Source: Prorocentrum cordatum
Taxonomy: Eukaryota; Sar; Dinophyceae; Prorocentrales; Prorocentraceae
Assembly: GCA_963575745.1 (NCBI GenBank)
Contig: CAUYUJ010003046.1
Location: forward strand, 18,726 to 82,725
Reading direction: 5' to 3'
DNA length: 64,000 bases
Shown here: positions 1 to 64,000 of the stretch, one piece after another
Numbering within the stretch: position 1 is the stretch's first letter
Layout of the letters: the number at the start of each line of letters is the position of its first letter
Position numbers and translations under genes: made by a program
The notes under the pieces: model-generated
What the model was told of the DNA's origin: nothing
Seen by the model: only the letters and a program-made list of their open reading frames with translations
Database searches by the model: none

Positions 1-279
1 ACTGGGGAGTGCCGCGTGACGGCGGTGTCCTTCCAGTCTATTTTCGGAGCAGTGTGATTGGCTCGTACCTGTGTCTGCCATTGGACCGCCCCTCCGATTG
101 AAGAGTCTTGCCCCAGGCGTGGAGCGCGAAGTACCCATCGATCTCCGTTGAGCTTGTGTGGCTGAGCGACAGCGGCGTCGTGAGTCGGTCGTTTTCGTTG
201 GCGAAATCGGTGATATCGGTGATCCACTGGTTGGCGACATCGGTGATCCACTGAGTTCTTCCCGAGCGTGCTCTCTTCT
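1..279. other. Unassigned sequence
   Basis: No gene or dispersed repeat recognised. A short direct duplication (ATCGGTGATCCACTG twice, about 24 bp apart) lies near 214-253. Confidence 0.4.
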
Positions 280-461
280 CACCACCCACCAGACCACCCC
301 AGCCCAGCCCGAAGGCCTCAATTTGCCGCCCATTTCCGATTTGGGAGGGGGGGGGGCGTCGGGGAAAGCTCAGGAGGCACCTATGGAACCCGCACCCGCC
401 CCCCCCCCCAACCCGAAATTCGGGTCTTCGGGTTGGGTTGGGGTGGTCTGGCAGGTGGTCA
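280..461. mobile_element. TIR element, CAACCCGAAG family, copy 1
   Basis: The left end reads ACCACCCACCAGACCACCCC and continues into a CAGCCCGAAGGCC variant. The right end is its inverse (CTTCGGGTTGGGTTGGGG, then TGGTCTGGCAGGTGGTC). The arms are about 35 bp around a 110-bp centre with long G and C runs. Further copies lie at 33459-33634 and 58178-58346. No coding capacity, so MITE-like; autonomous partner unknown. Confidence 0.75.
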
Positions 462-704
462 TCTTCACCATCGTGCTCTCGCCCTGAATGGTCGACTGGA
501 CCACGCTCGTGGTTCAGGGTCTTGCTCTCGCCTCGGCGTGGGCTGCGCACTGTCTTTCAGAGCCACGGCCTCTGCTCCCTGCGCTCGCCTCGTGGGGATG
601 CAGGACCGCACTCCCCCTCTTCCCGACCACGCGCAGAGGGGGGCATGGGGAGGGGGGAAGGTTTCTGAGAAGGATGCTGCGTCTTAGAACCGAAGAAGAA
701 ACAA
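462..704. other. Unassigned sequence
   Basis: GC-rich DNA with no recognised gene or repeat copy. Confidence 0.35.
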
Positions 705-876
705 AAAACACATAAGCATTAACTTGTGGCTCTCCGCGCGGATTTCTTGGATCCGCGCTGAGCCCCAATGGCTGCGCCTCCGGCGCCGCCCCTGGCGCGC
801 TCCGCGCGCCAGTGAGGGGGTTTCTAGCCCAGATCCAAGGAAACCGCGCGGAGTGCTAAGAGTGTATGTTTATGCC
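705..876. mobile_element. TIR element, CATAAACATAA family, copy 1
   Basis: Ends resemble inverted CATAAACATAA. The interior carries the family signature CTCCGCGCGGATTTCTTGG and then GCGCTCCGCGCG, a strongly self-complementary region. Related copies lie at 38326-38380, 53226-53326 and 57074-57238; the last has the best-preserved ends. No ORF of interest. Confidence 0.6.
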
Positions 877-1427
877 GTGTTTGTTCTTTTTCTGTAGAAG
901 GCATTGGCCTTGTCTGTAGATGCAAGGCCGGCGCATTCTAAGAGGCAGCCCCCTTCTAAGAAGCCTCCCCCCTTCCCCCTGCCTCCTTGTGATCGTCGCC
1001 AATCTTCAGCCTCGGCCACACTGGTGCCCCAGAGGTCGGAGTCTCGCATGACCCCACGGCCAAGCCCGCGATGCGGAGCCGTCCTCCTACCGCTACGCTG
1101 CGGTTGCGCTCCGCTTCTCAGGGCCGCGATCTGGCCCTGGCGCTGGTGGCATCCGTGGTCCTTCCGCGTTCGTGGTCTCCCCGCAGCACCGCCCACCGTC
1201 GTGACTCGGAACCGCTATTGTTCTCTTGGTCTAGCCACGCTTCTTTAGTCAGAGCCAGTTCCCTTTGGAGTCATGCGGGGCCAGTAAGCTGGTTGGGAGG
1301 ATGTGAAATAGAAGGTTCCACCCATACTTATTACATTGTATTTGGAATGATATCATCCTTTTTGGGGCTGGTGTTCTGCTGGCACTATTGTGGCTTCCGC
1401 GGCAGTTGCGTGGATCCACACGCATTG
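877..1427. other. Unassigned sequence
   Basis: No gene or dispersed repeat recognised; the frames that stay open here run into the GGA-rich tract downstream. Confidence 0.35.
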
Positions 1428-1855
1428 GAAATGGAGGGGGAGGAGGCGGAGGAGGAGGAGGAGGAGGACGCGGAGGAGGACGAGGAGGAGGGTTTGGAAC
1501 GACTAGGCGCACGCAGCTGCAATGCCACGGTTGGTTGCAGCAATGCTATGCACGCTTGGGGATTCACCGTGATCATGAACCGCGCTTCGGTGGGACAGAG
1601 TACAGCTGGCTTGGATGAGGACCAGGAGGGGAAGGAGGAGGAGGAGCAGGAGGAGGAGGAGGAGGAGGAGGAGCAGGAGGGGAAGGAGGAGGAGCAGGTG
1701 GGGAAGGAGGATGAGCAGGAGGAGGCGGGGGACTTGGAGGGTGCAGGACGAGGAGGACGAGGCGGAGGAAGGAGGAGGACGAGGCGAGCAGGGCGAGGAG
1801 AGGCTGCTCGGGCTCCGCAGAGGCGGGGGCACGCCACACCACTGGGAGGAGGCCC
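1428..1855. repeat. Degenerate GGA-rich purine tracts
   Basis: Two purine blocks (about 1428-1500 and 1617-1830) built from GGA/GAG triplets with interruptions. They create long but meaningless poly-Glu, poly-Arg and poly-Ser/Pro frames on both strands. Confidence 0.8.
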
Positions 1856-1999
1856 TCCCATGGCTCGTCGCGACGGCGTTTGGTGCCGGCCCTCGTGGCT
1901 CCTGCCCCCTGTTGCCCCCGCCCCCCCCCTGGCTCCTGCTCCAGGCCTTCAGGGGCAACGTTGCACGCCAGACGTTGAGAGCAGAGGTGCTTCTGGTCT

Positions 2000-2228
2000 G
2001 GGCCTCCCAGAGGGGGTTCGGTCAGATGGGGTCGGAAGGATCGCCCCGAATCGGCGATGTATCGGCGATGCGGCTCGATGTGGAGCCCGATTTTCTCCAC
2101 GCCAATGGCGCCGATGCCTTGCCGGCATCGGCGATGCATCACCGATGCGTCGGCGATGTATCGCCAATGCATCGCCGATGCGGCGCGATCCTCCGACCCC
2201 ATCTACACGGACCCCATCTGGGAGGCCT
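2000..2228. mobile_element. TIR element, CGCCGATGC family, copy 1
   Basis: Bounded by GGCCTCCCAGA and its perfect inverse TCTGGGAGGCC. The interior is a chain of ATCGGCGATGC and GCATCGCCGATG words in both orientations, so the element can fold on itself extensively. Copies lie at 27436-27664 and 35458-35634, with a fragment near 34833-34885. Confidence 0.7.
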
Positions 2229-2440
2229 TTGTTTGGGTTTACAGATTCTGATCTGCTTCAGGCGCCGTCCTACTTGAAGCGTCGGCACGTTTTTGGCTGT
2301 GTTTTGCTGCTGTCTGGGCGGGCCCGAGCTCAACATACTTTATCCGCCTTCCTACTTCATGTGTCCACGTACTTCTTCCGACTGCTGGGTGGGGGGGGGG
2401 ACAGGGGCGGGGGGGGGGCGCATCAAACCCCCAGTGGCTC

Positions 2441-2545
2441 ACTGATCGCCGACCGTGGCCAGGCAGCCCACCCCGTCCAGGAACGTTCGGGGTCGCCTTC
2501 GGGGGCCCACCGCTGATCCATCGGCGATGTCTTGCCGAACCGCGC
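2441..2545. repeat. Dispersed segment shared with 34765-34885
   Basis: Both loci read GATCGCCGACCGT, then AGCCCACCCCG and CCAGGA, followed by a TCGGGG stretch and an ATCGGCGATGT word. The segment borders the CGCCGATGC family at both places and may be part of it. Confidence 0.5.
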
Positions 2546-2554
2546 TCGGTGCTT

Positions 2555-2710
2555 CAGGAGGGGGAAAACACACAGACACACAAATAAACGTCAATCCCCA
2601 GGACGAGATCCCCAGGAAAATATTGGAAACGATGGGATGTGGAGGGGACGATGAAACTTCAGAAAAGATTGGAAATCTTGGGAATCCTCAGCCCCTGGAT
2701 GGGCCCCTTT
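2555..2710. mobile_element. AAACACACGGACAC family, copy 1 (right end lost)
   Basis: Starts TCAGGAGGGGGAAAACAC and continues into GATCCCCAGGAAAATATTGG, the family core. The usual right end (TTTGTGTGTCCCTGGGCCC) is reduced to a GGGCCCC remnant. Other copies lie at 3983-4123, 12754-12924, 40715-40871 and 54740-54900. Confidence 0.65.
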
Positions 2711-3084
2711 ATCGATGCTCCCCTTCTCCCCGCCGAACGCTGCCCCTCAGAGCCTTCTGTATCGGGACGGCTCCCAAGGCGCCTGGACGAGTGGAAGCCG
2801 GCCGCGGAGGACTGGCAGGACAACTGGACCAGCCCCTGGAACGGCTCTGGGCGCTGGGAGGGCCCCGGCCGCAGCCGCCGGAGTGACCGCTGGTGCGGGC
2901 CCACTCGGGTCCCTCGATCGACGAGTGTAATGCGATAGTTGCGTCTTGCTCGCTTGGGTCTAGCCCCTCCGCGGCTCCCCGAACGTCGCGCACCAAAAGG
3001 TCTCTCCTGCATAGGGTCATTCCTTGCGTGTAGCCGACGCACGATTGGCATGGGTGCGGAGAAACAAATTGTACGAAGTGCGGC
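2711..3084. other. Unassigned sequence
   Basis: No gene or repeat copy recognised. Confidence 0.3.
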
Positions 3085-3215
3085 GGCATTTTTTGGTAGT
3101 TAGCAAGACCTTCGGGGAAGTCATAGAAACATTCCTTAGGAGGCCGGGGGACTTCCAAGCCTTCTGAGAAGGCCCGCCCCTTCTCAGAAGGCTTGGAAGT
3201 CCTCGGAACTCTGCA
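3085..3215. repeat. CTTCGGGGA/TTCTGAGAAGG family, copy 1, with perfect hairpin
   Basis: Shares CTTCGGGGA, AGGAGGCCGGGG and CTTCTGAGAAGGCCCGCCCC with copies at 6895-7035 and 50650-50792. Within it, 3150-3172 and 3179-3201 are perfect 23-bp inverted repeats around a 6-base loop. Each arm also contains the palindrome CCTTCTGAGAAGG or its inverse. Confidence 0.65.
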
Positions 3216-3264
3216 TTCACAGTGCATGAAGGTGCGCCAGCGACAGGTAATCGATAAGGAAGCG

Positions 3265-3330
3265 CCGATCCAGCGTCGTCTTAGCGTCGACCAACGTCGA
3301 TGAGCGTCGGTTAGCGTCGGTTCCTTTTAG
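3265..3330. repeat. TTAGCGTCGG degenerate tandem repeat, locus 1
   Basis: About seven imperfect ~10-bp units (TTAGCGTCGA, TGAGCGTCGG, TTAGCGTCGG). A longer array of the same unit lies at 36110-36260. Confidence 0.65.
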
Positions 3331-3544
3331 CCAGCAAAACGGCCTTTGGAAGTTCCCATGACTTGCCACAGAAGTGTGTTCCTCCCCCCCCCGGTACGAC
3401 TGGAATGTGTACAGCCAGCCCGCATAGTAAGATTGGGCAACCTTCCCGAGGGTACCAATGCATCCTTGCCCCTTCGGCCCAACCTTAGCGAGTTTCGCTG
3501 GCCAACCTCGTTCGAAGAAAGTTGACATGGGCCTCCAAGGCTCA
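3331..3544. other. Unassigned sequence
   Basis: No gene or repeat copy recognised. Confidence 0.3.
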
Positions 3545-3700
3545 ACTCGGGCCTGTCCCTCTACAGGAGGGATATTCAAGAATGGTCAACACATAGTCTG
3601 GGGACGATTTTGGGGGTATTGTTTGACCATATTTGAGCATTGTTTGGAGTCTTTTGCTTTCCACCCAAAATTCACCTGTAGGGGGACATGCCCGACCTAA
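3545..3700. mobile_element. TIR element, GTCGGGC/CTACAGG family, copy 1
   Basis: Left end CTCGGGCCTGTCCCTCTACA, right end CCTGTAGGGGGACATGCCCG, an imperfect inverted pair. The centre holds TTCAAGAATGGTC and AGTCTGGGGACGA, which recur in other copies. Full copies lie at 5891-6057, 25362-25518, 28618-28808 and 53885-54058. Half copies lie at 7250, 28828, 55089 and 56946. No coding capacity. Confidence 0.8.
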
Positions 3701-3982
3701 TCCAAGGCCCTTGCAGCCCTTACCACGCATCCCGGGAAGGACGGGCACGAAGACCAACAGCATGCCCTGCGCATTGTGAACAGGACCGGCTGTCGGTGAC
3801 GTCGCGGACGTCGTCCACGTGAGGCAGGAAACCGCCTGCCCAACAGCGGCCGCTGTCGGTTCGGGACAGCACTTGCCGAGATCCCAGAAGGGGCCGTGCC
3901 AATGTGCTTACCACAGACGTTTCATTGTCTATACCCTCTCTCTGAGCTGCCCGATCTCTCTCCCCCTGTTCTCCTTCTCCAC
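3701..3982. other. Unassigned sequence
   Basis: No gene or repeat copy recognised. Confidence 0.3.
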
Positions 3983-4123
3983 TCAGGAGGGGGAAAACAC
4001 ACACGGACACAAGTAATCGCAGATTCCGAGGAAATGTGGGAAGTGGAAGGGGGTCCAGAAATTATGGAAAACACGGGGCATCCTAGGAGTTGTGTCTGTG
4101 TATTTGTGTGTCCCTGGGCCCTC
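3983..4123. mobile_element. AAACACACGGACAC family, copy 2
   Basis: Left TCAGGAGGGGGAAAACAC followed by ACGGACACAAGTAAT; right TTTGTGTGTCCCTGGGCCC. The ends share the inverted word GGACACA. The core has GAGGAAATGTGGGAA. Confidence 0.75.
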
Positions 4124-4179
4124 TCTCCATTCTTCCACTGTTCCCCAAAGGTGGTCCTGCAATACGGCTGAATGAGAAT

Positions 4180-4625
4180 TGCGAGTGGCCTTGGTGGAAT
4201 TGATGTATGCCTCTCCTGTGTCCTTTTCACAAAATCTGTTGTCCTCCTCCTCGACTTTCTTCCTCCTCGATGATCCTGGATTCCCCGTCTTTCGTCCATC
4301 TCATCAGAGATCCGTCGTGCCTCCTGCCTCTTCACTTCCTCCTCGCTTCTCGCTCCTCCTTCTCCTGCCCATGGCGCTGTAATCCTCTTTGCCCCCCTCG
4401 TCCAACTCTTCCTCCGACTCCTCCGTCGTGTCCTTCCCTTCTATTGTTTGTGGGACTCGTCCTCCTCCGTCCTTCCTCGTGCCTCGTCCCTCCTTCAGTG
4501 GCCACCATCCATTCTCCCAGTCATCCTCGAACGCCTCCGTCTCCAGTTTGTGCGTAGTCCTCAGTTTTCGTGGCCTTTCCCTCTTCTGCCCTTGCTCTCT
4601 TCGCTCTTCCCTTTTAACCGCCGCC
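4180..4625. repeat. Pyrimidine-rich strand tract
   Basis: CT-rich on the + strand with few purines and no clear tandem unit. Similar asymmetric tracts lie at 25636-26760 and 54060-54345. Three frames stay open without any recognisable protein. Confidence 0.6.
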
Positions 4626-4689
4626 CGACTTCTCGGATGAGGGCCAGCTGAGATAACCGCGGTTCAGCAGGCCTAATCCTCCCAAAATT

Positions 4690-5110
4690 GGTCCTCCTCC
4701 TGCTCCGCCTCCGCCTCCTCCTCCTCCTCCTCCTCCTTCCTCCCTCCTCCCTCCTCCTCCTCCTCCTCCTCCTCCTCCTCCTCCTCCTCCTCCCTCCTCC
4801 CTCCTCCTCCCCCTCCTCATCCTCCTCCTCCCCCTCCTCCTCCTCCCTCCTCCCCCTCCTCTTCCCCCTCCTCCCCCTCCTCCTCCCCCTCCTCCTCCTC
4901 CCCCTCCTCCTCCTCCACAATTACTCAATATGAATACTACTCTCTCCTTCCGCTGATGACGGGTTGGGAGTGTTCGCCCCCCCCCCCCCCCCTCCGCGCG
5001 TACTGTTTTTTTACACAGGATTCCCTGGAGTTGGGGTTTCGCTTGCATTTTTTTCAAAATGCTGATCTCGCTGAGGCGCCGGCCTCATTTTCGGGCCCCG
5101 CTCGTTCCGA
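4690..5110. mobile_element. Microsatellite-bounded family 1, copy 1
   Basis: A (TCC)n array (4690-4917) joins directly to ACAATTACTCAATATGAATA, then a poly-C block, CGCGTACTGTTTTTTTACAC and a GAGGCGCCGGCCTCATTTT region. The same order and junction occur inverted at 14790-15122. The TCC array is therefore a fixed end of this dispersed sequence rather than an independent microsatellite. Confidence 0.65.
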
Positions 5111-5260
5111 ATCGTGCTCCCGCTGCAGCGCTGGTCTCATTTCCGTGCTTTCGCTCGTTCCGAATCGTGCTCCCGCTGCGGCGTTGGCCTCATTTCCGCG
5201 CTTCCGCTTGTTCCGAATCGTGTTCCCGCTGCAGCGCTGGCGTCATTTCCCGTGCCATGC
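5085..5260. repeat. ~54-bp tandem repeat
   Basis: TTCCGAATCGTGCTCCCGCT recurs at about 5105, 5158 and 5212 followed by GCGCTGG and TCATTTCC. The same word also occurs inverted in the second copy of the family near 14810. Confidence 0.65.
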
Positions 5261-5545
5261 CACGGCATGCAATGCAATGCTAGGTTGCGTTCCGCTGCGC
5301 GATGCCTTGCCTTGAGCTGAAGCTGTGATATGCAGTGCTTAAGTGCCACGTCGTGCTATGCCATGCTACGCTTTGATCTTCAACGCCATGCTATGCAATG
5401 TTATGTTCGGGGCTGCTGTGCGATGCCATGCTTTGCGTTGCAAATCTTTGTGATGCAATCCTTCACTACGCCACGCCACGCTATGCTGTGACATACTACG
5501 CTTTGCGGTGCTCTCGCCATGCCATGCCGTGCTCTACAATGCATC
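5245..5545. repeat. Degenerate ATGC-word tract
   Basis: Irregular repetition of ATGCC, ATGCT, ATGCA and ACGCT words (for example CTATGCCATGCTACGC). No exact period. Confidence 0.5.
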
Positions 5546-5587
5546 GTGTACCCTTTCGGGATCATTGCCCTGCTCGACATCAGACGG

Positions 5588-5745
5588 TGCGAGTAGAGAG
5601 GGGACCTACGCCATGGTAAGGGATGTGAGGGAGGGGTAGGATGTCAGATATGACGCGAGCGCACCTATTTTGTCCTCCTCCCCCTCCTCCCCCCCTCCTC
5701 CTCCTCCTCCCCCTCCTCCTCCTCCTCCTCCTCCTCCTCGCCCTC
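5588..5745. mobile_element. Microsatellite-bounded family 2, copy 1
   Basis: CGCCATGGTAAGGGATG, GAGGGAGGGGTAGGATGTCA and GATATGACGCGAGCGCACC lead directly into a (TCC)n array. The same block occurs inverted at 14262-14445, again joined to its GGA array. Confidence 0.65.
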
Positions 5746-5890
5746 CGACCCCGCCCGGGGTCGCCCAGCAGTGGCGACGACCATCCGATAGGCCCAGAAA
5801 GGAAGAGCGAAGCCTCCAGAGGCACCCAAGAGGCCCGAGAGGCATCCAAGAGGTCCAGTTGTCTCGACTGGCCCTCCTCCGAAGCTAGTC
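5746..5890. other. Unassigned sequence
   Basis: Short GC-rich spacer between the TCC array and the next TIR element; nothing recognised. Confidence 0.3.
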
Positions 5891-6057
5891 TGAAGCCGGG
5901 CCTGTCCCTCTACAGGGGGGATCTTCAAGAATAGTCAAAAAATTTGTCCGGGGAGGATTTTTTGATCATTTTTGAACATTTGGGGGGTATTTTTTTGGTT
6001 CAGTTTTTTGCATGTTTCGCCCAACATCCCCCTGTAGGGGGACACGCCCGACTTCAA
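5891..6057. mobile_element. TIR element, GTCGGGC/CTACAGG family, copy 2
   Basis: Left TGAAGCCGGGCCTGTCCCTC, right GGGGGACACGCCCGACTTCA. The inverted similarity extends over the outermost TGAAG. The centre is T-rich and holds TTCAAGAATAGTC. Confidence 0.8.
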
Positions 6058-6299
6058 GCTAGTCGCAGGAGGGGCCCTGGACGGCCAGGAGAGAGAGAGA
6101 GAGAGCAAGTTGTGGAGCGAGCGGGACGGGGGCTGCAGGCTGCCAGGCCACGCCCACCACTCGCATTCGGTGTGGGCACCCCACAGAAGCTTCCGCCACC
6201 GCGTGCTTCCGCATGACAAAATCGGAGTATGCACAAGCGTTCGGCCTTCCTCTCGGATTTCTTGCATCGGCGCTGGGCCTGACGGGGTACAGCGCAGAC

Positions 6300-6425
6300 G
6301 GCGCTCAGCCGGAGCGCCAGATCTTGCAGGATCTTGCAAAGCTGGAGTTGGGCTGAGCCAGGTTTGGGATCCACTCGCGGCTCAGGAGGGCCGTGCACGC
6401 TGGCTGAGCCGGGTGTGGTGTGCGC
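6300..6425. repeat. Dispersed segment shared with 52440-52560
   Basis: CCAGATCTTGCAGGATC followed by TTGCAAAG, then GGCTGAGCCAGGTTTG and a second GGCTGAGCC. The same order recurs in the second locus with GGCTGACCCGGGTT. Confidence 0.6.
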
Positions 6426-6729
6426 TTTGCCGGGACAGTCCACGCCCGACTTGGTGAGGTACGCGTGCCAGGGGAGGGGTAACTCAGCGCGGGCTTCGCT
6501 GACGTTGTTTGATCAGTCTATCGTCGCTCTGGCCGCCTTCCGCCCTTCTCCGGGTCCCTCTCCCGGCTCTTCTCAGACGGAGAGGGTGGGCCTGAGGAGG
6601 GGAGGAGCGACTCGCACTCGCTGAGCAGCTCCGCGCTCATCTCGACGATGATGACGGAGATGAAGCGCGACGTGCGCGCAGGGGCTGGACGTTGGTGGCC
6701 AACAGTTCGGTGGTAGCTCAGAGGAGGAA
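6426..6729. other. Unassigned sequence
   Basis: No gene or repeat copy recognised. Confidence 0.3.
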
Positions 6730-6851
6730 AAGGTGCCGGTGCAGCTACCCTTGCCCCGTTTTCGCCTGCTGATTCGCCCCGAAGGGTTGGTCGGAACGCA
6801 CCCCAGCAGAGGTGCGGGAAGTAGCGGTATCGATACCTTTTTCTGTCTCCC
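6730..6851. mobile_element. GTAGCGGTATCGGTAC family, copy 1
   Basis: Ends with GGAACGCACCCCAGCAGAGG, GGGAAGTAGCGGTATCGATA and CCTTTTTCTG; begins with an inverted, diverged form of the same word. Copies lie at 37060-37213, 52890-53060, 58615-58780 and 59245-59408. Confidence 0.65.
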
Positions 6852-6894
6852 CGTATCGGCGGCGAGCGAAGGGAGAAGTGAGGAGGAGAAGACC

Positions 6895-7035
6895 CATTCC
6901 CCAGGCGGCGGGGCTTCTCGGACGCCCTCCAGCCCTCTAAGAAGTTTTGCTGTGTCTTCGGGGATGGTTTAGAACACTGCTCAGGAGGCCGGGGAACTTC
7001 TGAGCTTTCTGTCCAGGCCCGCCCCCTCTCACTTC
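6895..7035. repeat. CTTCGGGGA/TTCTGAGAAGG family, copy 2
   Basis: Shares GTCTTCGGGGATGG, CAGGAGGCCGGGGAACTTCT and GGCCCGCCCCCTCTCACTTC with copies 1 and 3. The 23-bp hairpin arms of copy 1 are not preserved. Confidence 0.55.
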
Positions 7036-7249
7036 CCCCCCTCTCGGCTGGCCGCCGACCGTAGCGCCCCCGGTATCGGTTTTTGGATGGACTGTTGACG
7101 GTGCGCAGCGACAGCTGCATGTGCAGCCCGAAGGGCGGGAGTGACAGCAGCCCCTCAGCCAGAGCACGAGCGCGCTGCACCAGTTGGGCTCGAATTTGAA
7201 TGTTCTGGGAGGGTGACTGAGGGGAGGCAGTCTAGATCTCCTAAATTTG

Positions 7250-7290
7250 AATCGGGCGTGTCCCTCTACAGGAGGAAAACTCAAAAATGC
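7250..7290. mobile_element. Left end only of GTCGGGC/CTACAGG family
   Basis: ATCGGGCGTGTCCCTCTACA followed by GGAGGAAAACTCAAAAATG; no matching right end downstream. Confidence 0.65.
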
Positions 7291-8620
7291 GTGACATTCC
7301 TCGCACAGAGTCTTTCGCTCGTCTTGAAGGCTTCGTCACCAGGGCCTGTCGGCGGCTCGTGTCTTCGGCGGGTCCAGTTCTTGATTCCAGCCCGGGCCCA
7401 GCCTGCGTCCAGCTTGGTTTAAGCATTCGGCGTGAGGCTAGATCCTCAGCTTCGCATGTAGCTCAACTTCGGACGTATGCCGCCTCGTGCAGCTCTCAGT
7501 GTCACGATTTGATTCCTGGATGTACCTGTGTTGTCCGTCTTCGTGTGCTTCAGTAAGTCAGCTGTCCGTTTTCCCCCGGGACCACCCACTGGCATGCCAT
7601 CGTCTGTCGGGCATAGCGGGGTTCCGCATTCTGCAAGACGGGCCCAACTCACAAGCGCAGGAAGCCCAGCCTTCCGGCGGGGATCGCCTGTCACGTATTC
7701 ACGCAACCGGTGTCTTGTTGTTGAGCGTTGTGAGCCCCCTCTTGCACAGGCTGCCCGGAGGCAGCCTGAGCACCGGCGTCTGCAGCATTTCATGCCGCAT
7801 CGGCCAGCACAGGCAGGGACGCGGACATAAGTAACTACGACGTTCAGCGGGAGTGCGGGCGTTGGGAGGTCATCATGGTATTCCAGACGCTCTTCTCCCA
7901 GAACTTGGCCGAGAAGAGCATCTACAATTGGCCGAGCGACACGGAGAAGGCCAGGCGTTGTTTTCGAATGTGGAAACGGGCAGACGGCGAAATTGATGAG
8001 TATACACGAGGATGGTGATCGTTTCCTGACTCATCGTATTGCAGTTCGGCGCGGGCCATCGCACCCCCTTCCCCCCCCCACGGAGTAGATCTTGGGAGTT
8101 TTTTGGAGCATGTTCCAAGCAGCTGGAGTCTCCCCCGTGGGGCGCACTGTTGCAAACGGTCGTGCCCAGCAGAGATCCAGAGCCAGAACCCGCCCCCCTG
8201 CCCCCCCCCCTTCCCGCCCAATGCCGAAACGCCGAATGCGAATACTTTCTCGATGTGGGCCTTGCTCGGATGGCAGATCTCGGCACGCGCACGGACGCCT
8301 GCGCGGATACGTGTTTTTGCGCGGGCCGCCGCCGGCCCCCCGCTGGCGAGGCGCCTCCCTCGTGGCCCGCAGCCTCACACGGGCGTGGCGCCAGCGGGAG
8401 AGGCGAACGCTGAGCGCGCCGCCAGGCCTGGCCGGGAGAGGGAGAGGTCGAATCGAAGCGAGAGAAGTTGAGAAAATTCGGAACGGATTGAGAGGCATCG
8501 AGACATAGGCTGAGCTAGATCCGGGCCCCGTGTGGAGCTGCACGATCGTGGGGGCAGGCGCGAGGCCAGTTGGCAGCGTCTTAGGTCGAGGAGGTGGGCG
8601 GGAGGAGAAAGGATTCGGCT
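7286..8620. other. Unassigned sequence
   Basis: 1.3 kb in which I recognise neither gene nor dispersed repeat. Open frames of up to about 230 codons exist on both strands but overlap each other and show no domain or motif. Confidence 0.35.
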
Positions 8621-8623
8621 CAT

Positions 8624-8650
8624 AACCCCCAACTTGTTTTTTTGGGGGTT
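8624..8650. other. Perfect 9-bp hairpin at a composition change
   Basis: AACCCCCAA and TTGGGGGTT around a 9-base T-rich loop. It marks the passage into a lower-GC stretch of about 450 bp. No reason to call it a terminator in a eukaryote. Confidence 0.5.
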
Positions 8651-9110
8651 CACTACGTATTTGCGTGTTGTGCACGTTCCACTCAGACTCTTTACTTCCT
8701 AGCCTGACGAGATCCAATTGGTCCCGCTAACACGTTCTGTTTCGCTGTCGTCTCGGGATATACTTATCTTGTTTTCGACCAGTGCGAGTGAGGCAAACAT
8801 TCAATCGCAAATGAGTTGTCATGCTAGCGCCAAAAACCGATAAGTGCAAGTGCGCGCGTAGCAAAGCGCGGTCTGGCACGGCTGGCCTGACATTTGAAGG
8901 ATGAGCGGCGCAAACGAGGTTTATCGGCCGCACTAGATGGCCTCTGTCAGGAAGCCACGTGTCGTATTGAATGCCGTACAAGGAGAAGTCGTTTAGTCGT
9001 GCGTCGGTCCGATTGTCTCGAGCGCTCGTAGCGCTCGCATAAATCAACTCGGACGAGTTACCCAAGAAGCTGTCGCTAGTCCGCCGTCCCAAATACCCGA
9101 GAGAATCTGT
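8651..9110. other. Lower-GC unassigned sequence
   Basis: Less GC-rich than its surroundings, with no recognised gene. The minus strand stays open through here into the poly-Asn/Thr frame of the TTG array but lacks an ATG at a sensible position. Confidence 0.35.
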
Positions 9111-9129
9111 GCGGCTTCCAATATCGTAG

Positions 9130-9530
9130 TTGTTGTTAGTTGCTTCCCGTCGGGTTACCTGCGAGTAGGTGTTGTTGTTTGTGTTGGTGTTGCTATTGCG
9201 AGTGCTCTTGCTAGTGTGCTGGTGGTTGCTGTTGTTGCTGTTGTTGGTGGTGTTGTTGTTCTTGTGGTTGTTGTTTGTGGTGCTAATGTTGCAAGTGCTG
9301 TTGTTGGTGGTGGTGTGGTTGTGGTTGTTGTTGTTGGTGGTGGTGGCGGTTGGTGTGGTTGTTGTGGTTACTGGTACTGTTGTTGTTGTCGTCACTGCTG
9401 CTGGTATTGGTTGTTAATGGGTGCTGGTTGTTGGTTGTTGGTTGTTGTTGTGTTTTTTGTTGTTGCTGCTGCTAGGGTTGTCATTGTTGCTTGGTGTTGG
9501 TATTGTTGTTGTTGATGTGGCTTCCAGAGA
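9130..9530. repeat. Degenerate TTG/GTTGTTG repeat
   Basis: About 400 bp of imperfect TTG, GTG and CTG triplets. In the minus direction it reads poly-Asn/Thr, in the plus direction poly-Val/Leu. Confidence 0.8.
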
Positions 9531-9694
9531 TCATTCCAACTTCTCTGGTTCGATTCGATTCGCGTTCGATGGCTTCCTATTCCGATTCAATCGACTTCGG
9601 ATTTCTGTGTGGGCTCCGATATCTCAATTGAGGTTTACTAGCTTGCCGATTGGAGTGACCTCCGTGCCGCCGATCTGGGGCGCTGTTGATGCTA

Positions 9695-9930
9695 CTGTTG
9701 GGATGGACGATGGCGACGACAACGGACGACTAACGGTCGACGAGTGGGATCACTACGACGACGATCTACGAACGGGTCAACGACGACGGTTGACGACGAT
9801 GACGACGTCGACCACGACGACGACGACCACGACGTTGATGACGACGACGACTGACGGCGAACGGCTGCCGACGGCCGACGACGACGACGACGTCCACGAC
9901 TGACGGCGAACGGTTGCCGACGGCCGACGA
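9695..9930. repeat. Degenerate GAC/ACG triplet repeat
   Basis: Runs of GACGACGACGAC with interruptions and a duplicated CGGCGAACGG..GCCGACGGCC word. Confidence 0.75.
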
Positions 9931-9939
9931 CCGACGAAT

Positions 9940-10880
9940 ATCGAAGACGCCTACGGCGAATCACCGCCGCCCCCTGCCTGTTTGGAAGCGCCTATGTGGC
10001 CGAACGTTGAGGCCAGACCTGCCAAGCTATCGGACCACGTGTTCCCCGAATCGGTTTGGAAAGCCTTCGGGGAACACGTGGGCATCTTGAAGGTCATCTT
10101 GGCCGTCTTGGAGGCCTCTTGGGCAAGCTTTGGGCGATCTTTGGGGCTTTTTGGGCCGTCTCGGGCCAGCTTCGAGCCAACTTCGGCCATCTTGGTGGGT
10201 TCCTGGCACGTCTGAAGCCGTCGGAAGCCGTTTGGGGGGCCTCTATGGGCCGACTTGGGGCCCGCTTGGAATGCTCCAGGGCCGTCTTGGAGGCCATCTT
10301 GGGCGTCTGGGAGGCCATCTTGGGCGTGTTGGAGGCCTCTTGGGCCCTCTTGGGGCCCTCTAGGGGCCATCTTGGAGGCCACTTGGGCCATCATGGGGCT
10401 CTCTTGGGGGCCTCTTGGGCGATCTTGGGGGCTTCTTGGGCCGTCTTGAGCCGTCGGAGAGCCGAAAAGGCGCAAATGCCAAAATCCTTCAAAAACCAAG
10501 GGAAAATCAATGATTTTGGCCTCTTCGGACTCTCCTGGAGGACCTCTTGGAGGCCTCTTGGGCCGTCTGGGAGGCCTCTGGGGGGCCTCTTGGGCCGTCT
10601 TGGGCCGTCTTGGACTCTCTTGGGCCGTTTTGGAGGCCGTCTTGGACCATCTCGGGCGGACTTGGAGGCCATCTTGGGCCATCTTCGCGATTTTTTTAGG
10701 ATGTCCCGAGCGAAACGGCCGTTTTTGGGCATTGACAGATGGGTTTTATGAGATTTACGGGTGGCCGGCGGGACGGGCCGAAGCCCACTGGGGAGTTCTT
10801 TTAGAAAAAGAACCAAAACCAAAACCTGAATCGTCCAGCACGCCGTGCACCCCTGCAAGCAGGGGGCGGCGGATGTAGTA
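9940..10880 (+). mobile_element. Composite CTTGG repeat, full copy 1
   Basis: Blocks in order: ATCGAAGACGCCTAC and CCGCCGCCCCCTG; GCCTATGTGGCCGAACGTTG; the perfect 15-bp hairpin CACGTGTTCCCCGAA at 10036-10050 pairing with 10066-10080; degenerate CTTGGGGCC units; an AT-rich block (10450-10540, CAAAATCCTTCAAAAACCAA); more CTTGG units; GCCGGCGGGACGGGCC; the hairpin GTTCTTTT/AAAAGAAC (10795-10813) followed by CCAAAACCAAAACC; and a GGGGGCGGCGG end that is the inverse of the start. No real ORF. Confidence 0.75.
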
Positions 10881-10884
10881 GCCT

Positions 10885-11475
10885 TCGGCCAATGCCGCCA
10901 CCGTGCCTTTGTGGTGTCGGAGGGCTCTTCGGTGTTCGTTGGGATCTCGTGGTAGGTCTCTCGGGGGCCTCATGGGTACACTTTTGAGGCATCCTGGGGG
11001 CCATTGTGGGGACCCTCGGGGCCTCTTTTGGGCTTCTTGGGGGCCTCCTCTGGGCCTCTTGGGTCCTGCTAGGGGCTCGACATTTTCGTTCGGGTTCCCC
11101 GTCTGGCTCCCCTCTTGGAGCTGTCTTGAGTGCCTCTGGGGCCGTCTTGGGGCTCTCTTGGGCCGTCTTGGGGCCATTGTGGGAGCCTCTTGGGCCGTCT
11201 TGGGGCGATCTTGGGGGCCTCTGGGGCCGTCTTGGAGCGTCGGGAAGCCAGAAAAGGCGCCATAATCTTTCAAAACCATCGTAACAATTATGATGTTAGT
11301 CTCCAAGGGTCCTCTTCTGAGGGCTCTTGGAGGCTTCTTGGGGCGTCTCGGCGGATCTCTTGGGCCGTCTGGAGGTTATTTTCGGCGTCTTGGAGCGCTC
11401 TTTGGGCGTCTCGGGGGCTTCTGGGGCTGTCTTGGGGGGTCTTGGGGCCCTCGTGGGCCCGGAAAAGCCCCCCCC
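10885..11475 (+). repeat. Degenerate CTTGGGGCC array
   Basis: Imperfect 10-13-bp units (CTTGGGCCGTCTTGG, CTTGGGGGCCTC). An AT-richer island resembling the composite repeat's inner block lies at about 11234-11310. Long frames here encode only Trp/Gly/Leu or Pro/Arg/Gln repeats. Confidence 0.75.
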
Positions 11476-11504
11476 GGAAAGCGGACCACAACTCGTCCCC
11501 CCGC

Positions 11505-11640
11505 CCCCCTCACCCTGCTCCCCAGCAGAGCCACCCCGGCCTCCCCCCCAGCAGAGCTGAAGCTCAGGCTCTAGGCTGTAGGCTGTAGCTGAGACTTGTT
11601 CAAACTCACACGCCTGACCGGCGGATTTCCGCCGATTCGA
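11505..11640. repeat. Dispersed segment shared with 49895-50035
   Basis: AGGCTGTAGCTGAGAC, CAAACTCACACGCC and GACCGGCGGATTTCCGCC match AGGCTGTAGCCTGGGC, GAACTCCCACGCC and GATCGGCGGATTTTGGC at the other locus. Both follow a C-rich stretch with CAGCAGAGC or GGCAGAGCC. Confidence 0.55.
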
Positions 11641-11729
11641 CTTTTCCCGACTCGGCTGCCGATTTCCGCCGATCCGGTTCATTTCGATCGCCGGTCCGAT
11701 TTACCGATTCGATTTTGGGCTCTCCTTGG

Positions 11730-12260
11730 CTTCCTCGTCCTTCACGTCTTCTGCGGGGCCTCTTGGAATCTTCGTGGTGGCCTCGTTGGAGTCTTTTCAA
11801 GGGTTTCTGGGGGGCCTCGTGGGGGCATGCGGTTGTTTCCGTAGGCATCATTCTGAAAGGGGGGGCGGGGCCCCCGCGAGTCCCCCCCCCCTTGGGCCCA
11901 TCTTGGAGCCCTCTTGGGAACTTTTTTTGCCGCATGGAGGCATCATGGGCCGTCTTGGGACCCTCTGGGGCTGTCCCTGGAGCCCCTTTGGTGCTCCTCT
12001 TGGGCCGTGGTGGGCTGGTCTGGGGGCGGCTTCGGGGATGCCTGGGGCATGCAGATGCCCAGTGAGGCGAGAGAGCGCGACCTTGTACAACCATTTCTTG
12101 TGTCAGTCGATGGCTGATGCCTCCTGGGCGTTCTCTTGGGGTCCTCTTGAGGCGTCTTGGGGGCATCGTGCGCCGTGTGGGGACGGTCTTGGGCCTGCCT
12201 CAGGCCGTTCGTGCGTGTTGACGCGTTTCTTCAAGCCGTCTTGGAAGGCATCTGGGATAC
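11730..12260 (+). repeat. Degenerate CTTGGGGCC array
   Basis: Loose CTTGG-type units interrupted by G and C homopolymer blocks. No recognisable protein. Confidence 0.6.
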
Positions 12261-12753
12261 AGTCGGGGCGCTGAGGAAGGAACCCTTCTCGTTGGGGAGG
12301 GGCTCGGTGTTCCTTAGTTGTTTTGCAGTTCGCCTTTGGTTTTGCTTACTTTATTTGTGAATTTAATTGGTTTTAGGGTTTTAACAAATGGTCGCAGCCA
12401 CGCAGAGGGCGTGCGTAGCGACGCTCCACATGCTCGGTCTCCAGTACTTCTACGTGGCGGCGCCCCCGCAGGCACGCAGAGGGCACGCGTGGCGACGGGG
12501 GCGTCGCCACGCAGAGCTTCTAAAGACCAAGCATTTTGAAAACCAATTGTTTCCACGACTAAAGTATGGTTGCGATGGGGAATCGAAGTTCAACTTATGG
12601 GAAAAAAGGGGGCCTCGTTCCTTATTCGGGGCTCCTGAGGTCAACGCCCCGACCGTATCCTGGAGGCCGCGGGTGGTGGCGAGCTCGAGGCTCCGAGGCC
12701 CCCAGATAGGTGCGTTTGAGCCGCTCGTGGCGGGGGCCGTCGGCTGCCCGCTG
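12261..12753. other. Unassigned sequence
   Basis: Contains two copies of CACGCAGAGGGC separated by about 80 bp; no gene recognised. A single GGTTTTAGGGTTTTAA resembles a plant-type telomere unit but is not repeated. Confidence 0.35.
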
Positions 12754-12924
12754 CCCAGGAGGGAAAATCACACACACACACAGACACAGTGAATCTTCGA
12801 TCCCCCAGAAATAATCTGGGAACCTATGGGGATCGGGGGGGAAGACAAGAACCAGGAAAATATAAGAACATTGGGGGGATCTTTTTACTTGTGTGCATTT
12901 AATTGCGTGTCCTTGGGCCCCTCC
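12754..12924. mobile_element. AAACACACGGACAC family, copy 3
   Basis: Left CAGGAGGGAAAATCACACAC with an expanded CA run, core GATCCCCCAGAAATAATC, right TTGCGTGTCCTTGGGCCC. Confidence 0.7.
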
Positions 12925-13222
12925 AGATGCGCCTCTTTAAACCCCTGGCGAGGAGCGGGGGTCGGCGGATGCTGACAGGTCCAGCGGAGGCCACGTCGCT
13001 CCGGACGCGCAGGTTCGCGGTTGTTCGGCTGGCGGCAGTGCGCGCCCGTCGATGCGCGGTCGAGCAGCGCGCTCTCCAGCAGTGGGCGCCCTCTCTCGCC
13101 TCCTCCTGATTCCTCTGGCTACTGCCTCCCCTTCTGCCAGTGAAGGCTTCGTCGGCGTTTCGGGCCGCCACCCCTCCGCTTGCGGCTGGCCCTGAGGAGA
13201 GGGATGGAGGGAGATAGGCACA
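12925..13222. other. Unassigned sequence
   Basis: No gene or dispersed repeat recognised. Confidence 0.3.
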
Positions 13223-13256
<34 letters not shown>

Positions 13257-13305
13257 GCACACCCAATCACACACACACACACCACTCACCTCCCCACTCA
13301 CACAC
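13223..13305. repeat. (AC)n microsatellite
   Basis: An uninterrupted AC run from 13223, then CACGCGCACACCC and further CA runs. Confidence 0.85.
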
Positions 13306-13620
13306 AAGCACGCAACGTGACGGAGGTTGAGGAGAGATTGAGGGCTGACCCCGCTCGAGCCCCGCATGGAGAGACCGTCCAGGCGATGCCTCCTCCCTCC
13401 TCGTCCTCCCGTCGTCTCCAAAGGGCCGTCGCGTGCTTTCATAGCGTGCTCGTCAGGACCACTACGAGAAACGCGTCCTCTTCCTGAAGCGGCTGATCAT
13501 CATGCTAGGGATGTGCCACGTCCCTTCGCCTGGCGTGAAAGACATGACCGGGCAGAATGGGGCAGTAGAGGGAAGGTACAGACAGCAATATAAACAACAA
13601 GAGAAGGAGAGATAGACGCA
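13306..13620. other. Unassigned sequence
   Basis: No gene or dispersed repeat recognised. Confidence 0.3.
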
Positions 13621-13900
13621 GGCCCCTCCCGTGGCGGGCGGCCCTTCGCCCCCCCGCCATCCCCACCCCTCTCTCGGATCGCCCTTCCCGCCCTGCCTCG
13701 CCGCCCCCCCCCGGGGTCTCCCTTCTATTCCCCTCCCATCTCCCTCCCCCCCCCGCCATCCTCACCCCTCTCTTGGATCGCCCCTCCCTCCCCGCCCAAC
13801 CCCCCACACCCGCCTCCCTTCTCTTCCCCGTGCCAGCCTTTCTCTCTCCTCTTCTCGTCGTTCTCTCCCCCCCCCTGCGTGTTCGCCCCGTTTCTAAGCC
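13621..13900. repeat. C-rich pyrimidine tract with ~100-bp duplication
   Basis: CCCCGCCATCCCCACCCCTC and GGATCGCCC recur about 100 bp later as CCCCGCCATCCTCACCCCTC and GGATCGCCC. Pyrimidine-rich throughout. Confidence 0.55.
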
Positions 13901-14260
13901 CCCATTCTTCCCGGTACAGTCTCTGGCGTTCCTCCCTTGCCCTGTCCCCCATGTCGAGATTGAGCCCTGGGGCAAGGACGTGCTGAACAAACACAGTGGC
14001 ACTTTCCCTTTGTGGGTGCAGATGTTGTAGTGCTAGTCATGTGCATGTGGATCGGGTGAGGGGTCTCACGGCGCGGTGCTTGTCCTGGGCCTGGACCGTG
14101 TCTCTTGAGACGTGTGTTTGAAAGGGAGACGGTTTGCCCAGATGGTGTCTAGATGCTCTCGGGGAGCGTGGAAGTCGCAGAGCGATCGCGGCGATGCGAC
14201 CAGGACAATATTTGTGAGCGTCTGGACGGAAGCATGCTACCAGCAGGAACGCCGGATTCT
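13901..14260. other. Unassigned sequence
   Basis: No gene or dispersed repeat recognised. Confidence 0.3.
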
Positions 14261-14261
14261 T

Positions 14262-14445
14262 GGGGTTGAGGAGGAGGAGGAGGAGGAGGAGGAGGAGGAG
14301 GAGGAGGAGGAGGAGGAGGAGGAGGAGGAGGAGGAGGGGGAGGGGGGGAGGGCAAGCTAGGTGCGCTCGCGTCATATCTGACGTCCTACCCCTCCCTCCC
14401 ATCCCTTACCATGGCGCTGATTTTCTCTATCCGCGGACGCGTGTC
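14262..14445. mobile_element. Microsatellite-bounded family 2, copy 2 (inverted)
   Basis: A (GGA)n array (14270-14345) followed by GGTGCGCTCGCGTCATATC, TGACGTCCTACCCCTCCCTC and CCTTACCATGGCGC. This is the reverse complement of 5588-5745, including the junction with the microsatellite. Confidence 0.65.
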
Positions 14446-14519
14446 GTAGCGGACCTGTGGCTCCGCGCGCGCGTGCGTAGTGGGTGGTGGTGCACGTGCG
14501 TGCGTGCGTGCGTGTGTGC

Positions 14520-14595
14520 GTGGTTGTCGTGGTGGTGGTGGTGATGGTAGTGGTGGTGGTGGTGGTGGTGGTGGTGGTGGTGGTGGTGGTGGTGG

Positions 14596-14626
<31 letters not shown>

Positions 14627-14700
14627 GGTGGTGGTGCTGGTGCTGGTGGGTGCTGGTGCTGGTGGTGGTGTGGTGGTGGTGGTGGTGGTGCTGGTGCGGT
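14520..14700. repeat. (GGT)n microsatellite
   Basis: Nearly uninterrupted GGT triplets with GCT variants toward the right. Preceded by a short GCGTGCGTGCGT stretch. Confidence 0.9.
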
Positions 14701-14789
14701 GCGGCGCGGTGGTGGCGGGCGGATGGGCGCGCGAGAAAGAGGCCCGCGCTGGGGCGAGAACGCCATCCTGAACGACGGAGGCCAAACAC

Positions 14790-15122
14790 CGATCCGAAAA
14801 TGAGGCCCACGCTGCAGCGGGAGCACGATTCGGAACGATTCGGGAGCAGAACTGAGGCCGGCGCCTCAACGAGAGCAGCATTTTGGGAAAAAATGACGCC
14901 GGCGCCTCAGCGAGAGTCGTTTCCCGAGATTTCCCGGGCATCCTGCGTGTAAAAAAACAGTACGCGGAGGGTGCGCGGCCATCACCCAGACGCCATCAGG
15001 GGAAGAGGGGGAGTATATTCATATTGAGTAATTGTGGAGGGGGAGGGGGAGGGGGAGGAGGAGGAGGAGGAGGAGGAGGAGGAGGAGGAGGAGGAGGAGG
15101 AGGAGGAGGAGGAGGAGGAGGA
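14790..15122. mobile_element. Microsatellite-bounded family 1, copy 2 (inverted)
   Basis: Reverse-complement order of 4690-5110: AAAATGAGGCC, GGGAGCACGATTCGGAA, GCCGGCGCCTCA, GTAAAAAAACAGTACGCG, TATTCATATTGAGTAATTGT, then GGAGGGGGAGG and a pure (GGA)n run to 15121. The junction TAATTGTGGAGG is the same as in copy 1. Confidence 0.65.
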
Positions 15123-15840
15123 CGGGGCGTGCACAGCTCGGGATCTCCACCTCAGAGGCACGCCGCGGCCTTCCTGAGCTGCCACCGTGGCTCGACGAGC
15201 CCGGCCCCGCGGCGCAGGTCTCCTGCACGGACGACGACAACAGCACCGAGCTGGATCGCCGCCCCCGCCCCGGTCCCGGCGCCAGCGAGGGGATCGATGT
15301 CTTCAGGGGGCCGGAGACGGGGAAACAGCAGACGGGGTAGCAGGAAACGGCCGGTGCGAGGCATCAAATGGCCGTTTTGTTGCAGTGCAGTTGTTTTGTT
15401 TGCTTTCGCGTTCGATGCAGCACCTTCCGCACGCTGGCTGCGTTGCACATTTTCGGTTGCTGCACTGTAACTTTTTGTTTTGGGCCCTCTGTTACCCAGT
15501 CTGTGAGGCTTGTTTGCAGTTTTCCCGCAACTAGTTGCAGTTTTGCTCGCGTCGCAGAAACATGCAGTGCACTTTTGTTGTTCTGGTCGCTGCAGTTGTG
15601 CCACGTGGATCCCATGGTGGGTCTGTTACCCCGTTTAGGCGTTACCCGGTTTAGTGCTCCCCGATATCTTTGTGCTCGTCTAGGTCACCCGCGGGGGCCT
15701 CAAGAGCATGGCGCCTTTGCGGTCTGGGCCAGGGCGGTGGCCCTTTCTCCGAGCGGGCGGCGCGAGGGCGCGGAGATAGCCGCGCATCGCGGGACGCACA
15801 GCGCATAGCACCTTCAGCCCTATTTCTCTTTGGCCTTCTG
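15123..15840. other. Unassigned sequence with TTGCAG words
   Basis: From 15370 to 15610 the words TTGCAGTTTT, GTTGCAG and TGCAGT recur irregularly; a related TTGCAGTTTT pair lies near 52566-52592. No gene recognised. Confidence 0.35.
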
Positions 15841-15845
15841 CCTCT

Positions 15846-16185
15846 CCCTCCTCCTCCTCCGCCCTCCTCCTCCCCCTCCTTCGCCCTCCTCCTCCTCCTC
15901 CTTCTCCCTCTTCCCTCTCCTCCTCCTCCTCCTCCTCCTCCTCCTCCTCCTCCTCCTCCTCCTCCTCCTCCTCCTCCTCCTCCTCCTCCTCCCTCCTCCT
16001 CCTCCTCCCTCCCTCCTCCTCCTCCTCCTCCTCCTCCTCCTCCCTCCCTCCTCCCTCCTCCTCCCTCCTCCTCCTCCTCTCCTCCTCCTCCCTCCTCTCC
16101 TCATCCTCCTCCCCCTCATCCTCCTCCCCCTCTTCCTCCTCCTCCTCCTCATCCTCCTCCTCCCTCCTCCTCCCCGTCCTCCTAG
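15846..16185. repeat. (TCC)n array, degenerate
   Basis: About 340 bp of TCC with CCC, CCA and TCAT interruptions, plus pure stretches. Polypyrimidine on the + strand. Confidence 0.9.
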
Positions 16186-16499
16186 CCGTTCCGGCCCCTG
16201 GGCGGCGGGGCGGCACCGCGGCGCGACTCGGAGCGGCGCAGCCGGCGGCGGGCCTGCACGGCACGGCACGGCCTGCAGCCGCACCGGCCCCCCCCATGGC
16301 GCCAGTCGCGCCCTGACGCGCCGGGAGAGGCGGCGGTCCTCGTCGCGGCCGTGGAGGCAGCGGTCAGTCTTGGCATCGCCCGGACGTGTGCATTCTTCCA
16401 CCGGCGAGGACCATCGAGGAGCATCCCTGATCAGTCGGCGAAGAAACCACGCACGAAACCGAACAAGAATAGGGAATGTACGTCTGAGTGATGGCGAGG
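16186..16499. other. Unassigned sequence
   Basis: GC-rich, between the TCC array and the first frame of the broken gene at 16500. I cannot tell whether it is 5' untranslated sequence. Confidence 0.3.
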
Positions 16500-17790
16500 T
16501 TAGGGCGGCGGCCAGAGCCCTCGGCCTGGTCGCGGCGGCGCTCGAGGCGCGGCCGCGCCCGACGGCGAAGCCGTCCTCGGCGCCGTCGGCACCGCCATCG
16601 GTGCTGCTGGCCTTGGCGACCCTGGCGCCGCCCCCCGGAGGCTGGGAGGTGTCCGGGCCGCCAGCGCGGGCGAGGAGGAGGAGATCATCCAGCCCTGCTC
16701 GGGGTTCGGCTGCCCGGCTCTCCTCGAGGATGCGGTCGAGGGGCCGGTCGCGTCAGGCCAAGGAGGAAAAGAAGGACCAAGGAGCACAAAAAGGACCAAG
16801 AAGGACAGGGATCTGCGGCCGCCTCTCGACTGGCAAGGAGAGCTGGTGCCTGGCAGGCGAATATAGGATCCAGCAAGCACTCGGGCTGCCTGGTCACGTC
16901 GGGGCATGACACTGGCGACGAGAGCGACGACGACGGCCAGCACAGCGACGGCATGTACAAGTTTGGTTACTGCGATGAGATCGAGGATGTGGCGTCCAAG
17001 CATGCGATTGAGCCAGCGCCGGACGAGCTGAAACCGAACTTCGATGGCGACGGCCAGGCGACGATCGATGGCGGCGTCCAGGAGGTCGGCGGCCATCACA
17101 GCGACGGCATGTACAATATTTGTGAATACGGCGAGATCGCGAATGTGGCATCCGGGCAGCTGGTGGTGCCAACTGCGTGCGAGCGGAAGCCGATCCTCGT
17201 AGGCGGCGTCCAGGCGGCGATCGAGGACGACGTCAAGGAGATGGACAATAATGGCGCTGGCGGCCTGGCAAAGGCCGTTGTGGAGGCCAACCAGATGGCC
17301 TTTTTCAGAAGGCCGCACTTGCGCTGGAGAGCCGCCTCGCCCAGTGGAGGCTCGAGCATGACGTGCTGGTCGAGTGCGACGGCGAGGAGTTGGGGGGGAC
17401 TCCGCCCTTGTCCCCCCGTAGGCACGGTGGAGGACGGCGGCGGCGGCAGGGACTCCCAGGTCAGCGAGGACCAGGGGGAGGGGCGTGCGGCACGCGCCGT
17501 GAACGGATCGAACACGTTCGGCATCCTGGATGAGGAGGGAGGCGACCTGGAGAACATCGGCGCGTGCAAGGGCGGCGAGGGCCAGGACGTCTGCGAGCGC
17601 GGCGCCCGCGAGGAGGCGGCCGAGGAGGAGCCGGAGGGCGTCTGCTCGACGAGCTCCTCGTGACGGGCGGCAAGTTCGTGCGACTTGGCCTACTCGACGG
17701 GTCCTTTGTCGAGCGTGTCGAGGAGACGCTTAAGACGGGCTCGCAGGAGTTCAAGCAGGCGTTGGACTGCGGCGGCTTCGTCGGCTGAGG
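16500..17790 (+). pseudogene. Unrecognised protein-coding region, frame-broken, with internal duplication
   Basis: I do not recognise this gene. Protein-like sequence moves among the plus frames. Near 16560-16870 one frame reads GEEEEIIQPCSGFGC-type sequence. From about 16905 another holds two tandem ~52-residue units that begin HSDGMY and share the pattern EI-VAS, P---L/ERKP-, G-VQ. Next, FQKAALALESRLAQW appears one base out of frame just after a T5 run at 17301-17305. The end, LLDELLVTGGKFVRLGLLDG and EFKQALDCGGFVG, is again shifted. The nearest ATG is at 16491. Frame changes fall near homopolymers (T5, G6, C6), so read error, decay or unannotated introns are all possible. The gene lies directly upstream of the retrotransposon on the same strand. 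No transmembrane segment or catalytic motif is evident. Confidence 0.5.
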
Positions 17791-17794
17791 CGGC

Positions 17795-17975
17795 TCCTAG
17801 GGGCGAGAGGCCCCCCCGATGTCCTCGTAGGCCTTTTGGGGGGGCCTGTTGGGCTCCCTGCTTGGGGGCGGGGCCCTTTGGGGCCTTGCGTTTTCCGGGG
17901 TAGACCTGGCTGCCCGCCTCCCTTGTTGGGTGTCGCCTAGGAGGACCTCGAAGGCTTCTCGCCCTTGGGGGTCGG
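17795..17975. mobile_element. Foldback element, single copy here
   Basis: CCTAGGGGCGAGAGGCC and GATGTCCTCGTAGG on the left are mirrored by CCTAGGAGGACCTCGAAGG and TTCTCGCCC on the right, about 35-bp imperfect arms around a G-rich centre. Confidence 0.5.
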
Positions 17976-18087
17976 GGCGGCGTGCGATCGGCGCGGGCGC
18001 GCCCGCGGTGCGGCCGTTGACCGTCGCAGCGTCGCCGCGCGCGAAGGGGGCCCTCGGGCTCCCATATAGTCAGAGAGTCAGAGAGCC
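17976..18087. other. Unassigned sequence
   Basis: Short GC-rich spacer between the foldback and the TCC array; nothing recognised. Confidence 0.3.
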
Positions 18088-18196
18088 CTCCTCCTCCTCC
18101 TCCTCCTCCTCCTCCTCCTCCTCCTCCTCCTCCTCCTCCTCCTCCTCCTCCTCCTCCTCCTCCTCCTCCTCCTCCTCCTCCTCCTCCTCCTCCTCT
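18088..18196. repeat. (TCC)n microsatellite, 5' flank of retrotransposon
   Basis: A nearly pure run of about 36 CTC/TCC triplets that ends exactly where the retrotransposon's 5' leader begins. Another TCC array begins at the element's 3' end (24862). Confidence 0.95.
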
Positions 18197-18215
18197 CAAG
18201 CCCTTCTGGCTCAGG
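18197..18215 (+). other. Spliced-leader-like word at the LINE 5' end
   Basis: CAAGCCCTTCTGGCTCAGG matches the 3' 19 bases of the dinoflagellate spliced leader (as I recall it) at 14 positions. It is the first sequence after the microsatellite, where a trans-spliced leader would be if the element copied a spliced transcript. The match is weak and may be chance. Confidence 0.3.
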
Positions 18216-18319
18216 CCTTTGTGCTGTGCCAGGAACACCGTCTGCTGTACCAATTTTTTGTGCAGGCTTGAGCGCCTCAGCCTGCTGAGGTGAAAGGACG
18301 GTACCATCACGTCTCAGCC

Positions 18320-19565
18320 ATGGTGCCTCCTCCTCCGCCGCCCGTGGATCCTGGCGCTGCTGGGGACGCTCGTCGCGTCCGCTTCGGCGACGGGACCTCC
18401 CCAGGTTCTGGCAAAGGCGGTGGGATTGGAGGCAAGGGCGGCAAGGAGGGCGCTCCCAGCATTGTCGGAGGCGTCTCATGGGGCACCTACGGCCGCTGGA
18501 CCTGTGTCACTTGTGGCTGCCGCAAGAATCGCCCTTCTTGGTGGTTCTGCAAGCATTGCAAGACGAGCCGCAGCGAGGTGGATGCCGCCGAGCCCCCAGT
18601 TCCTCAGGGACAATGGCAAGCTGGAGCACCCCCTCGGCTTCCCCTTCGGTCTGGACCTCAGTTCTCTCTTGGGCCCGAGTCGGGACCACAACGGGGACAA
18701 CCAGCTGAGGGCGCGTCCAAGGGTGCGCCAACCACCACGTCGGACCTGGAGAAGCTGGTCTACATGCTGGAGCAAGTGGGCGACATTGACGCAGCCGCTC
18801 GCCACCGTGCTGTTCTTCAGCAGCGCAAGGAGCAGGAGGCCCCCGTCATCCCGCTTTCACAGAAGGACTCCAGAGCTTTTGGCGAACTACGTAGTCTACG
18901 CGAGAAAACGGAACAACATGCAACGTCTATGACAAGATGGTGGAAGACGTGGCCAAGCAGAAGGACAAGATTCGGGAGCTCTCCTCCGAGCTCACGGCTG
19001 CCGCGGCCACTCACACCAAACTGGTCCAGGAGCTCCACGCGCAAGTGTCTGCTGCACCAGTGTTACTCGACATTTCTTCTATTCTGGAGGGCAAAGCTGA
19101 GGACATACCGATCAGCATCGACAGCCTGCTCAAGCATCAGTCGGACTACAAACTGGAGCCTGAGGAGGTCGAAGAGGCCGAGAAAAGAGCCACTCAGCTT
19201 AAGGGCGAGCTCCAGACAGCTGCGCGGGCCCTGTTCGGCGAGGCCATGCAGAAAGTCAAGCAGTTTCAGCAAGATCAATCGGAGTTGTTCAAGAGGGCCG
19301 AGGCCAAGCGCAGACGCACCGAGGAGGAGGGAGAGGGCGAGAGGGCCAGGCCAAGGGCGGAGAAGGCGATGCGCCTGCCGCAACGGCGGCCCCGCCCAGC
19401 TCGGCTGCGGCTTCTGCGGCCCCTGCTGCTCCTCCTGCTGCCGCCGTGCAAGTTCCAGATGGGGTGCATGGAGACGGAGGAGTTTGTGAGCGTGTAGCTC
19501 GGATCTTCCCGGACCCCCTGCCGTCTGCGCTCCCAAAGGCGCAGGACAACCCTTCGACACTTTGA
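18320..19565 (+). pseudogene. LINE ORF1: RanBP2-type zinc finger and coiled-coil nucleic-acid-binding protein
   Basis: ORF1 proteins of LINEs bind the element RNA and act as chaperones; here that role is inferred. The ATG at 18320 opens a Pro/Gly-rich N-terminus. The pattern W-x-C-x2-C-x3-N-x6-C-x2-C (C62, C65, C77, C80) fits the RanBP2/NZF zinc-finger consensus. After about residue 200 the frame changes near 18905-18925 (one base lost or two gained). It continues as VYDKMVEDVAKQKDKIRELS, a heptad-rich coiled-coil segment, to an Arg/Glu-rich stretch. A second change near 19325 leads to an Ala/Pro-rich tail ending at TGA 19563-19565. The position upstream of ORF2 and the composition support the call; I see no CCHC knuckles of the classic gag type. 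Confidence 0.7.
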
Positions 19566-19607
19566 CGAGGCACCACGTCGAGTGAGCACTTCTGAGCCCC
19601 TGCGTAA

Positions 19608-22600
19608 GAGGAGATTTGCGCTGCACTCACTCTCTTCGCCTGGCGGGCCAAGTTTTTGTGCCCCAGTGAAGTTTCAGCCCCCTGTGGTCCTTGGGGTGAA
19701 ATTAGGTGGCCCGGGGGCGCCGTTGTGGAACACTCTACTTGGACCCAGGCCTATCCCTCTTGCGAGCCCCCTGCTGTGTCCAACAGTAATGTCCGTGCTG
19801 GCCGTCCCAGTAGGAGAGGGCTGATTTCAGCGGTGAAGGACGCCCTCGCTAGATGCCAGGGACTCCTTCGCCAAGGTTTTGAACTTTTTGTGAGCTCCCT
19901 TGGAGCCGATCCCGCCCCTTTGATCACCTCGTCGGGAACCCTTCGCACCCTTCGAGAGCCCCTTTCGGGAGCCCGGCAAAAGCTCACCCAAGGGGTCACA
20001 GTTGTTTCTAAGTTTTTAAATGCTCAGGATACGCGAGTTTATGCTCCCACCATGGAAATGTCTGTGTGCGCGTCTAGGGTTAGGGACCTCACGGGCCCTA
20101 GGCAGCCTCCTGGTGGTAAGCACTCTGGGACCGCTCTCCTCGAGCCCATGGATCCTGATCAGTTCCCTGCCGACGCGTTCCAGCCCATCGTGGAAACGTG
20201 CAACGTGTCAGGGTGGGGCTCTGCACAGCGCTGGCTGCAGCGGACCCCTGCACACATCGTGCTGATGCAAGAGCACCACATCTCCGATGACCAGCTCGCC
20301 TCAGCACCCTCTTGGAGCATTAGAAACGGATGGAAGTCCCTTTTCCTACCTGCCGACAAAGGGCCACACGGAGGGCCTTCTGCAGGTGTAGCCATCCTCG
20401 TTCGTTCTGGCCTAGGCCTACTCGCGCTGCAGAGTGGCATGGATGTCGCGAAGCACCGTGCGATTGCGGGGGTGGTCGACCTTCCCGACGGCACCCAGAT
20501 TTTGTGCGTGCCCCTCTACCTCAGAGACTGCGAAGGCTTATCGGATGCGAACCTGTACCTCCTCTCTCGGACGGGTTCTTTGATTGGCTCCATGGGGTGC
20601 CTTGTCATCATTGGAGGGGATTTCAACATGACCCCGTCGGTCGTCGTCCAGTCGCACCTCGGGGACTCGCTTGGGCAGTGGATGATACCAGGTGACACTA
20701 CTTGCAATTCGGTCGCAGGTCCCAAGGTGTATGATTATTGTTTTTGTTTCGCCTGGGCTCAGCAAAGGGGTTGCTAGGGTGTCGGTGCGGCAGGATAGTG
20801 ATTTGTCCCCCCACTCGCCTGTGCGCTTGACCCTCCGCCCCTCCCTGAGCAAGTTGCAAGCTCTCAGCTTCCGTAACCCCCCTAAGTTGTCCTCCTTTCC
20901 GCTCCCCCCCGTCTGCAGGATCGACCCCGTCCCTGCTTTGCGCCCCGCCGTCGCCCGTGCGTTGGATGAAGCTCGGATTGCGGTGGGCAGGGGGGACTTT
21001 GACGTCGTCCAGTCTTCCGTGGACCAGTTGCATCGGCTCTGGGCGGACCAGGCCGAGGCGGAAGTGGCCATTGCTACTGGCGCCCAGATCCCGTTCCGTG
21101 GGGCCCGTGGGAAGGCCCTTTCTCTCAGATGGAAGGACATCCTGACCCCCGACACCCAGAGCCCTAAGCAGCCCATCTTGTTTGCACATAGGTGGCTAAA
21201 CTCTCAGTCGCAGAGGCTTGGGCTCCACTGGGGAGCCAGTGATCGTGCAGGTGTTGCTTCTGTGCTACATGTTCTGCGCACCCCTGTCGGGGCCATAGCC
21301 AGCGGCCTGGATGCTAGCCCCCGCCTGCCCCCGTACCCCGTCGAGGTCGGGGGCGTCATGCTCGACGCTCTGGAGGTGCGCGAGCAGACTTCTCGCCAGG
21401 GGGATTCACCTAAACGGCGACGTCATGACGGTGCTCCTGGGGATGCGGCTCCAGGAGCGCGCTTTTCGGTCATTTCTCGAGATTTTGCATGCTGGCGCGA
21501 TACTTTTAATGGCAGCATGCAGGAAGTCGAGTGCGACGCCAGGAAGGCGGCCTCGGCTGAATGGAGAGACTGGGTGCTGGAGAAGGCGGACCAAGGGGCG
21601 AGGAAAATTCATATGGTCTCGAAGGGGGCCACTCCTTGGAGGCCTACCACCACCTTGGCCAGGGACGGTGTTTTGGTTGCTGACCCCTTGTCCCTCCTTC
21701 GTGCCGAAAGCCAGCGTTTCTCTGGCCTCTGGGGTGACGGAAAGGCCCGCCCGTGGCTTCCCAGGTGGATTTTGTCTCCTGCTCTGCCCGAGTTTAGGCC
21801 CGAAGATATCCGTGCGGTCTCCAAAGGCTTTCGAGAGCGCACCGCGGTTTCGGTGGATGGATTTCATATGAAGCACTTTGCTATGATGTCAGACGCCAGT
21901 CTCAGCCTCCTGTGTGACATCTTAGGTTTGATGGAGAGATCGGCTGTCATCCCCATGCAAATTTCCATCATTATCATGGCCCTGATTGCTAAACCGTCGT
22001 CGGGTTTCCGTCCTATCGGCATCTTCTGCAGCGTGTTCAGGTTGTATGGCAAGCTTCGCCGATCCCTCGCCGACAAATGGGAAGCTAGATTCACGCGTGA
22101 GTTTTTCTGTGCTGGCCCGTTTGAAGGGGCGCAGGACGTCGTGTGGCGCCAAGCCTGCAATGCCGAGGCCAACACCGCGCAAGGGATGGAATGTGCCACT
22201 CTGTTAACTGACCTGTACAAGTACTACGAGGCCCTGGACCTCCAGGTCCTGGCCCTCCGTGCTCACCAGGTTGGCTTTCCTGTTGGCATATCGTACCTGT
22301 GCATTGCCATGCGCTCCCAGGCCAGGTTCCTGTCCGTGGGGGGTTTCGTGGACGGGCCCTATTGGGCCTTGGCGGGGGTTGTGGCGGGGTGCCCCCTGGC
22401 CACGACCTTCATCAGGGCTAATGCTATTCAAGATTTGGACGCCCTCCGCCTCCCTCAGGCCGTCCAGTTCAAACTCTACATCGACGATGGAGGACTGTCG
22501 GCCACTGGTTCCTTCAAACAAGTTTTAAAGCGGCTACCTCAGGCCGCGGCGGACTGGCATGAAGCCCTCGTCCACGGAGTGGGCGCGGTCATCAGTAAGG

Positions 22601-24780
22601 AAAAGATGTCCTTAGTTTGCTCCTCGCGCCCCTTAGGCAAAGCCATCTCTCGGGCCCTCGGGGGTCTCGCGGGGCCGATTATGGACTCCGACTCGGCGAC
22701 CAATTTGGGAGTTGATTTTTGCTCTGGGAGGCCGTCCAGGGTTAGAGGGGGAAATTCTAAGGCTAAGGAAAGGTGTAGGAAGGCGAAAGACAGGACTGCT
22801 CGCCTGGTTAGAATGAGGCCCACCATGTCGGGCAAACGTGGTCGTAATGTCTTCGTGGCGGGTCCTCTCCCTGGGGCTGTCTACGGGCGCGAGATCTCTG
22901 GAGTTTCGGACCACGAGCTTCTCTCCCTCAGGCAGTTGGCTGGGAAGGCCCTGAAGCCTAGCGCTGGAGGTCGGTCTCTCACCGCTCTCATGTTGTGTCA
23001 CGGCGACCCGCCGTGGGTCGCCTCCATTGCCCCCGTCTATCGGTGGGCTAAAGAAGTCTGGACTACCCATCATCGCCTGTACCCCCATGCCCTCTCGTTC
23101 GCCACGCTGCGTTCGTCTTGGAACGCTGTTTTCTCGAGGCCCTCGGACCTCTGGAAGAGTGTCGCGGGCCCGATTAGTGCGATGGGGAAGTCTCTTGAGC
23201 GTATTTCGTGGTCCATGCCGTCCTTCACGGTTCTCCGTGATGATAAAGGAATCGGTGTTCACTTGACCCAGATCTCGCCCGCGATGGTCAGATCGTTGCT
23301 TGGGAGAGCGGTGCGTCGTACCCTCGAGTGGGATTTGGGAGCTAGGCACAACCTCGGGCGGGTTTGCACTGATGGGATCCTCAGTCACCTCGCCTCTCGG
23401 AAGATTTCGGCGTTCGAAAAAGGGTGTGTCCGCTCTCCCTTCTGTAATGCTATTTACACCAGGGCCAAGGCCAGGTCCCTGGGTTATGTTATTGATACCA
23501 CGTGTTCTCTTTGTGGAGACGGAGATGACACGATCCGTCACCGTCTCTGGCGTTGCTCTGCCTGTGAGGATCCCAGGACGGAGCTAATTTCAGCTAAGGT
23601 GCGGGAGTGGGCAGGCCAAGCGGACGACGCCCTGGCTTGCTACGGCCTATTCCCCCACCCAGCTGAGGCCCTACCTCAGCCGTCGTTCGAGGAGGGGGTC
23701 GTCACGGAGATTTGTGAGGGGTGCGAGCATTTGGTTTTCGAGCAAGACTTCGCTGGGCAGATTTTTGTGGATGGTTCCTGCCTACGGCATCCTGTGGGCG
23801 AGCTCTCTCGCGCTGGATGGGCCGTCGCGTTGCTCGACCCTTCCAACGTGCAGGAGATGATCAGGATTCGGGGCCCTGTTTGGCCTCCCTACCCCCAGAC
23901 CCCCCAGAGTGCTGAATACCACGCTTTTTGTGCTGCTGCCAGGTTTGTTGCCAATCATTCTACCATGCACTCTGACTGCCAGAATGTTGTAGAATATGCC
24001 AGTTTGGATTGGACCAAACAGACCAGCTACAAACGTTTCTACTCGGGGTGTGCCCAGTTCGTGCGTGATAACCTCCCTGCCATAATCACGAGCAAGGTGA
24101 AGGCTCACCAGAATGTTGACGAAGCGGCCGACGATAGAGACCGCTTCCTTCGAATTGGGAATAATTATGTGGATGCCGCAGCCAAGGTTGCTGCGGCCTC
24201 CCACCCACAGCCCAACAGGGAGCAGATTGAGGAGCTTGATAGGCAGTATGCAGTCGCTCGCGCTGTGGGATTGCTGGCTGCAAAGCTCCTCCCGCTATGG
24301 CCGCCTCTCGAGATGGGTCCTGAGGTCGTTCGTGAGGTCGTTTGTCGTGAGAGCGGTGCTGGCCTAGGGACAGCTGCAGCCGCTCCACACGTTTGGCAGC
24401 AGATAGGAGCCTTCTGGAGGTGCACTGTATGCTTGTGTGCTTCACGCGGGGTTCGGGCCCCGCCGCAGGAGCACGGCATTGGAGGTTGGTTTTGGCCTCC
24501 TCCGCCTGGCGCTTGCCCGCAACGCAGTAGACTTGATCCTGCGTTGTTTGCTGAGAAAGGGCATCGGTGCATCTCTCTCGAGTGCTCCGACTCGTCTCGT
24601 CTCATCGTGTGCCTGAGGTGCAAGGCCATCAGCGGGCAGCGTGCTATGAATTTGGCTCGCCAGTGCGCCGACCACCCCAGCAGTGCGGGTGCACGGCATT
24701 GCTGGCAGAGGATTTGCCGTGGCCTTCATCCAAAGAGTGATAGAGTCACGGTAGAGCGTGGACCCTGGTCGGAGCTTTAA
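19608..24780 (+). CDS. LINE ORF2: APE-type endonuclease, reverse transcriptase and RNase H polyprotein (one frameshift)
   Basis: ORF2 nicks the target, primes reverse transcription there and removes RNA. The frame is open from 19608; the first ATG is at 20052. Endonuclease: NVSG, QEHH (E at 20271), GGDFNM (20613-20630), VYDY, then PHSPV (H at 20812), matching the EEP-fold order. The frame shifts by one base at the T5 run 20741-20745, between VYDY and FVSPG. RT: FRPIG (~22005), motif A LLTDLYKYYEA (D at 22210), motif B AGCPLAT (Ala where Gln is usual before Gly), motif C YIDD (22477-22488). Zinc knuckle C-x2-C-x8-H-x4-C at 23503-23556. RNase H: D in FVDGSC (23770), E (23914), D (23974) and D (~24172), the full acidic set. 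The tail to TAA 24778-24780 has several C-x2-C pairs. One deleted or inserted T separates it from an intact ORF, so the copy is young or the break is a read error. Confidence 0.88.
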
Positions 24781-24861
24781 GTGACCAGGGGCTGGCGGCC
24801 TGCCCCTCCATGCCGCCAGAGCGTTTTACAGAGGTGGAAGGGCCTGTAGCGGGCAAAAAAA

Positions 24862-25255
24862 TCCTCCTCCTCCCCCTCCTCCTCCTCCTCCTCCGACTCC
24901 TCCTCATCCTCCTCCTCCCCCCCCTGCACATTATCTCCTCCTCCTCCTCCTCCTCCTCCACCTCCCCTTCCTCCGCATCCTCCTCCGCCTCTTCCACCTC
25001 CTTTTCCTGCCTCCCTCTCCTCCTCCTCCTGCCTCGTCATCCGCCTCCTTCTCCTCCTCCACCTCCTCCTCCTCCCACTCCTCCTCCTCTTCCTCCTTTT
25101 CCCTCGTCCTCCTCCTCGCTCTCGTCGTCCTCCCTCCTCCACCTCTATCTCCTTGTCCTCAACCTCCTCCTCCGCCTCATTTTCTTCCTTCTCCTCCTCC
25201 TCCTCCCGATCCTCCTCCTCCTCATCCTCCTGCTTCTCCTCCTCCTCTCCCTGGA
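24862..25255. repeat. (TCC)n array, 3' flank of retrotransposon
   Basis: TCC triplets with TCA, TCG and TTCC interruptions for about 390 bp, starting right after the A7 of the LINE. Confidence 0.9.
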
Positions 25256-25361
25256 CCATGGCTTCAGCAGGGATGCTCGGCACAGAGTCGCCGACGCTCG
25301 ACTTGTGTTGCGGGCGTCCTCGTCAGGCGGAAGGCGGCCTCGATGATCCGAGACATTCGCA

Positions 25362-25518
25362 TTAAGTCGGGCGTGCCCCTCTACTGGAGGAATATTCAAA
25401 AATAGTATGAAGAGTCTGGGGACGACTTGTTACAGAGGAATTGGGTAGCATGGAGTATCTGGGGTTATTTTGATTTTGTCGTTTAAAATCGGCCTGTTGG
25501 GGGACATGCCCGACCTAA
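25362..25518. mobile_element. TIR element, GTCGGGC/CTACAGG family, copy 4
   Basis: Left TTAAGTCGGGCGTGCCCCTC then TACTGGAGGAATATTCAAA; right GGGGGACATGCCCGACCTAA. The outer tetranucleotides are TTAA and CTAA. The centre has AGTCTGGGGACGA. Confidence 0.8.
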
Positions 25519-25635
25519 CATTAGCAGTTTGCAAGAAGGGTCGGCCATGGAACGATCCGAACACGTCAGCGCAGCATCGCAGTACAGGCAGGATTCCCAA
25601 GGACTTGACCGCTGTACATGCGGGATGGTTTCTTG
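25519..25635. other. Unassigned sequence
   Basis: Short spacer between the TIR element and the pyrimidine tract; nothing recognised. Confidence 0.3.
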
Positions 25636-26760
25636 CGCACCTCGTGTCTCGGATTTCCTCTCCCCGCCTCCCACGATCCTCCCATCCTCCCTCCTCGTCC
25701 TCCTCTTCCTCCCTCCTCTGTTGCCCATGCAAATCCCTCCTCCTTGCACCCGCCCTCTTCTTTTCTCAAAGTCTCCTTTTTTTCCTTTCCTTCAATCGAT
25801 CTTTCGAAGCAGCATCCCTCCATTTCTGCGTTTTGTTGATGCGTTCCTCCTTATTTCCCCGTCATGGTTCATCGCCCTCCCCATCTTACCTCCCTCATCG
25901 TTCCTGCTGTCCTTTCTCATTTGTGCCGTGTTGGCTCTTCTCAGTTGTATCGTTTTCCTCCCCACTTCATCCGTCAACACTCCTCACCCACCATCCCTTC
26001 ATAAATCCTTCCATTCGAATAAGATATGCGTGGTTGCTGTTTGGCCCGAGCTCCGGAGCGACAAGCTCTCTCTGAAAAGGCAACGTATCGTTTGCACCAA
26101 TTGTAATACCACCGTGTTTTCTCTCTCATGTATCGTGAACCCTGCAATTCTAGTCTCCCCCTCCCCTCCCTCCCACTTATTATACCATCCTTCCGTTTAC
26201 CTCCACCCTCAGCTCTCCCAGCCTTGCCCCATGTATGCCTATTCCTTCCGCATTTCAGCAAGTCTCCCTCTGTTCTCAGAGAACCCCATCCGTGGTCTCT
26301 CCTCCTTCCCTCTCGTATTGTCTACATCTCGGTTGTACTCCTCCCGTGTCCCACCTTCTTGTATCATCCGCCCTCATTGCTTGCCCATCCTCCTGCTCCC
26401 AGTTTCTGCTCTCTCATCGTTCCTTGTGTTCCTTGTCCCCTCCACCTCTTTCAGACTACTACTTCGTCTCGGTTCGCCGTATCGCCCGCTCCTCTTCCTG
26501 CTGTCTCACCCCTCCAAACGTCTCCCTCCTCCCTCTCCACCTGTGCCTCCTCGTCCCTCCTCATCCCTCTCCGCTTCTCACCGTCCCTTCCTAGGGCCTC
26601 CCTCGTTCCTCCTGCCTCCGCCATCCATCCCTCCGTCATTGTCCTGTTTGCCTCTTCGTCTTTCTTCCCTCCTCCACATTGCTTGCGTTCTCCTCTTTCG
26701 CCTCCTCCCTCCTTTTACCTCGCCTTCCTCTTCCGCCCTCCCCCCCTTTCCGTGAATAGT
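25636..26760. repeat. 1.1-kb pyrimidine-rich tract
   Basis: Strongly CT-biased on the + strand for over a kilobase without a regular unit (mix of CCTCC, TTCTC, CTCTC). One plus frame stays open for about 400 codons, but the product is only Ser/Pro/Leu/Phe, as expected from a stop-poor pyrimidine strand. Confidence 0.65.
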
Positions 26761-27009
26761 CCCTCCCGCCTCGTTATTTTTTTCTTGTTTGTGTCTTTTT
26801 TGTTTACCTTTTCCTGTGCAAGCTCTTCGGCACCGCCTGTACTCCGCACCCTCTGGCCGCCTGAGGCCCCGCCCGCCCGCGCCCTGTTTCCCCAATTAGT
26901 GCTTCGCGCGCCCCGCCTAGCTCCTAACCGGAAGAGGCCCGCTCTCGACCCGCCGACCAAACATTGTTTGTGTCCCTTTCCCCAGTCTCCCCCTCTCCCT
27001 CCTTCCCGG
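26761..27009. other. Unassigned sequence
   Basis: No gene or dispersed repeat recognised. Confidence 0.3.
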
Positions 27010-27425
27010 AGGGCCGAGGGAGGAGGCGGAGGAGGCGAGGGAGGATGCAGAGGAGAGGGCCAGTAGGTGGAGGGGGGCGAGGCCGCGGAGGACCTCAGAG
27101 GAGTGGGCACGGGAGAGGGCAAGGGGCAAGGGGGAAGCGGAGGCATTCAGGGAGAGGAGGAGGAGAAGGAGGTGGAAAGGAGGAGAAAAGGAGGAGGAGG
27201 AGGAAGAGAAAAGGAGGAGGAAATGAGGAGAAACGGAGGAGGAGGATGAGGAGGAGGAGGAGGAGGAGGAGGAGGAGGAGGAAAGGAGGAGGAAAGGAGA
27301 AGGAAAGGAGGAGGAGGAAAGGAGGGGGAAAGGAGGAGGAAAGGAGGAAAGGAGGAGGAAGGGAAAGGAGGAGGAGGAGGAGGAGGAAAGGAGGAGGAAG
27401 AAGAGGAAACGAGGAGGAGGAGAAG
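27010..27425. repeat. Degenerate GGA/GAA purine tract
   Basis: About 415 bp of GGAGGA, GGAAAGGA and GAGGAG units on the + strand; opposite strand bias to the preceding pyrimidine tract. Confidence 0.85.
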
Positions 27426-27435
27426 GCCTACGTCC

Positions 27436-27664
27436 AGGCCTCTCAGATGGGGTCGGAGTAGATGGGGTCGAAGGATCGCTTCGCATCGCCGATGCATCGG
27501 CGATGCGGCTCGATGTGGAGCCCGTGTTTCCCCGTGCCGACGTCGCCGATGCATCGCCGACGTCGCCGATGCATCGCCGATGCATCGCCGATACATCGGC
27601 GATACATTGGCGATGCGGCGCGACCCTTCGACCCCATGTATCCGGGCCCCATCTAGGAGGCCTC
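27436..27664. mobile_element. TIR element, CGCCGATGC family, copy 2
   Basis: Left AGGCCTCTCAGATGGGG, right CCCCATCTAGGAGGCCT. The interior repeats GATGCATCGGCGATGC and TCGCCGATGCATCGCCGA with CGATACATCGGCGATACA, giving many nested palindromes. Confidence 0.75.
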
Positions 27665-27689
27665 CTGGAATGGGGAAGTTGAGGCATTC

Positions 27690-27797
27690 AGGGAAAGGAG
27701 GAGGAGGAGGAGGAGGAGGAGGAGGAGGAGGAGGAGGGGGAGGAGGAGGAGGAGGAGGAGGAGGAGGGGAGGAGGAGGAGGAGGAGGAGGAGAGCAG
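27690..27797. repeat. (GGA)n array
   Basis: Pure GGA/GAG triplets with two GGGGG interruptions, immediately after a copy of the CGCCGATGC family. Confidence 0.9.
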
Positions 27798-28017
27798 GCA
27801 GCAGGCCTGCGTCAGCTCTCCTGCGCCCTCTCCGGTCTCGTCTCCGCCCGCGCGCCAGCAACCGTGGCCGTACCCCCTGGCCTCCGTGATCTGCCACGGG
27901 GGGCGGTGCATGCTGCGGCTGCAGGGCGTGCAGCCGAAGGAGGCGACGCCTTCTCGGGAAGAGGGGCAGAATGCGGGAGGCACTTCTCCTCCTCTTCTTC
28001 TTCCTCCTCGGTCGCAC
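27798..28017. other. Unassigned sequence between GGA and TCC arrays
   Basis: No motif or domain; the open frames extend out of the flanking triplet arrays. Confidence 0.3.
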
Positions 28018-28160
28018 CTCCTCCTCCTCCTCCTCCTCCTCCTCCTCCTCCTCCTCCTCCTCCTCCTCCTCCTCCTCCTCCTCCTCCTCCTCCTCCTCCT
28101 CCTCCTCCTCCTCCTCCTCCTCCTCCTCCTCCTCCTCCTCCTCCTCCTCCTCCTCCTCCG
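28018..28160. repeat. (TCC)n microsatellite
   Basis: Pure TCC triplets for about 140 bp. With 27690-27797 it forms a long inverted GGA...TCC pair about 220 bp apart. Confidence 0.95.
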
Positions 28161-28324
28161 CCTCCTCACCCTCCTTCTCCCCGAAGGGATGCGCACTGCT
28201 TGCGCGCTTCGGGGCCACGTCGCATCGCACCTGGGGGCTCGGTTCCGAGTGCGGGGTAGTTGCGCTTCTCCTCGGGAGCACGTCCCGACTGTCTCTTTCG
28301 GTGGGCAAATCGAAGAATCATGTC

Positions 28325-28545
28325 CAACTCCTCCTCCTCCTCCTCCTCCTCTTCCTCCTCCTCCTCCTTGGTGCCCTCCTGCTCGCTCCTCCTCATCGGC
28401 CCTCCCTCCTCTCCCCTCCTCGGTGCCTTCCTTCTCGATCCTCCTCCTCCACCCCGAACCTCCTCCTCCTCGATCCTCCTTCTCCTCCTCGATCCTCCTC
28501 CTATCCTGGATCCTCTTCCTCGGCACCTCCCTCCCCACGGTTGGC
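28325..28545. repeat. Degenerate TCC-rich tract
   Basis: TCC triplets with TCG, CTCGATCCTCC and GGT interruptions. Confidence 0.75.
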
Positions 28546-28617
28546 TGCCGCCGCCCACCGGGCTTCGCCGGCCGGCCGCGCGGCGCTCGGCGGTGGGCCC
28601 GTGGTCACCTCCTGCCC

Positions 28618-28808
28618 TTAAGTCGGGCCTGTCCCCTTGCAGGGGGATTTTCGACGACAGTTAAAAAAAATACACCAAACATAATAAAAAGGTAAAGAAT
28701 ACTCCAAAAATAGTCCCCAGACTATTTCTGGACTATTTGTTTGATATTTTTGGTGTATTTTTTCTTTTTCGTCGAAAATTCCCCTGTAGGGGGAGAGGCC
28801 CGACTTAA
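28618..28808. mobile_element. TIR element, GTCGGGC/CTACAGG family, copy 5, TTAA-bounded
   Basis: Best copy of the family. Both ends are TTAAGTCGGGCC in inverted orientation. The arms run about 40 bp with four mismatches by my count, ending in ATTTTCGACGA. The centre is AT-rich (CACCAAACATAATAAAAAGG; AATAGTCCCCAGACTATTT, itself palindromic). The duplicated TTAA is what piggyBac-type insertion produces; no transposase is present. Confidence 0.8.
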
Positions 28809-28827
28809 GACTAGGATTGAATCTGTT

Positions 28828-28885
28828 CAGACTATGTTTAGTGTTTCGTCCAAACTCCGCCTGTAGGAAAGCATGCCCGACCTAA
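28828..28885. mobile_element. Right end only of GTCGGGC/CTACAGG family
   Basis: TTTCGTCCAAACTCCGCCTG, TAGGAAAGCATGCCCGACCT; begins 20 bp after copy 5. Confidence 0.65.
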
Positions 28886-28959
28886 CAGCAGGCGCCAGGA
28901 CGGTCGCGGGTCACAGGCTAGGTTTCGGCAGAGTTTATGTGAGCGATGCAACAAACGGG

Positions 28960-29100
28960 GTCGTCTGCGCCGACATTGGCGCGTAAGCTGCCCACGTAAG
29001 GTCGCGCGTAAGCGCCCTCGCTTCAGATGTGGCTCGCCGCGCCGGCAGCCCGCGTAAGCCACCGCGTAAGGTCGCTACGTCACCTCGCGTAAGACTCGTT
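28960..29100. repeat. CGCGTAAG-word tract
   Basis: GGCGCGTAAGCTGCC, GTCGCGCGTAAGCGCC, CCCGCGTAAGCC, CCGCGTAAGGTCGC and CTCGCGTAAGACTC recur at irregular 12-35-bp spacing. Confidence 0.55.
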
Positions 29101-29105
29101 TTTCA

Positions 29106-29756
29106 TCGTCGCCCATGTGTTTTTATCTTCTGGCGCGTGACAATCGTTGCCCGGCCCAAGCCCGCCCCACCCTGGGATAACGATAACGATCGTATGTGTG
29201 GGGGGTGGGGGGGGGGCCTGAAGTCCCCCCCGAAACATGGTGGTGTTCGCGCGCAACTTTTTGCGATCGCAACCCACCCCCGCCCCAGCGTGTCCCACCC
29301 CGCCCAAGCGTTGCCGTCACCCGGGCCCCCCTCCCATCCAGGTAACGACCGCTACGGATCGGAAGTGATACAAGAGAACACCCTCACGTTGGTCCCAAGC
29401 AGGTGTCCAGCAGGAGGAGGGGGCGGGGAGGTGGAGGCCCAGGCAAGGTCCGGGTTGCGGTGGGGCGTTGCTTTCCTTTGCCGTCGCGGAGTTCGGCCTG
29501 ATCGGGGGTAGAGATCGGGGGCGGGTCGACAGACCACCGCGCCGCCTGCAGGTGGAGGTGGTGGAGGGAGGGGGGAGAGGAGGAAGCGTGAAGAGGACAG
29601 CCGCGGGTCCCAAAGCATGCGTCGAGCAGGAGGAGGACGAGGCGAGACGAGACCATGGGCAGACTCAGATCCCCACATGGCAAAAGCCCCCCACCTAAGC
29701 AGCAGGCCGACCGCGACAAAATATGATCCAAACTGGCAAGATGCGACTTCACGATC
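29106..29756. other. Unassigned sequence
   Basis: No gene or dispersed repeat recognised. Minus frames of 100-130 codons overlap each other without motifs. Confidence 0.35.
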
Positions 29757-29812
29757 TGTCTATATATATATATATATACATACACATATATATATATATA
29801 TATATATAGTTA
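29757..29812. repeat. (TA)n microsatellite
   Basis: TATATATATATATATA, then CATACACATA, then a second TA run; likely to extrude as a cruciform. Confidence 0.9.
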
Positions 29813-29879
29813 AAAAATACGCCGGGCCCCCTCCCGGGGCATCCTCCACCTCGCTCACATCCGATGTGCGCTCCAGGTA

Positions 29880-30480
29880 CCGCGCTTCTCGGCCTCCCGG
29901 GGAGCCCCCACAATGCCCAGAGACAGTCCAAGACGACCCCAAGAAGCCCCCACAACGTAACAGAATTGCCCAAGACGCTCCGAAGCAACCCAGGATAGTT
30001 TTCGGGCGGCTCTCCAGGCTCCCAGCAGGCCTCCAAGGGACCTCAAGAGAGCTCCGAGAGGCCTCCCAAGAGCGCCGCCCAGAACACCCAACATTGTTGA
30101 TTTTATTGGTTTTTGTTGCAGGGTTTTTGGCCTTCTCATCATTTCATGTCCCCAACGCTCCAAGAGAGCCGAAGAGGCCCCCAAGACCGCCCCAGAGGCC
30201 CCCAAGACAGCCCCAACACGGGCCAAGACGGTCCCAACACTGCCGAAGAGGCGCCTTGGACAGCTCCAGACCACTCAAGAAAAGGCCCCATATGATCCCA
30301 AGAGCGGGAGCAGGAGGCCGCCAGAGACCTCCGAGAGGACTGCGGGACCCCCTAGAGGCCTCCAACACACCCCAGACCCTTGAGAGGCCCCCAGAAAAGC
30401 GCCGACGAGGCCCCCAAAACAGCCCAAGAGAGCTTCGAGAGCCGTCCCGAGAGAGCCCGAAGAGGGTTAACACGTTGATT
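29880..30480 (-). repeat. CTTGGGGCC-type array, minus orientation
   Basis: CCCCCAAGACCGCCCC, GGCCTCCAAG and CGAGAGGCC units are the complement of the CTTGG arrays elsewhere. The plus frame gives Pro/Arg-rich nonsense. Confidence 0.7.
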
Positions 30481-30800
30481 TTCAGTGGTTTGTGTCGACT
30501 GTGTCCGCCTTCTCACGTTTTGCGGCTTCCAACGCTCCAAGACCGAGGACTTTGAAACAAAAGAGAGGGAGTTTCAGAGATCCCCTTTCTTCTTCTCAAA
30601 TCCAACAAATGCGCGCCCGCGCGCCCCCTCCTCCCAGGGGTCCCACACCTTCCCGGAACATCTGCGGAACGCTCCCGGTACCGCGTGTCCCGACCTCCCG
30701 GGGAGCCCCAAAAACGCCCAAGACGCTTTTCGACGCCTTTCGCCTTCTCACGTTTTCCCGCTTCCAATGCTCCAAGACCGAGGAATTTTGAAAAAAAGAG
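30481..30800 (-). repeat. Duplicated AT-richer block of the composite repeat
   Basis: CGCCTTCTCACGTTTT, CTTCCAACGCTCCAAGACCG and AGGA recur about 230 bp apart (30509 and 30738). The complement resembles the inner AT block of the composite repeat (CGTTGGAAGCC). A third, weaker copy lies at 30128. Confidence 0.55.
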
Positions 30801-33054
30801 GAATTCCAGAGATTCCTTCTTTTTTCAAGTTGAGACTCCTAATTACTCCCCATCCGCTTCCTCGAGCCCTATCAAGACTTCGGGGCCACATGCAAACATG
30901 TTTCGGGAATGCTGTTGAACTCTCTGACGCTGTCTTGGCACTCTCTTTGATCGTCTTCGTGTCCTCTTGGCTACCCCTGAAACCATGGTAGTTGAAGCAG
31001 TGGAATTTTAGAATTCCTTACAAAAAGTCACCTCCTGCTGATTTAATCGCTTCGCTCATTCCGCCGGCCCTGGAGCCCTCGTTAAGGCCTCTTCGGGACC
31101 TCTTGGGAGTCTCTTGGGGCTCCTTGGCGGCGTCTTGGGGGACCCCAGGGCCTCTTGGGGGGCTCTTGGGGGCCTCTTGGGACGGGAGGAGGGGTAGTCG
31201 ATTGCGGCTCCCCCATCGGAGGCCACGATCCTCGTGAGGGGTGTTGAAAGATTGCCCGGTCCGGCATCTCTGACCCGGGTCTGCCAGGACCCTGCCGGGG
31301 TACTTCTCGCCCGGAGACCCCCAGGGGCGGCTCCGCGCGCGCGAACTAGAATATTGTTAACCAGTTACCGGAGATCTTAGCACGCCTCTGGCCCGTTGGG
31401 CCGGCGAATTTTTTGCACGAAGACCCCGAGAGGCATCCCAACAGACCGTGGCCTGCATCCAGAAAACCGTCTAACCCACAGCCCAGGCATTGCAACTGGA
31501 AAAAAAGGGAAGTCCCACCGCTCCGCTTTTTTTTTTCTCAAGTTTGTCCCCCCTGTCCACTCTTTGCACAACAGGCCACAGTGAAGGCCCCAGAAATGAA
31601 CGCATGAAGCCTTCGAGGGCCCCAAATCGTTGGATACCGAGCGGCCATTGATGATTTCTGCGTTTCCGCAGTTCCCCCTCCATACGATTCCGAGGCTTGC
31701 GCAGGGCCTCCAAGAGAGTCCCTGGATGCAAGAAACGACAGGGATGATAACCACGAACGGGCGATAGTAATGTATCCCCCCTTAACCCTCTCTATTTTTT
31801 ATCCCCGCCCACAGGCATCTATATGTGGGGGAGGCGCAGGGGCCGCACTTGATAATCACCTGGAAAGTTACGGGGATCGAAGTTGCTATCATATCATGTT
31901 GATTAGCAGCTGCATCAAAAAACGCTGAGCATGGCCGTGATGGTCTCGCCACACCAACTTCCGCAATCACGAGCGTGTGGCAGGGCTGTGGGGTTCTCAC
32001 CAGTTCAGTTTGCCCACGTTACGACCGTGCGGCAGGGCCATGGGATGCACTACAAACATCATCGTCACCACCATCATCATATCATTACCATGTTCAACCT
32101 CCTCCTCCATCATCGTCACCATCATCTTCATCATCATCATAATTTACCTTCCCTGGGAAATCCTTTTTCAATTATCCCCGCGGGAACCGCGAACTTTATT
32201 ATCCCAGGGGGGTTTAGTATCGCGCCTTCAGGGTTGCACCATGTGTTCGCACATCAATAGCTAGAACTTGAGCGCGCGCGAAGCGCAGGCGATGGTTTTA
32301 GTACATACTGGTATTTACGTACACATAATTATACATGTTCAGAGCTCACTTGCAGCAGCACATGTGCCTTCGGCGCCAAAGGTTTACTTCAGCGATAGCC
32401 AGCCACACGATAACAAGTGTGACGTCGACCTTAACGCAGGCCCCTCTTCCACATTCCACACAAAAGAATGTTTCGCGATGCGTGTATACTTTATCCAGGG
32501 GAATGACGATTGACGCATGGGCTCAGCGGACGCCTTAACACCTGCTTGCGGTACAGAGCCGGGCACCATCATCACACGCCAACCCAAGCGTTTTGACCCC
32601 ATCACTATGTGTGACATTGTCCCATCAGCTCCCACCATTGACGGAAACCCTGGGCGCGGGTGGGGGATTACATGGGAAAGCCCGCCTGGGCCGCATGCTC
32701 TGCGACCTGAGGTGGACGCCGCCGATGAAGCACACGATTGAAACAAAACAATTAGAAACGAGCGAAAACCGAGAGTGAGTAAGAATGTCCAGCAAATGCG
32801 ACGACTTGCAACCAGACAGACAAAAACCCACCCCAGAAACACATGGTGCAAGGCCCCGTCAAAGACACATCCACGTTATCCTGCACATGACCTTGTGATT
32901 TCTCATGTGCGTTCGTCTTTGCTAAAGCGATCCGATTAACGTGGAGCGAGCTCACGAACAAATTCTCTCCATATCCCACGCGGATGCACAGGGGAAGGCC
33001 GGGTGGCGACCAGAAACCGAACGGGCTATGGAGTGCTTCGAGCCGCGTACTTTC
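30801..33054. other. Long unassigned stretch, partly lower GC
   Basis: A short CTTGG array lies at 31075-31195 and loose TCA triplets at 32057-32145. Otherwise I see no dispersed repeat and no recognisable gene. An ATG-initiated 74-codon frame at 32517-32741 has no motif. This is the least repetitive part of the window and the best place to look for a divergent gene or exons by transcript mapping. Confidence 0.4.
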
Positions 33055-33224
33055 GGGCGACGAAATCTATACATGTCCACTGCTCCCTGACCATGCCCAT
33101 CTTGAACCCAGGAGCTGTGTATGCGCCCTCCTGGCCAAGCCAGGAGGGCGTGGCGTATACACCGCTGCGGGGTTGAGGATGGGCCTGGCCTGGGAGCAGT
33201 GGATATGTATAGATTTCGTCGCCC
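33055..33224. mobile_element. 170-bp foldback element
   Basis: Outer arms GGGCGACGAAATCTATACAT and CCACTGCTCCC are mirrored by GGGAGCAGTGG and ATGTATAGATTTCGTCGCCC with one or two changes. The middle is a perfect CGCCCTCCTGGC/GCCAGGAGGGCG stem with a 3-base loop. The whole sequence folds into one hairpin. No second copy seen here. Confidence 0.75.
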
Positions 33225-33458
33225 TATACTTGAGAACATGAGACAGGGAAGAAGAAAAGGAGGATGAGGAGGCCGGATGAAGAGGAGAGACGGCGGCGGA
33301 AGCGGATGAGAGATGGCACGCCTGCAGGGGAAGCTGTGGCAGGCACCGCCCCCGATCAAACAGCGCGGCCGGCTCCTGCTCGACCCGTGCTCCTTGCGAG
33401 CCCTGCACGCTCTGTGCTTCGTCTTGCTCTCACCATGCACTTCGCAGATCCCGTACGT
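33225..33458. other. Unassigned sequence
   Basis: No gene or dispersed repeat recognised. Confidence 0.3.
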
Positions 33459-33634
33459 CACCACCCACCAAACCACCCCAACCCAACCCGAAGCCCTCCA
33501 TTTGCCTTCCGTTTCCAGTGGGGGGGGGGTCGGGGAACGTTGGAAGAACACATGGTATCCGTACACCCCCCTCCCCGAAGTTCGGGTCAGATTCGGGTCT
33601 TCGGGTTGGGTTGGGGTGGTCTGGTAGGTGGTCA
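33459..33634. mobile_element. TIR element, CAACCCGAAG family, copy 2
   Basis: Left CACCACCCACCAAACCACCC then CAACCCAACCCGAAG; right CTTCGGGTTGGGTTGGGG then TGGTCTGGTAGGTGGTCA. The centre has a GGGGGGGGG run and TTCGGGTCAGATTCGGGTC. Confidence 0.8.
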
Positions 33635-34764
33635 GTACGCCTGCTGGCGGATGCCTGGGGTCGGCGTGCCCTCTTGCTCGGCGGACCAGAGGCTACCGGC
33701 AGGGGGGGACCGGCTCGGGTGTTGTGAGCATCGGCTCCCGGCCGCCCACTCGTCGCGACTCGGGGCCTCGGCATCTCGACCTGCCCAGTCATGTGCGTTC
33801 CTGTTCTCGAAGAATTGCCGCCAGCTTGGCGGCGACGCATCGCGGATTCCAAGTCCATGTTCCCCCCCACTTTGAGCCGGCCACCCTTTTGATCGTTTCT
33901 TTCAGATGACGACCAGCTTGGCAGGATCGTTGGAAGGCTTCTTCGTTGAGTGCATGATCCTGCTTCGGTGTGAGTGTCTTCCTGCTTCGAGGCTCGTACG
34001 GTCCTCCTGAGTTCTCACATTTTCCGGTGCGTGTCGAAGCCTGGTTTGCCTTCAATGCGTGGTTGGTTCATGTTGTTCATAATCGTTTTTCCGGTTGGCG
34101 TCTGTAGGAGATCGGCGTTTTTGGATGATGTGATTGTTATGCCGTTTTGGGTTTTTGGATGCATGGGCCGCATTCGTGATGGGCGGGAAGTTACACATGT
34201 TGATGCGTTATGTTTTGCGTATTGCCACGACAAGAGTCGCACGTGCCTAAAACAGGATATATTTCCCGAGGCCCTTCGGGCTCGGGGTGTTTAGCAGATA
34301 TTTTCTGAATGTCATATGGGGGGTTGTTGGGCCCGTCTGATCCATGGTCGTAGCCTATACCCTGCGCAAATGCATGCTGGATGTCCCCCTCGTCAGAGAA
34401 GTTGGGATCATGGCAGTCTCCCGCCGATGCTTAGGTGTGAGGTTCGATTTGTATGTGGGCATGTGCCCGTGTCAAGTAGAGGCGATCACGCGTTTCAGAG
34501 TTCCTTTTGGCCGGATTTGGGACGGTTGGGAGATCCGCCGCTGTGTCCATTGGCCCTCCTCCGAAGCGTGTTCGCTCACACGCCGCCCGAGCTGCTCGGG
34601 ACTGCAGGCGGCAGTGCATCCTGTGGTGCAGGCGGCAAGCCAGCTCTGTTGCACGGGCGCCAGGCTTGGGCCCATCCGCGTTCTCTTCGCTCCGCCGCAA
34701 AGTCCGTCCCTCATTTCAGAGGCAGCGCCTGGGGGGACGTGCTCAGGAATGATGTATCGACCCC
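33635..34764. other. Unassigned sequence
   Basis: Moderate GC, no recognised repeat and no credible gene; overlapping frames on both strands lack motifs. Confidence 0.35.
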
Positions 34765-34885
34765 AATCGCCTATTGATCGCCGACCGTTAGCCCACCCCG
34801 CCCAGGAGCGTGTGCATTCGCTATCGGGGGCGTATCGCGTATGCATCGGCGATGTTTCGCTGATTTCAGGTCGATGTTGTTCGCC
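34765..34885. repeat. Dispersed segment shared with 2441-2545
   Basis: TGATCGCCGACCGTTAGCCC, CGCCCAGGAGCGTG, then TATGCATCGGCGATGTTTCG, a fragment of the CGCCGATGC family. Confidence 0.5.
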
Positions 34886-35457
34886 AGCCCCCCACACCGA
34901 ACCTCACCCCTCATCATGTCGGCGTGTGCGATTTCCTTTCGACCCCCAGGTGATAAATTGGCTGATGCTCGGAGACAAGGAAGCCCCGCCTCCGTGCCTT
35001 GATCCTCTCGCTCGTGTATCTTCCACTGGCAGGCCAGCGAGAGAGTCGATCGCTATTGAAAGCTGGACCGCATCAGAAGTGATGTCGACGAGGAGCATTG
35101 CCTCGTGGCACTGATACGCATCGGAGGCCACGTGTCCGTGCAGCCAGAGGGCGCCATGTATGCGGGGCGTCCTGAGGGAAAAGGGTCCACGGTACCTGGG
35201 GACCTTGCCCGGGACAACCCTATTCGTCTCGAATCGTTCTATGTTATTTTTGTTGTTTAGATCTTTTGCGCAGGTGTTGGGGCAATGCGTCCATACCCCT
35301 AGCATGCTGCGTGCACATCGTCAGCAGTCAGTTCGGATCAGAAGAGTCCCGTTGGGGACGAAACGTTCAGTAGCCCGGTACGACAGCAACGTTTCATGAA
35401 CGGGGTGCGATCGTCTTGTTTGACCGTCTGATTTAGACAAGGGACCTTTGTCCTTCC
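34886..35457. other. Unassigned sequence
   Basis: Nothing recognised. Confidence 0.3.
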
Positions 35458-35634
35458 ATGCCTACCAAATGGGTGAGAGTAGATGGGAGCGGAGCATCGC
35501 GACGCATCACCGACACATCTGCGATGCGGCCCGATTTTAAGTCCAAAGTTCTCCACGCCGACGGCGCCGATGCGTCGGCGGTGCGGCGCGACCCCCCGAA
35601 CGGCATTTATTGGGATCCCATCGAGGAGGCCTCC
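35458..35634. mobile_element. TIR element, CGCCGATGC family, copy 3
   Basis: AGTAGATGGGAGCGGAGCAT, GCGATGCGGCCCGATTTTAA, CTCCACGCCGACGGCGCCGA, GTGCGGCGCGACCCC and CCCATCGAGGAGGCCTCC, in the order of copies 1 and 2 but more diverged. Confidence 0.65.
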
Positions 35635-35639
35635 ATTTT

Positions 35640-35885
35640 CTCCAGGGGTCCGTGTCCTTCACGCCGACAAGGGCAGCTCCACTGCTCTTTCGAAGAGAGA
35701 GCGACATGAACAGCGGTCGTTGAAAGTGGGTGTTTTTGGATTCCCAGGTTCCAATCTACTTTAGGTGCCTTCCTACTTCCACGATCGAGTGACTTCACCT
35801 TTTTCCGTCCTCCTCGGGGGGCGGACGGAATCCAATCTGCTTTCAACGCCTTCAGACTTCCTGTTTCTGCCTGCATCTTCTCCCA
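35640..35885. repeat. Dispersed segment shared with 41213-41300
   Basis: CCAATCTACTTTAGGTGCCT and TCCTACTTCC match, inverted, GGAAGGCGCCAAAAGTAGAT at 41219. Nearby CCAATCTGCTTTCAACGCCT is a second, direct copy within this segment. Confidence 0.5.
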
Positions 35886-36109
35886 CCATCCCAAGCCCTG
35901 GGCCCTCATGCCGACAGATGCAGCGTGCGAGGGCGGGGATGGGGCGACCAGCCGGCTCTCGGGCCCGGGGCCTGGAGGAGCGACGGCGCGCTGGGCGGGG
36001 AGGATGTATGTTGGGGGCAGCTCGGGCAGCGCGGGGCGGGGGGCTGCCCCGGGAGCGAGGGGCCGATGTTCCACCACCACCTTCGGTAGCAAGTCATGGG
36101 AGCCTGGTT

Positions 36110-36260
36110 TACCCTTTCAATACCGTCTTTAGCGTCGGCTAGCGTCGATTAGCGTCTGGGTGTCGATGAGAGAACGCCGATTTAGCGTCAGTTAGCGTCG
36201 GTTAGCGTCGATTTAGCGTCGATTAGCGTCGACTAGAGTCGATTAGCGTCGATTCGCAAG
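36110..36260. repeat. TTAGCGTCGA tandem repeat, locus 2
   Basis: About twelve units of TTAGCGTCGA/GTTAGCGTCGG/CTAGCGTCGA with small slips; same unit as 3265-3330. Confidence 0.75.
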
Positions 36261-36998
36261 AGCCGACAAGATGGCATGGGAGGCTCCCATGAGTTGCTAC
36301 CGAAACCACCACCACCACCACCATACTACCATAGGTCCGAGAAGGCGGGGGAGGAGGAGGAGGCTCGAGGAGGAGGACCTCCTCATCCTCCCTTCTCCCC
36401 CGTCCTGCCAATGGTGCAGCGGTAAAGGAAAATTGGCCCATCAGGGAGGGGGGGGCGCGGGGGGGGGGGGGGAGAAACGGGTCGGCGGGGGTGGGGTGGG
36501 GGGCGAGGTGTGGGACAGGAGGTGAGGGCGCCAGAGGAGAAGCGAGGGCCAGAGGAGGGCCAGTTGAGGCAACGGTATAGCTGGCCTTCGGGGGAAGCTC
36601 TTGTCGCCACGTCCAGACGCAGCTGCGACTGCGGCTCGGAAAAAGCGGGCGCCTTGGGACCACTGGCCGACTTTGAGCTGCCGTTGGCTCAGCTCGCCCT
36701 GCTCTGAGAGGGCGAGAATGGTCGACCAAAAAAACATACAAACGACACCACCACTTTCGGCCCTCCATGTTGCGCTACGGCACATCGGGCGCCGCAGCGT
36801 ATACCACGCAGAAACACAAGACGAAACTCAAAGTATTGTAGGCCAGTGCCCGTGGTGCCGTGCGTGGGCTGGTGTGTTTTTTCTGGTCCAAATGGGTGGA
36901 GGTGAGGAAGCGAACGCGAGGAGGGCCGGGGGACGCGGTGAGGGCGTTGGATAAAGGATAAAAGGATGCAGACAAGCAGAACGAGGTGACGGGCAAGA
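36261..36998. other. Unassigned, partly purine-rich
   Basis: A GGGGGGG-rich patch lies at 36448-36505. No gene or dispersed repeat recognised. Confidence 0.3.
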
Positions 36999-37061
36999 AA
37001 AAAGGGGGAGGAGGAGGAGGAGGAGGAGGAGGAGGAGGAGGAGGAGGAGGAGGAGGAGGAA
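36999..37061. repeat. (GGA)n microsatellite
   Basis: Pure GGA triplets, joined directly to a GTAGCGGTATC-family element. Confidence 0.9.
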
Positions 37062-37213
37062 GAGGTACCATACCGCTACTCTTCCTGCGTTTTCGGCATC
37101 TCGGGCCTCCTTGGAGGCCCTCGTCGCCCTCGCTGGATTCGCCTCGAAATCCTGGTCAGCACGCAGCCTGGGAGGTCCAGGGAGTAGCGGTATCGGTTCT
37201 TTTTGGTTTCCCA
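37060..37213. mobile_element. GTAGCGGTATCGGTAC family, copy 2
   Basis: Left AGGTACCATACCGCTACTC, right GGGAGTAGCGGTATCGGTTC, an inverted pair. The centre reads CTCCTTGGAGGCCCTCGTCG and CTGGATTCGCCTCGAAATCC. It has a GGA array on each side. Confidence 0.75.
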
Positions 37214-37432
37214 GAGGAGGAAGAGGAAGAGGAGGAGGAGGAGGAGGAGGAGGAGGAGGAGGAGGAGGAGGGAGGAGGGAGGAGGGAGGAGGGATGAGGA
37301 GGGAGGAGGGGGAGGGGAGGAGGGAGGAGGGAGAGGAGGGAGGAGGGAGGAGGGAGGTGGGAGGAGGAGGAGGAGGAGGAGGAGGAGAGGAGGAGGAGAA
37401 GGAGGAGGAGGCGGAGGAGGAGGAGGAGAAGA
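37214..37432. repeat. (GGA)n array, degenerate
   Basis: GGA triplets with GGGA and GAGG insertions (GGAGGGAGGAGGGAGGA). Confidence 0.9.
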
Positions 37433-37837
37433 AGGCGTTGGATGAGGGCTGAAAACGGGATGTACGCGGGAGGAGGAGCAGGCGGGAGAGCGGGAAATGT
37501 GAGGAGCAGGGGCGGGGGGGCGGGGGCGCGGCGAACGGGGGAAGAGGGGGCACGGGAAGGTTGAGGGAGGCACGGGGAAGCTGGAAACATACTTGCGGGT
37601 TGGGCCGGGTGGTGTTCACTGCTCGAAGTTTCGGGATGTTTTCCTGTCGTCGGGCCATGCCCGACGTGAAACATGGTGCAGCAATTTTTCTAACGCATCA
37701 GCCCCTTGTGTTTTATTTCCAGGGCCTTGCGCGCGTCTGGTTATACGTGCTCCAACTACTCTGTCTGGTGTGCTTCCCACCCGTAGGGGCTCTAGTTTCC
37801 CATAGCAGGTGGACGTGTAGATCCGCTATAGGCCAAC
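37433..37837. other. Unassigned sequence
   Basis: Contains GTCGGGCCATGCCCGACGTG near 37648, possibly a collapsed GTCGGGC-family end pair; no gene recognised. Confidence 0.3.
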
Positions 37838-38212
37838 CCTGGAGGCCTCGCGCGGCGCACAACAGTTGTTCGTTCTAGTCCACACTTCGCCCCGCCAGAT
37901 GTGGAGCGACGTTCGGTCGGGGAAACGTAAGACTCGAGTAAGCCGGAACTCAGCTTTGCCGATTTTTTGTTGACGAGCGCGTCTTGGAGTTTGACGGTCC
38001 CGTTCTCGTGGGACGTCTGCAGCGGAAGCCCGCGTCAAATTTCAGATTGGGTATCGTCATTTTTATCATGGCCCCCGTGGGGCCAACCCGAGTCCCCCGT
38101 ACCCGAGTCTTACGCCTCCCCGATTCAGGTGGCGATTTGGTGACGCCAATCCGACGTGGGTCCGAAGTATACAGTGTCTCAAGTGACCGCGCGAGGCCTC
38201 CAGGATTTTCCT
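37838..38212. mobile_element. TIR element, GGAGGCCTCGCG family, copy 1
   Basis: Left CCTGGAGGCCTCGCGCGGCG, right GTGTCTCAAGTGACCGCGCG then AGGCCTCCAGGATTTTCCTC. Interior fragments CTAGTCCACACTTCGCC and AATCCGACGTGGGTCCGA match copy 2 at 43617-43853. At about 375 bp it is longer than copy 2. Confidence 0.65.
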
Positions 38213-38325
38213 CTTCAGATGCGAGGGAGCGGCTGCACGGGCCGCGGGCAGGACGGCAACAACTGGGAGCGCACTGGTGTTCCACCAGGCTGCCTGCGCG
38301 CATCTCTGTTACCTCTCGAAGAAGA

Positions 38326-38380
38326 AAACATAAACATAAACTTGTGGCGCTCCGCGCGGAGCGCCAAACGTTTATGTGTA
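38326..38380. mobile_element. CATAAACATAA family, minimal copy
   Basis: AACATAAACATAAACTTGTG, then the perfect palindrome GGCGCTCCGCGCGGAGCGCC, then AAACGTTTATGT. Only 55 bp: the two ends with the centre deleted. Confidence 0.65.
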
Positions 38381-38456
38381 TGTGGTTGTTTCTTCTTACC
38401 TCATCTTCACCATCTACTCCTCGCGTTTTCTCCATCGCCATTCATCATCAACGTCG

Positions 38457-38521
38457 TTTGCATCATCATCATCATCACGACCACCACCATCATCATCATC
38501 ATCCTCATCATCATCACCGTC
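38457..38521. repeat. (TCA)n microsatellite
   Basis: CATCATCATCATCAC and CACCATCATCATCATCATCC triplets. Confidence 0.85.
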
Positions 38522-38539
38522 TTCCAGAGTAAGGTTATC

Positions 38540-40271
38540 GGCGCTACTGCTTCTGGATGTGAGGCGAGAGTGCTCAGGCGGGACCAGGAACAGGAGCTCG
38601 ACTTCGTGGCCGTTCGTTACGCGAGTTCTCGGTGCAAGGGCATTGCGATACACCGACAGTTGAACGATGAGGGAGAGGAAGAGCGTATGAAGGTCACGAC
38701 CATATGGGCGGAAGTTGTTTGGAAGGAAATTCCAGTCGTCCCTCGAGTGTCGAATTCGTCGTTCGAGGCCTGCGACACTACCGAGCTCTCGCTCGCCGCC
38801 CCCATCAGCACGTTCAGGAGCTCGCGGCTGTCTGTGGAAAGGCTACGTTTGAGAATGTGGCGCCACAGCAGTTCTCCCGGGCTCCAGCGTGTTCCCCTGC
38901 GGCCACCCCGAAAGATCGCACCGACCCATGTGCCCTGCAGTTCAAGTTTGATATGTTCTATTTGCGTAAGCTCGAGAGGGGCTCCGATGTCCTTCATGAT
39001 ATAGTTTGCGACTTCCTGGTGGTCTTCATGGCCCCCGAGTTGCGCAGGTTTTTGAAAGTCTCTGTGAAACGACTCAGAAAGCTCTGGCCCGAGGCCCCGA
39101 CGATGGCCCCCACAAGGCGGTATGAGGTCCAGGAGTGTTTCGAGGGAGGACATTCGTGTACCTTACTCAACGGCGAGGGTCTGGAGTGTGGCAAGAGGTG
39201 TCGCACGATACATGCACTGCGCGCGCATCAGACACACAGTGGAGGGGGGAAGCACAGGCAACTCAACACGTTTACCAAGGGCACGGTGACAAATCAGTGC
39301 CTGTCGTGCGCATCCACATTGGACTGTCGTCGCACAGCCATCAACCGTATCACCGCAGCATATAGCCATGGGAGGGGCATTTCCAATACGTCGACGCGAA
39401 TTGCCCCTGTGGTGCATCCGCAGCAGGCTGCTTGCCCAGAGACAGAGTGCGCAGTGGAGTTCGCGGACCCTTTTTCCCACCACAGCAGCACCTCGCAGAG
39501 TCCCATCTCCCGCTATGTCGTCCGCGCGTCGTGGCCGCAGGCGCTCCCAGAGATGGTGCCGAGCCATCACGCAAGAAGGCCGTGGGGGGGAACCAACGGA
39601 GGAGCAGTTTCACCGGGCAGCCGGGCAACAGACGGACAGAGGAAATAGGACCCCAAGATTTTGGACACGACCGAGTTGGACGGCGATCTGATAGCGGTCC
39701 AGACCATGCAGCTGTACCCCCCCGTCATGGCGCAGCTCATCCCCAACATCAGCGCTGGGACAGAGGCAAGTCGAGCCAATCGAGCTGAAGACTCTCTGAT
39801 GCCGTCGGGCATGCAGGCGGCGGTGAAGGCGAAGGGTCGCACCAAGGCGTGGGTCCGCGCAGCCGAGTCGCACAGGTCGAGTCGACCCAAGGCCGAGACA
39901 TAGCAGAATCTCAAGGAGAAGGGCACCATCTCAGTGGGGTAATACGCGGGGCGCTGGGGGGTCTGATCGCGGAGTGCAACGCGGTGGGACGAGCCAGCCA
40001 GCAGCATTTCGAAGATTTGGGCAATGCTCAGGGCGCCCTCGCGATCTACTGGCTGGGAAAGGTCGCGTCTCTAGCCACTATGATGGTCTGTCACAAGGAG
40101 GGCGAGGTGAAGCTCGTGCAGTCTTTCATCTCGAGTCTCAACATGGCTCCAGCACTTGCGGCTCTCATCCAGGTGGGGGCAGATTACAATCAAGGAGCGG
40201 CCCCGATGGTCCACATGGAGCGTCTGATCCACACGGGGTTGCGCGATCTCGAGAGTTTCACACAAGACTGA
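38540..40271 (+). pseudogene. 3' remnant of a second non-LTR retrotransposon
   Basis: Several protein-like segments lie in successive frames. First, LRRDQEQELDFVAVRY (~38573) and LRHYRALARRPHQHVQELA (~38770) resemble the region after the RT fingers and palm in dinoflagellate LINEs, judged from memory. Then CGKRCRTIHALRAHQTH (~39187-39240) gives C-x3-C-x8-H-x2-H, followed by GGGKH, VTNQCLSC and a second, incomplete finger. Downstream, LIAVQTMQLYPPVMAQLIPN and HFEDLGNAQGALAIYWLGKV end at TGA near 40271. Changes of frame and an in-frame TAG at 39901 show decay. No RT catalytic box is present, so this is 5'-truncated, as is usual for LINE copies. It differs in sequence and tail structure from the element at 18197-24861. 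Confidence 0.5.
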
Positions 40272-40399
40272 AGCGGCCCCAGATGTGAGAAAGGAAAGGA
40301 GCGAGGAGCGATCGGCTCGTGCAGAGCCTGGGCCGCGCAGCCAGCAGGCCGATCCCTGACACCCCTGCGTCTGCCCCCCCTCGGGCCTCCTTCCTCCTG

Positions 40400-40560
40400 T
40401 CAGAGCGTGAATTACCTACCCCGCTTTCGCTTCCAGGCAAATCCAAACCATACCACGCGCCTCCTCGTCAAGCGGCCTGACCAGTACAGGCTGCAATTTG
40501 GCATCGTTTGGTATCTCTTGGAAGCGAGGGTGGTCAAAAGCGAGGTAGGTTTGTTTTCCC
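40400..40560 (+). mobile_element. CCGCTTTCGCTTCCAGG family, copy 1
   Basis: TCAGAGCGTGAATTACCTAC, CCGCTTTCGCTTCCAGGCAA at the left; TTGGAAGCGAGGGTGGTCAA and AAGCGAGGTAGGTTTGTTTT at the right (inverted AAACCTACCTCGCTT). Copies lie at 41051-41213 (minus) and 50045-50208 (plus). I count three differences from the latter over about 155 bp, so transposition was recent. Confidence 0.8.
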
Positions 40561-40714
40561 CTTATCCTGGCCCTCTCTCGCCCTTCGCTCCCAGTGCAGA
40601 GCCGGGCAGAGAGAGGCCAGGTGCAGCCTCCTCACGCAGGGCATCCGAGGCTTTTGCCACTCGCCGCCCCCGCGCCTGGTGGAGGCGAGCCGGTCCGCCT
40701 CGGGGGGCCGGGTG
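40561..40714. other. Unassigned sequence
   Basis: Short spacer between two TIR elements; nothing recognised. Confidence 0.3.
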
Positions 40715-40871
40715 TCAGGAGGAAGAGAAACACACAGACATAATGAATCGTCGATCCCCAGAAAATGTAGGAAAATATGGGAAATGGGGGGGGAGACAGA
40801 GACCCAGAACAGATGGGAAAATATAGGGGAGTAGTTTTATTTGTGCCTACTTGTTTGTGTGTCCCAGTTCC
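40715..40871. mobile_element. AAACACACGGACAC family, copy 4
   Basis: Left TCAGGAGGAAGAGAAACACA, core GATCCCCAGAAAATGTAGG and AAAATATGGGAAATGGGG, right TTGTTTGTGTGTCCCAG. Confidence 0.75.
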
Positions 40872-41050
40872 CCTTCCAGGTGGGGGAGGGCGGGCCCCGA
40901 GCGGCAGGTGACCAGGGGGTGGGCCCCGCGAGTCGCGGGAGCCGCTGACAAGCAGCCGGCATGCCGACGCTCGCTCCCCCGTCTTCTTTTCCTCTCGCGT
41001 CGAGCTCTGTCTCTCTCTTTCTGCTGCCCCCCCCCCGCCCCCTTTCTTCG

Positions 41051-41213
41051 GGGGAAAATAAACCTACCTCGCTTTCGACCACCCTCGCTTCCAAGAGATA
41101 CCAAACAATGCCAAATTGCGGCCTGTACTGGTCATGCCGCTTGACGAGGAGGCGCGTGGTATGGCTTGGTTTTGCCTGGAAGCGAAAGCGGGGGAGGTAA
41201 TTCACGCTCTGAG
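41051..41213 (-). mobile_element. CCGCTTTCGCTTCCAGG family, copy 2
   Basis: Reverse-complement arrangement: GGGGAAAATAAACCTACCTC at the left and AGGTAATTCACGCTCTGAG at the right. Lies 490 bp from copy 1 in inverted orientation. Confidence 0.8.
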
Positions 41214-41300
41214 AAGCAGGAAGGCGCCAAAAGTAGATTGGGACTTGCGGATGCAGAGATTTCTCCTGTCAACGACCAGCGGGAATCCATATCCAGGGCA
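41213..41300. repeat. Dispersed segment shared with 35640-35885
   Basis: AAGCAGGAAGGCGCCAAAAG, TAGATTGGGACTTGCGGATG and TCAACGACCAGCGGG match the other locus in reverse complement. Confidence 0.5.
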
Positions 41301-41571
41301 TCTCGGAATTTCGGGCTCACGTCCCCAGACAACCCAGCTCGGCCTGTGTGCATATCCACTGCGCTTCGGCCTTTTGGCGCCCCTTCCCAGAGAGTCCAAG
41401 ACGCTCCGATTTCTGGCAAGCAGAGCCGTCACTCCTGTGGCCCGCGAGGGGCCAGGTGAGGTGGAACGAGGGCCCCCGTGCCCGTGCGAGCGCGAGCGCT
41501 GGCACGGCGGTGAGCAGGAGCTGCTGGCCCTGGGGAGGGCGCGCTTCCCGCCCCGCCCACCTCGTATTCCT
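41301..41571. other. Unassigned sequence
   Basis: No gene or dispersed repeat recognised. Confidence 0.3.
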
Positions 41572-41668
41572 CCTTCTCCTCCTCCTCCTCCTCCTCCTCC
41601 TCCTCCTCCTCGTATTCCTCCTCCTCCTCCTCCCTCCTCCCTCCTCCTTCTCCTTCTCCTCCCCGCGA
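41572..41668. repeat. (TCC)n microsatellite
   Basis: TCC triplets with two TCGTATTCC interruptions. Confidence 0.9.
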
Positions 41669-42135
41669 GCCTCCCCTCACCTCGTCTCCTCTCGGGAAGC
41701 AGTCCGAGCTGCTGAGCCGGGATGTCTCGAGGGGCCACGCGGAGGGCGGAGCGCCCCGCGGCCGTGGCGGGAGGAGTCCTGGCAGTGCGGACCGCAATCG
41801 CGCGAAGTGTTCGAAAGTTTCGGCGGGCACAGAGTTGATTCACGTCTCCGCGGGGTCCACTGTTTCATTCGTGATCAGGAGAGGCCGCGTGCAGGGGGGA
41901 GGGTGGGGCCCCACCGTCTTCTCGAGGTTTTCTGCACAGTGGACGGGGTGCCGACAGAGGTGCCGCTGCTCTCCGTTTTTTTTGGATGCACCGCGACAGC
42001 GAAAAACCTGGGCGTTGTCGTGAGTCGCGGGGGCGCTTGGCCACACATCGCAAATGGACGCTCGGATGCCGCCCGGTTCACGGGGCCTCGCTGGATGGGA
42101 TATTCAGCTGGCCCCCCCAGGGGTTGTTGATCGGA
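41669..42135. other. Unassigned sequence
   Basis: GC-rich; no gene or dispersed repeat recognised. Confidence 0.3.
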
Positions 42136-42242
42136 TCATCATCCGCAGCGTCATCACCATCACCATCATCATCATCGTCATTCTCATCACCTCATCCTTA
42201 TCACCAGCCTTACTATCACCATCATCACTCATCACCTTTTTC

Positions 42243-42314
<72 letters not shown>

Positions 42315-42340
42315 GGCAACATCACCATCATTATTACCAC
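42136..42340. repeat. (TCA)n microsatellite
   Basis: Degenerate CATCACC on the left, then about 24 pure TCA triplets (42241-42315). Encodes poly-Ile, poly-Ser or poly-His/Met frames only. Confidence 0.9.
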
Positions 42341-42499
42341 CCATGTTCCTCCATCTGCGTCATCCTCCGTGGTCTCGCGTTTCTTTCTTGCTTCGCAGTT
42401 CACAGCCGCTTTCATTGACCGCGTGAGGGTGGTAATGGAGGACGCGGCGGGGCGTTCCCTCTTGGACTGCTGCGGGGGGGGGTCGCATCCTGTTCCCTC

Positions 42500-43010
42500 T
42501 CGCCGTTTTTGTGTGTCCTTCTTGCTTGTCGTTCGTCAGGCGTCCGTCGTTTTCGTCGTCGCGTCGTGTCGTCCCCCTGCACTCTGCCACCGGGCTCGCA
42601 GTCGCTGGTAAAAAAAGTGTGTCCTTCTTGCTCGCCCCTCTCTATCCTTCTTCAATTCCCCTCCCCTTCTCCCTTCCGTGTTTCCCTCATGTCACCCGTC
42701 TCCGCAGCACGGAGCCGCGGAATTGGTGCGCGGAAATGGGGGGGCGTTTGTCCTCTTCCTGTGCTTTCTCCTCCTCATCGTCCTCCTCATCCTCTTGCTC
42801 CTCGTGCGCCTTTGTCTTGATCCTGCTCCTCCCGCTCCTCGTCTTCTTCGGCCTTGGTCCTCCTCCTCATCATCCTCCTCGTCCTCATCATCATCATTCA
42901 TCTATCCCCTCCTTCTCCTCATCCTCAGTCTTGATCCTCCTCGTTCCCCCGGAGTTCCGTCCGTCCTCAGTCTTGATCCTCCTCGTCCTCCCGTTCTCTT
43001 GTTCTTCTCG
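42500..43010. repeat. Pyrimidine-rich tract with TCC/TCA
   Basis: CT-biased + strand with TCCTCC and TCATCATC patches and two CCTCAGTCTTGATCCTCCTC copies near 42923 and 42963. Confidence 0.6.
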
Positions 43011-43085
43011 GAGTGGCAAGCGACGACGCTGACAGTGGCGATGACGTCCGACGACGACGAGGCGAAGGAGGAAGGGAAAAACTAG

Positions 43086-43616
43086 GGAATTTGGGTTGGT
43101 AGGTTCCAAAGGGAAAGGGGGGAGATGGGGGGTTGGGAAGGAGGGCTCAATGTCTTTCTGCCCTTCGGAGGCCTCAGGAGGTCTCCAGAGACCTTTGGAC
43201 TGGGTACCTTCGGTGACTTCCAGCCCCCTCGAAGACCTTGAGGCGGGGAGGTGGGTGGGGTCCAAGCCAGGGCAAGGACGAAGTGGTGGACGCGGTGGCG
43301 GCACATGTGCACCCGGGCCTGGGAGCATTCGGAACCGCGGCTCTGGGCGAGATGCGCAAGGTTCCGCGGATGGATGTCCAGGTCGGCATCGTGCGGCGTG
43401 GTTGCGTTGCCTCTGAAGTTGCTGTCGTTGATGGGCGTTCAAAATTCAATTCCGCATGGTAAAACGACACGGAAGCTCTGAGGGGCACGGGAAAGCCACA
43501 GGACCCGACGCAATTCAGCATTGATCGATCGGGGCCGTGATCGGTATGTACAAGGTTTCATGGTTGATGCGGTGTCAAAGACCTTTGCGCGTGCCGTCGC
43601 CGCGCGAATGCCCCGT
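43086..43616. other. Unassigned sequence
   Basis: No gene or dispersed repeat recognised. Confidence 0.3.
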
Positions 43617-43853
43617 TTATGAGGAAAGTCCTGGAGGCCTCGCGCGGCGCGTAATAGTAGTATGATCTAGTCCACTTGTCAGTTCCGTAAGCTATGGGTG
43701 GACGCTCGCGCGGCGATGCTCAGGAGTCAGTCCGACGTAAATCCGACGTAAATCCGACGTAGTCCGACGTGAACCCGACGTAAATCCGACGTAGATCCGA
43801 CGTAAACCAGGTCTCAAGTTTCCACGCGAGGCCTCCAGGATTTTCTTCATAAC
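43617..43853. mobile_element. TIR element, GGAGGCCTCGCG family, copy 2
   Basis: Left TTATGAGGAAAGTCCTGGAG then GCCTCGCG; right CGCGAGGC then CTCCAGGATTTTCTTCATAA: 28-bp arms with about two mismatches. The interior has about seven tandem 11-bp TCCGACGTAAA units (43729-43807). Confidence 0.75.
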
Positions 43854-44035
43854 CCCGTATACCTGCCCACTTCCGTATCTCTGTCATCCCGCTGCGCTCT
43901 CACTGGCTTCCTGCCCTCGCCCCCCTCCTCTGCTGCTGCCCAGTGCCCACGGCGCTGCAAAAGAGCACCCGCAGGCCCGATGTACACTCGGCTGGCGGCC
44001 TCCCATAGCGTCAAGGCGCCGCGAGCCCGCGGGGG

Positions 44036-44206
44036 GGTGGAGCCGCACGACTGAGTGGGACTGTTCGGCGGCGAGCCCAAGGGGGGGGAGGCGAGAAGGG
44101 GCGTGCCTCCTCGGAGGGTCCGGAAGGCCTCGGGCATTCCGAGGGGGGTGGAGCCGCACGACAGAGTTGGGACTGTTCGGCGGCGAGCCCAGGGGGGAAG
44201 TGAGAT
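44036..44206. repeat. Local duplication of GTGGAGCCGCACGAC unit
   Basis: GGTGGAGCCGCACGAC and GGGACTGTTCGGCGGCGAGC occur twice (about 44036 and 44147). Between them lies a 51-bp block, GAGAAGGGGCGTGCCTCCTC to GGCATTCCGAG, that returns at 44456-44506 with one change. Confidence 0.75.
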
Positions 44207-44214
44207 CAAGCAGC

Positions 44215-44300
44215 GGCGAAGCGCCCTGGCTCGCCTATTAGCCCCACCAAGCAGTGTTCCAAGAACCTTTTTTGTGGCTCCCACGAAATATGTTCTCAGA
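44215..44300. repeat. Dispersed segment shared with 54555-54640
   Basis: CCTGGCTCGCCTATTAGCCC, ACCAAGCAGTGTTC and AAGAACCTTTTTTGTGG match CCTGGCTTGCCTATAGGCCC, ACCAAAGAGTGTTC and CAGAACCTCGTGTGG. Confidence 0.6.
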
Positions 44301-44415
44301 GCATGTCTGGCGAAATATGGTCTCAGAGCATGTCTGTTCTAAGAACAAAAGCGATGTTCTAAGACCATTGCTTTTGTTCTTAGAACATTGCTTTTGTTCT
44401 TAGAACATTTCGTGG
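44281..44415. repeat. Foldback of GTTCTAAGAACAAAAGC words
   Basis: GTTCTAAGAACAAAAGC at 44336-44352 is followed by two inverted copies at 44370-44386 and 44390-44406. The outside words CCACGAAATATGTTCT and AGAACATTTCGTGG also pair. GAAATATG-TCTCAGAGCA occurs twice in the left arm. Confidence 0.75.
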
Positions 44416-44579
44416 TATGACTATAGGAATGCCGGGTCGGTCGGTCCCTGCTCAATGAGAAGGGGCGCGCCTCCTCGGAGGGTCCGGAAGGCCTCGGGCA
44501 TTCCGAGAGGTCGTCCGAGCCTGCCCCGAGATGCACATGGTTTCTCGGAAGGGGCAGGGGCTTCTGAGAAGCCCCATCG

Positions 44580-44665
44580 CTCTCGGGTGGCTGGCGCAAT
44601 GGACCGAAGCCCGGGGGGGAGTTCGTTGGGAGAAGTGCCCAAACCAAAAACCGTAACACATTGTT
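44580..44665 (+). repeat. Isolated tail block of the composite repeat
   Basis: GGCTGGCGCAATGGACCGAA, GGGGGAGTTCGTTGGG and GTGCCCAAACCAAAAACCGT match the tail of the composite repeat; the rest of that repeat is absent. Confidence 0.55.
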
Positions 44666-44754
44666 GACGCTTCGCGAATCCCCACCAGCCCATCCCGAAA
44701 CGATGCCCAGAGGAATTGCCTCGATCAGGGAAGTGGGCAGCACACCGAGGAAGT

Positions 44755-45780
44755 CATTATGAGACATCTTGGGATATCTTGAACCATCTTGGAGGTCATT
44801 TTGGGCTCTCCCAGGCGCTCTTGATCTCAATCAGTGCCCCCCCCAAGAGGCCAACATATGGCTAAAACCTTTGTACAATCAATGGTTTGGCATTCTCGCC
44901 GAGGCCTCTTGGGGCATCTTGGGTGCCTCTGGGGGGTGGGTCTCTTGGGGCTTATTGGGGGTCTCTTGGGGGCCTCCTGAGGGCTTCTTGGGGGCCTCTT
45001 GGGGCCATCTTGGTGCCATCTTGGGACCTCTGTGGGCCTCCTGGGCGCTTCTTGGGGCCATCTTGGAGGAGATCGATCACAGGAGGGGGGGTGTTCAATT
45101 AGCGTCCCCCCCCAAGAGGCCAAAATGGGGCCAGAGCACTAGTACAACCAATGATTTGGGCTTCCTCGCCGAGGCCGTTTTGGCATTCTCGCAGAGGCCT
45201 CTTGGAGCACCTTGGGTGCCTCTGGGGGGTCTCTTTGTGCCTCTTGGGGGTCTCTTGGGGGCATCCTGGGGGCTTCTTGGGGGCCTCTTGGGGCCATCTT
45301 GGGACCTCCTGGGGCCTCCTGGGCACTTCTTGGGGCCATCTTGGAGGAGATCGATCAAACAAGAGGGGAGCATTAAACAGGCCCCCCCAAAGAGGCCAAC
45401 ATGGGGCCAGAACACTAGTACAACCAATGATTTGGGCTTCCTCGCCGAGGCCGTTTTGGCAGTCTCGCAGAGGCCTCTTGGAGCATCTTGGGTGCCTCTG
45501 GGGTGTCTCTTGGGGCCTCTTGGGGGTCTCTTGGGAGCCTCCTGGGGGCCACTTGGGGGCCTCTTGGGGCCATCTTGGGGCCATCTTGGGACCTCTTGGG
45601 GCCTCCTGGGCGCTTCTTGGGGCCATCTTGGAGGAGATCGATCACAGGAGGGGGGGTGTTCAATTAGCGTCCCCCCCAACAGGCCAAACTTGGGCCAACA
45701 CCCTAGTAAAACCGATGATGTTGGCTGCCTCGCCGAGGCCGTTGTTGGACGCTTCGACGACTCGCGACCCCCCCCCCGTC
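44755..45780 (+). repeat. ~270-287-bp tandem satellite built from CTTGG units
   Basis: Four unit starts at 44845, 45114, 45390 and 45677 (CCCCCCCAAGAGGCCAA). Each runs through AGTACAACCAATGATTTGGG, CTCGCCGAGGCC, a CTTGGGGCC array and GGAGGAGATCGATCA. Spacing 269, 276, 287. Not coding: the 500-codon open frame through it is periodic. Confidence 0.85.
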
Positions 45781-45947
45781 CAGGTCCAGGGGAGGGGGTA
45801 GTGGGAGGGGTCAAGACACCCCCCCGCCCGCAAGCCGTCTCGCTCACTCTCACCCGCCATCCCAACACATACGTAGCACCCGAGTCTGGCCCGAGCCTCA
45901 GCATATTCAGCAGTCGTCTTTGGATGGGTAGCTACTGGGGGCCAATC

Positions 45948-46023
45948 CGCTGCCGCCGCCTCCGCCGCCGCCGCCGCCGCCGCCGCCGCTGCCGCCGCCG
46001 CCGCCGCCGCAGCCGCTGCCGCT

Positions 46024-46055
<32 letters not shown>

Positions 46056-46162
46056 AGCCGCCGCAGCCGCCGCAGCCGCCGCCGCAGCCGCCGCAGCCGC
46101 CGCAGCCGCCGCCGCCGCCGCCGTCGCAGCCGCCGCCGCAGCCGCCGCCGCCTCCGCCAAGT
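45948..46162. repeat. (CCG)n microsatellite with CAG interruptions
   Basis: CCGCCGCCGCCG with GCAGCCGCCGCAGCC variants for about 215 bp. The minus strand reads poly-Ala or poly-Gly. Confidence 0.95.
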
Positions 46163-46349
46163 GTACTCTGAATTGTTTTTTGACAGGGATGGTGGTGGTG
46201 GGGGGGCGCATCGGGTTGGCTGCGCATGTTCCGACAGAATTTGGAGGCAGAGTGTGTGTTTGTATTGTTTGTTGCAAGGGATTGTGGGGGGGGTGTTGGC
46301 ATGGACCTGGGTTGGCCCCCGCCTGGGGGAGGGGGTGTTTGTTAATAGG

Positions 46350-46440
46350 GAACAGTGATAAACCCCTCCTCGAAGGGGAAGACAGAGGGGTGGAAGAGGA
46401 AACTCCCTAAACCACCTACGCCCAAAGGGCTGGTGGGATT
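46350..46440. repeat. Dispersed segment shared with 63055-63190
   Basis: CTCGAAGGGGAAGACAG, GTGGAAGAGGAAACTC, CCACCTACGCCCA and GGCTGGTGGG occur in the same order at both loci. Confidence 0.65.
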
Positions 46441-46674
46441 CAGCACGCCAGGCACCCTTGTGGCAAGACCACAGGGGGCGGCGGATCGAAGACGCCTACA
46501 GGGAATCACCGCCGCCCCCTGCCTTCTAGAATCGCCCATATGGCCGAGCGTTGGGGAAGAGCTCTGCCAAACTATCGGACCATGTGGTCCCCCAACCGTT
46601 GCGGAAACCCTTCAGGGAACACTTGCGGATGGCGCGGAAGATCAGGAGGAGGAGGAGGAGGAAGATGAGGAGGA

Positions 46675-46707
<33 letters not shown>

Positions 46708-47360
46708 GGCGGGAGGAAGAGGAGGGGGCATCTTTGAAGGCTCTGGGGACACTCTTGGGGCCTCCTGGGAGCTTCCTGGGAGCCCCTTGGAGGCATCTTG
46801 GAGGCCTCCTCGGGCCTCTTGGGCCGTTCTGGGGCCATCTTGGCGGCCTCTTGGGCGATCTTGGGGCGATCTTTGCGGGCTCTTGGGACGTCTCGGGCCG
46901 TTTGTAGGCCGAGAATATGCAAATTCAAACAAATCTTTTAATAACCTAAGGAACGTGAATTTTGCCTCTTCGGGCCCTCCTGGAGGAGCTCAGTGATGCC
47001 TCTTGGGCTGTCTTGAAGGCCTCTGGGGGGCCTCTGGGGCCGCCTTGGCCTATCTTGGAGGCGTTTTTGGACGCACTTGCAGGTATGTTGGACCCTCTTG
47101 GGCCTTCTTGGAGGCCATCTTGGACCTTCTTGGGCGAACTTGGAAGCCATCTTGCCCTCTGGAGGATTTTTTCCGGACACTGAGGTCGTTTTTGCGGTTT
47201 TTGTGGTCGTTTATGTTTCTTTCCGCGTGGCTGGCGGGGCGGGCCGGAGTCCCAGGGGAGAGTTCTCTGGGAAAATGAGCCAACACCAAACCGCAAGGAG
47301 CCAGGACGCCAGGCACCCCTGCGATGAATCAACAGGGGGCGGCGGATCGAAGACGCCTCT
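46440..47360 (+). mobile_element. Composite CTTGG repeat, full copy 2
   Basis: Same block order as 9940-10880: CAGGGGGCGGCGG then inverse CCGCCGCCCCCTG 26 bp on; CATATGGCCGAGCGTTGG; an imperfect GTTCCCC hairpin (46580-46625); a GGA patch (46643-46728) absent from copy 1; CTTGG units; an AT block (46905-46985); CTTGG units; GGCTGGCGGGGCGGGCCGGA; GAGTTCTCTGGGAAAATGAG; and CAGGCACCCCTGCGATGAAT with GGGGGCGGCGG. Confidence 0.75.
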
Positions 47361-47790
47361 TGGGCCGTCTTCAGCCGTCGGAAAGCCAAGAAGCAGCGAA
47401 ATGAAAAATCCTTCAAACACCAAAGGAACATCAATCATTTTGGCCTCTTCGGGCCCTCCTGGAGGACCTCTTGGAAGCCTCTTGGGCCGTCTTGGAGGCG
47501 TCTATGGTGCTTCTTGGGCCGTTTCGAGCCATCTTGAGGCCATCTTAGGCCGTCTTGGGTGCATCTTGGGCCGTCTTGGAGGCCATTTTGTCCATCTGAG
47601 AGGCCATCTTGAGCCATCTGGAGCGAAGAAGCCGACGAGATCGGCACCCTGGCAGGACGCGCTGGAGCCCCAGGGGGAGTTCTTTTGGAAAAAGAACCAA
47701 AACCAAAACCGAAAGGATCTAGCACGCCAGGCACCCCTGCGATGAATCGATAGGGGAAGGCGGATCTGTGGGCCTTCGGCCCATCCCGCC
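47345..47790 (+). mobile_element. Composite CTTGG repeat, partial copy 3
   Basis: Directly follows copy 2. Has the AT block (AAATCCTTCAAACACCAAAG), CTTGG units, GAGTTCTTTTGGAAAAAGAA with CCAAAACCAAAACCG, and CAGGCACCCCTGCGATGAAT. It lacks the GTTCCCC hairpin. Confidence 0.75.
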
Positions 47791-48560
47791 ACCGCGCCCT
47801 GGTCGTGGACAAGAGGCGACTTGGAGACCTCTGGGCGTCCCCTGGATCCTGGAAGGCGTCTTGGAAGTCTCTTTGGGCCTCGTTTGGGGTTCTCTTGGGC
47901 CGCTTGAGGCCTCTTGGTAGACTCGGGAGCTATCTTCGGGGAACTGGCTCGAACCGTCAGTTCGAGTTTCTTCTTCTTGGGCTCATCTTGAGGCCGTCTT
48001 GTGAGGCCTCTTTGGCCCTCACGGGGGTCTCGGGGGACGTGTTTGGGCGATCTTGGTGGCCCTTTGTACCGTCTGGGGAGATCTGAAGATTGAAATCCAA
48101 GTATGCCGACATCATACAAACACAAATGTTTGTTCAATGATGTTGGGCTCCTGGGCTTGTCCCAATGGCCTCCCAAGCGGCCCTAGCTCTCAGGGGAAGT
48201 CATGCGAGCGGCCCCAATAGTGATGCGAGAAGCCCGTGGGCCCACAATAGCACGTACCACATTATATACAGACGCATCTGAAAGGTTCTGGGGACATTCC
48301 ACTGAGTGTTTGGCAGCACTGTGGCGGGTCTCAGTCGCAGCTGAGATCCCGCGCCCCTCATGACCGTTGCATTCTGACACGCAGTTCCGTGGCATCTTTG
48401 CAGCCTGTGCGCGCGTGTTCTCAGTATCCGGGCAGCTTCGTGCCAAAGGTTTGCGAACGGCATGGGGTATCAGTCATTGTGGTACGGACGGCATAAGAGC
48501 GACGATGCCTTGCGCAGGCGGAATGAGCGACGATGCCGTGATGTGCTTGCCCGTGCGCTG
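47791..48560. other. CTTGG-type remnants and unassigned sequence
   Basis: 47815-48080 has loose CTTGG units. 48081-48560 has no recognised gene or repeat. Confidence 0.4.
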
Positions 48561-48574
48561 AAGATGACACGCAT

Positions 48575-49160
<586 letters not shown>

Positions 49161-49475
49161 CTGCGTAAGTTTTGTGTTATCCTTGCCTTGCACAACAGGC
49201 CGCCTAGCACAGTTCACCACTAGCAGGGCCTGTTAGAATTTGACATGCTGGAGCGTGGCCCGTTCTTAGATTCGCGATGGTGCCGTCGCCTTGCCGGAGG
49301 AGGAACGGTGTGTGATCGTATGCGCCCTTCGAGGCGATGGACTGCATTGCGTATATACAAATGACGTCGGAGCTGTCCATCATTCACACTTGTGTCAATT
49401 CAATCGGCATGCATCCACGAGAGCGTCCTTCGAACACAACGATGTATTCGCAAGATATTTCGAAGTGTGCTTGTG
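49161..49475. other. Unassigned sequence
   Basis: No gene or dispersed repeat recognised. Confidence 0.3.
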
Positions 49476-49830
49476 CCGTCGTAGGGGGAGGCCTCTTGAG
49501 GGGTTCTTTGAGCCTCTTGGGGGCTTCTTGGAAGCCTTTTTGGCTGTCTCAGGGCGTTCCTGGCCCGTCGGAAGCCGTCGTGGGCTCCTCGCTGTGCCGC
49601 TTTGGAGCACCTTGGGGGCGCTTCAGGGCCGTCGTGGAGGGTATTTTTGGGCCTTCTTCGGAGCCTCTGGGGCTGTCATCGAGCCATGTTGGAAGCCTCT
49701 GGGGCGATCTTGGGGGCCCCAAATCCTTTTAACATCATGTTAGAACAAACATGGTTTGGGCCTCTTCTGGCCTTCTCTGGAGGGGATACTGGGCCATCTT
49801 GAGGGTGCATCTTGAGCGGTCTGGGAAATA
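49476..49830 (+). repeat. Degenerate CTTGGGGCC array
   Basis: GGCCTCTTGAGGGG, CTTGGGGGCTTCTTGG and CCATCTTGAGG units with an AT-richer island (49725-49760). Confidence 0.65.
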
Positions 49831-49894
49831 ATTGGCGGCCATCTTTGGCTCTCTGGCCCCCGGGTTGGGAATCTGGCGGATTTTGCCGTGCCCC

Positions 49895-50035
49895 CGCCCC
49901 GCCTCAGAAAGAGGAGCACAGGCGGAGCAGGCCCCCCCGGCCCCTGCCCCGGCAGAGCCCCCCCCCCCCGCTGCAGGCTGTAGCCTGGGCTCTTTGGAAC
50001 TCCCACGCCGGATCGGCGGATTTTGGCGGTACCGC
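49895..50035. repeat. Dispersed segment shared with 11505-11640
   Basis: C-rich stretch, GCAGGCTGTAGCCTGGGC, GGAACTCCCACGCCGGATCG and GCGGATTTTGGCGG, ending about 10 bp before a TIR element. Confidence 0.55.
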
Positions 50036-50044
50036 ATGGGTATG

Positions 50045-50208
50045 CTCAGAGCGTGAATTACCTACCCCGCTTTCGCTTCCAGGCAAAACCAAGCCATACC
50101 ACGCGCCTCCTCGTCAAGCGGCCTGACCAGTACAGGCTGCAATTTGGCGTCGTTTGGTATCTCTTGGAAGCGAGGGTGGTCAAAAGCGAGGTAGGTTTGT
50201 TTTCCCCC
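50045..50208 (+). mobile_element. CCGCTTTCGCTTCCAGG family, copy 3
   Basis: CTCAGAGCGTGAATTACCTA through GAGGTAGGTTTGTTTTCCCC; nearly identical to 40400-40560. Confidence 0.85.
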
Positions 50209-50354
50209 TATATGCTTAACCACGGGTATGTTGGAATCCCGCCGAGGGCTGTCATTTCAGGGCGCCTTTCGGGCATTGCAGCGTTGCCCCCCATCAGGGA
50301 GGGTCGGATTCGTTGGGTCTCTGGCCAACGTGCCCGTCATTGGGAGCGCTGGCT

Positions 50355-50420
50355 GCCCCCCCCCCTTCGTCGTCGTCGTCGTCGTCGGCGTCGGCGTCGG
50401 CGTCGTCGTCGTCTTCGTTC
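50355..50420. repeat. (GTC)n microsatellite
   Basis: CGTCGTCGTCGTCGTCGGCG and further GTC triplets. The poly-Asp, poly-Arg or poly-Val frames around it are not genes. Confidence 0.85.
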
Positions 50421-50649
50421 TTCGTTCTCCTCCCTCCCTCCGTCTTGTGGGCCAGCCTGGCGCCCAGGTCGACGCCACGGGCCACCTGAACGAGCTGAAG
50501 CTCAAGGGCGTCGCCGGCGCCAGCGGGCGAGGACGCCGCAGCAGCCCCCCCCCCCGGGGTGCGGGGCATCTCTCGGCGGAGTGAGCGGGGGGCGGGGGAG
50601 GAACTGCCTTTGGTTCAGCGGCGAGCGAGGGGGGAGTGCGAGAAGGAGG

Positions 50650-50792
50650 AGGCCCTCTCAGAAGGCACGTCGGAACTTCTCAGAATCCCTCCGGCAACTT
50701 TGGGAGTCTTGTTCTGTGTGTCTTCGGGGAGAGGTTCGAATTGTTTGCCCGGGCCTTCTGAGAAGGCCCGCCTCCTCTCACTTCCCCTCTGG
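50650..50792. repeat. CTTCGGGGA/TTCTGAGAAGG family, copy 3
   Basis: TCTCAGAAGGCACGTCGGAA, TGTGTCTTCGGGGAGAGG, GGCCTTCTGAGAAGGCCCGC and CTCACTTCCCC; matches copies 1 and 2. Confidence 0.6.
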
Positions 50793-50837
50793 GCGCGCCG
50801 CTTGGCAGTCCGCGTGCACCAGCGAGGCAGGTGCCGG

Positions 50838-50838
<1 letters not shown>

Positions 50839-50884
<46 letters not shown>
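50839..50884. repeat. (TA)n microsatellite
   Basis: About 23 uninterrupted AT/TA dinucleotides. Confidence 0.95.
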
Positions 50885-50886
<2 letters not shown>

Positions 50887-51775
50887 GGAGGGGCGTTCTG
50901 GAGACGAGCTGTGGCACAGAAGGGGCCGGGCAGAGGAGGGAGGCGGAAGAGAAAGAGTCTCGGTGAGAGCATGCAGTCATTCTTGCGCATGCCGGAGGTG
51001 CACAGTGAGCACGTAAGGGAAGGCGAAATTCAGTGGACTCATCGCGTCGTGAAACGAGGGTCGGAGCGCCTTCGGCGCGCGGGGGATGCCCGCGACGGGG
51101 GTCGATGTGGGACTGTCGGCGGGGCTGACGCCCCCCCGACGCTGATTACGAAACTCGGAGTGACGTTTCTTGACGATGGTCGCCTCTTGGGCTGACCTGG
51201 CCAGCCTCCATGAGGGCCCAAGGTGCCTTCAATACAGCTCCGGCAGGGGTCCCTCGAGCAATCTGGACGCATTCTGGAGGTTTGGAGTCCGAGTCGCGCA
51301 ACATGCCAGCTCGAAGCATGCGGGGAAAAGAAACTCATGGGGCGTGCCCCTCACCCATTTTCTCAGTCTCCACTGCCACTGGCCCCCCCCCTGGCGGGAA
51401 ATGGATCGAACGGGAAGGGGCGACCTTTCTCAACGATTGCTCCCATGCGCCAGGGTGTAGGATCCACGGGAATCCAGGTGTGGTGCGTTTCGGGGGGTTT
51501 TGTGTTAGCGCCAGACGGCTCCAAGAACGACTTGTGAGAGTCTCAGGCGCACCAAGGTCGAAGGCCAACACATACGATGAGTCAGATGGCGATATCTTGG
51601 GAATGAGAGCAAGGGACTGGCGTAGCCAACTCTCGCTTGGTTCGCTTGCGGGCTCGCAGGCGAACCAAGTATTCCATTCTGCATCAAGAACATGTTAGAG
51701 TGAGAAGGCCGAACGGTCATTCACCGTCTGGGTGCGTGGCTGAAGTGGATTTCCGCGGTGTGGATTGTTGTTGCG
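50885..51775. other. Unassigned sequence
   Basis: Plus frames of up to 160 codons overlap between 51170 and 51700; none shows a domain. No dispersed repeat recognised. Confidence 0.35.
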
Positions 51776-52075
51776 TTGCGTTGCGTTGCTGTCGTCCCTC
51801 CCGCGACCCAGCTCGCGACCCGGCCTCCCTCCTCCCTTTCCTCCTCCATCCGTCCCCCTCGACCTCCCCCCTCCCCTCCAGCCCCTCCTCCCCCACCCCA
51901 CATCCCCCCCCCGCCCCCGATCCCCCTCCCGCTCCCCCACCCCTCCTATCCCCCCCTCGGCCCCCCGCCCGCCCTTCCTCCTCGACCCCCCCCCCCGCGG
52001 CCCTCCCCTCGCCTCCCACCTCGCCCCTCCCCCCTGCGCCCCCCCCGACCCCCCCAAGCGGCAGCCGCTGCAGGA
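51776..52075. repeat. C-rich pyrimidine tract
   Basis: CCCC, CCTCC and CCCTCC runs; few purines on the + strand. Confidence 0.65.
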
Positions 52076-52159
52076 CACAACCTGGGCATGGACCTGCCCC
52101 TCGGAGGCCCGCCGCCGCGCGAGCGCGCCCTCCGGCGGCTCTGGCCGCGCCGCTCCGCG

Positions 52160-52214
52160 CCGCACGGCGTCGTCGTCGTCGTCGCCGTCGTGGTCGTCGT
52201 CGTCGCCGTGGTCG

Positions 52215-52275
<61 letters not shown>

Positions 52276-52325
52276 GGTCGGCGTGGTCGGCGTCGCCGTC
52301 GTGGTGGTGGTCATCTCGGCGACCT
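52160..52325. repeat. (GTC)n microsatellite
   Basis: GTCGTCGTCGTC with GTGGTCGGC interruptions over about 160 bp. Confidence 0.95.
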
Positions 52326-52439
52326 GCAGGTCGAGCGGGGCAGCGCTTGTCGACCAGAAGCAAGAGTGACCTTTCGCCGGAGTGACCTGTGATGCGGGCC
52401 CTCGGGAGCCTCGAGACGGGGGTCAACGCAAACGGGGGT

Positions 52440-52560
52440 CAGCCAGGGCACCAGATCTTGCAGGATCCTGCGAAGACCCCCTCTGGCTGACCCGGGTTAG
52501 CGAGCCGCTCGTGGCCGCGAGGCGGCCGCGCATATTGGCTGACCAGGGTTTGCGAAGACC
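52440..52560. repeat. Dispersed segment shared with 6300-6425
   Basis: CACCAGATCTTGCAGGATCC, TGCGAAGACC and GGCTGACCCGGGTTAGCG. The word CTGACCCGGGT continues to repeat to about 52632. Confidence 0.6.
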
Positions 52561-52889
52561 TGGGTTGCAGTTTTTTTCCTGCATTGCAGTTTTGGGTTTC
52601 CTGCTGACCCGGGTCTGGATTGACCCGGGTCAGAAGATCCCCGAGGCCCAAGGGGGTCCCTCGACCGCCAAACGCGAAGCGGTGGCAGCGGACTGCGCGT
52701 CCAGGTTTCGCCATCCCGCGTCCCCCGCCCAGGTGGCGCCGCCCAGGGTTCGCCACCCCGCGCGTGAAGCATCACTCTTGCACAGGGTCGCTCTTGCGTG
52801 TAGCCGAGCTGGTCGCTCGAGGGATCAGATCCGATGCCGCTGTCGGCCAATGCTTGCTGCGCAGGCCTCAGCCTCGGCAGACGTCAGAG
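52561..52889. other. Unassigned sequence
   Basis: TTGCAGTTTT words at 52566-52592; otherwise nothing recognised. Confidence 0.3.
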
Positions 52890-53060
52890 GAGGAAAGGGT
52901 ACCCATACCCCTACGACCCTTCCCTCGTTTGCCCCTTCTTGGGCCTCCTTGGAGGTCCTCGTCGCCACCGCTGGTTTTCCCGCGAGGTTCTCGTCAGGAC
53001 GCACCCAGAGAGAGGTCCAGGGAGTAGCAGTAGCGGTATCGGTACCTTTGGGCTTCCCCA
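52890..53060. mobile_element. GTAGCGGTATCGGTAC family, copy 3
   Basis: Left GGGTACCCATACCCCTACGA, right GTAGCAGTAGCGGTATCGGT with ACC. The centre shares CTCCTTGGAGGTCCTCGTCG and AGGACGCACCCAGAGAGAGG with the other copies. Confidence 0.75.
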
Positions 53061-53225
53061 AGATGTGCCGTCAGCCGTGGCTCTCGGCATTTGCCCCAGC
53101 ACAAGCTTCCGCCTCGGTCGAAGCTGAGCAAGCATTGGCCTTCGGCATTCGCCCCAGCGCGGACCGACACCGATACCGCTGTTCGGCCCCGTTTGCTGCT
53201 CCTCCTGGAGATGAAACAAGACACA

Positions 53226-53326
53226 TTGCATAAGCAGACAGAGCTCCGCGCGGATGTCTTGGATCGGCCTTGGGCCCTTCAGGCGGCGCCGCCCCTGGCG
53301 CGCTCCGCGCGGAGCTCCAAAAGTTG
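53226..53326. mobile_element. CATAAACATAA family, copy with degraded ends
   Basis: GAGCTCCGCGCGGATGTCTT, GGCGGCGCCGCCCCTGGCGC and GCTCCGCGCGGAGCTCC match the interior of the copy at 705-876. The end words are reduced to GCATAAGCAG. Confidence 0.6.
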
Positions 53327-53328
53327 AT

Positions 53329-53480
53329 CGAGGGGGCGTGGGTTAGCGACGGGTCCCGCTTCCATGAGGATCGCGGATTGCCGCCGCCGAGCAGGGCGGC
53401 ACTGGCCGCATGTTGGGGGAGGGCACCTCCCCCGATCCCATGGATCTGGCGACCGCGCGCCAAATCTCGGGGGTAGACAG
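53329..53480 (-). mobile_element. TIR element, CAAACATGGAT family, copy 1 (ends eroded)
   Basis: GGGGGCGTGGGTTAGCGACG, GGTCCCGCTTCCATG, GGGCACCTCCCCCGATCCCA and TGGCGACCGCGCGCCAAATC are the reverse complement of 58009-58164. Confidence 0.7.
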
Positions 53481-53884
53481 AACCCCCAACAGTGACACGT
53501 CGATTCGTGAATTGTCCGTTTTCGGTTCTCGAAAGGGCACCGTGGCCGTTTTTTTCCAGGCTTGCGCCCGCCAGGTTTGGGCCTCAGGTCGTTTTCACCA
53601 AACCACGTTTTGCTAAAGGGGGGTCTGCCCATCCACGAAAACCCATGGATCGCCAAGCCATGACTGCGCGCCCCCGACAAGCCTGGGCATGACCTTCCAA
53701 GGATCCTCGCTGGTCTCTTGGAGTCGGCGCGGGGCCCCCCATTCTTGCGGCGCCGCCTCGGGCGCCGGCCCCCCTGGGATGGCGGCCCGCGGTGCCAGGG
53801 TGTAGGGGCGTCCGGCGCCGACCCCAGGGAAGCCACGGGGACCGACGGCTGATGCTGGCGTCTTCGATGCTTCGTTCGCGAGGG
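53481..53884. other. Unassigned sequence
   Basis: No gene or dispersed repeat recognised. Confidence 0.3.
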
Positions 53885-54058
53885 TCAGGTCGGGCACGTG
53901 TGTCTCTACAGGACGAGCATGTTCAAGAGCAGGCAAGACATGAGCCGGGGACGATTTTTTTGTTGTGCCCCCGTGGATGATGTTTGGAGCCTGTGTGTTG
54001 GCTATGTTTCTCATTCTTCCCTCGAGTATCCGCCTGCAGGAGGACATGCCCGACCTAG
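53885..54058. mobile_element. TIR element, GTCGGGC/CTACAGG family, copy 6
   Basis: Left TCAGGTCGGGCACGTGTGTC then TCTACAGGACGAGCATGTTC; right CGCCTGCAGGAGGACATGCC then CGACCTAG. Confidence 0.75.
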
Positions 54059-54059
54059 C

Positions 54060-54345
54060 ACGAGGAGGGAGGAGGGGGCGCGTTCCCGTCCCCTTCCCCC
54101 CCACCCTCTGCGCCTTCTCCTTCTCCTCCCTTCGCTGTCCCTCCCCCATGCAAATCCTTTTTGTTCCTCCTCAGCATCGCCTCGTCTTCCTCATCTTCCT
54201 CGTTCCTCGTCGTGTCTCAGTATCGTCTCGTCTTCCTCGTGTTCTTTTCCTGCCCTCCTCATCTTCCTCTTCTTCCCCCCTCTGTTCCCCGCTCTCCTCC
54301 TTTCGCGTCGTTGCCCTCCCCCTCCTGCCCCAACTTGTCCCTCGC
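54060..54345. repeat. Pyrimidine-rich tract
   Basis: CT-biased + strand, with TCGTCTTCCTCATCTTCCTC and TCGTCTTCCTCGTGTTC near-repeats. Like the tract at 25636, it begins close after a GTCGGGC-family element. Confidence 0.6.
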
Positions 54346-54554
54346 TCGACTTCTGTACAACCCTCCCTTGCTCCCAATCGCCGGCGGTGCGCATCGGCCC
54401 CCATCGCGCAAGCCGCTGGCGAGGCCTGGGCAATCCTACGCCGAAGCACCCCTCCGGCAGCATGCTCGTGGGCCCGGCCGGCGTGCCGTACAAGCAGAAG
54501 GGCCAAGACTGCGTCCACGTCAAGGACACGCAGGGTTGTCTGCCACTCTCAAGT
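54346..54554. other. Unassigned sequence
   Basis: No gene or dispersed repeat recognised. Confidence 0.3.
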
Positions 54555-54640
54555 AGTGGCGAGGCGTCCTGGCTTGCCTATAGGCCCACCAAAGAGTGTT
54601 CTCAGAACCTCGTGTGGTTCGCACGAGTGTTTTTTTCTGA
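54555..54640. repeat. Dispersed segment shared with 44215-44300
   Basis: CGTCCTGGCTTGCCTATAGG, CCCACCAAAGAGTGTTCTCA and GAACCTCGTGTGG, then TTTTTTTCTGAGA. Confidence 0.6.
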
Positions 54641-54739
54641 GACTGCCGTGTTGTTAGCACGCCGGGCTGATGTTCCAAGAGAGTCGTTCTTGGTTTTAGA
54701 TCATGCTTGGGTTTCTGAGAGTCTCGTGGTAGGCCTGTA

Positions 54740-54900
54740 TCAGGAGGGAACAAAAACACACGGACACAATTAATTGTCGATCCCCAGGAAAATATGGGAA
54801 AATATGGGAAGTGGGGGGGAAGGCGAAAATCCAGAAAATATGGGAAAATATTGGGAATCCTTTTATTTGTGTGTATTTGTTTGTGTGTCCCTGGGCCCCT
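54740..54900. mobile_element. AAACACACGGACAC family, copy 5
   Basis: Most complete copy: TCAGGAGGGAACAAAAACAC, ACGGACACAATTAATTGTCG, GATCCCCAGGAAAATATGGG, an AAAATATGGGAA word repeated four times, then TTTTATTTGTGTGTATTTG and TTTGTGTGTCCCTGGGCCCC. Confidence 0.8.
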
Positions 54901-55088
54901 TTACTGTAGAAGTGCTGGGACGGGCGGTCCCCGCTCAGCAGTCGCGTGCCTTGGTTCCACGCGTCTGCGCTCCCCCTCGGAGGTGGCGGCCCTCCTCTCG
55001 CGGCGGGGCGCGGCTCGAGCGGCCCAGTGCTGCCGGCGACGGTGGGAGGGGCAGGAGTGGAGAGCCACCGCCGCGTCGAGCGGTAGCG

Positions 55089-55165
55089 TGAAGTCGGGCG
55101 CGTCCCTCTCTACAGGAGGAACATCCAAGAATAGTCCAAAAACAGTCTGGGGACGACGTTTCGAC
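55089..55165. mobile_element. Left half of GTCGGGC/CTACAGG family
   Basis: TGAAGTCGGGCGCGTCCCTC, TACAGGAGGAACATCCAAGA, ATAGTCCAAAAACAGTCTGG and GGACGACG; no right end follows. Three ACGTTTCGAC/ACGATTTC words come next. Confidence 0.7.
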
Positions 55166-55341
55166 GATTTCTGACGTTTCGACGACGTTTCGACAGTCTG
55201 GAATATGTTTGACTATTGTTCCCCAGCCATCCTGTGGTGTTGGGTCTTCGTTTTGAAGAGACATCGCCGCGCGTCTCCTCCTCCCGCTGCCCCCCTCCTC
55301 CCTCCTCGTCCTTGCTTTTGCTCTCCGCATGTCTCTGTTTC
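55166..55341. other. Unassigned sequence
   Basis: Short stretch before the 89-bp satellite; nothing recognised beyond the ACGTTTCGAC words. Confidence 0.3.
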
Positions 55342-55805
55342 GGCACACCCATCACACGTTTCGTGGTCCCACGGGGAGCTCCACCTATGGTCCCAGCGGC
55401 GCAGCTCACATGACGGCCCCGCCCCATTTTGGCACACCCGTCAGACGCTTCGTGGCCCCATAGGCAGCTCCACCGAAGGTCCCAGTGGCGCAGCTGGCAT
55501 GGCGGCCCCGCCCCATTTTGGCACACCTCTCACACGCTTGGTGGCCCCATGGGGAGCTCCACCGCTGGTCCCAGTGGCGCAGCTCGCATGGCGGCCCCGC
55601 CCCATGTTGGCACACCCCTCACACGTTTCGTGGTCCCATATGGAGCTCCACCTATGGTCCCAGTGGCGCAGCTCGCATGGCGGCCCGCCCCATGTTGGCA
55701 CACCCTTCAAACGCTTCGTGGTCCAATAGGCAGCTCCACCTATGGTCCCAGTGGCGCAGCTGGCATGGCGGCCCCGCCCCATCAGCGGCGCAGCTCCCAT
55801 GGCGG
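55342..55805. repeat. 89-bp tandem satellite, about five units
   Basis: GGCACACCC recurs at 55342, 55431, 55520, 55609 and 55697 (spacing 89, 89, 89, 88). The unit continues TCACACG, TTCGTGGTCCCAT, GGAGCTCCACC, GGTCCCAGTGGCGCAGCTC and GGCGGCCCCGCCCCAT. It ends in a truncated sixth unit. 89 is not a multiple of three, so it is not a protein repeat. Confidence 0.9.
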
Positions 55806-55899
55806 CCCCGGGAAGTCTATGGCCAAAGCTTCTGGGCACAAGCGGTTCGCAGCCAGACCTTCTCTCGGTCCCGTGGACTTATCGCCCTGGACCGTCGGT

Positions 55900-56293
55900 T
55901 GTCCGGCGCGCTGCTCTTTCGGCCGACGTCACCCAGGCGTGATCTTGGACTGCGGCCGTTACGAGGTCGGGAATGGCAAGAAGGAGGACGATGACTGGTG
56001 GCTGGAGCTCTACGTGCTGCTTTCGCGCGCCACGCGCCACCTACGAGGTCGGGAATGGCAAGAAGGAGGACGATGACTGGTGGCTGGAGCTCTACGTGCT
56101 GCTTTCGCGCGCCACGCGCCACGAGGACCTCCTGCTCGCGCGGGCGCGGCGCATCGAGTTCTTCCTGGCAGGGCCGCAGGAGGGCTTGCGGAAGCAACTG
56201 GTGCAGTTTGCAGCGCGCGCGAAGCGGCGCAGAAGGGAGGCGACGGCCCTCGCCGGGGAGGTGGGCTTCACCGCGTCTATCTGCGAGGTTTGA
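55900..56293 (+). pseudogene. C-terminal remnant of a PIF1-like SF1 helicase
   Basis: The plus strand reads SADVTQA then VILDCGR, KKEDDDWWLELYVLLSRATR, HEDLLLARARRIEFFLAGP and EGLRKQLVQF, ending TGA near 56293. LYVLLSRATR followed by DLLL fits helicase motif VI of PIF1/Helitron-type SF1 enzymes (Y-V-x-L-S-R). The VTQA...LDCG stretch sits where motif V (V-x-K-x-Q-G) is expected but has lost its canonical residues and changes frame. An 82-bp perfect direct duplication (55960-56041 and 56042 onward) repeats the WWLELYVLLSRATRH segment; since 82 is not divisible by three, it breaks the frame. The N-terminal ATPase domain is absent. Family assignment is from motif memory only. Confidence 0.5.
55960..56122 (+). 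repeat. 82-bp perfect tandem duplication
   Basis: TACGAGGTCGGGAATGGCAA through TTTCGCGCGCCACGCGCCAC occurs twice without change; the second copy starts at 56042. Confidence 0.95.
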
Positions 56294-56945
56294 CCTGAGG
56301 AGCGGCCCGCCCGAGCCTCGCCGTCCCTCGACGGTCTGATCGTTCGGCCTCGCCCCATCGGGCGACCCGCGCGCGTCGCTCGGGCCCTTGCGGGGCGACC
56401 GGCGCGCGTCGCGGATATTCCGCGCTGCGCCCTGCCCAGAGCCTCGCTCGCCCCCGTCGCCCCTCCGCCCGCCGGCCGCAGCCTTGCCCGCTATCAGCCA
56501 GCCAGCTAGCCTCGTCTGCTCCGCGCAGCGGACGACCCGCGCGCGTCGCCGGGACCCCGTCGGGGCGACCAGCGCGCGCCGCGGGGGCTCCGCGCGGCGC
56601 CGCGCCCCCCTCAGCCGTGGGCATCGGCGCGCGCGGGCAAAGAGGCAGAAAAAGAAGGGGGAGGCAGCGGGCGCGATCCTCGTGAGGAGCGTGCCGACGT
56701 GGGCGTCGACGTTCGCGCACGTAGACTGATTCGCACGCAGACTCATTCTCAATCGGACTCGCGCTCACGCTCGCCCGTTCTCAATCTCGAGCGCTCGGAC
56801 CGACCATTTTTGCTCGTGCTGTGGACCCCTTCCACGCATTTCGGCGCGCACCTCGCACGGCTCGTGGCCCCATAGGGAGCGCGAGCGAAGATGGTATTCA
56901 CAACTGCGGTATTCACAACTGCATATGGTTGGGTCTTTCGCCCGG
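56294..56945. other. Unassigned GC-rich sequence
   Basis: GCGCGC-rich, with GGCGACC-GCGCGCGTCGC words at about 56366, 56395, 56528 and 56564. No gene recognised. Confidence 0.35.
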
Positions 56946-57001
56946 CTAGTATTATTGTTTCGTCAAAACATCGGCCTGTAGGGGCACATGCCCGACCTGA
57001 C
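56946..57001. mobile_element. Right end of GTCGGGC/CTACAGG family
   Basis: TATTATTGTTTCGTCAAAAC, ATCGGCCTGTAGGGGCACAT and GCCCGACCTGA; no left end. Confidence 0.65.
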
Positions 57002-57073
57002 GGTAGCGGGGCGGGTTTTTTCGCAAGGCTTCTGGAGCGCCTGCGGGGGGCCTCGTTAGGGGAACGAACAAAG

Positions 57074-57238
57074 TCATAAACATAACCACTCGGGGGTCCG
57101 CCCAGATTTTTCGGATCCGCGCTGGACCCCCTGGCGGCGCCTCTGGCGCTGGCCCTTGCGCGCTCCGCGCGCCAGGGAGAGGGGGTCCAGCACAGATCCC
57201 AGACCCGCGCGGACATTCGATTTGTTATGTTTATGTCA
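57074..57238. mobile_element. TIR element, CATAAACATAA family, best-preserved copy
   Basis: Left TCATAAACATAAC, right GTTATGTTTATGTC, 13-14-bp inverted ends. The interior has GGGGGTCCGCCCAGATTTTT, CGGATCCGCGCTGGACCCCC and GCGCGCTCCGCGCGCCAGGG, folding strongly. Confidence 0.75.
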
Positions 57239-57249
57239 TTGTTCGTTTT

Positions 57250-57680
57250 CCTATCCAGAGCGTCTGCTGGGGGCCTCGTGGGACCTTATTGGAGGCTCGA
57301 TTGTGTCTGCCGTGCGGGCTCAGTCGTATCACGGGCGGCGACCCTTACATAAAAAAAAGCGGGGGGGGAACCCAGGGATCTTTCAGGTGGCCGTTCGGGG
57401 GCCTCTTGGGGTGCCTCAGGGAGGCATCCTGGGTCGTCTCAGGAACACGGTTGGGCACCGCTGGGGGCTCGCAGGGGTCCTCTCTGCGCCGTCTTGGGAT
57501 CGGCCAGTGTGGTTGGGAGCCTCCGTGGGCGTCACAGGGACACCAATTGCGTAGGGTCTGCCGCGCAAGTCGGCCGTCGACATCATCGGCCCTGTGGGCG
57601 GAAGGAAAATCGGCCCCAGTTCAGGGGGTCGAAGCTGAGATCCTGGGAAAAGTCGCGCCGTGAAACAATCAAGGGAACGC
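57250..57680. other. Weak CTTGG-like and unassigned sequence
   Basis: GGCCTCGTGGG, GGGGGCCTCTTGGGG and GCCGTCTTGGG words without regular spacing; no gene. Confidence 0.35.
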
Positions 57681-57835
57681 AAACATGGATTCAAGAAGCG
57701 TGGATTTGCAACGGGTCTCACTTCCGTGCAGAAGCGGTTCGCTTTGTCGCCAAATCGGGCGGCGTTGTCCTTATGTTTCGATTTGCGTGATCCATGGATC
57801 TTGCGCCGAGTCAGATCCACGGATCCCTAAAACAT
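57681..57835. mobile_element. TIR element, CAAACATGGAT family, diverged copy
   Basis: GCAAACATGGATTCAAGAAG, CGTGGATTTGCAACGGGTCT, CACTTCCGTG, then GATCCATGGATCTTGCGCC. The order follows the inverted form of 58009-58164. Confidence 0.55.
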
Positions 57836-58008
57836 GTAACCGTGTGTCCGACCGAAAAAACAGGACGCAATGTGTTTTGTGTTGCGTGGGTGGGGTGGGG
57901 TGGGGTGGGGGGCCATTCTCGGCCTTCGGGCCCCTTACCAGGCCCCAGGGCCATCAAAATCCCACTCGGGACGATTTGTTTTGGTCCTGGGGAAGGGTCG
58001 TGGGCGCG
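57836..58008. other. Unassigned sequence
   Basis: Short stretch between two copies of the CAAACATGGAT family, with a GTGGGGTGGGGTGGGG run near 57890; nothing else recognised. Confidence 0.3.
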
Positions 58009-58164
58009 CAAACATGGATTTGGCGCGCAGTCGCCAGATCCATGGATCGGGGGAGGTGCCCTCTCCAAAATGCGAGCGGTGCCGCCCCGCTCTGCGGCGG
58101 GAATCCGCGATTTCCCATGGAAACGGGACCCGTCGCTAATCCACGCCCCCTTGATCCATGTTTG
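58009..58164 (+). mobile_element. TIR element, CAAACATGGAT family, intact copy
   Basis: 156 bp bounded by CAAACATGGAT (58009-58019) and its perfect inverse ATCCATGTTTG (58154-58164). The interior is TTGGCGCGCAGTCGCCAGAT, CCATGGATCGGGGGAGGTGC and GGGACCCGTCGCTAATCCAC. It ends 14 bp before the next TIR element. Confidence 0.8.
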
Positions 58165-58177
58165 CGATCGCCTGAAA

Positions 58178-58346
58178 TGACTACCTACCAGACCACCCCA
58201 ACCCAACCCGAAGACCCGAATTTCGGGTTGGGGGGGGTAAGGGTTCCACACGTGTTTTTTCGATGTTTCCCGACACCCCCCCTACTGGAAATCGAGGGAA
58301 AATCTGAGCCTTCGGGTTGGGTTGGGGTGGTTTGGTGGGTGGTGAT
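58178..58346. mobile_element. TIR element, CAACCCGAAG family, copy 3
   Basis: Left TGACTACCTACCAGACCACC then CCAACCCAACCCGAAGACCC; right CTTCGGGTTGGGTTGGGGTG then GTTTGGTGGGTGGTGATG. Confidence 0.85.
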
Positions 58347-58614
58347 GAAAGGGGTCCAGAGTTTTTGGGGAGCCACGTTGTGAATCCATCACGGCGTCTG
58401 GCCGGCGGTGCGCCCACGGGGGGGAAGGAGCGCGGGCGAGTCCCTCTCGGAAGGCGGCGGGGCGCCCCCAGACGCCCCCCGTGCCTTCCGAGGAGCCCTG
58501 TGAGGGCCTCTCCGAGGCCGCAGGCGGCTTCTCGGAAGGCGCGGGGGCTTCGGGGCTCGCCTCCGAGGGGGGGTCAGAGGCTGGGGAGGGGGCCGGGGGC
58601 CCTGGGGAGGGTCG
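58347..58614. other. Unassigned sequence
   Basis: GC-rich with CTCTCGGAAGGCG and CTTCTCGGAAGGCG words; no gene. Confidence 0.3.
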
Positions 58615-58780
58615 GGGGAGAAAAAGATACGGACACGTGTTGCCCCCCTTCGTTTTCGGCCTTTCCTGGTCCTCCTGGGGAATCCTCGTTGTCACCGCTG
58701 GATTCGCCTCGAAATTCTGGTCAGAACGCACCCCAAGAGAGGTGCGGGGACAACACGTATCCGTATCTTTCCGCCCCCCC
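58615..58780. mobile_element. GTAGCGGTATCGGTAC family, diverged copy 4
   Basis: Outer ends AAGATACGGACACGTGTTG and CAACACGTATCCGTATCTT pair with each other. The centre has CTGGATTCGCCTCGAAATTC and AGAACGCACCCCAAGAGAGG as in copy 2. Confidence 0.75.
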
Positions 58781-59244
58781 AGAGGGGAGGCCCACGTGCG
58801 GGCAGCACTCCTGTCCATGTCCACTGCAGCCTGGAGTTTCGGGCTCCCCTCCCCAGAAGCCCGAGGCGCACCGGATGGGCATGCGTACATGGGAGCCGGA
58901 AGAAGGGACTGAGGCCAGCCTTGCACTCTCTCCAGCCCTGGCCGGCTTCCCTTCATTTTTCCAGCCCTGGCGACCGCATCCCTACTGTTTCGGGCTCGCT
59001 TCGTTTCCAGCGCTGGTCACTTCCACCTTCACTGATTTTCCAACTTCACTTTTTCCAGCTTCCCTGTGATAATCAATCTGCCCTCCAGAGGCTCGATTTT
59101 TCTCCATGTCCAGAGCGCCTCGGCCTTGCGGCGCCCCCTCCCAGGAACGTCCACGACGCACTGGCTGTGGAACAGATCTTGCCCGCGCCATGGTGCCTGT
59201 GCGCTGAGAGGCGCGCCAGGTACTGCCCCGCGGAAGGTCAGAGA
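58781..59244. other. Unassigned sequence
   Basis: CCAGCCCTGGC and TTTTCCAGC words recur loosely; no gene. Confidence 0.3.
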
Positions 59245-59408
59245 AGGCAGAGGTACCCATACCGCTGCCCCTGGCCCCTTTTCCCCTTGTTGCGGCCTCC
59301 TGGGAGGCCCTCTTCGCCGCCGCTGGATGCGCCTCGGAATCCTAGGCAGAAAGCACCCCTGGGAGAGGTCTGGGGAGTAGCGACACAGGTACTTCTTTTG
59401 ATTTCCCA
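59245..59408. mobile_element. GTAGCGGTATCGGTAC family, copy 5
   Basis: Left GAGGTACCCATACCGCTGCC, right GGGGAGTAGCGACACAGGTA with CTT. The centre has CTCCTGGGAGGCCCTCTTCG and AGAAAGCACCCCTGGGAGAG. Confidence 0.75.
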
Positions 59409-59459
59409 CAAAAGGCCTCCTCGCGTGCCTGCACAGGCGGCCTCGCACTGGAGGGAGGC

Positions 59460-60515
59460 CCGACCGAGTGCGCCGGGGCCAAGGTATCGGACCATGTGTT
59501 CCCCGAGTCGGTTTGGAAAGTGTTCGGGGAACACGGTGGGGGAGGAGGAAGGAGAGGAGATGGAGGAAGAAGGAAAAGGGAGGAGGAGGCCTCTTTGGAG
59601 CCTCTAGGGCTACTCTAGGGTTTTATTGGGCCATCTTTGCGGCCTTGGAGGCATCTTGGGACTGTCTTGGAAGCCATTTTGGGGCTGTATTGGGGCTTCT
59701 TGGGGCCATCTTTGGAGGCCTCCTTGGCCTTCTTGCGCGATGGCGCTGAAATTTATCATTTGCACAAACTTGGTGGGACAACGGACTGCATTGTTTACTC
59801 GGTGACCAGAAAATAGCATGAGGAAATAATCGGAGCCAGTCGATGGAGGCAGTGTTGGGTGCATCTTGGGCGTTGTTGGAGGCGGAGCTTGACCAAGCCA
59901 TCGGACCATGTATTCCCCGAGTCTCGCCTCGACACCTTCGGGGAACATTTGGGGGGAAAAGAGACGGAGAAGGAGAGGGGGGAAACAGCAGGAGGGAACA
60001 GGAAATTGTTGAAAGTTTCTTGGGGCACTTTTGGGCTTTGGGTGCTTTGTTGGAACTTCCTGTGGACCTTTTGAATGCTTCTCGGGAGGCCTCCTTGGCC
60101 TTCTTGGGGACCTCTGGGGACTCTTTGGGGGAGTCTTTGGTCGTCTTAGAGCGTTCCTGGCCCATCTGACGCCGTCCGAGACCGTCTTTGAGGCCTCTCG
60201 GAGCCGACTTCAGGCCCTCATGGGCCGTGTCAGGGCGGTCTTCGAGGCAGTCTAGGCGTCTTGGAGGCCTCTTGGGTCGTCTTGAGGCCTTCTTTGGACG
60301 AACTGGAGGCATCTTGGACTCTCTCGGGCCGTCTTGGAGGCCATCTTGGACCATCTTGGGCGGACTTGGAGGCCATCTTGGAGGCCATCTTGAGCCGTCT
60401 TGGGGGATTTTTCTGGGATTGAGCTCCTGGAGCTCCCTTTCGGGTAGCCGGCGGGACGGGCCGAAGCGCCAGGGGGAGTTCTTCTGGAAAAAGAACCAAT
60501 GCCAAAAGCGGAAGG
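59460..60515 (+). mobile_element. Composite CTTGG repeat, copy 4, interrupted by a gene
   Basis: GGCCAAGGTATCGGACCATG, the hairpin GTGTTCCCCGA (59496-59506 with 59524-59534), a GGA patch, CTTGG units and an AT block. A second hairpin ATGTATTCCCCGA pairs with TTCGGGGAACAT at 59937-59948. Then come CTTGG units (60010-60410), GCCGGCGGGACGGGCCGAAG and GAGTTCTTCTGGAAAAAGAA with CCAATGCCAAAAGCGGAAGG. At the point where other copies run into CACGCCAGGCACC, the spliced-leader-like word and gene follow instead. Confidence 0.7.
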
Positions 60516-60535
60516 TCCGAAGATTTTGGCTCAAG
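60516..60535 (+). other. Relict dinoflagellate spliced leader
   Basis: TCCGAAGATTTTGGCTCAAG. The last 13 bases equal the 3' end of the 22-base dinoflagellate spliced leader (from memory). The start TCCG also fits, with one substitution and a 2-base loss between. It lies 79 bases before the ATG of the FG-GAP gene. A genomic leader copy indicates that a trans-spliced mRNA was once reverse-transcribed and reinserted. Confidence 0.7.
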
Positions 60536-60614
60536 GTTCCGGCCTCCTAGGGCTCCACTCGGGCGTCTCTCGTTCCTCTCAGATTTTCAGCTGTGCACAT
60601 CTGCAGACGGCATA

Positions 60615-62288
60615 ATGCGCCTGCGCACGTCTCACAGCGTCGGCGCGCTGCTCCTGCTGCTGGCGGGTCCTGCTGCTGGCGGGTCGCAGGCGAGCGGGAC
60701 GCTGGCCCGCCCGAGGCTGGAGGCCTCGGCGAGCGGTCGCCCTCGCGAGCCGCAGGCCGAGTTCGGGATGCGCCAGGCTACCAGCGGCGCGCAGTTGTTG
60801 CTCAAGCTCTTGGCGAGTGATGGGGCTAATAACGACCTTTTCGGAGTCTCGGTGGCCGTGAGCTCCGACGGGGCCCGCGTGGTGGTGGGGGCCTACTATG
60901 ACGACGACCAGGGCACCAATTCTGGCTCCGTGCACGTGTTCGACGGTACCACCGGCGTGAGGCTGCTCAAGCTTGTGGCGAGTGATGGGGCTGATTACGA
61001 CGGTTTCGGATTCTCGGTGGCCGTAAGCTCCGACGGGGCCCGCGTGGTGGTGGGGGCCTACTATGACGACGACCAGGGCGACGATTCTGGCTCCGTGCAC
61101 GTGTTCGACGGTACCACCGGCGTGAGGCTGCTCAAGCTTGTGGCGAGTGATGGGGCTGATTACGACGGTTTCGGATTCTCGGTGGCCGTGAGCTCCGACG
61201 GGGCCCGCGTGGTGGTGGGGGCCTACTATGACGACGACCAGGGCGACGATTCTGGCTCCGTGCACGTGTTCGACGGTACCACCGGCGTGAGGCTGCTCAA
61301 GCTTCTGGCGAGTGATGGGGCTAATGACGACCTTTTCGGAGTCTCGGTGGCCGTGAGCTCCGACGGGGCCCGCGTGATAATGGGGGCCTACTATAACGAC
61401 GACTAGGGCAGCAACTCTGGCTCCGTGCACGTGTTCGACGGTACCACCGGCGCGAGGCTGCTCAAGCTTCTGGCGAGTGATGGGGCTGATTACGACTGTT
61501 TCGGATTCTCGGTGGCCGTGAGCTCCGACGGGGCCCGCGTGGTGGTGGGGGCCTACTATGACGACGTCCAGGGCAGCGTGCACGTGTTCGACGGTACCAC
61601 CGGCGAGAGGCTGCTCAAGCTTGTGGCGAGTGATGGGGCTAATAACGACTATTTCTGAAACTCGGTGGCCGTGAGCTCCGACGGGGCCCGCGTGGTGGTG
61701 GGGGCCTACTATGACGACGACCAGGGCAGCGTGCACGTGTTCGACGGTACCACCGGTGAGAGGCTACTCAAGCTTGTGGCGAGTGATGGGGCCGAGTCCG
61801 ACCGTTTCGGACGATCGGTGGCCGTGAGTTCCGACGGGGCCCGCGTGGTGGTGGGGGCCAGCCTTGCCGACAACGACGACGGCAGCAACTCTGGCTCCGT
61901 GCACGTGTTCGACGGCACCATCGCCACCACCAGGACGGCCACGAGTTCCGCGACGTCAAGCACTACTACTGAGACGACCAGTTCCGCGACGTCAAGCACT
62001 ACTACTGAGACGACCACCGCGACAACAACTGAGACGACCACCGCGACAACAACTGAGACGACCACCATCAAGACAACCACCGAGATAACGACCACCAAGA
62101 CGGCCACGACGACCATTGATACAGGCACGAGTTCGGCCACATCAAACACCACAGCCACCACCGAGCCAGGGGAAGTAATTCAAATTGCAGTCTTGATCTT
62201 GGCTGGTGCCTGGATCTTGTTCTTGGGCTACGCTGTCGCGCTGGGCTGCCTGGTGAGGCGCGGGCTTGTCAGGGGCCCAACACCCTAG
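60615..62288 (+). pseudogene. Seven-bladed FG-GAP-like beta-propeller membrane protein, two in-frame stops
   Basis: The role is likely extracellular adhesion or display; ligand unknown. The ATG at 60615 opens a signal peptide (SVGALLLLLAGPAAGG). Seven tandem units of 55, later 51, residues follow, starting at 60798, 60963, 61128, 61293, 61458, 61611 and 61764. Each holds LLKL-ASDGA, FG-SVAVSSDGARVVVGAYY and SGSVHVFDGTTG, the FG-GAP/integrin-type pattern with Asp-rich loops (YYDDDQG) that could bind calcium. Seven is the right number for a closed propeller. Then come a Thr/Ser-rich stalk (TTTETTTATTTE), a membrane helix (IAVLILAGAWILFLGYAVAL) and a short basic tail (VRRG), ending TAG 62286-62288. 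The frame is continuous for 557 codons except TAG at 61404 (blade 4, CAG in the others) and TGA at 61656 (blade 6, GGA in the others). Each is a one-base change. Blades 2 and 3 are nearly identical. No introns are needed. Confidence 0.8.
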
Positions 62289-62299
62289 CGCGGCATTCA

Positions 62300-62412
62300 C
62301 AAAGCCAGGCACCTCTCTGATGAATCAATCGGGGGCGGCGGAAAACGCCTATGTGGCCGAGAGTTGGGCCAGAGCTCGGCCAAGCTATTGGGCCAGAGCG
62401 CGGCCTTCCGCA
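62300..62412 (+). mobile_element. Right part of composite repeat copy 4
   Basis: GCCAGGCACCTCTCTGATGA, ATCAATCGGGGGCGGCGG, then AACGCCTATGTGGCCGAGAG and GCTCGGCCAAGCTATTGG. The first part continues the block order broken at about 60516, so the gene lies between two parts of one repeat. Confidence 0.65.
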
Positions 62413-62413
62413 T

Positions 62414-62572
62414 GAAGCCCTGGTCAGCTCCCCGCCAGGCGTTTTTCCGCAATCGGGGAAACATGTGACCTTCTGAGAGTTATCGGTGAAACTCTCACCA
62501 GTTTTGAAGCCCTGGTCAGCTCCCCGCCAGGCGTTTTTCCGCAATCGGGGAAGCATGCGAGACCTTCAGAGA
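62414..62572 (+). repeat. 92-bp direct duplication
   Basis: GAAGCCCTGGTCAGCTCCCC, GCCAGGCGTTTTTCCGCAAT and CGGGGAA occur at 62414 and 62506 with few changes. Between them GAGAGTT and AACTCTC can form a small stem. Confidence 0.85.
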
Positions 62573-62689
62573 CTGGACTGGACTGGAAAAGGCCGCGCGT
62601 AGACGGCGCATCGGCAAAAGATTCGGCAATCCAGAATATACAGGGGGTTCCCTGATTACGGGCCCCCCTCGGGATGCCCAGGGATCACA

Positions 62690-63050
62690 TCTTGGACCCC
62701 TGCGGGGGCGCTGTTGGAGCGCTCTTGGGCGCTATTAGGGTCGTTTTGGGAGCCATCTCGGGTCTCTATTTGGGATTATTTCAGGTTTTCTTGGAGCCAT
62801 CTTGAGGCCTCGGAAAGCCATCGGAAGCGAAAAGACGAGAAAACAACACAAACATTAATATTTTCACTCGTACTCGAGGGATATTGGGCTCTTGGAGGGT
62901 CTCCTTGGCAGGCTCCGTGGCTACTTGGAGCTGTCCTGGGGCGGTCTTCGGGCCTGTTGGAGCATCTTGAGAACCATCTTGAGGCATGTTGGGCTATCTT
63001 GGAGTCCCTGTTGGCGCCATTTTGGGCCATCTTGGACGCTCTCACCGCCC
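62690..63050 (+). repeat. Degenerate CTTGGGGCC array
   Basis: CTTGGGCGCTATTAGGG, TTGGAGCCATCTTGAGG and GGGCCATCTTGG units with an AT-rich island (62825-62870) like the composite repeat's inner block. Confidence 0.65.
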
Positions 63051-63054
63051 GCGC

Positions 63055-63190
63055 CCCCCCCCATCCCCCGCCCAGGTCCAGGGGCGAGGGGGAGGGGGGG
63101 GGTAACCCTCCCCGAAGGGGAAGACGGGGAAAGATGGAAGAGGAAACTCGCCAGACCACCTACGCCCAGGATGGCTGGTGGGGGGGAACC
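63055..63190. repeat. Dispersed segment shared with 46350-46440
   Basis: CGCCCAGGTCCAGGGG (also near 45780), CCCCGAAGGGGAAGACGGGG, ATGGAAGAGGAAACTCGCC and CCACCTACGCCCAGGATGGC. Confidence 0.65.
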
Positions 63191-63244
63191 ATCCGTATAG
63201 TTTGCTCAAGTGGCGACCATCCTTGGCCCGTAACTGCCCATCTG

Positions 63245-64000
63245 CCAAGGCGACCCATTATTGTATGTCCCGCCGCTCGACCCGACCCGTCCCGCCCGTG
63301 AGGGTCCGCCCGCCCGACCCGACCCGTCCGCCCGCCCGCCGGACCCGTCCCGCCCGTTAGGGTACTCGCGTGCCAATTCGATGATGCATCATACTTTAAT
63401 GTCCCGCCCGCCCGACCCGACCCGACACGCCCTTCAGGGTCCGCCCGCCCGACCCGACCCGTCGCGCCCGTTAGGGTCCGCCCGCCCGACCCGTCCCGCT
63501 TGTTAGGGTACTCGCGTGCCCACTCGATGGTGCATCATTCTTTAATGTCCCGCACGCCCGACCCGACCCGTCCCGCCCGTTAGGGTCCGCCCGACCCGAC
63601 CCGACCCGTCCCGCTCGTTAGGGCTTTCGCGTGCCAACTCGATGGTGCATCATTCTTTAATGTCCCGCACGCCCGACCCGACCCGTCCCGCCCGCTAGGG
63701 TCGGGGCCGCCGGACCCGTCCCGCCCGTGAGGGCACTCGCGTGCCAATTCGATGGCGCATCATACTTTAATGTCCCGCACGCCCGACCCGACCCGACCTT
63801 TCCCGCTAGGGTCCGCCCGCCCGACCCGACCCGTCCCGCCCGTTAGGGTCCGCCCGCCCGCCGGGACCGTCTCGCCCGTTAAGGTACTCGCGTGCCAACT
63901 CGATGGTGCATCATTCTTTAATGTCCCGCCCGACCCGACCCGTCCCGCCCGTGAGGGTCCGCCCGACCCGACCCGACCCGTCCCGTCCGTTAGGGTCCGC
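63245..64000. repeat. CCCGTTAGGG minisatellite with higher-order units, runs off the end
   Basis: Short units CCGACCCGACCCGTCCCGCC and CGTTAGGGTCCGCC occur in varying number. They are punctuated by a conserved spacer TACTCGCGTGCCAACTCGAT, GGTGCATCATTCTTTAATGT at about 63394, 63540, 63655, 63765 and 63915. Spacing varies (146, 115, 110, 150), giving a higher-order array that continues past the window. Confidence 0.9.

What the first reader, a model, noticed from the sequence alone, without database searches (positions are those of the whole stretch)
60440..62412. FG-GAP gene inserted inside a composite repeat, with a spliced-leader relict at its 5' edge
In the copies at 9940 and 47345 (and, more loosely, 46440) the hairpin tail (GAGTTCTTTTGGAAAAAGAA, CCAAAACC) runs directly into CCAGGCACCCCTGCGATG. 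Here the first block ends at about 60515 and the second resumes at about 62300. Between them are a spliced-leader-like word, 79 bases of leader, an intronless ORF and its stop. That is what insertion of a reverse-transcribed, trans-spliced mRNA into a repeat would leave. The stop TAG may even come from the target (the uninterrupted copy at 47345 reads ATCTAGCACG), which would mean the inserted copy lost its own 3' end. Leader-tagged retrocopies are known in dinoflagellates; a membrane beta-propeller retrocopy caught inside a defined target repeat is not something I can recall.
Basis: partly seen in the sequence, partly recalled or inferred. Interest (0 to 1): 0.85.

Follow-up and report, generated by a model that had tools for sequence, protein, structure and literature searches.

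The report
Duplicated, decayed copy of a retrogene
A dinoflagellate messenger RNA was once copied back into DNA inside a repeated sequence; the filled repeat was later duplicated to many places in the genome, and this window holds one broken, shortened descendant.

Summary
A repeat of about 130 bp, uninterrupted at 10755, 47221 and 47642, is split at 60515/62304 by a spliced-leader relict, a 79-base leader and an FG-GAP coding region.

The host genome settles the history. One search gave 40 places for this gene. In 22 of 40 the same repeat is split at the same base and followed by a 19-20/22 DinoSL relict. Four of 21 loci fetched with long flanks keep the original 3' end: an A-rich run, an imperfect 8-bp target repeat, then the rest of the repeat. 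So a trans-spliced mRNA did insert, most likely once, in an ancestor. The filled site then spread as DNA: 14 loci share 93-99.6% of 459 bp upstream. The window copy belongs to a branch (12 of 21) that lost about 600 bp at the 3' end, and is a pseudogene.

SL-tagged retrogenes are known. A side result may matter more: 37 of 60 sampled SL words directly follow homopurine or homopyrimidine tracts.

The parts
60438..60515 (+). Left half of the composite repeat (model positions 1 to about 78), ending ...AAAAGCGGAAGG at the breakpoint
   Evidence: nhmmer with a model of three uninterrupted window copies, E 3e-16; same breakpoint in 22 of 40 places
60516..60535 (+). DinoSL relict TCCGAAGATTTTGGCTCAAG (2-nt deletion shared with L010 and L026); its first TCC could equally be target sequence
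   Evidence: 19/22 identical to DinoSL; several sister loci keep 22-nt forms at 20/22
60536..60614 (+). 79-base 5' untranslated leader, shared with paralogues
   Evidence: parts of it are translated upstream of the ATG in annotated proteins P0013 and P0072
60615..62303 (+). FG-GAP_2 pseudogene: N-terminal hydrophobic stretch, seven FG-GAP units, Ser/Thr-rich stalk, C-terminal hydrophobic segment; in-frame TAG 61404-61406 and TGA 61656-61658; subfamily stop TAG 62286-62288
   Evidence: Pfam PF14312, translation, tandem repeats; TAG in 12 of 12 shortened loci
62304..62306 (+). 3' deletion joint: 2-3 nt of microhomology (GC/GCC) where gene and repeat meet; about 600 bp lost relative to L018 (4468 to 5077)
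   Evidence: P0035 C-terminus crosses the joint at 100% over 16 residues
62304..62342 (+). Right half of the composite repeat (GCCAGGCACC...GGGGGCGGCGG); sequence shared with several loci runs on to about 62396
   Evidence: nhmmer E 2e-6
59478..60437 (+). Upstream flank duplicated together with the filled repeat in many loci
   Evidence: 94-99% identical over 59478-60514 to L010, L011, L013, L015, L016, L017, L026; L012 matches in two pieces (96% and 85%)
10755..10874 (+). Uninterrupted copy of the repeat (empty target)
47221..47348 (+). Uninterrupted copy of the repeat (empty target)
47642..47767 (+). Uninterrupted copy of the repeat (empty target); the copy that reads ATCTAGCACG

Best explanation
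In an ancestor of this Prorocentrum genome a DinoSL-trans-spliced FG-GAP mRNA was reverse transcribed and inserted once into one copy of the composite repeat. It left the SL at its 5' end and, at its 3' end, an A-rich run and a short target site duplication. This is most simply target-primed reverse transcription by a LINE-type enzyme. The filled repeat then multiplied as DNA, together with 0.5-1 kb or more of flank, until at least 22 places carry it (some near-identical pairs may be haplotypes or assembly duplicates). One branch lost about 600 bp between two GC(C) words: the last codons, the 3'UTR, the A-rich run and the right-hand target duplication. The window locus is a decaying member of that branch. 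Shown here: the split repeat, the SL relict, the shared breakpoint, the A-rich run and imperfect target repeat in four loci, the shared flanks, the shortened branch, and the stops. Inferred: a single founding event, LINE-type machinery, and that the A-rich run is a poly(A) tail.
For: Split repeat. SL relict directly at the breakpoint in 22 of 40 places, 19-20 of 22 identical to DinoSL. In L018, L023, L024 and L025 the 3' side reads A-rich run, then GCGGAATG (ACGGAATG in L023), then ATTCAGCACGCC, against GCGGAAGG (GCGGATGG in L024) on the left: 7 of 8 identical in L018 and L025, 6 of 8 in L023 and L024. 459 bp of upstream flank is 93.0-99.6% identical to the window in 14 loci (L010, L011, L013-L019, L021, L022, L024-L026), 78-79% in L027 and L028, about 95% over the first 238 bp in L012, and not recovered in place in L009, L020 and L023. 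In the FastTree of the C-terminal segment nine of the 11 loci with the exact shortened joint, plus L014 with a variant of that joint, form one clade (local support 0.994); L015 and L016 entered that tree with their second, longer C-terminus and fall elsewhere. L047 carries its own relict TCCGCGGCCATTTTGGCTCCAG (19/22), then 15 nt ending CACAG, then the leader GTTCCGAGG. The leader thus starts exactly after an AG, as a trans-splice acceptor predicts.
Against: The target duplication is short and imperfect and not visible at the window locus. The A-rich run may belong to a longer A-rich target duplication: a local alignment of the two sides matched mainly the A-runs; it was reached by 8 of 80 control windows in L018 and by 0 of 80 in each of L023, L024 and L025, and it does not tell the two readings apart. 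Of 21 loci fetched with long flanks, four (L019, L021, L022, L028) have other, rearranged 3' ends and one (L027) runs into Ns. Ten of the 40 places carry only CAATTTTGGCTCAAG after a different flank, and their relation to the founder is unsettled. No parent without an SL or with introns was found.
Confidence: 0.85

Rival explanations
1. One reading: the window locus is itself the single insertion of a retrocopy into one repeat copy, and the TAG comes from the target.
For: Both repeat halves and an SL word lie at the breakpoint here.
Against: The same breakpoint and relict exist at 21 other places, many with the same flank; the TAG is a gene codon present in 12 of 12 shortened loci; no A-rich run or target duplication here.
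Confidence: 0.03
2. Site-specific retroposition: the same mRNA family inserted many times, independently, at this one base of many repeat copies (R2-like targeting).
For: 22 insertions at the identical base of a multicopy repeat; flanks of L027 and L028 are only 78-79% identical to the window.
Against: Flanks outside the repeat are 93-99.6% identical in 14 loci, while other repeat copies in the window match its halves at about 73-85%. None of 80 other SL words fetched lies in this repeat (0 of 20 below E 1, chosen with GG before the SL; 0 of 60 at E 0.1 or below).
Confidence: 0.05
3. The composite repeat is itself a mobile element that captured the retrocopy and moves it as cargo.
For: The filled repeat is dispersed over many contigs; uninterrupted copies recur about 1.05-1.17 kb apart upstream of several loci.
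Against: Shared sequence runs beyond the repeat upstream (to 59478) and ends at different points downstream (62356, 62383, 62396, 62456, 63484). Terminal repeats and a duplication around the whole unit were not tested.
Confidence: 0.1
4. The SL-like word is chance and the gene reached the repeat by an ordinary DNA rearrangement.
For: 5 of 100 shuffles of the window reach the score of the window's own relict.
Against: Several sister loci have 20/22 relicts at the same base; in L047 the leader starts at the same base after an AG.
Confidence: 0.02

Closest known systems
DinoSL-tagged retrogenes of dinoflagellates (reviewed in PMC6050394, parts 1-2 of 3 read; PMC12014239, passages seen; first described by Slamovits and Keeling 2008, not read)
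   Same: A genomic DinoSL relict 50-100 bp upstream of a coding region; high copy number; relicts truncated or in tandem in some members
   Different: Here the target sequence is identified from empty copies, a 3' A-rich run and an imperfect target repeat survive in sister loci, and many copies arose afterwards by DNA duplication. The window copy is a pseudogene. The term 'target site duplication' occurs 0 times in either paper
LINE-1-type processed pseudogenes (general knowledge, recalled)
   Same: A-rich run plus short target duplication; copied from a processed mRNA
   Different: Carries a spliced leader; mediator not shown; duplication only about 8 bp and 6-7 of 8 identical
FG-GAP_2 (PF14312) proteins of Prorocentrum cordatum and many bacteria
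   Same: Repeated FG-GAP units; Prorocentrum proteins share the N-terminal stretch, Ser/Thr stalk and C-terminal hydrophobic segment
   Different: Window copy has two stops and lacks the normal C-terminus

Membership tests
DinoSL-tagged retrocopy | DinoSL or relict directly upstream of the 5'UTR | tested here: met
   19/22 in the window; 19-20/22 in all 22 places with the split repeat
DinoSL-tagged retrocopy | Target site duplication | tested here: inconclusive
   Absent at the window (3' end deleted); imperfect 8-bp repeat in four sister loci: 7/8 in L018 and L025, 6/8 in L023 and L024
DinoSL-tagged retrocopy | Poly(A) tail | tested here: inconclusive
   A-rich run of 9-13 nt in four sister loci, uninterrupted only in L018; may be target sequence; absent in the window
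DinoSL-tagged retrocopy | Intron-containing or SL-less parent gene | tested here: inconclusive
   None seen among the 40 places, most read only in part; L047 lacks the founder's relict but has an older one
Functional retrogene | Open reading frame | tested here: not met
   Two in-frame stops
FG-GAP_2 repeat proteins (PF14312) | Pfam match above the curated cut-off | tested here: met
   191 bits against a cut-off of 23
Transposon cargo | Fixed unit ends shared by all copies | tested here: not met
   Downstream ends differ between loci
Transposon cargo | Terminal repeats or a target duplication around the whole unit | not tested
   -

The most novel reading that the evidence does not exclude
SL-led cDNAs in this dinoflagellate integrate preferentially at the 3' edge of polypurine/polypyrimidine simple-sequence tracts, with the 5' end of the SL at the edge. 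In a sample of 60 exact SL words, 37 directly follow such a tract and none precede one. The FG-GAP founder would be an ancient case in a defined target; its left flank is purine-rich (0.77-0.83 of 30 nt) but below the 0.9 threshold used for the 60 words (0 of 21 loci reach it). If true, dinoflagellate retroposition would be tied to a specific target structure. (Lowered from 0.35 to 0.3 after that check.)
Probability: 0.3. Interest if true: 0.7.

Novelty: new member of a known kind. Interest (0 to 1): 0.5.

Why it matters
A 2018 review says it is unknown which kind of retroelement mediates dinoflagellate retroposition and favours LTR elements (PMC6050394). Here empty and filled versions of one target can be compared, and the SL at the breakpoint, the A-rich run and the imperfect target repeat point to target-primed (LINE-type) insertion. 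The locus also shows that copy numbers of SL-tagged genes can rise by later DNA duplication, so counting SL relicts can overcount retroposition events.

Tried and rejected
Rejected: TAG from the target; a second, decayed SL upstream of the CAATTTT relict in L029/L030/L032 (score reached by 627 of 2000 shuffles and at 124 of 600 flank positions); the idea that the shared GCA form of the relict proves that the L029 group descends from the repeat-borne lineage, because ten other SL words with that form appear in the capped list and the ten fetched lie outside the repeat.

Led nowhere: Rfam on the window at gathering thresholds (0 matches); three scans of viral contigs (no relatives); protein search with the frame across the 5' junction (none of 45 candidates scored); PDB search with the LINE-like ORF (none). 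The pooled pN/pS of the N-terminal stretch (0.78, 11 loci) mixes intact and broken copies and says little.

Not answered in time: counts of the GCA form, of the repeat, of the filled junction and of the right-hand target word.

Full report
WHERE IT IS. The window is G000:C3046:18726-82725 of a genome of 4.13 Gb in 21,875 contigs. Its FG-GAP relatives include many proteins annotated as Prorocentrum cordatum.

THE OBSERVATION. A model of the composite repeat built only from the three uninterrupted window copies (10755-10874, 47221-47348, 47642-47767) matches the two sides of the insert with positions 1-81 and 80-126. The insert begins with an SL-like word, 19 of 22 identical to DinoSL with a 2-nt gap, followed by 79 bases of leader and an FG-GAP coding region. 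In 64 kb the word alone is only moderately unlikely (5 of 100 shuffles). The ORF has an in-frame TAG at 61404 and TGA at 61656.

THE FAMILY. One search of the genome with the window segment gave 67 match rows, which I count as 40 distinct places on 39 contigs (only the best candidates are scored, so this is a lower bound). I looked at the 5' side of all 40 where sequence was available: 20 with long flanks, 4 shorter, 14 short, one more and the window. Twenty-two carry the left half of the repeat, ending ...GG, directly followed by a 19-20/22 DinoSL relict (in L033, L034 and L046 the repeat was recognised by eye). Ten have a different upstream flank and the relict cut to CAATTTTGGCTCAAG (L039 with one further change; L030 and L038 with another). 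Of the remaining eight, two lack the 5' part (L009, L020), two run into N gaps (L042, L044), L031 has no relict, L045 has the second flank but no relict, L049 starts inside the gene, and L043 (refetched as L047) has an older relict set 15 nt further upstream. Some near-identical pairs (L015 with L016, L021 with L022) could be haplotypes or assembly duplicates.

THE FOUNDING INSERTION. In L018, L023, L024 and L025, 4 of 21 loci fetched with long flanks, the 3' end survives...GGTCGCGG, an A-rich run of 9-13 nt (pure in L018, with one G in the others), then GCGGAATG (ACGGAATG in L023), then ATTCAGCACGCC, which is the right half of the repeat. Aligned with 18 uninterrupted copies (15 in the fetched loci and 3 in the window), the left and right halves overlap by the columns GCGGAAGG / GCGGAATG (L024 reads GCGGATGG on the left). 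That overlap is a target site duplication of about 8 bp, 7 of 8 identical in L018 and L025 and 6 of 8 in L023 and L024. The A-rich run could be a poly(A) tail or the A-rich end of a longer duplication; the test did not decide (controls reaching the score: 8 of 80 in L018, 0 of 80 in the other three). L047 shows the leader beginning at the same base after ...GCACAG, as expected if SL was joined at that AG. L047's own relict, 19 of 22, hints at an earlier round of retroposition.

SPREAD AND DECAY. 459 bp upstream of the breakpoint are 93.0-99.6% identical between the window and 14 loci; L027 and L028 reach only 78-79% and L012 about 95% over half of it. About 1 kb (59478-60514) is shared with eight loci, L012 in two pieces. 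This reaches well beyond the repeat and speaks strongly against independent insertion for those loci. Downstream, shared sequence ends at different points, which speaks against a transposon with fixed ends. Eleven of 21 loci (window, L009-L013, L015-L017, L020, L026) have the same shortened 3' joint, C[A/G]CAAAGCCAGGC; a twelfth, L014, has the joint with a further loss inside the repeat. All twelve read TAG at the stop. Relative to L018 about 600 bp are missing. The joint is also read through in the annotated protein P0035. L015 and L016 carry both a longer and the shortened C-terminus, so they are chimaeras. Of the other nine, four keep the full end, four are rearranged (L019, L021, L022, L028) and L027 is unreadable (Ns). 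All eight members of the shortened branch with a visible start codon have an early stop or frame change (L010-L014, L017, L026, window), whereas L019, L021 and L022 read to 523-542 codons.

FUNCTION. The window copy itself probably makes no such protein.

KNOWN OR NEW. DinoSL-tagged retrogenes are well described (PMC6050394, parts 1-2 of 3 read; PMC12014239, PMC11453091 and PMC10666404, passages only). Searches for target duplications in dinoflagellate retrogenes, for Prorocentrum with FG-GAP (0 papers), and for SL with microsatellites or short interspersed elements listed no paper that by title or start of abstract reports what is described here; most listed papers were not opened, and subscription papers are not held.

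A SIDE RESULT. The genome holds 14,218 exact 21-nt DinoSL words, against 0 for the reversed pattern. I fetched 60 of the first 61 places in that list (contigs C1-C46; the one left out had been fetched earlier as L060), so this is not a random sample. Thirty-seven of 60 have at least 27 of the 30 upstream bases purine (11) or pyrimidine (26), mostly (GGA)n or (TCC)n; 0 of 60 have this downstream; the window baseline is 4.3%. Several sites share downstream sequence and three are near-identical, so the binomial value printed there overstates significance. None of the 60 lies in the composite repeat at E 0.1. The FG-GAP founder's own left flank is purine-rich but does not reach the threshold in any of 21 loci. 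This pattern deserves its own study.

Noticed in passing
G000, sampled loci L070-L129 (and L050-L069): Exact DinoSL words are very common (14,218 in the assembly), and 37 of 60 sampled directly follow a homopurine or homopyrimidine tract such as (GGA)n or (TCC)n; 0 of 60 have one downstream.
   Followed up: partly
L051, L053, L059, L060, L061, L063, L068, L080: A short SL-led repeat: SL followed by GCTAAACGT...GATTAGCTTTGG or a close variant, then unlike sequence.
   Followed up: no
L073, L094, L099, L100, L116, L127, L066: Tandem SL relicts, SL followed directly by (G)CCATTTTGGCTCAAG, as expected of sequences retroposed more than once.
   Followed up: no
L029, L030, L032, L035-L041: Ten places carry the FG-GAP gene after a different flank (GGGGCTGGTCG) with the relict cut to CAATTTTGGCTCAAG (small changes in three), the form expected if its first seven bases were replaced by splicing; no upstream SL was detectable.
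   Followed up: partly
window 20052-24780: LINE-like unit: endonuclease domain (PF03372, E 7e-8) followed by a long ORF with weak zf-RVT (E 0.03) and RNase H (E 0.001) matches; no reverse transcriptase match.
   Followed up: partly
window 62413-62460 and 62505-62552: Perfect 48-bp direct repeat just downstream of the composite repeat.
   Followed up: no
L010, L012, L015, L016, L017, L026 upstream parts: Uninterrupted composite repeats recur about 1.05-1.17 kb apart upstream of the filled one, so the target seems to lie in a long-period tandem array.
   Followed up: no
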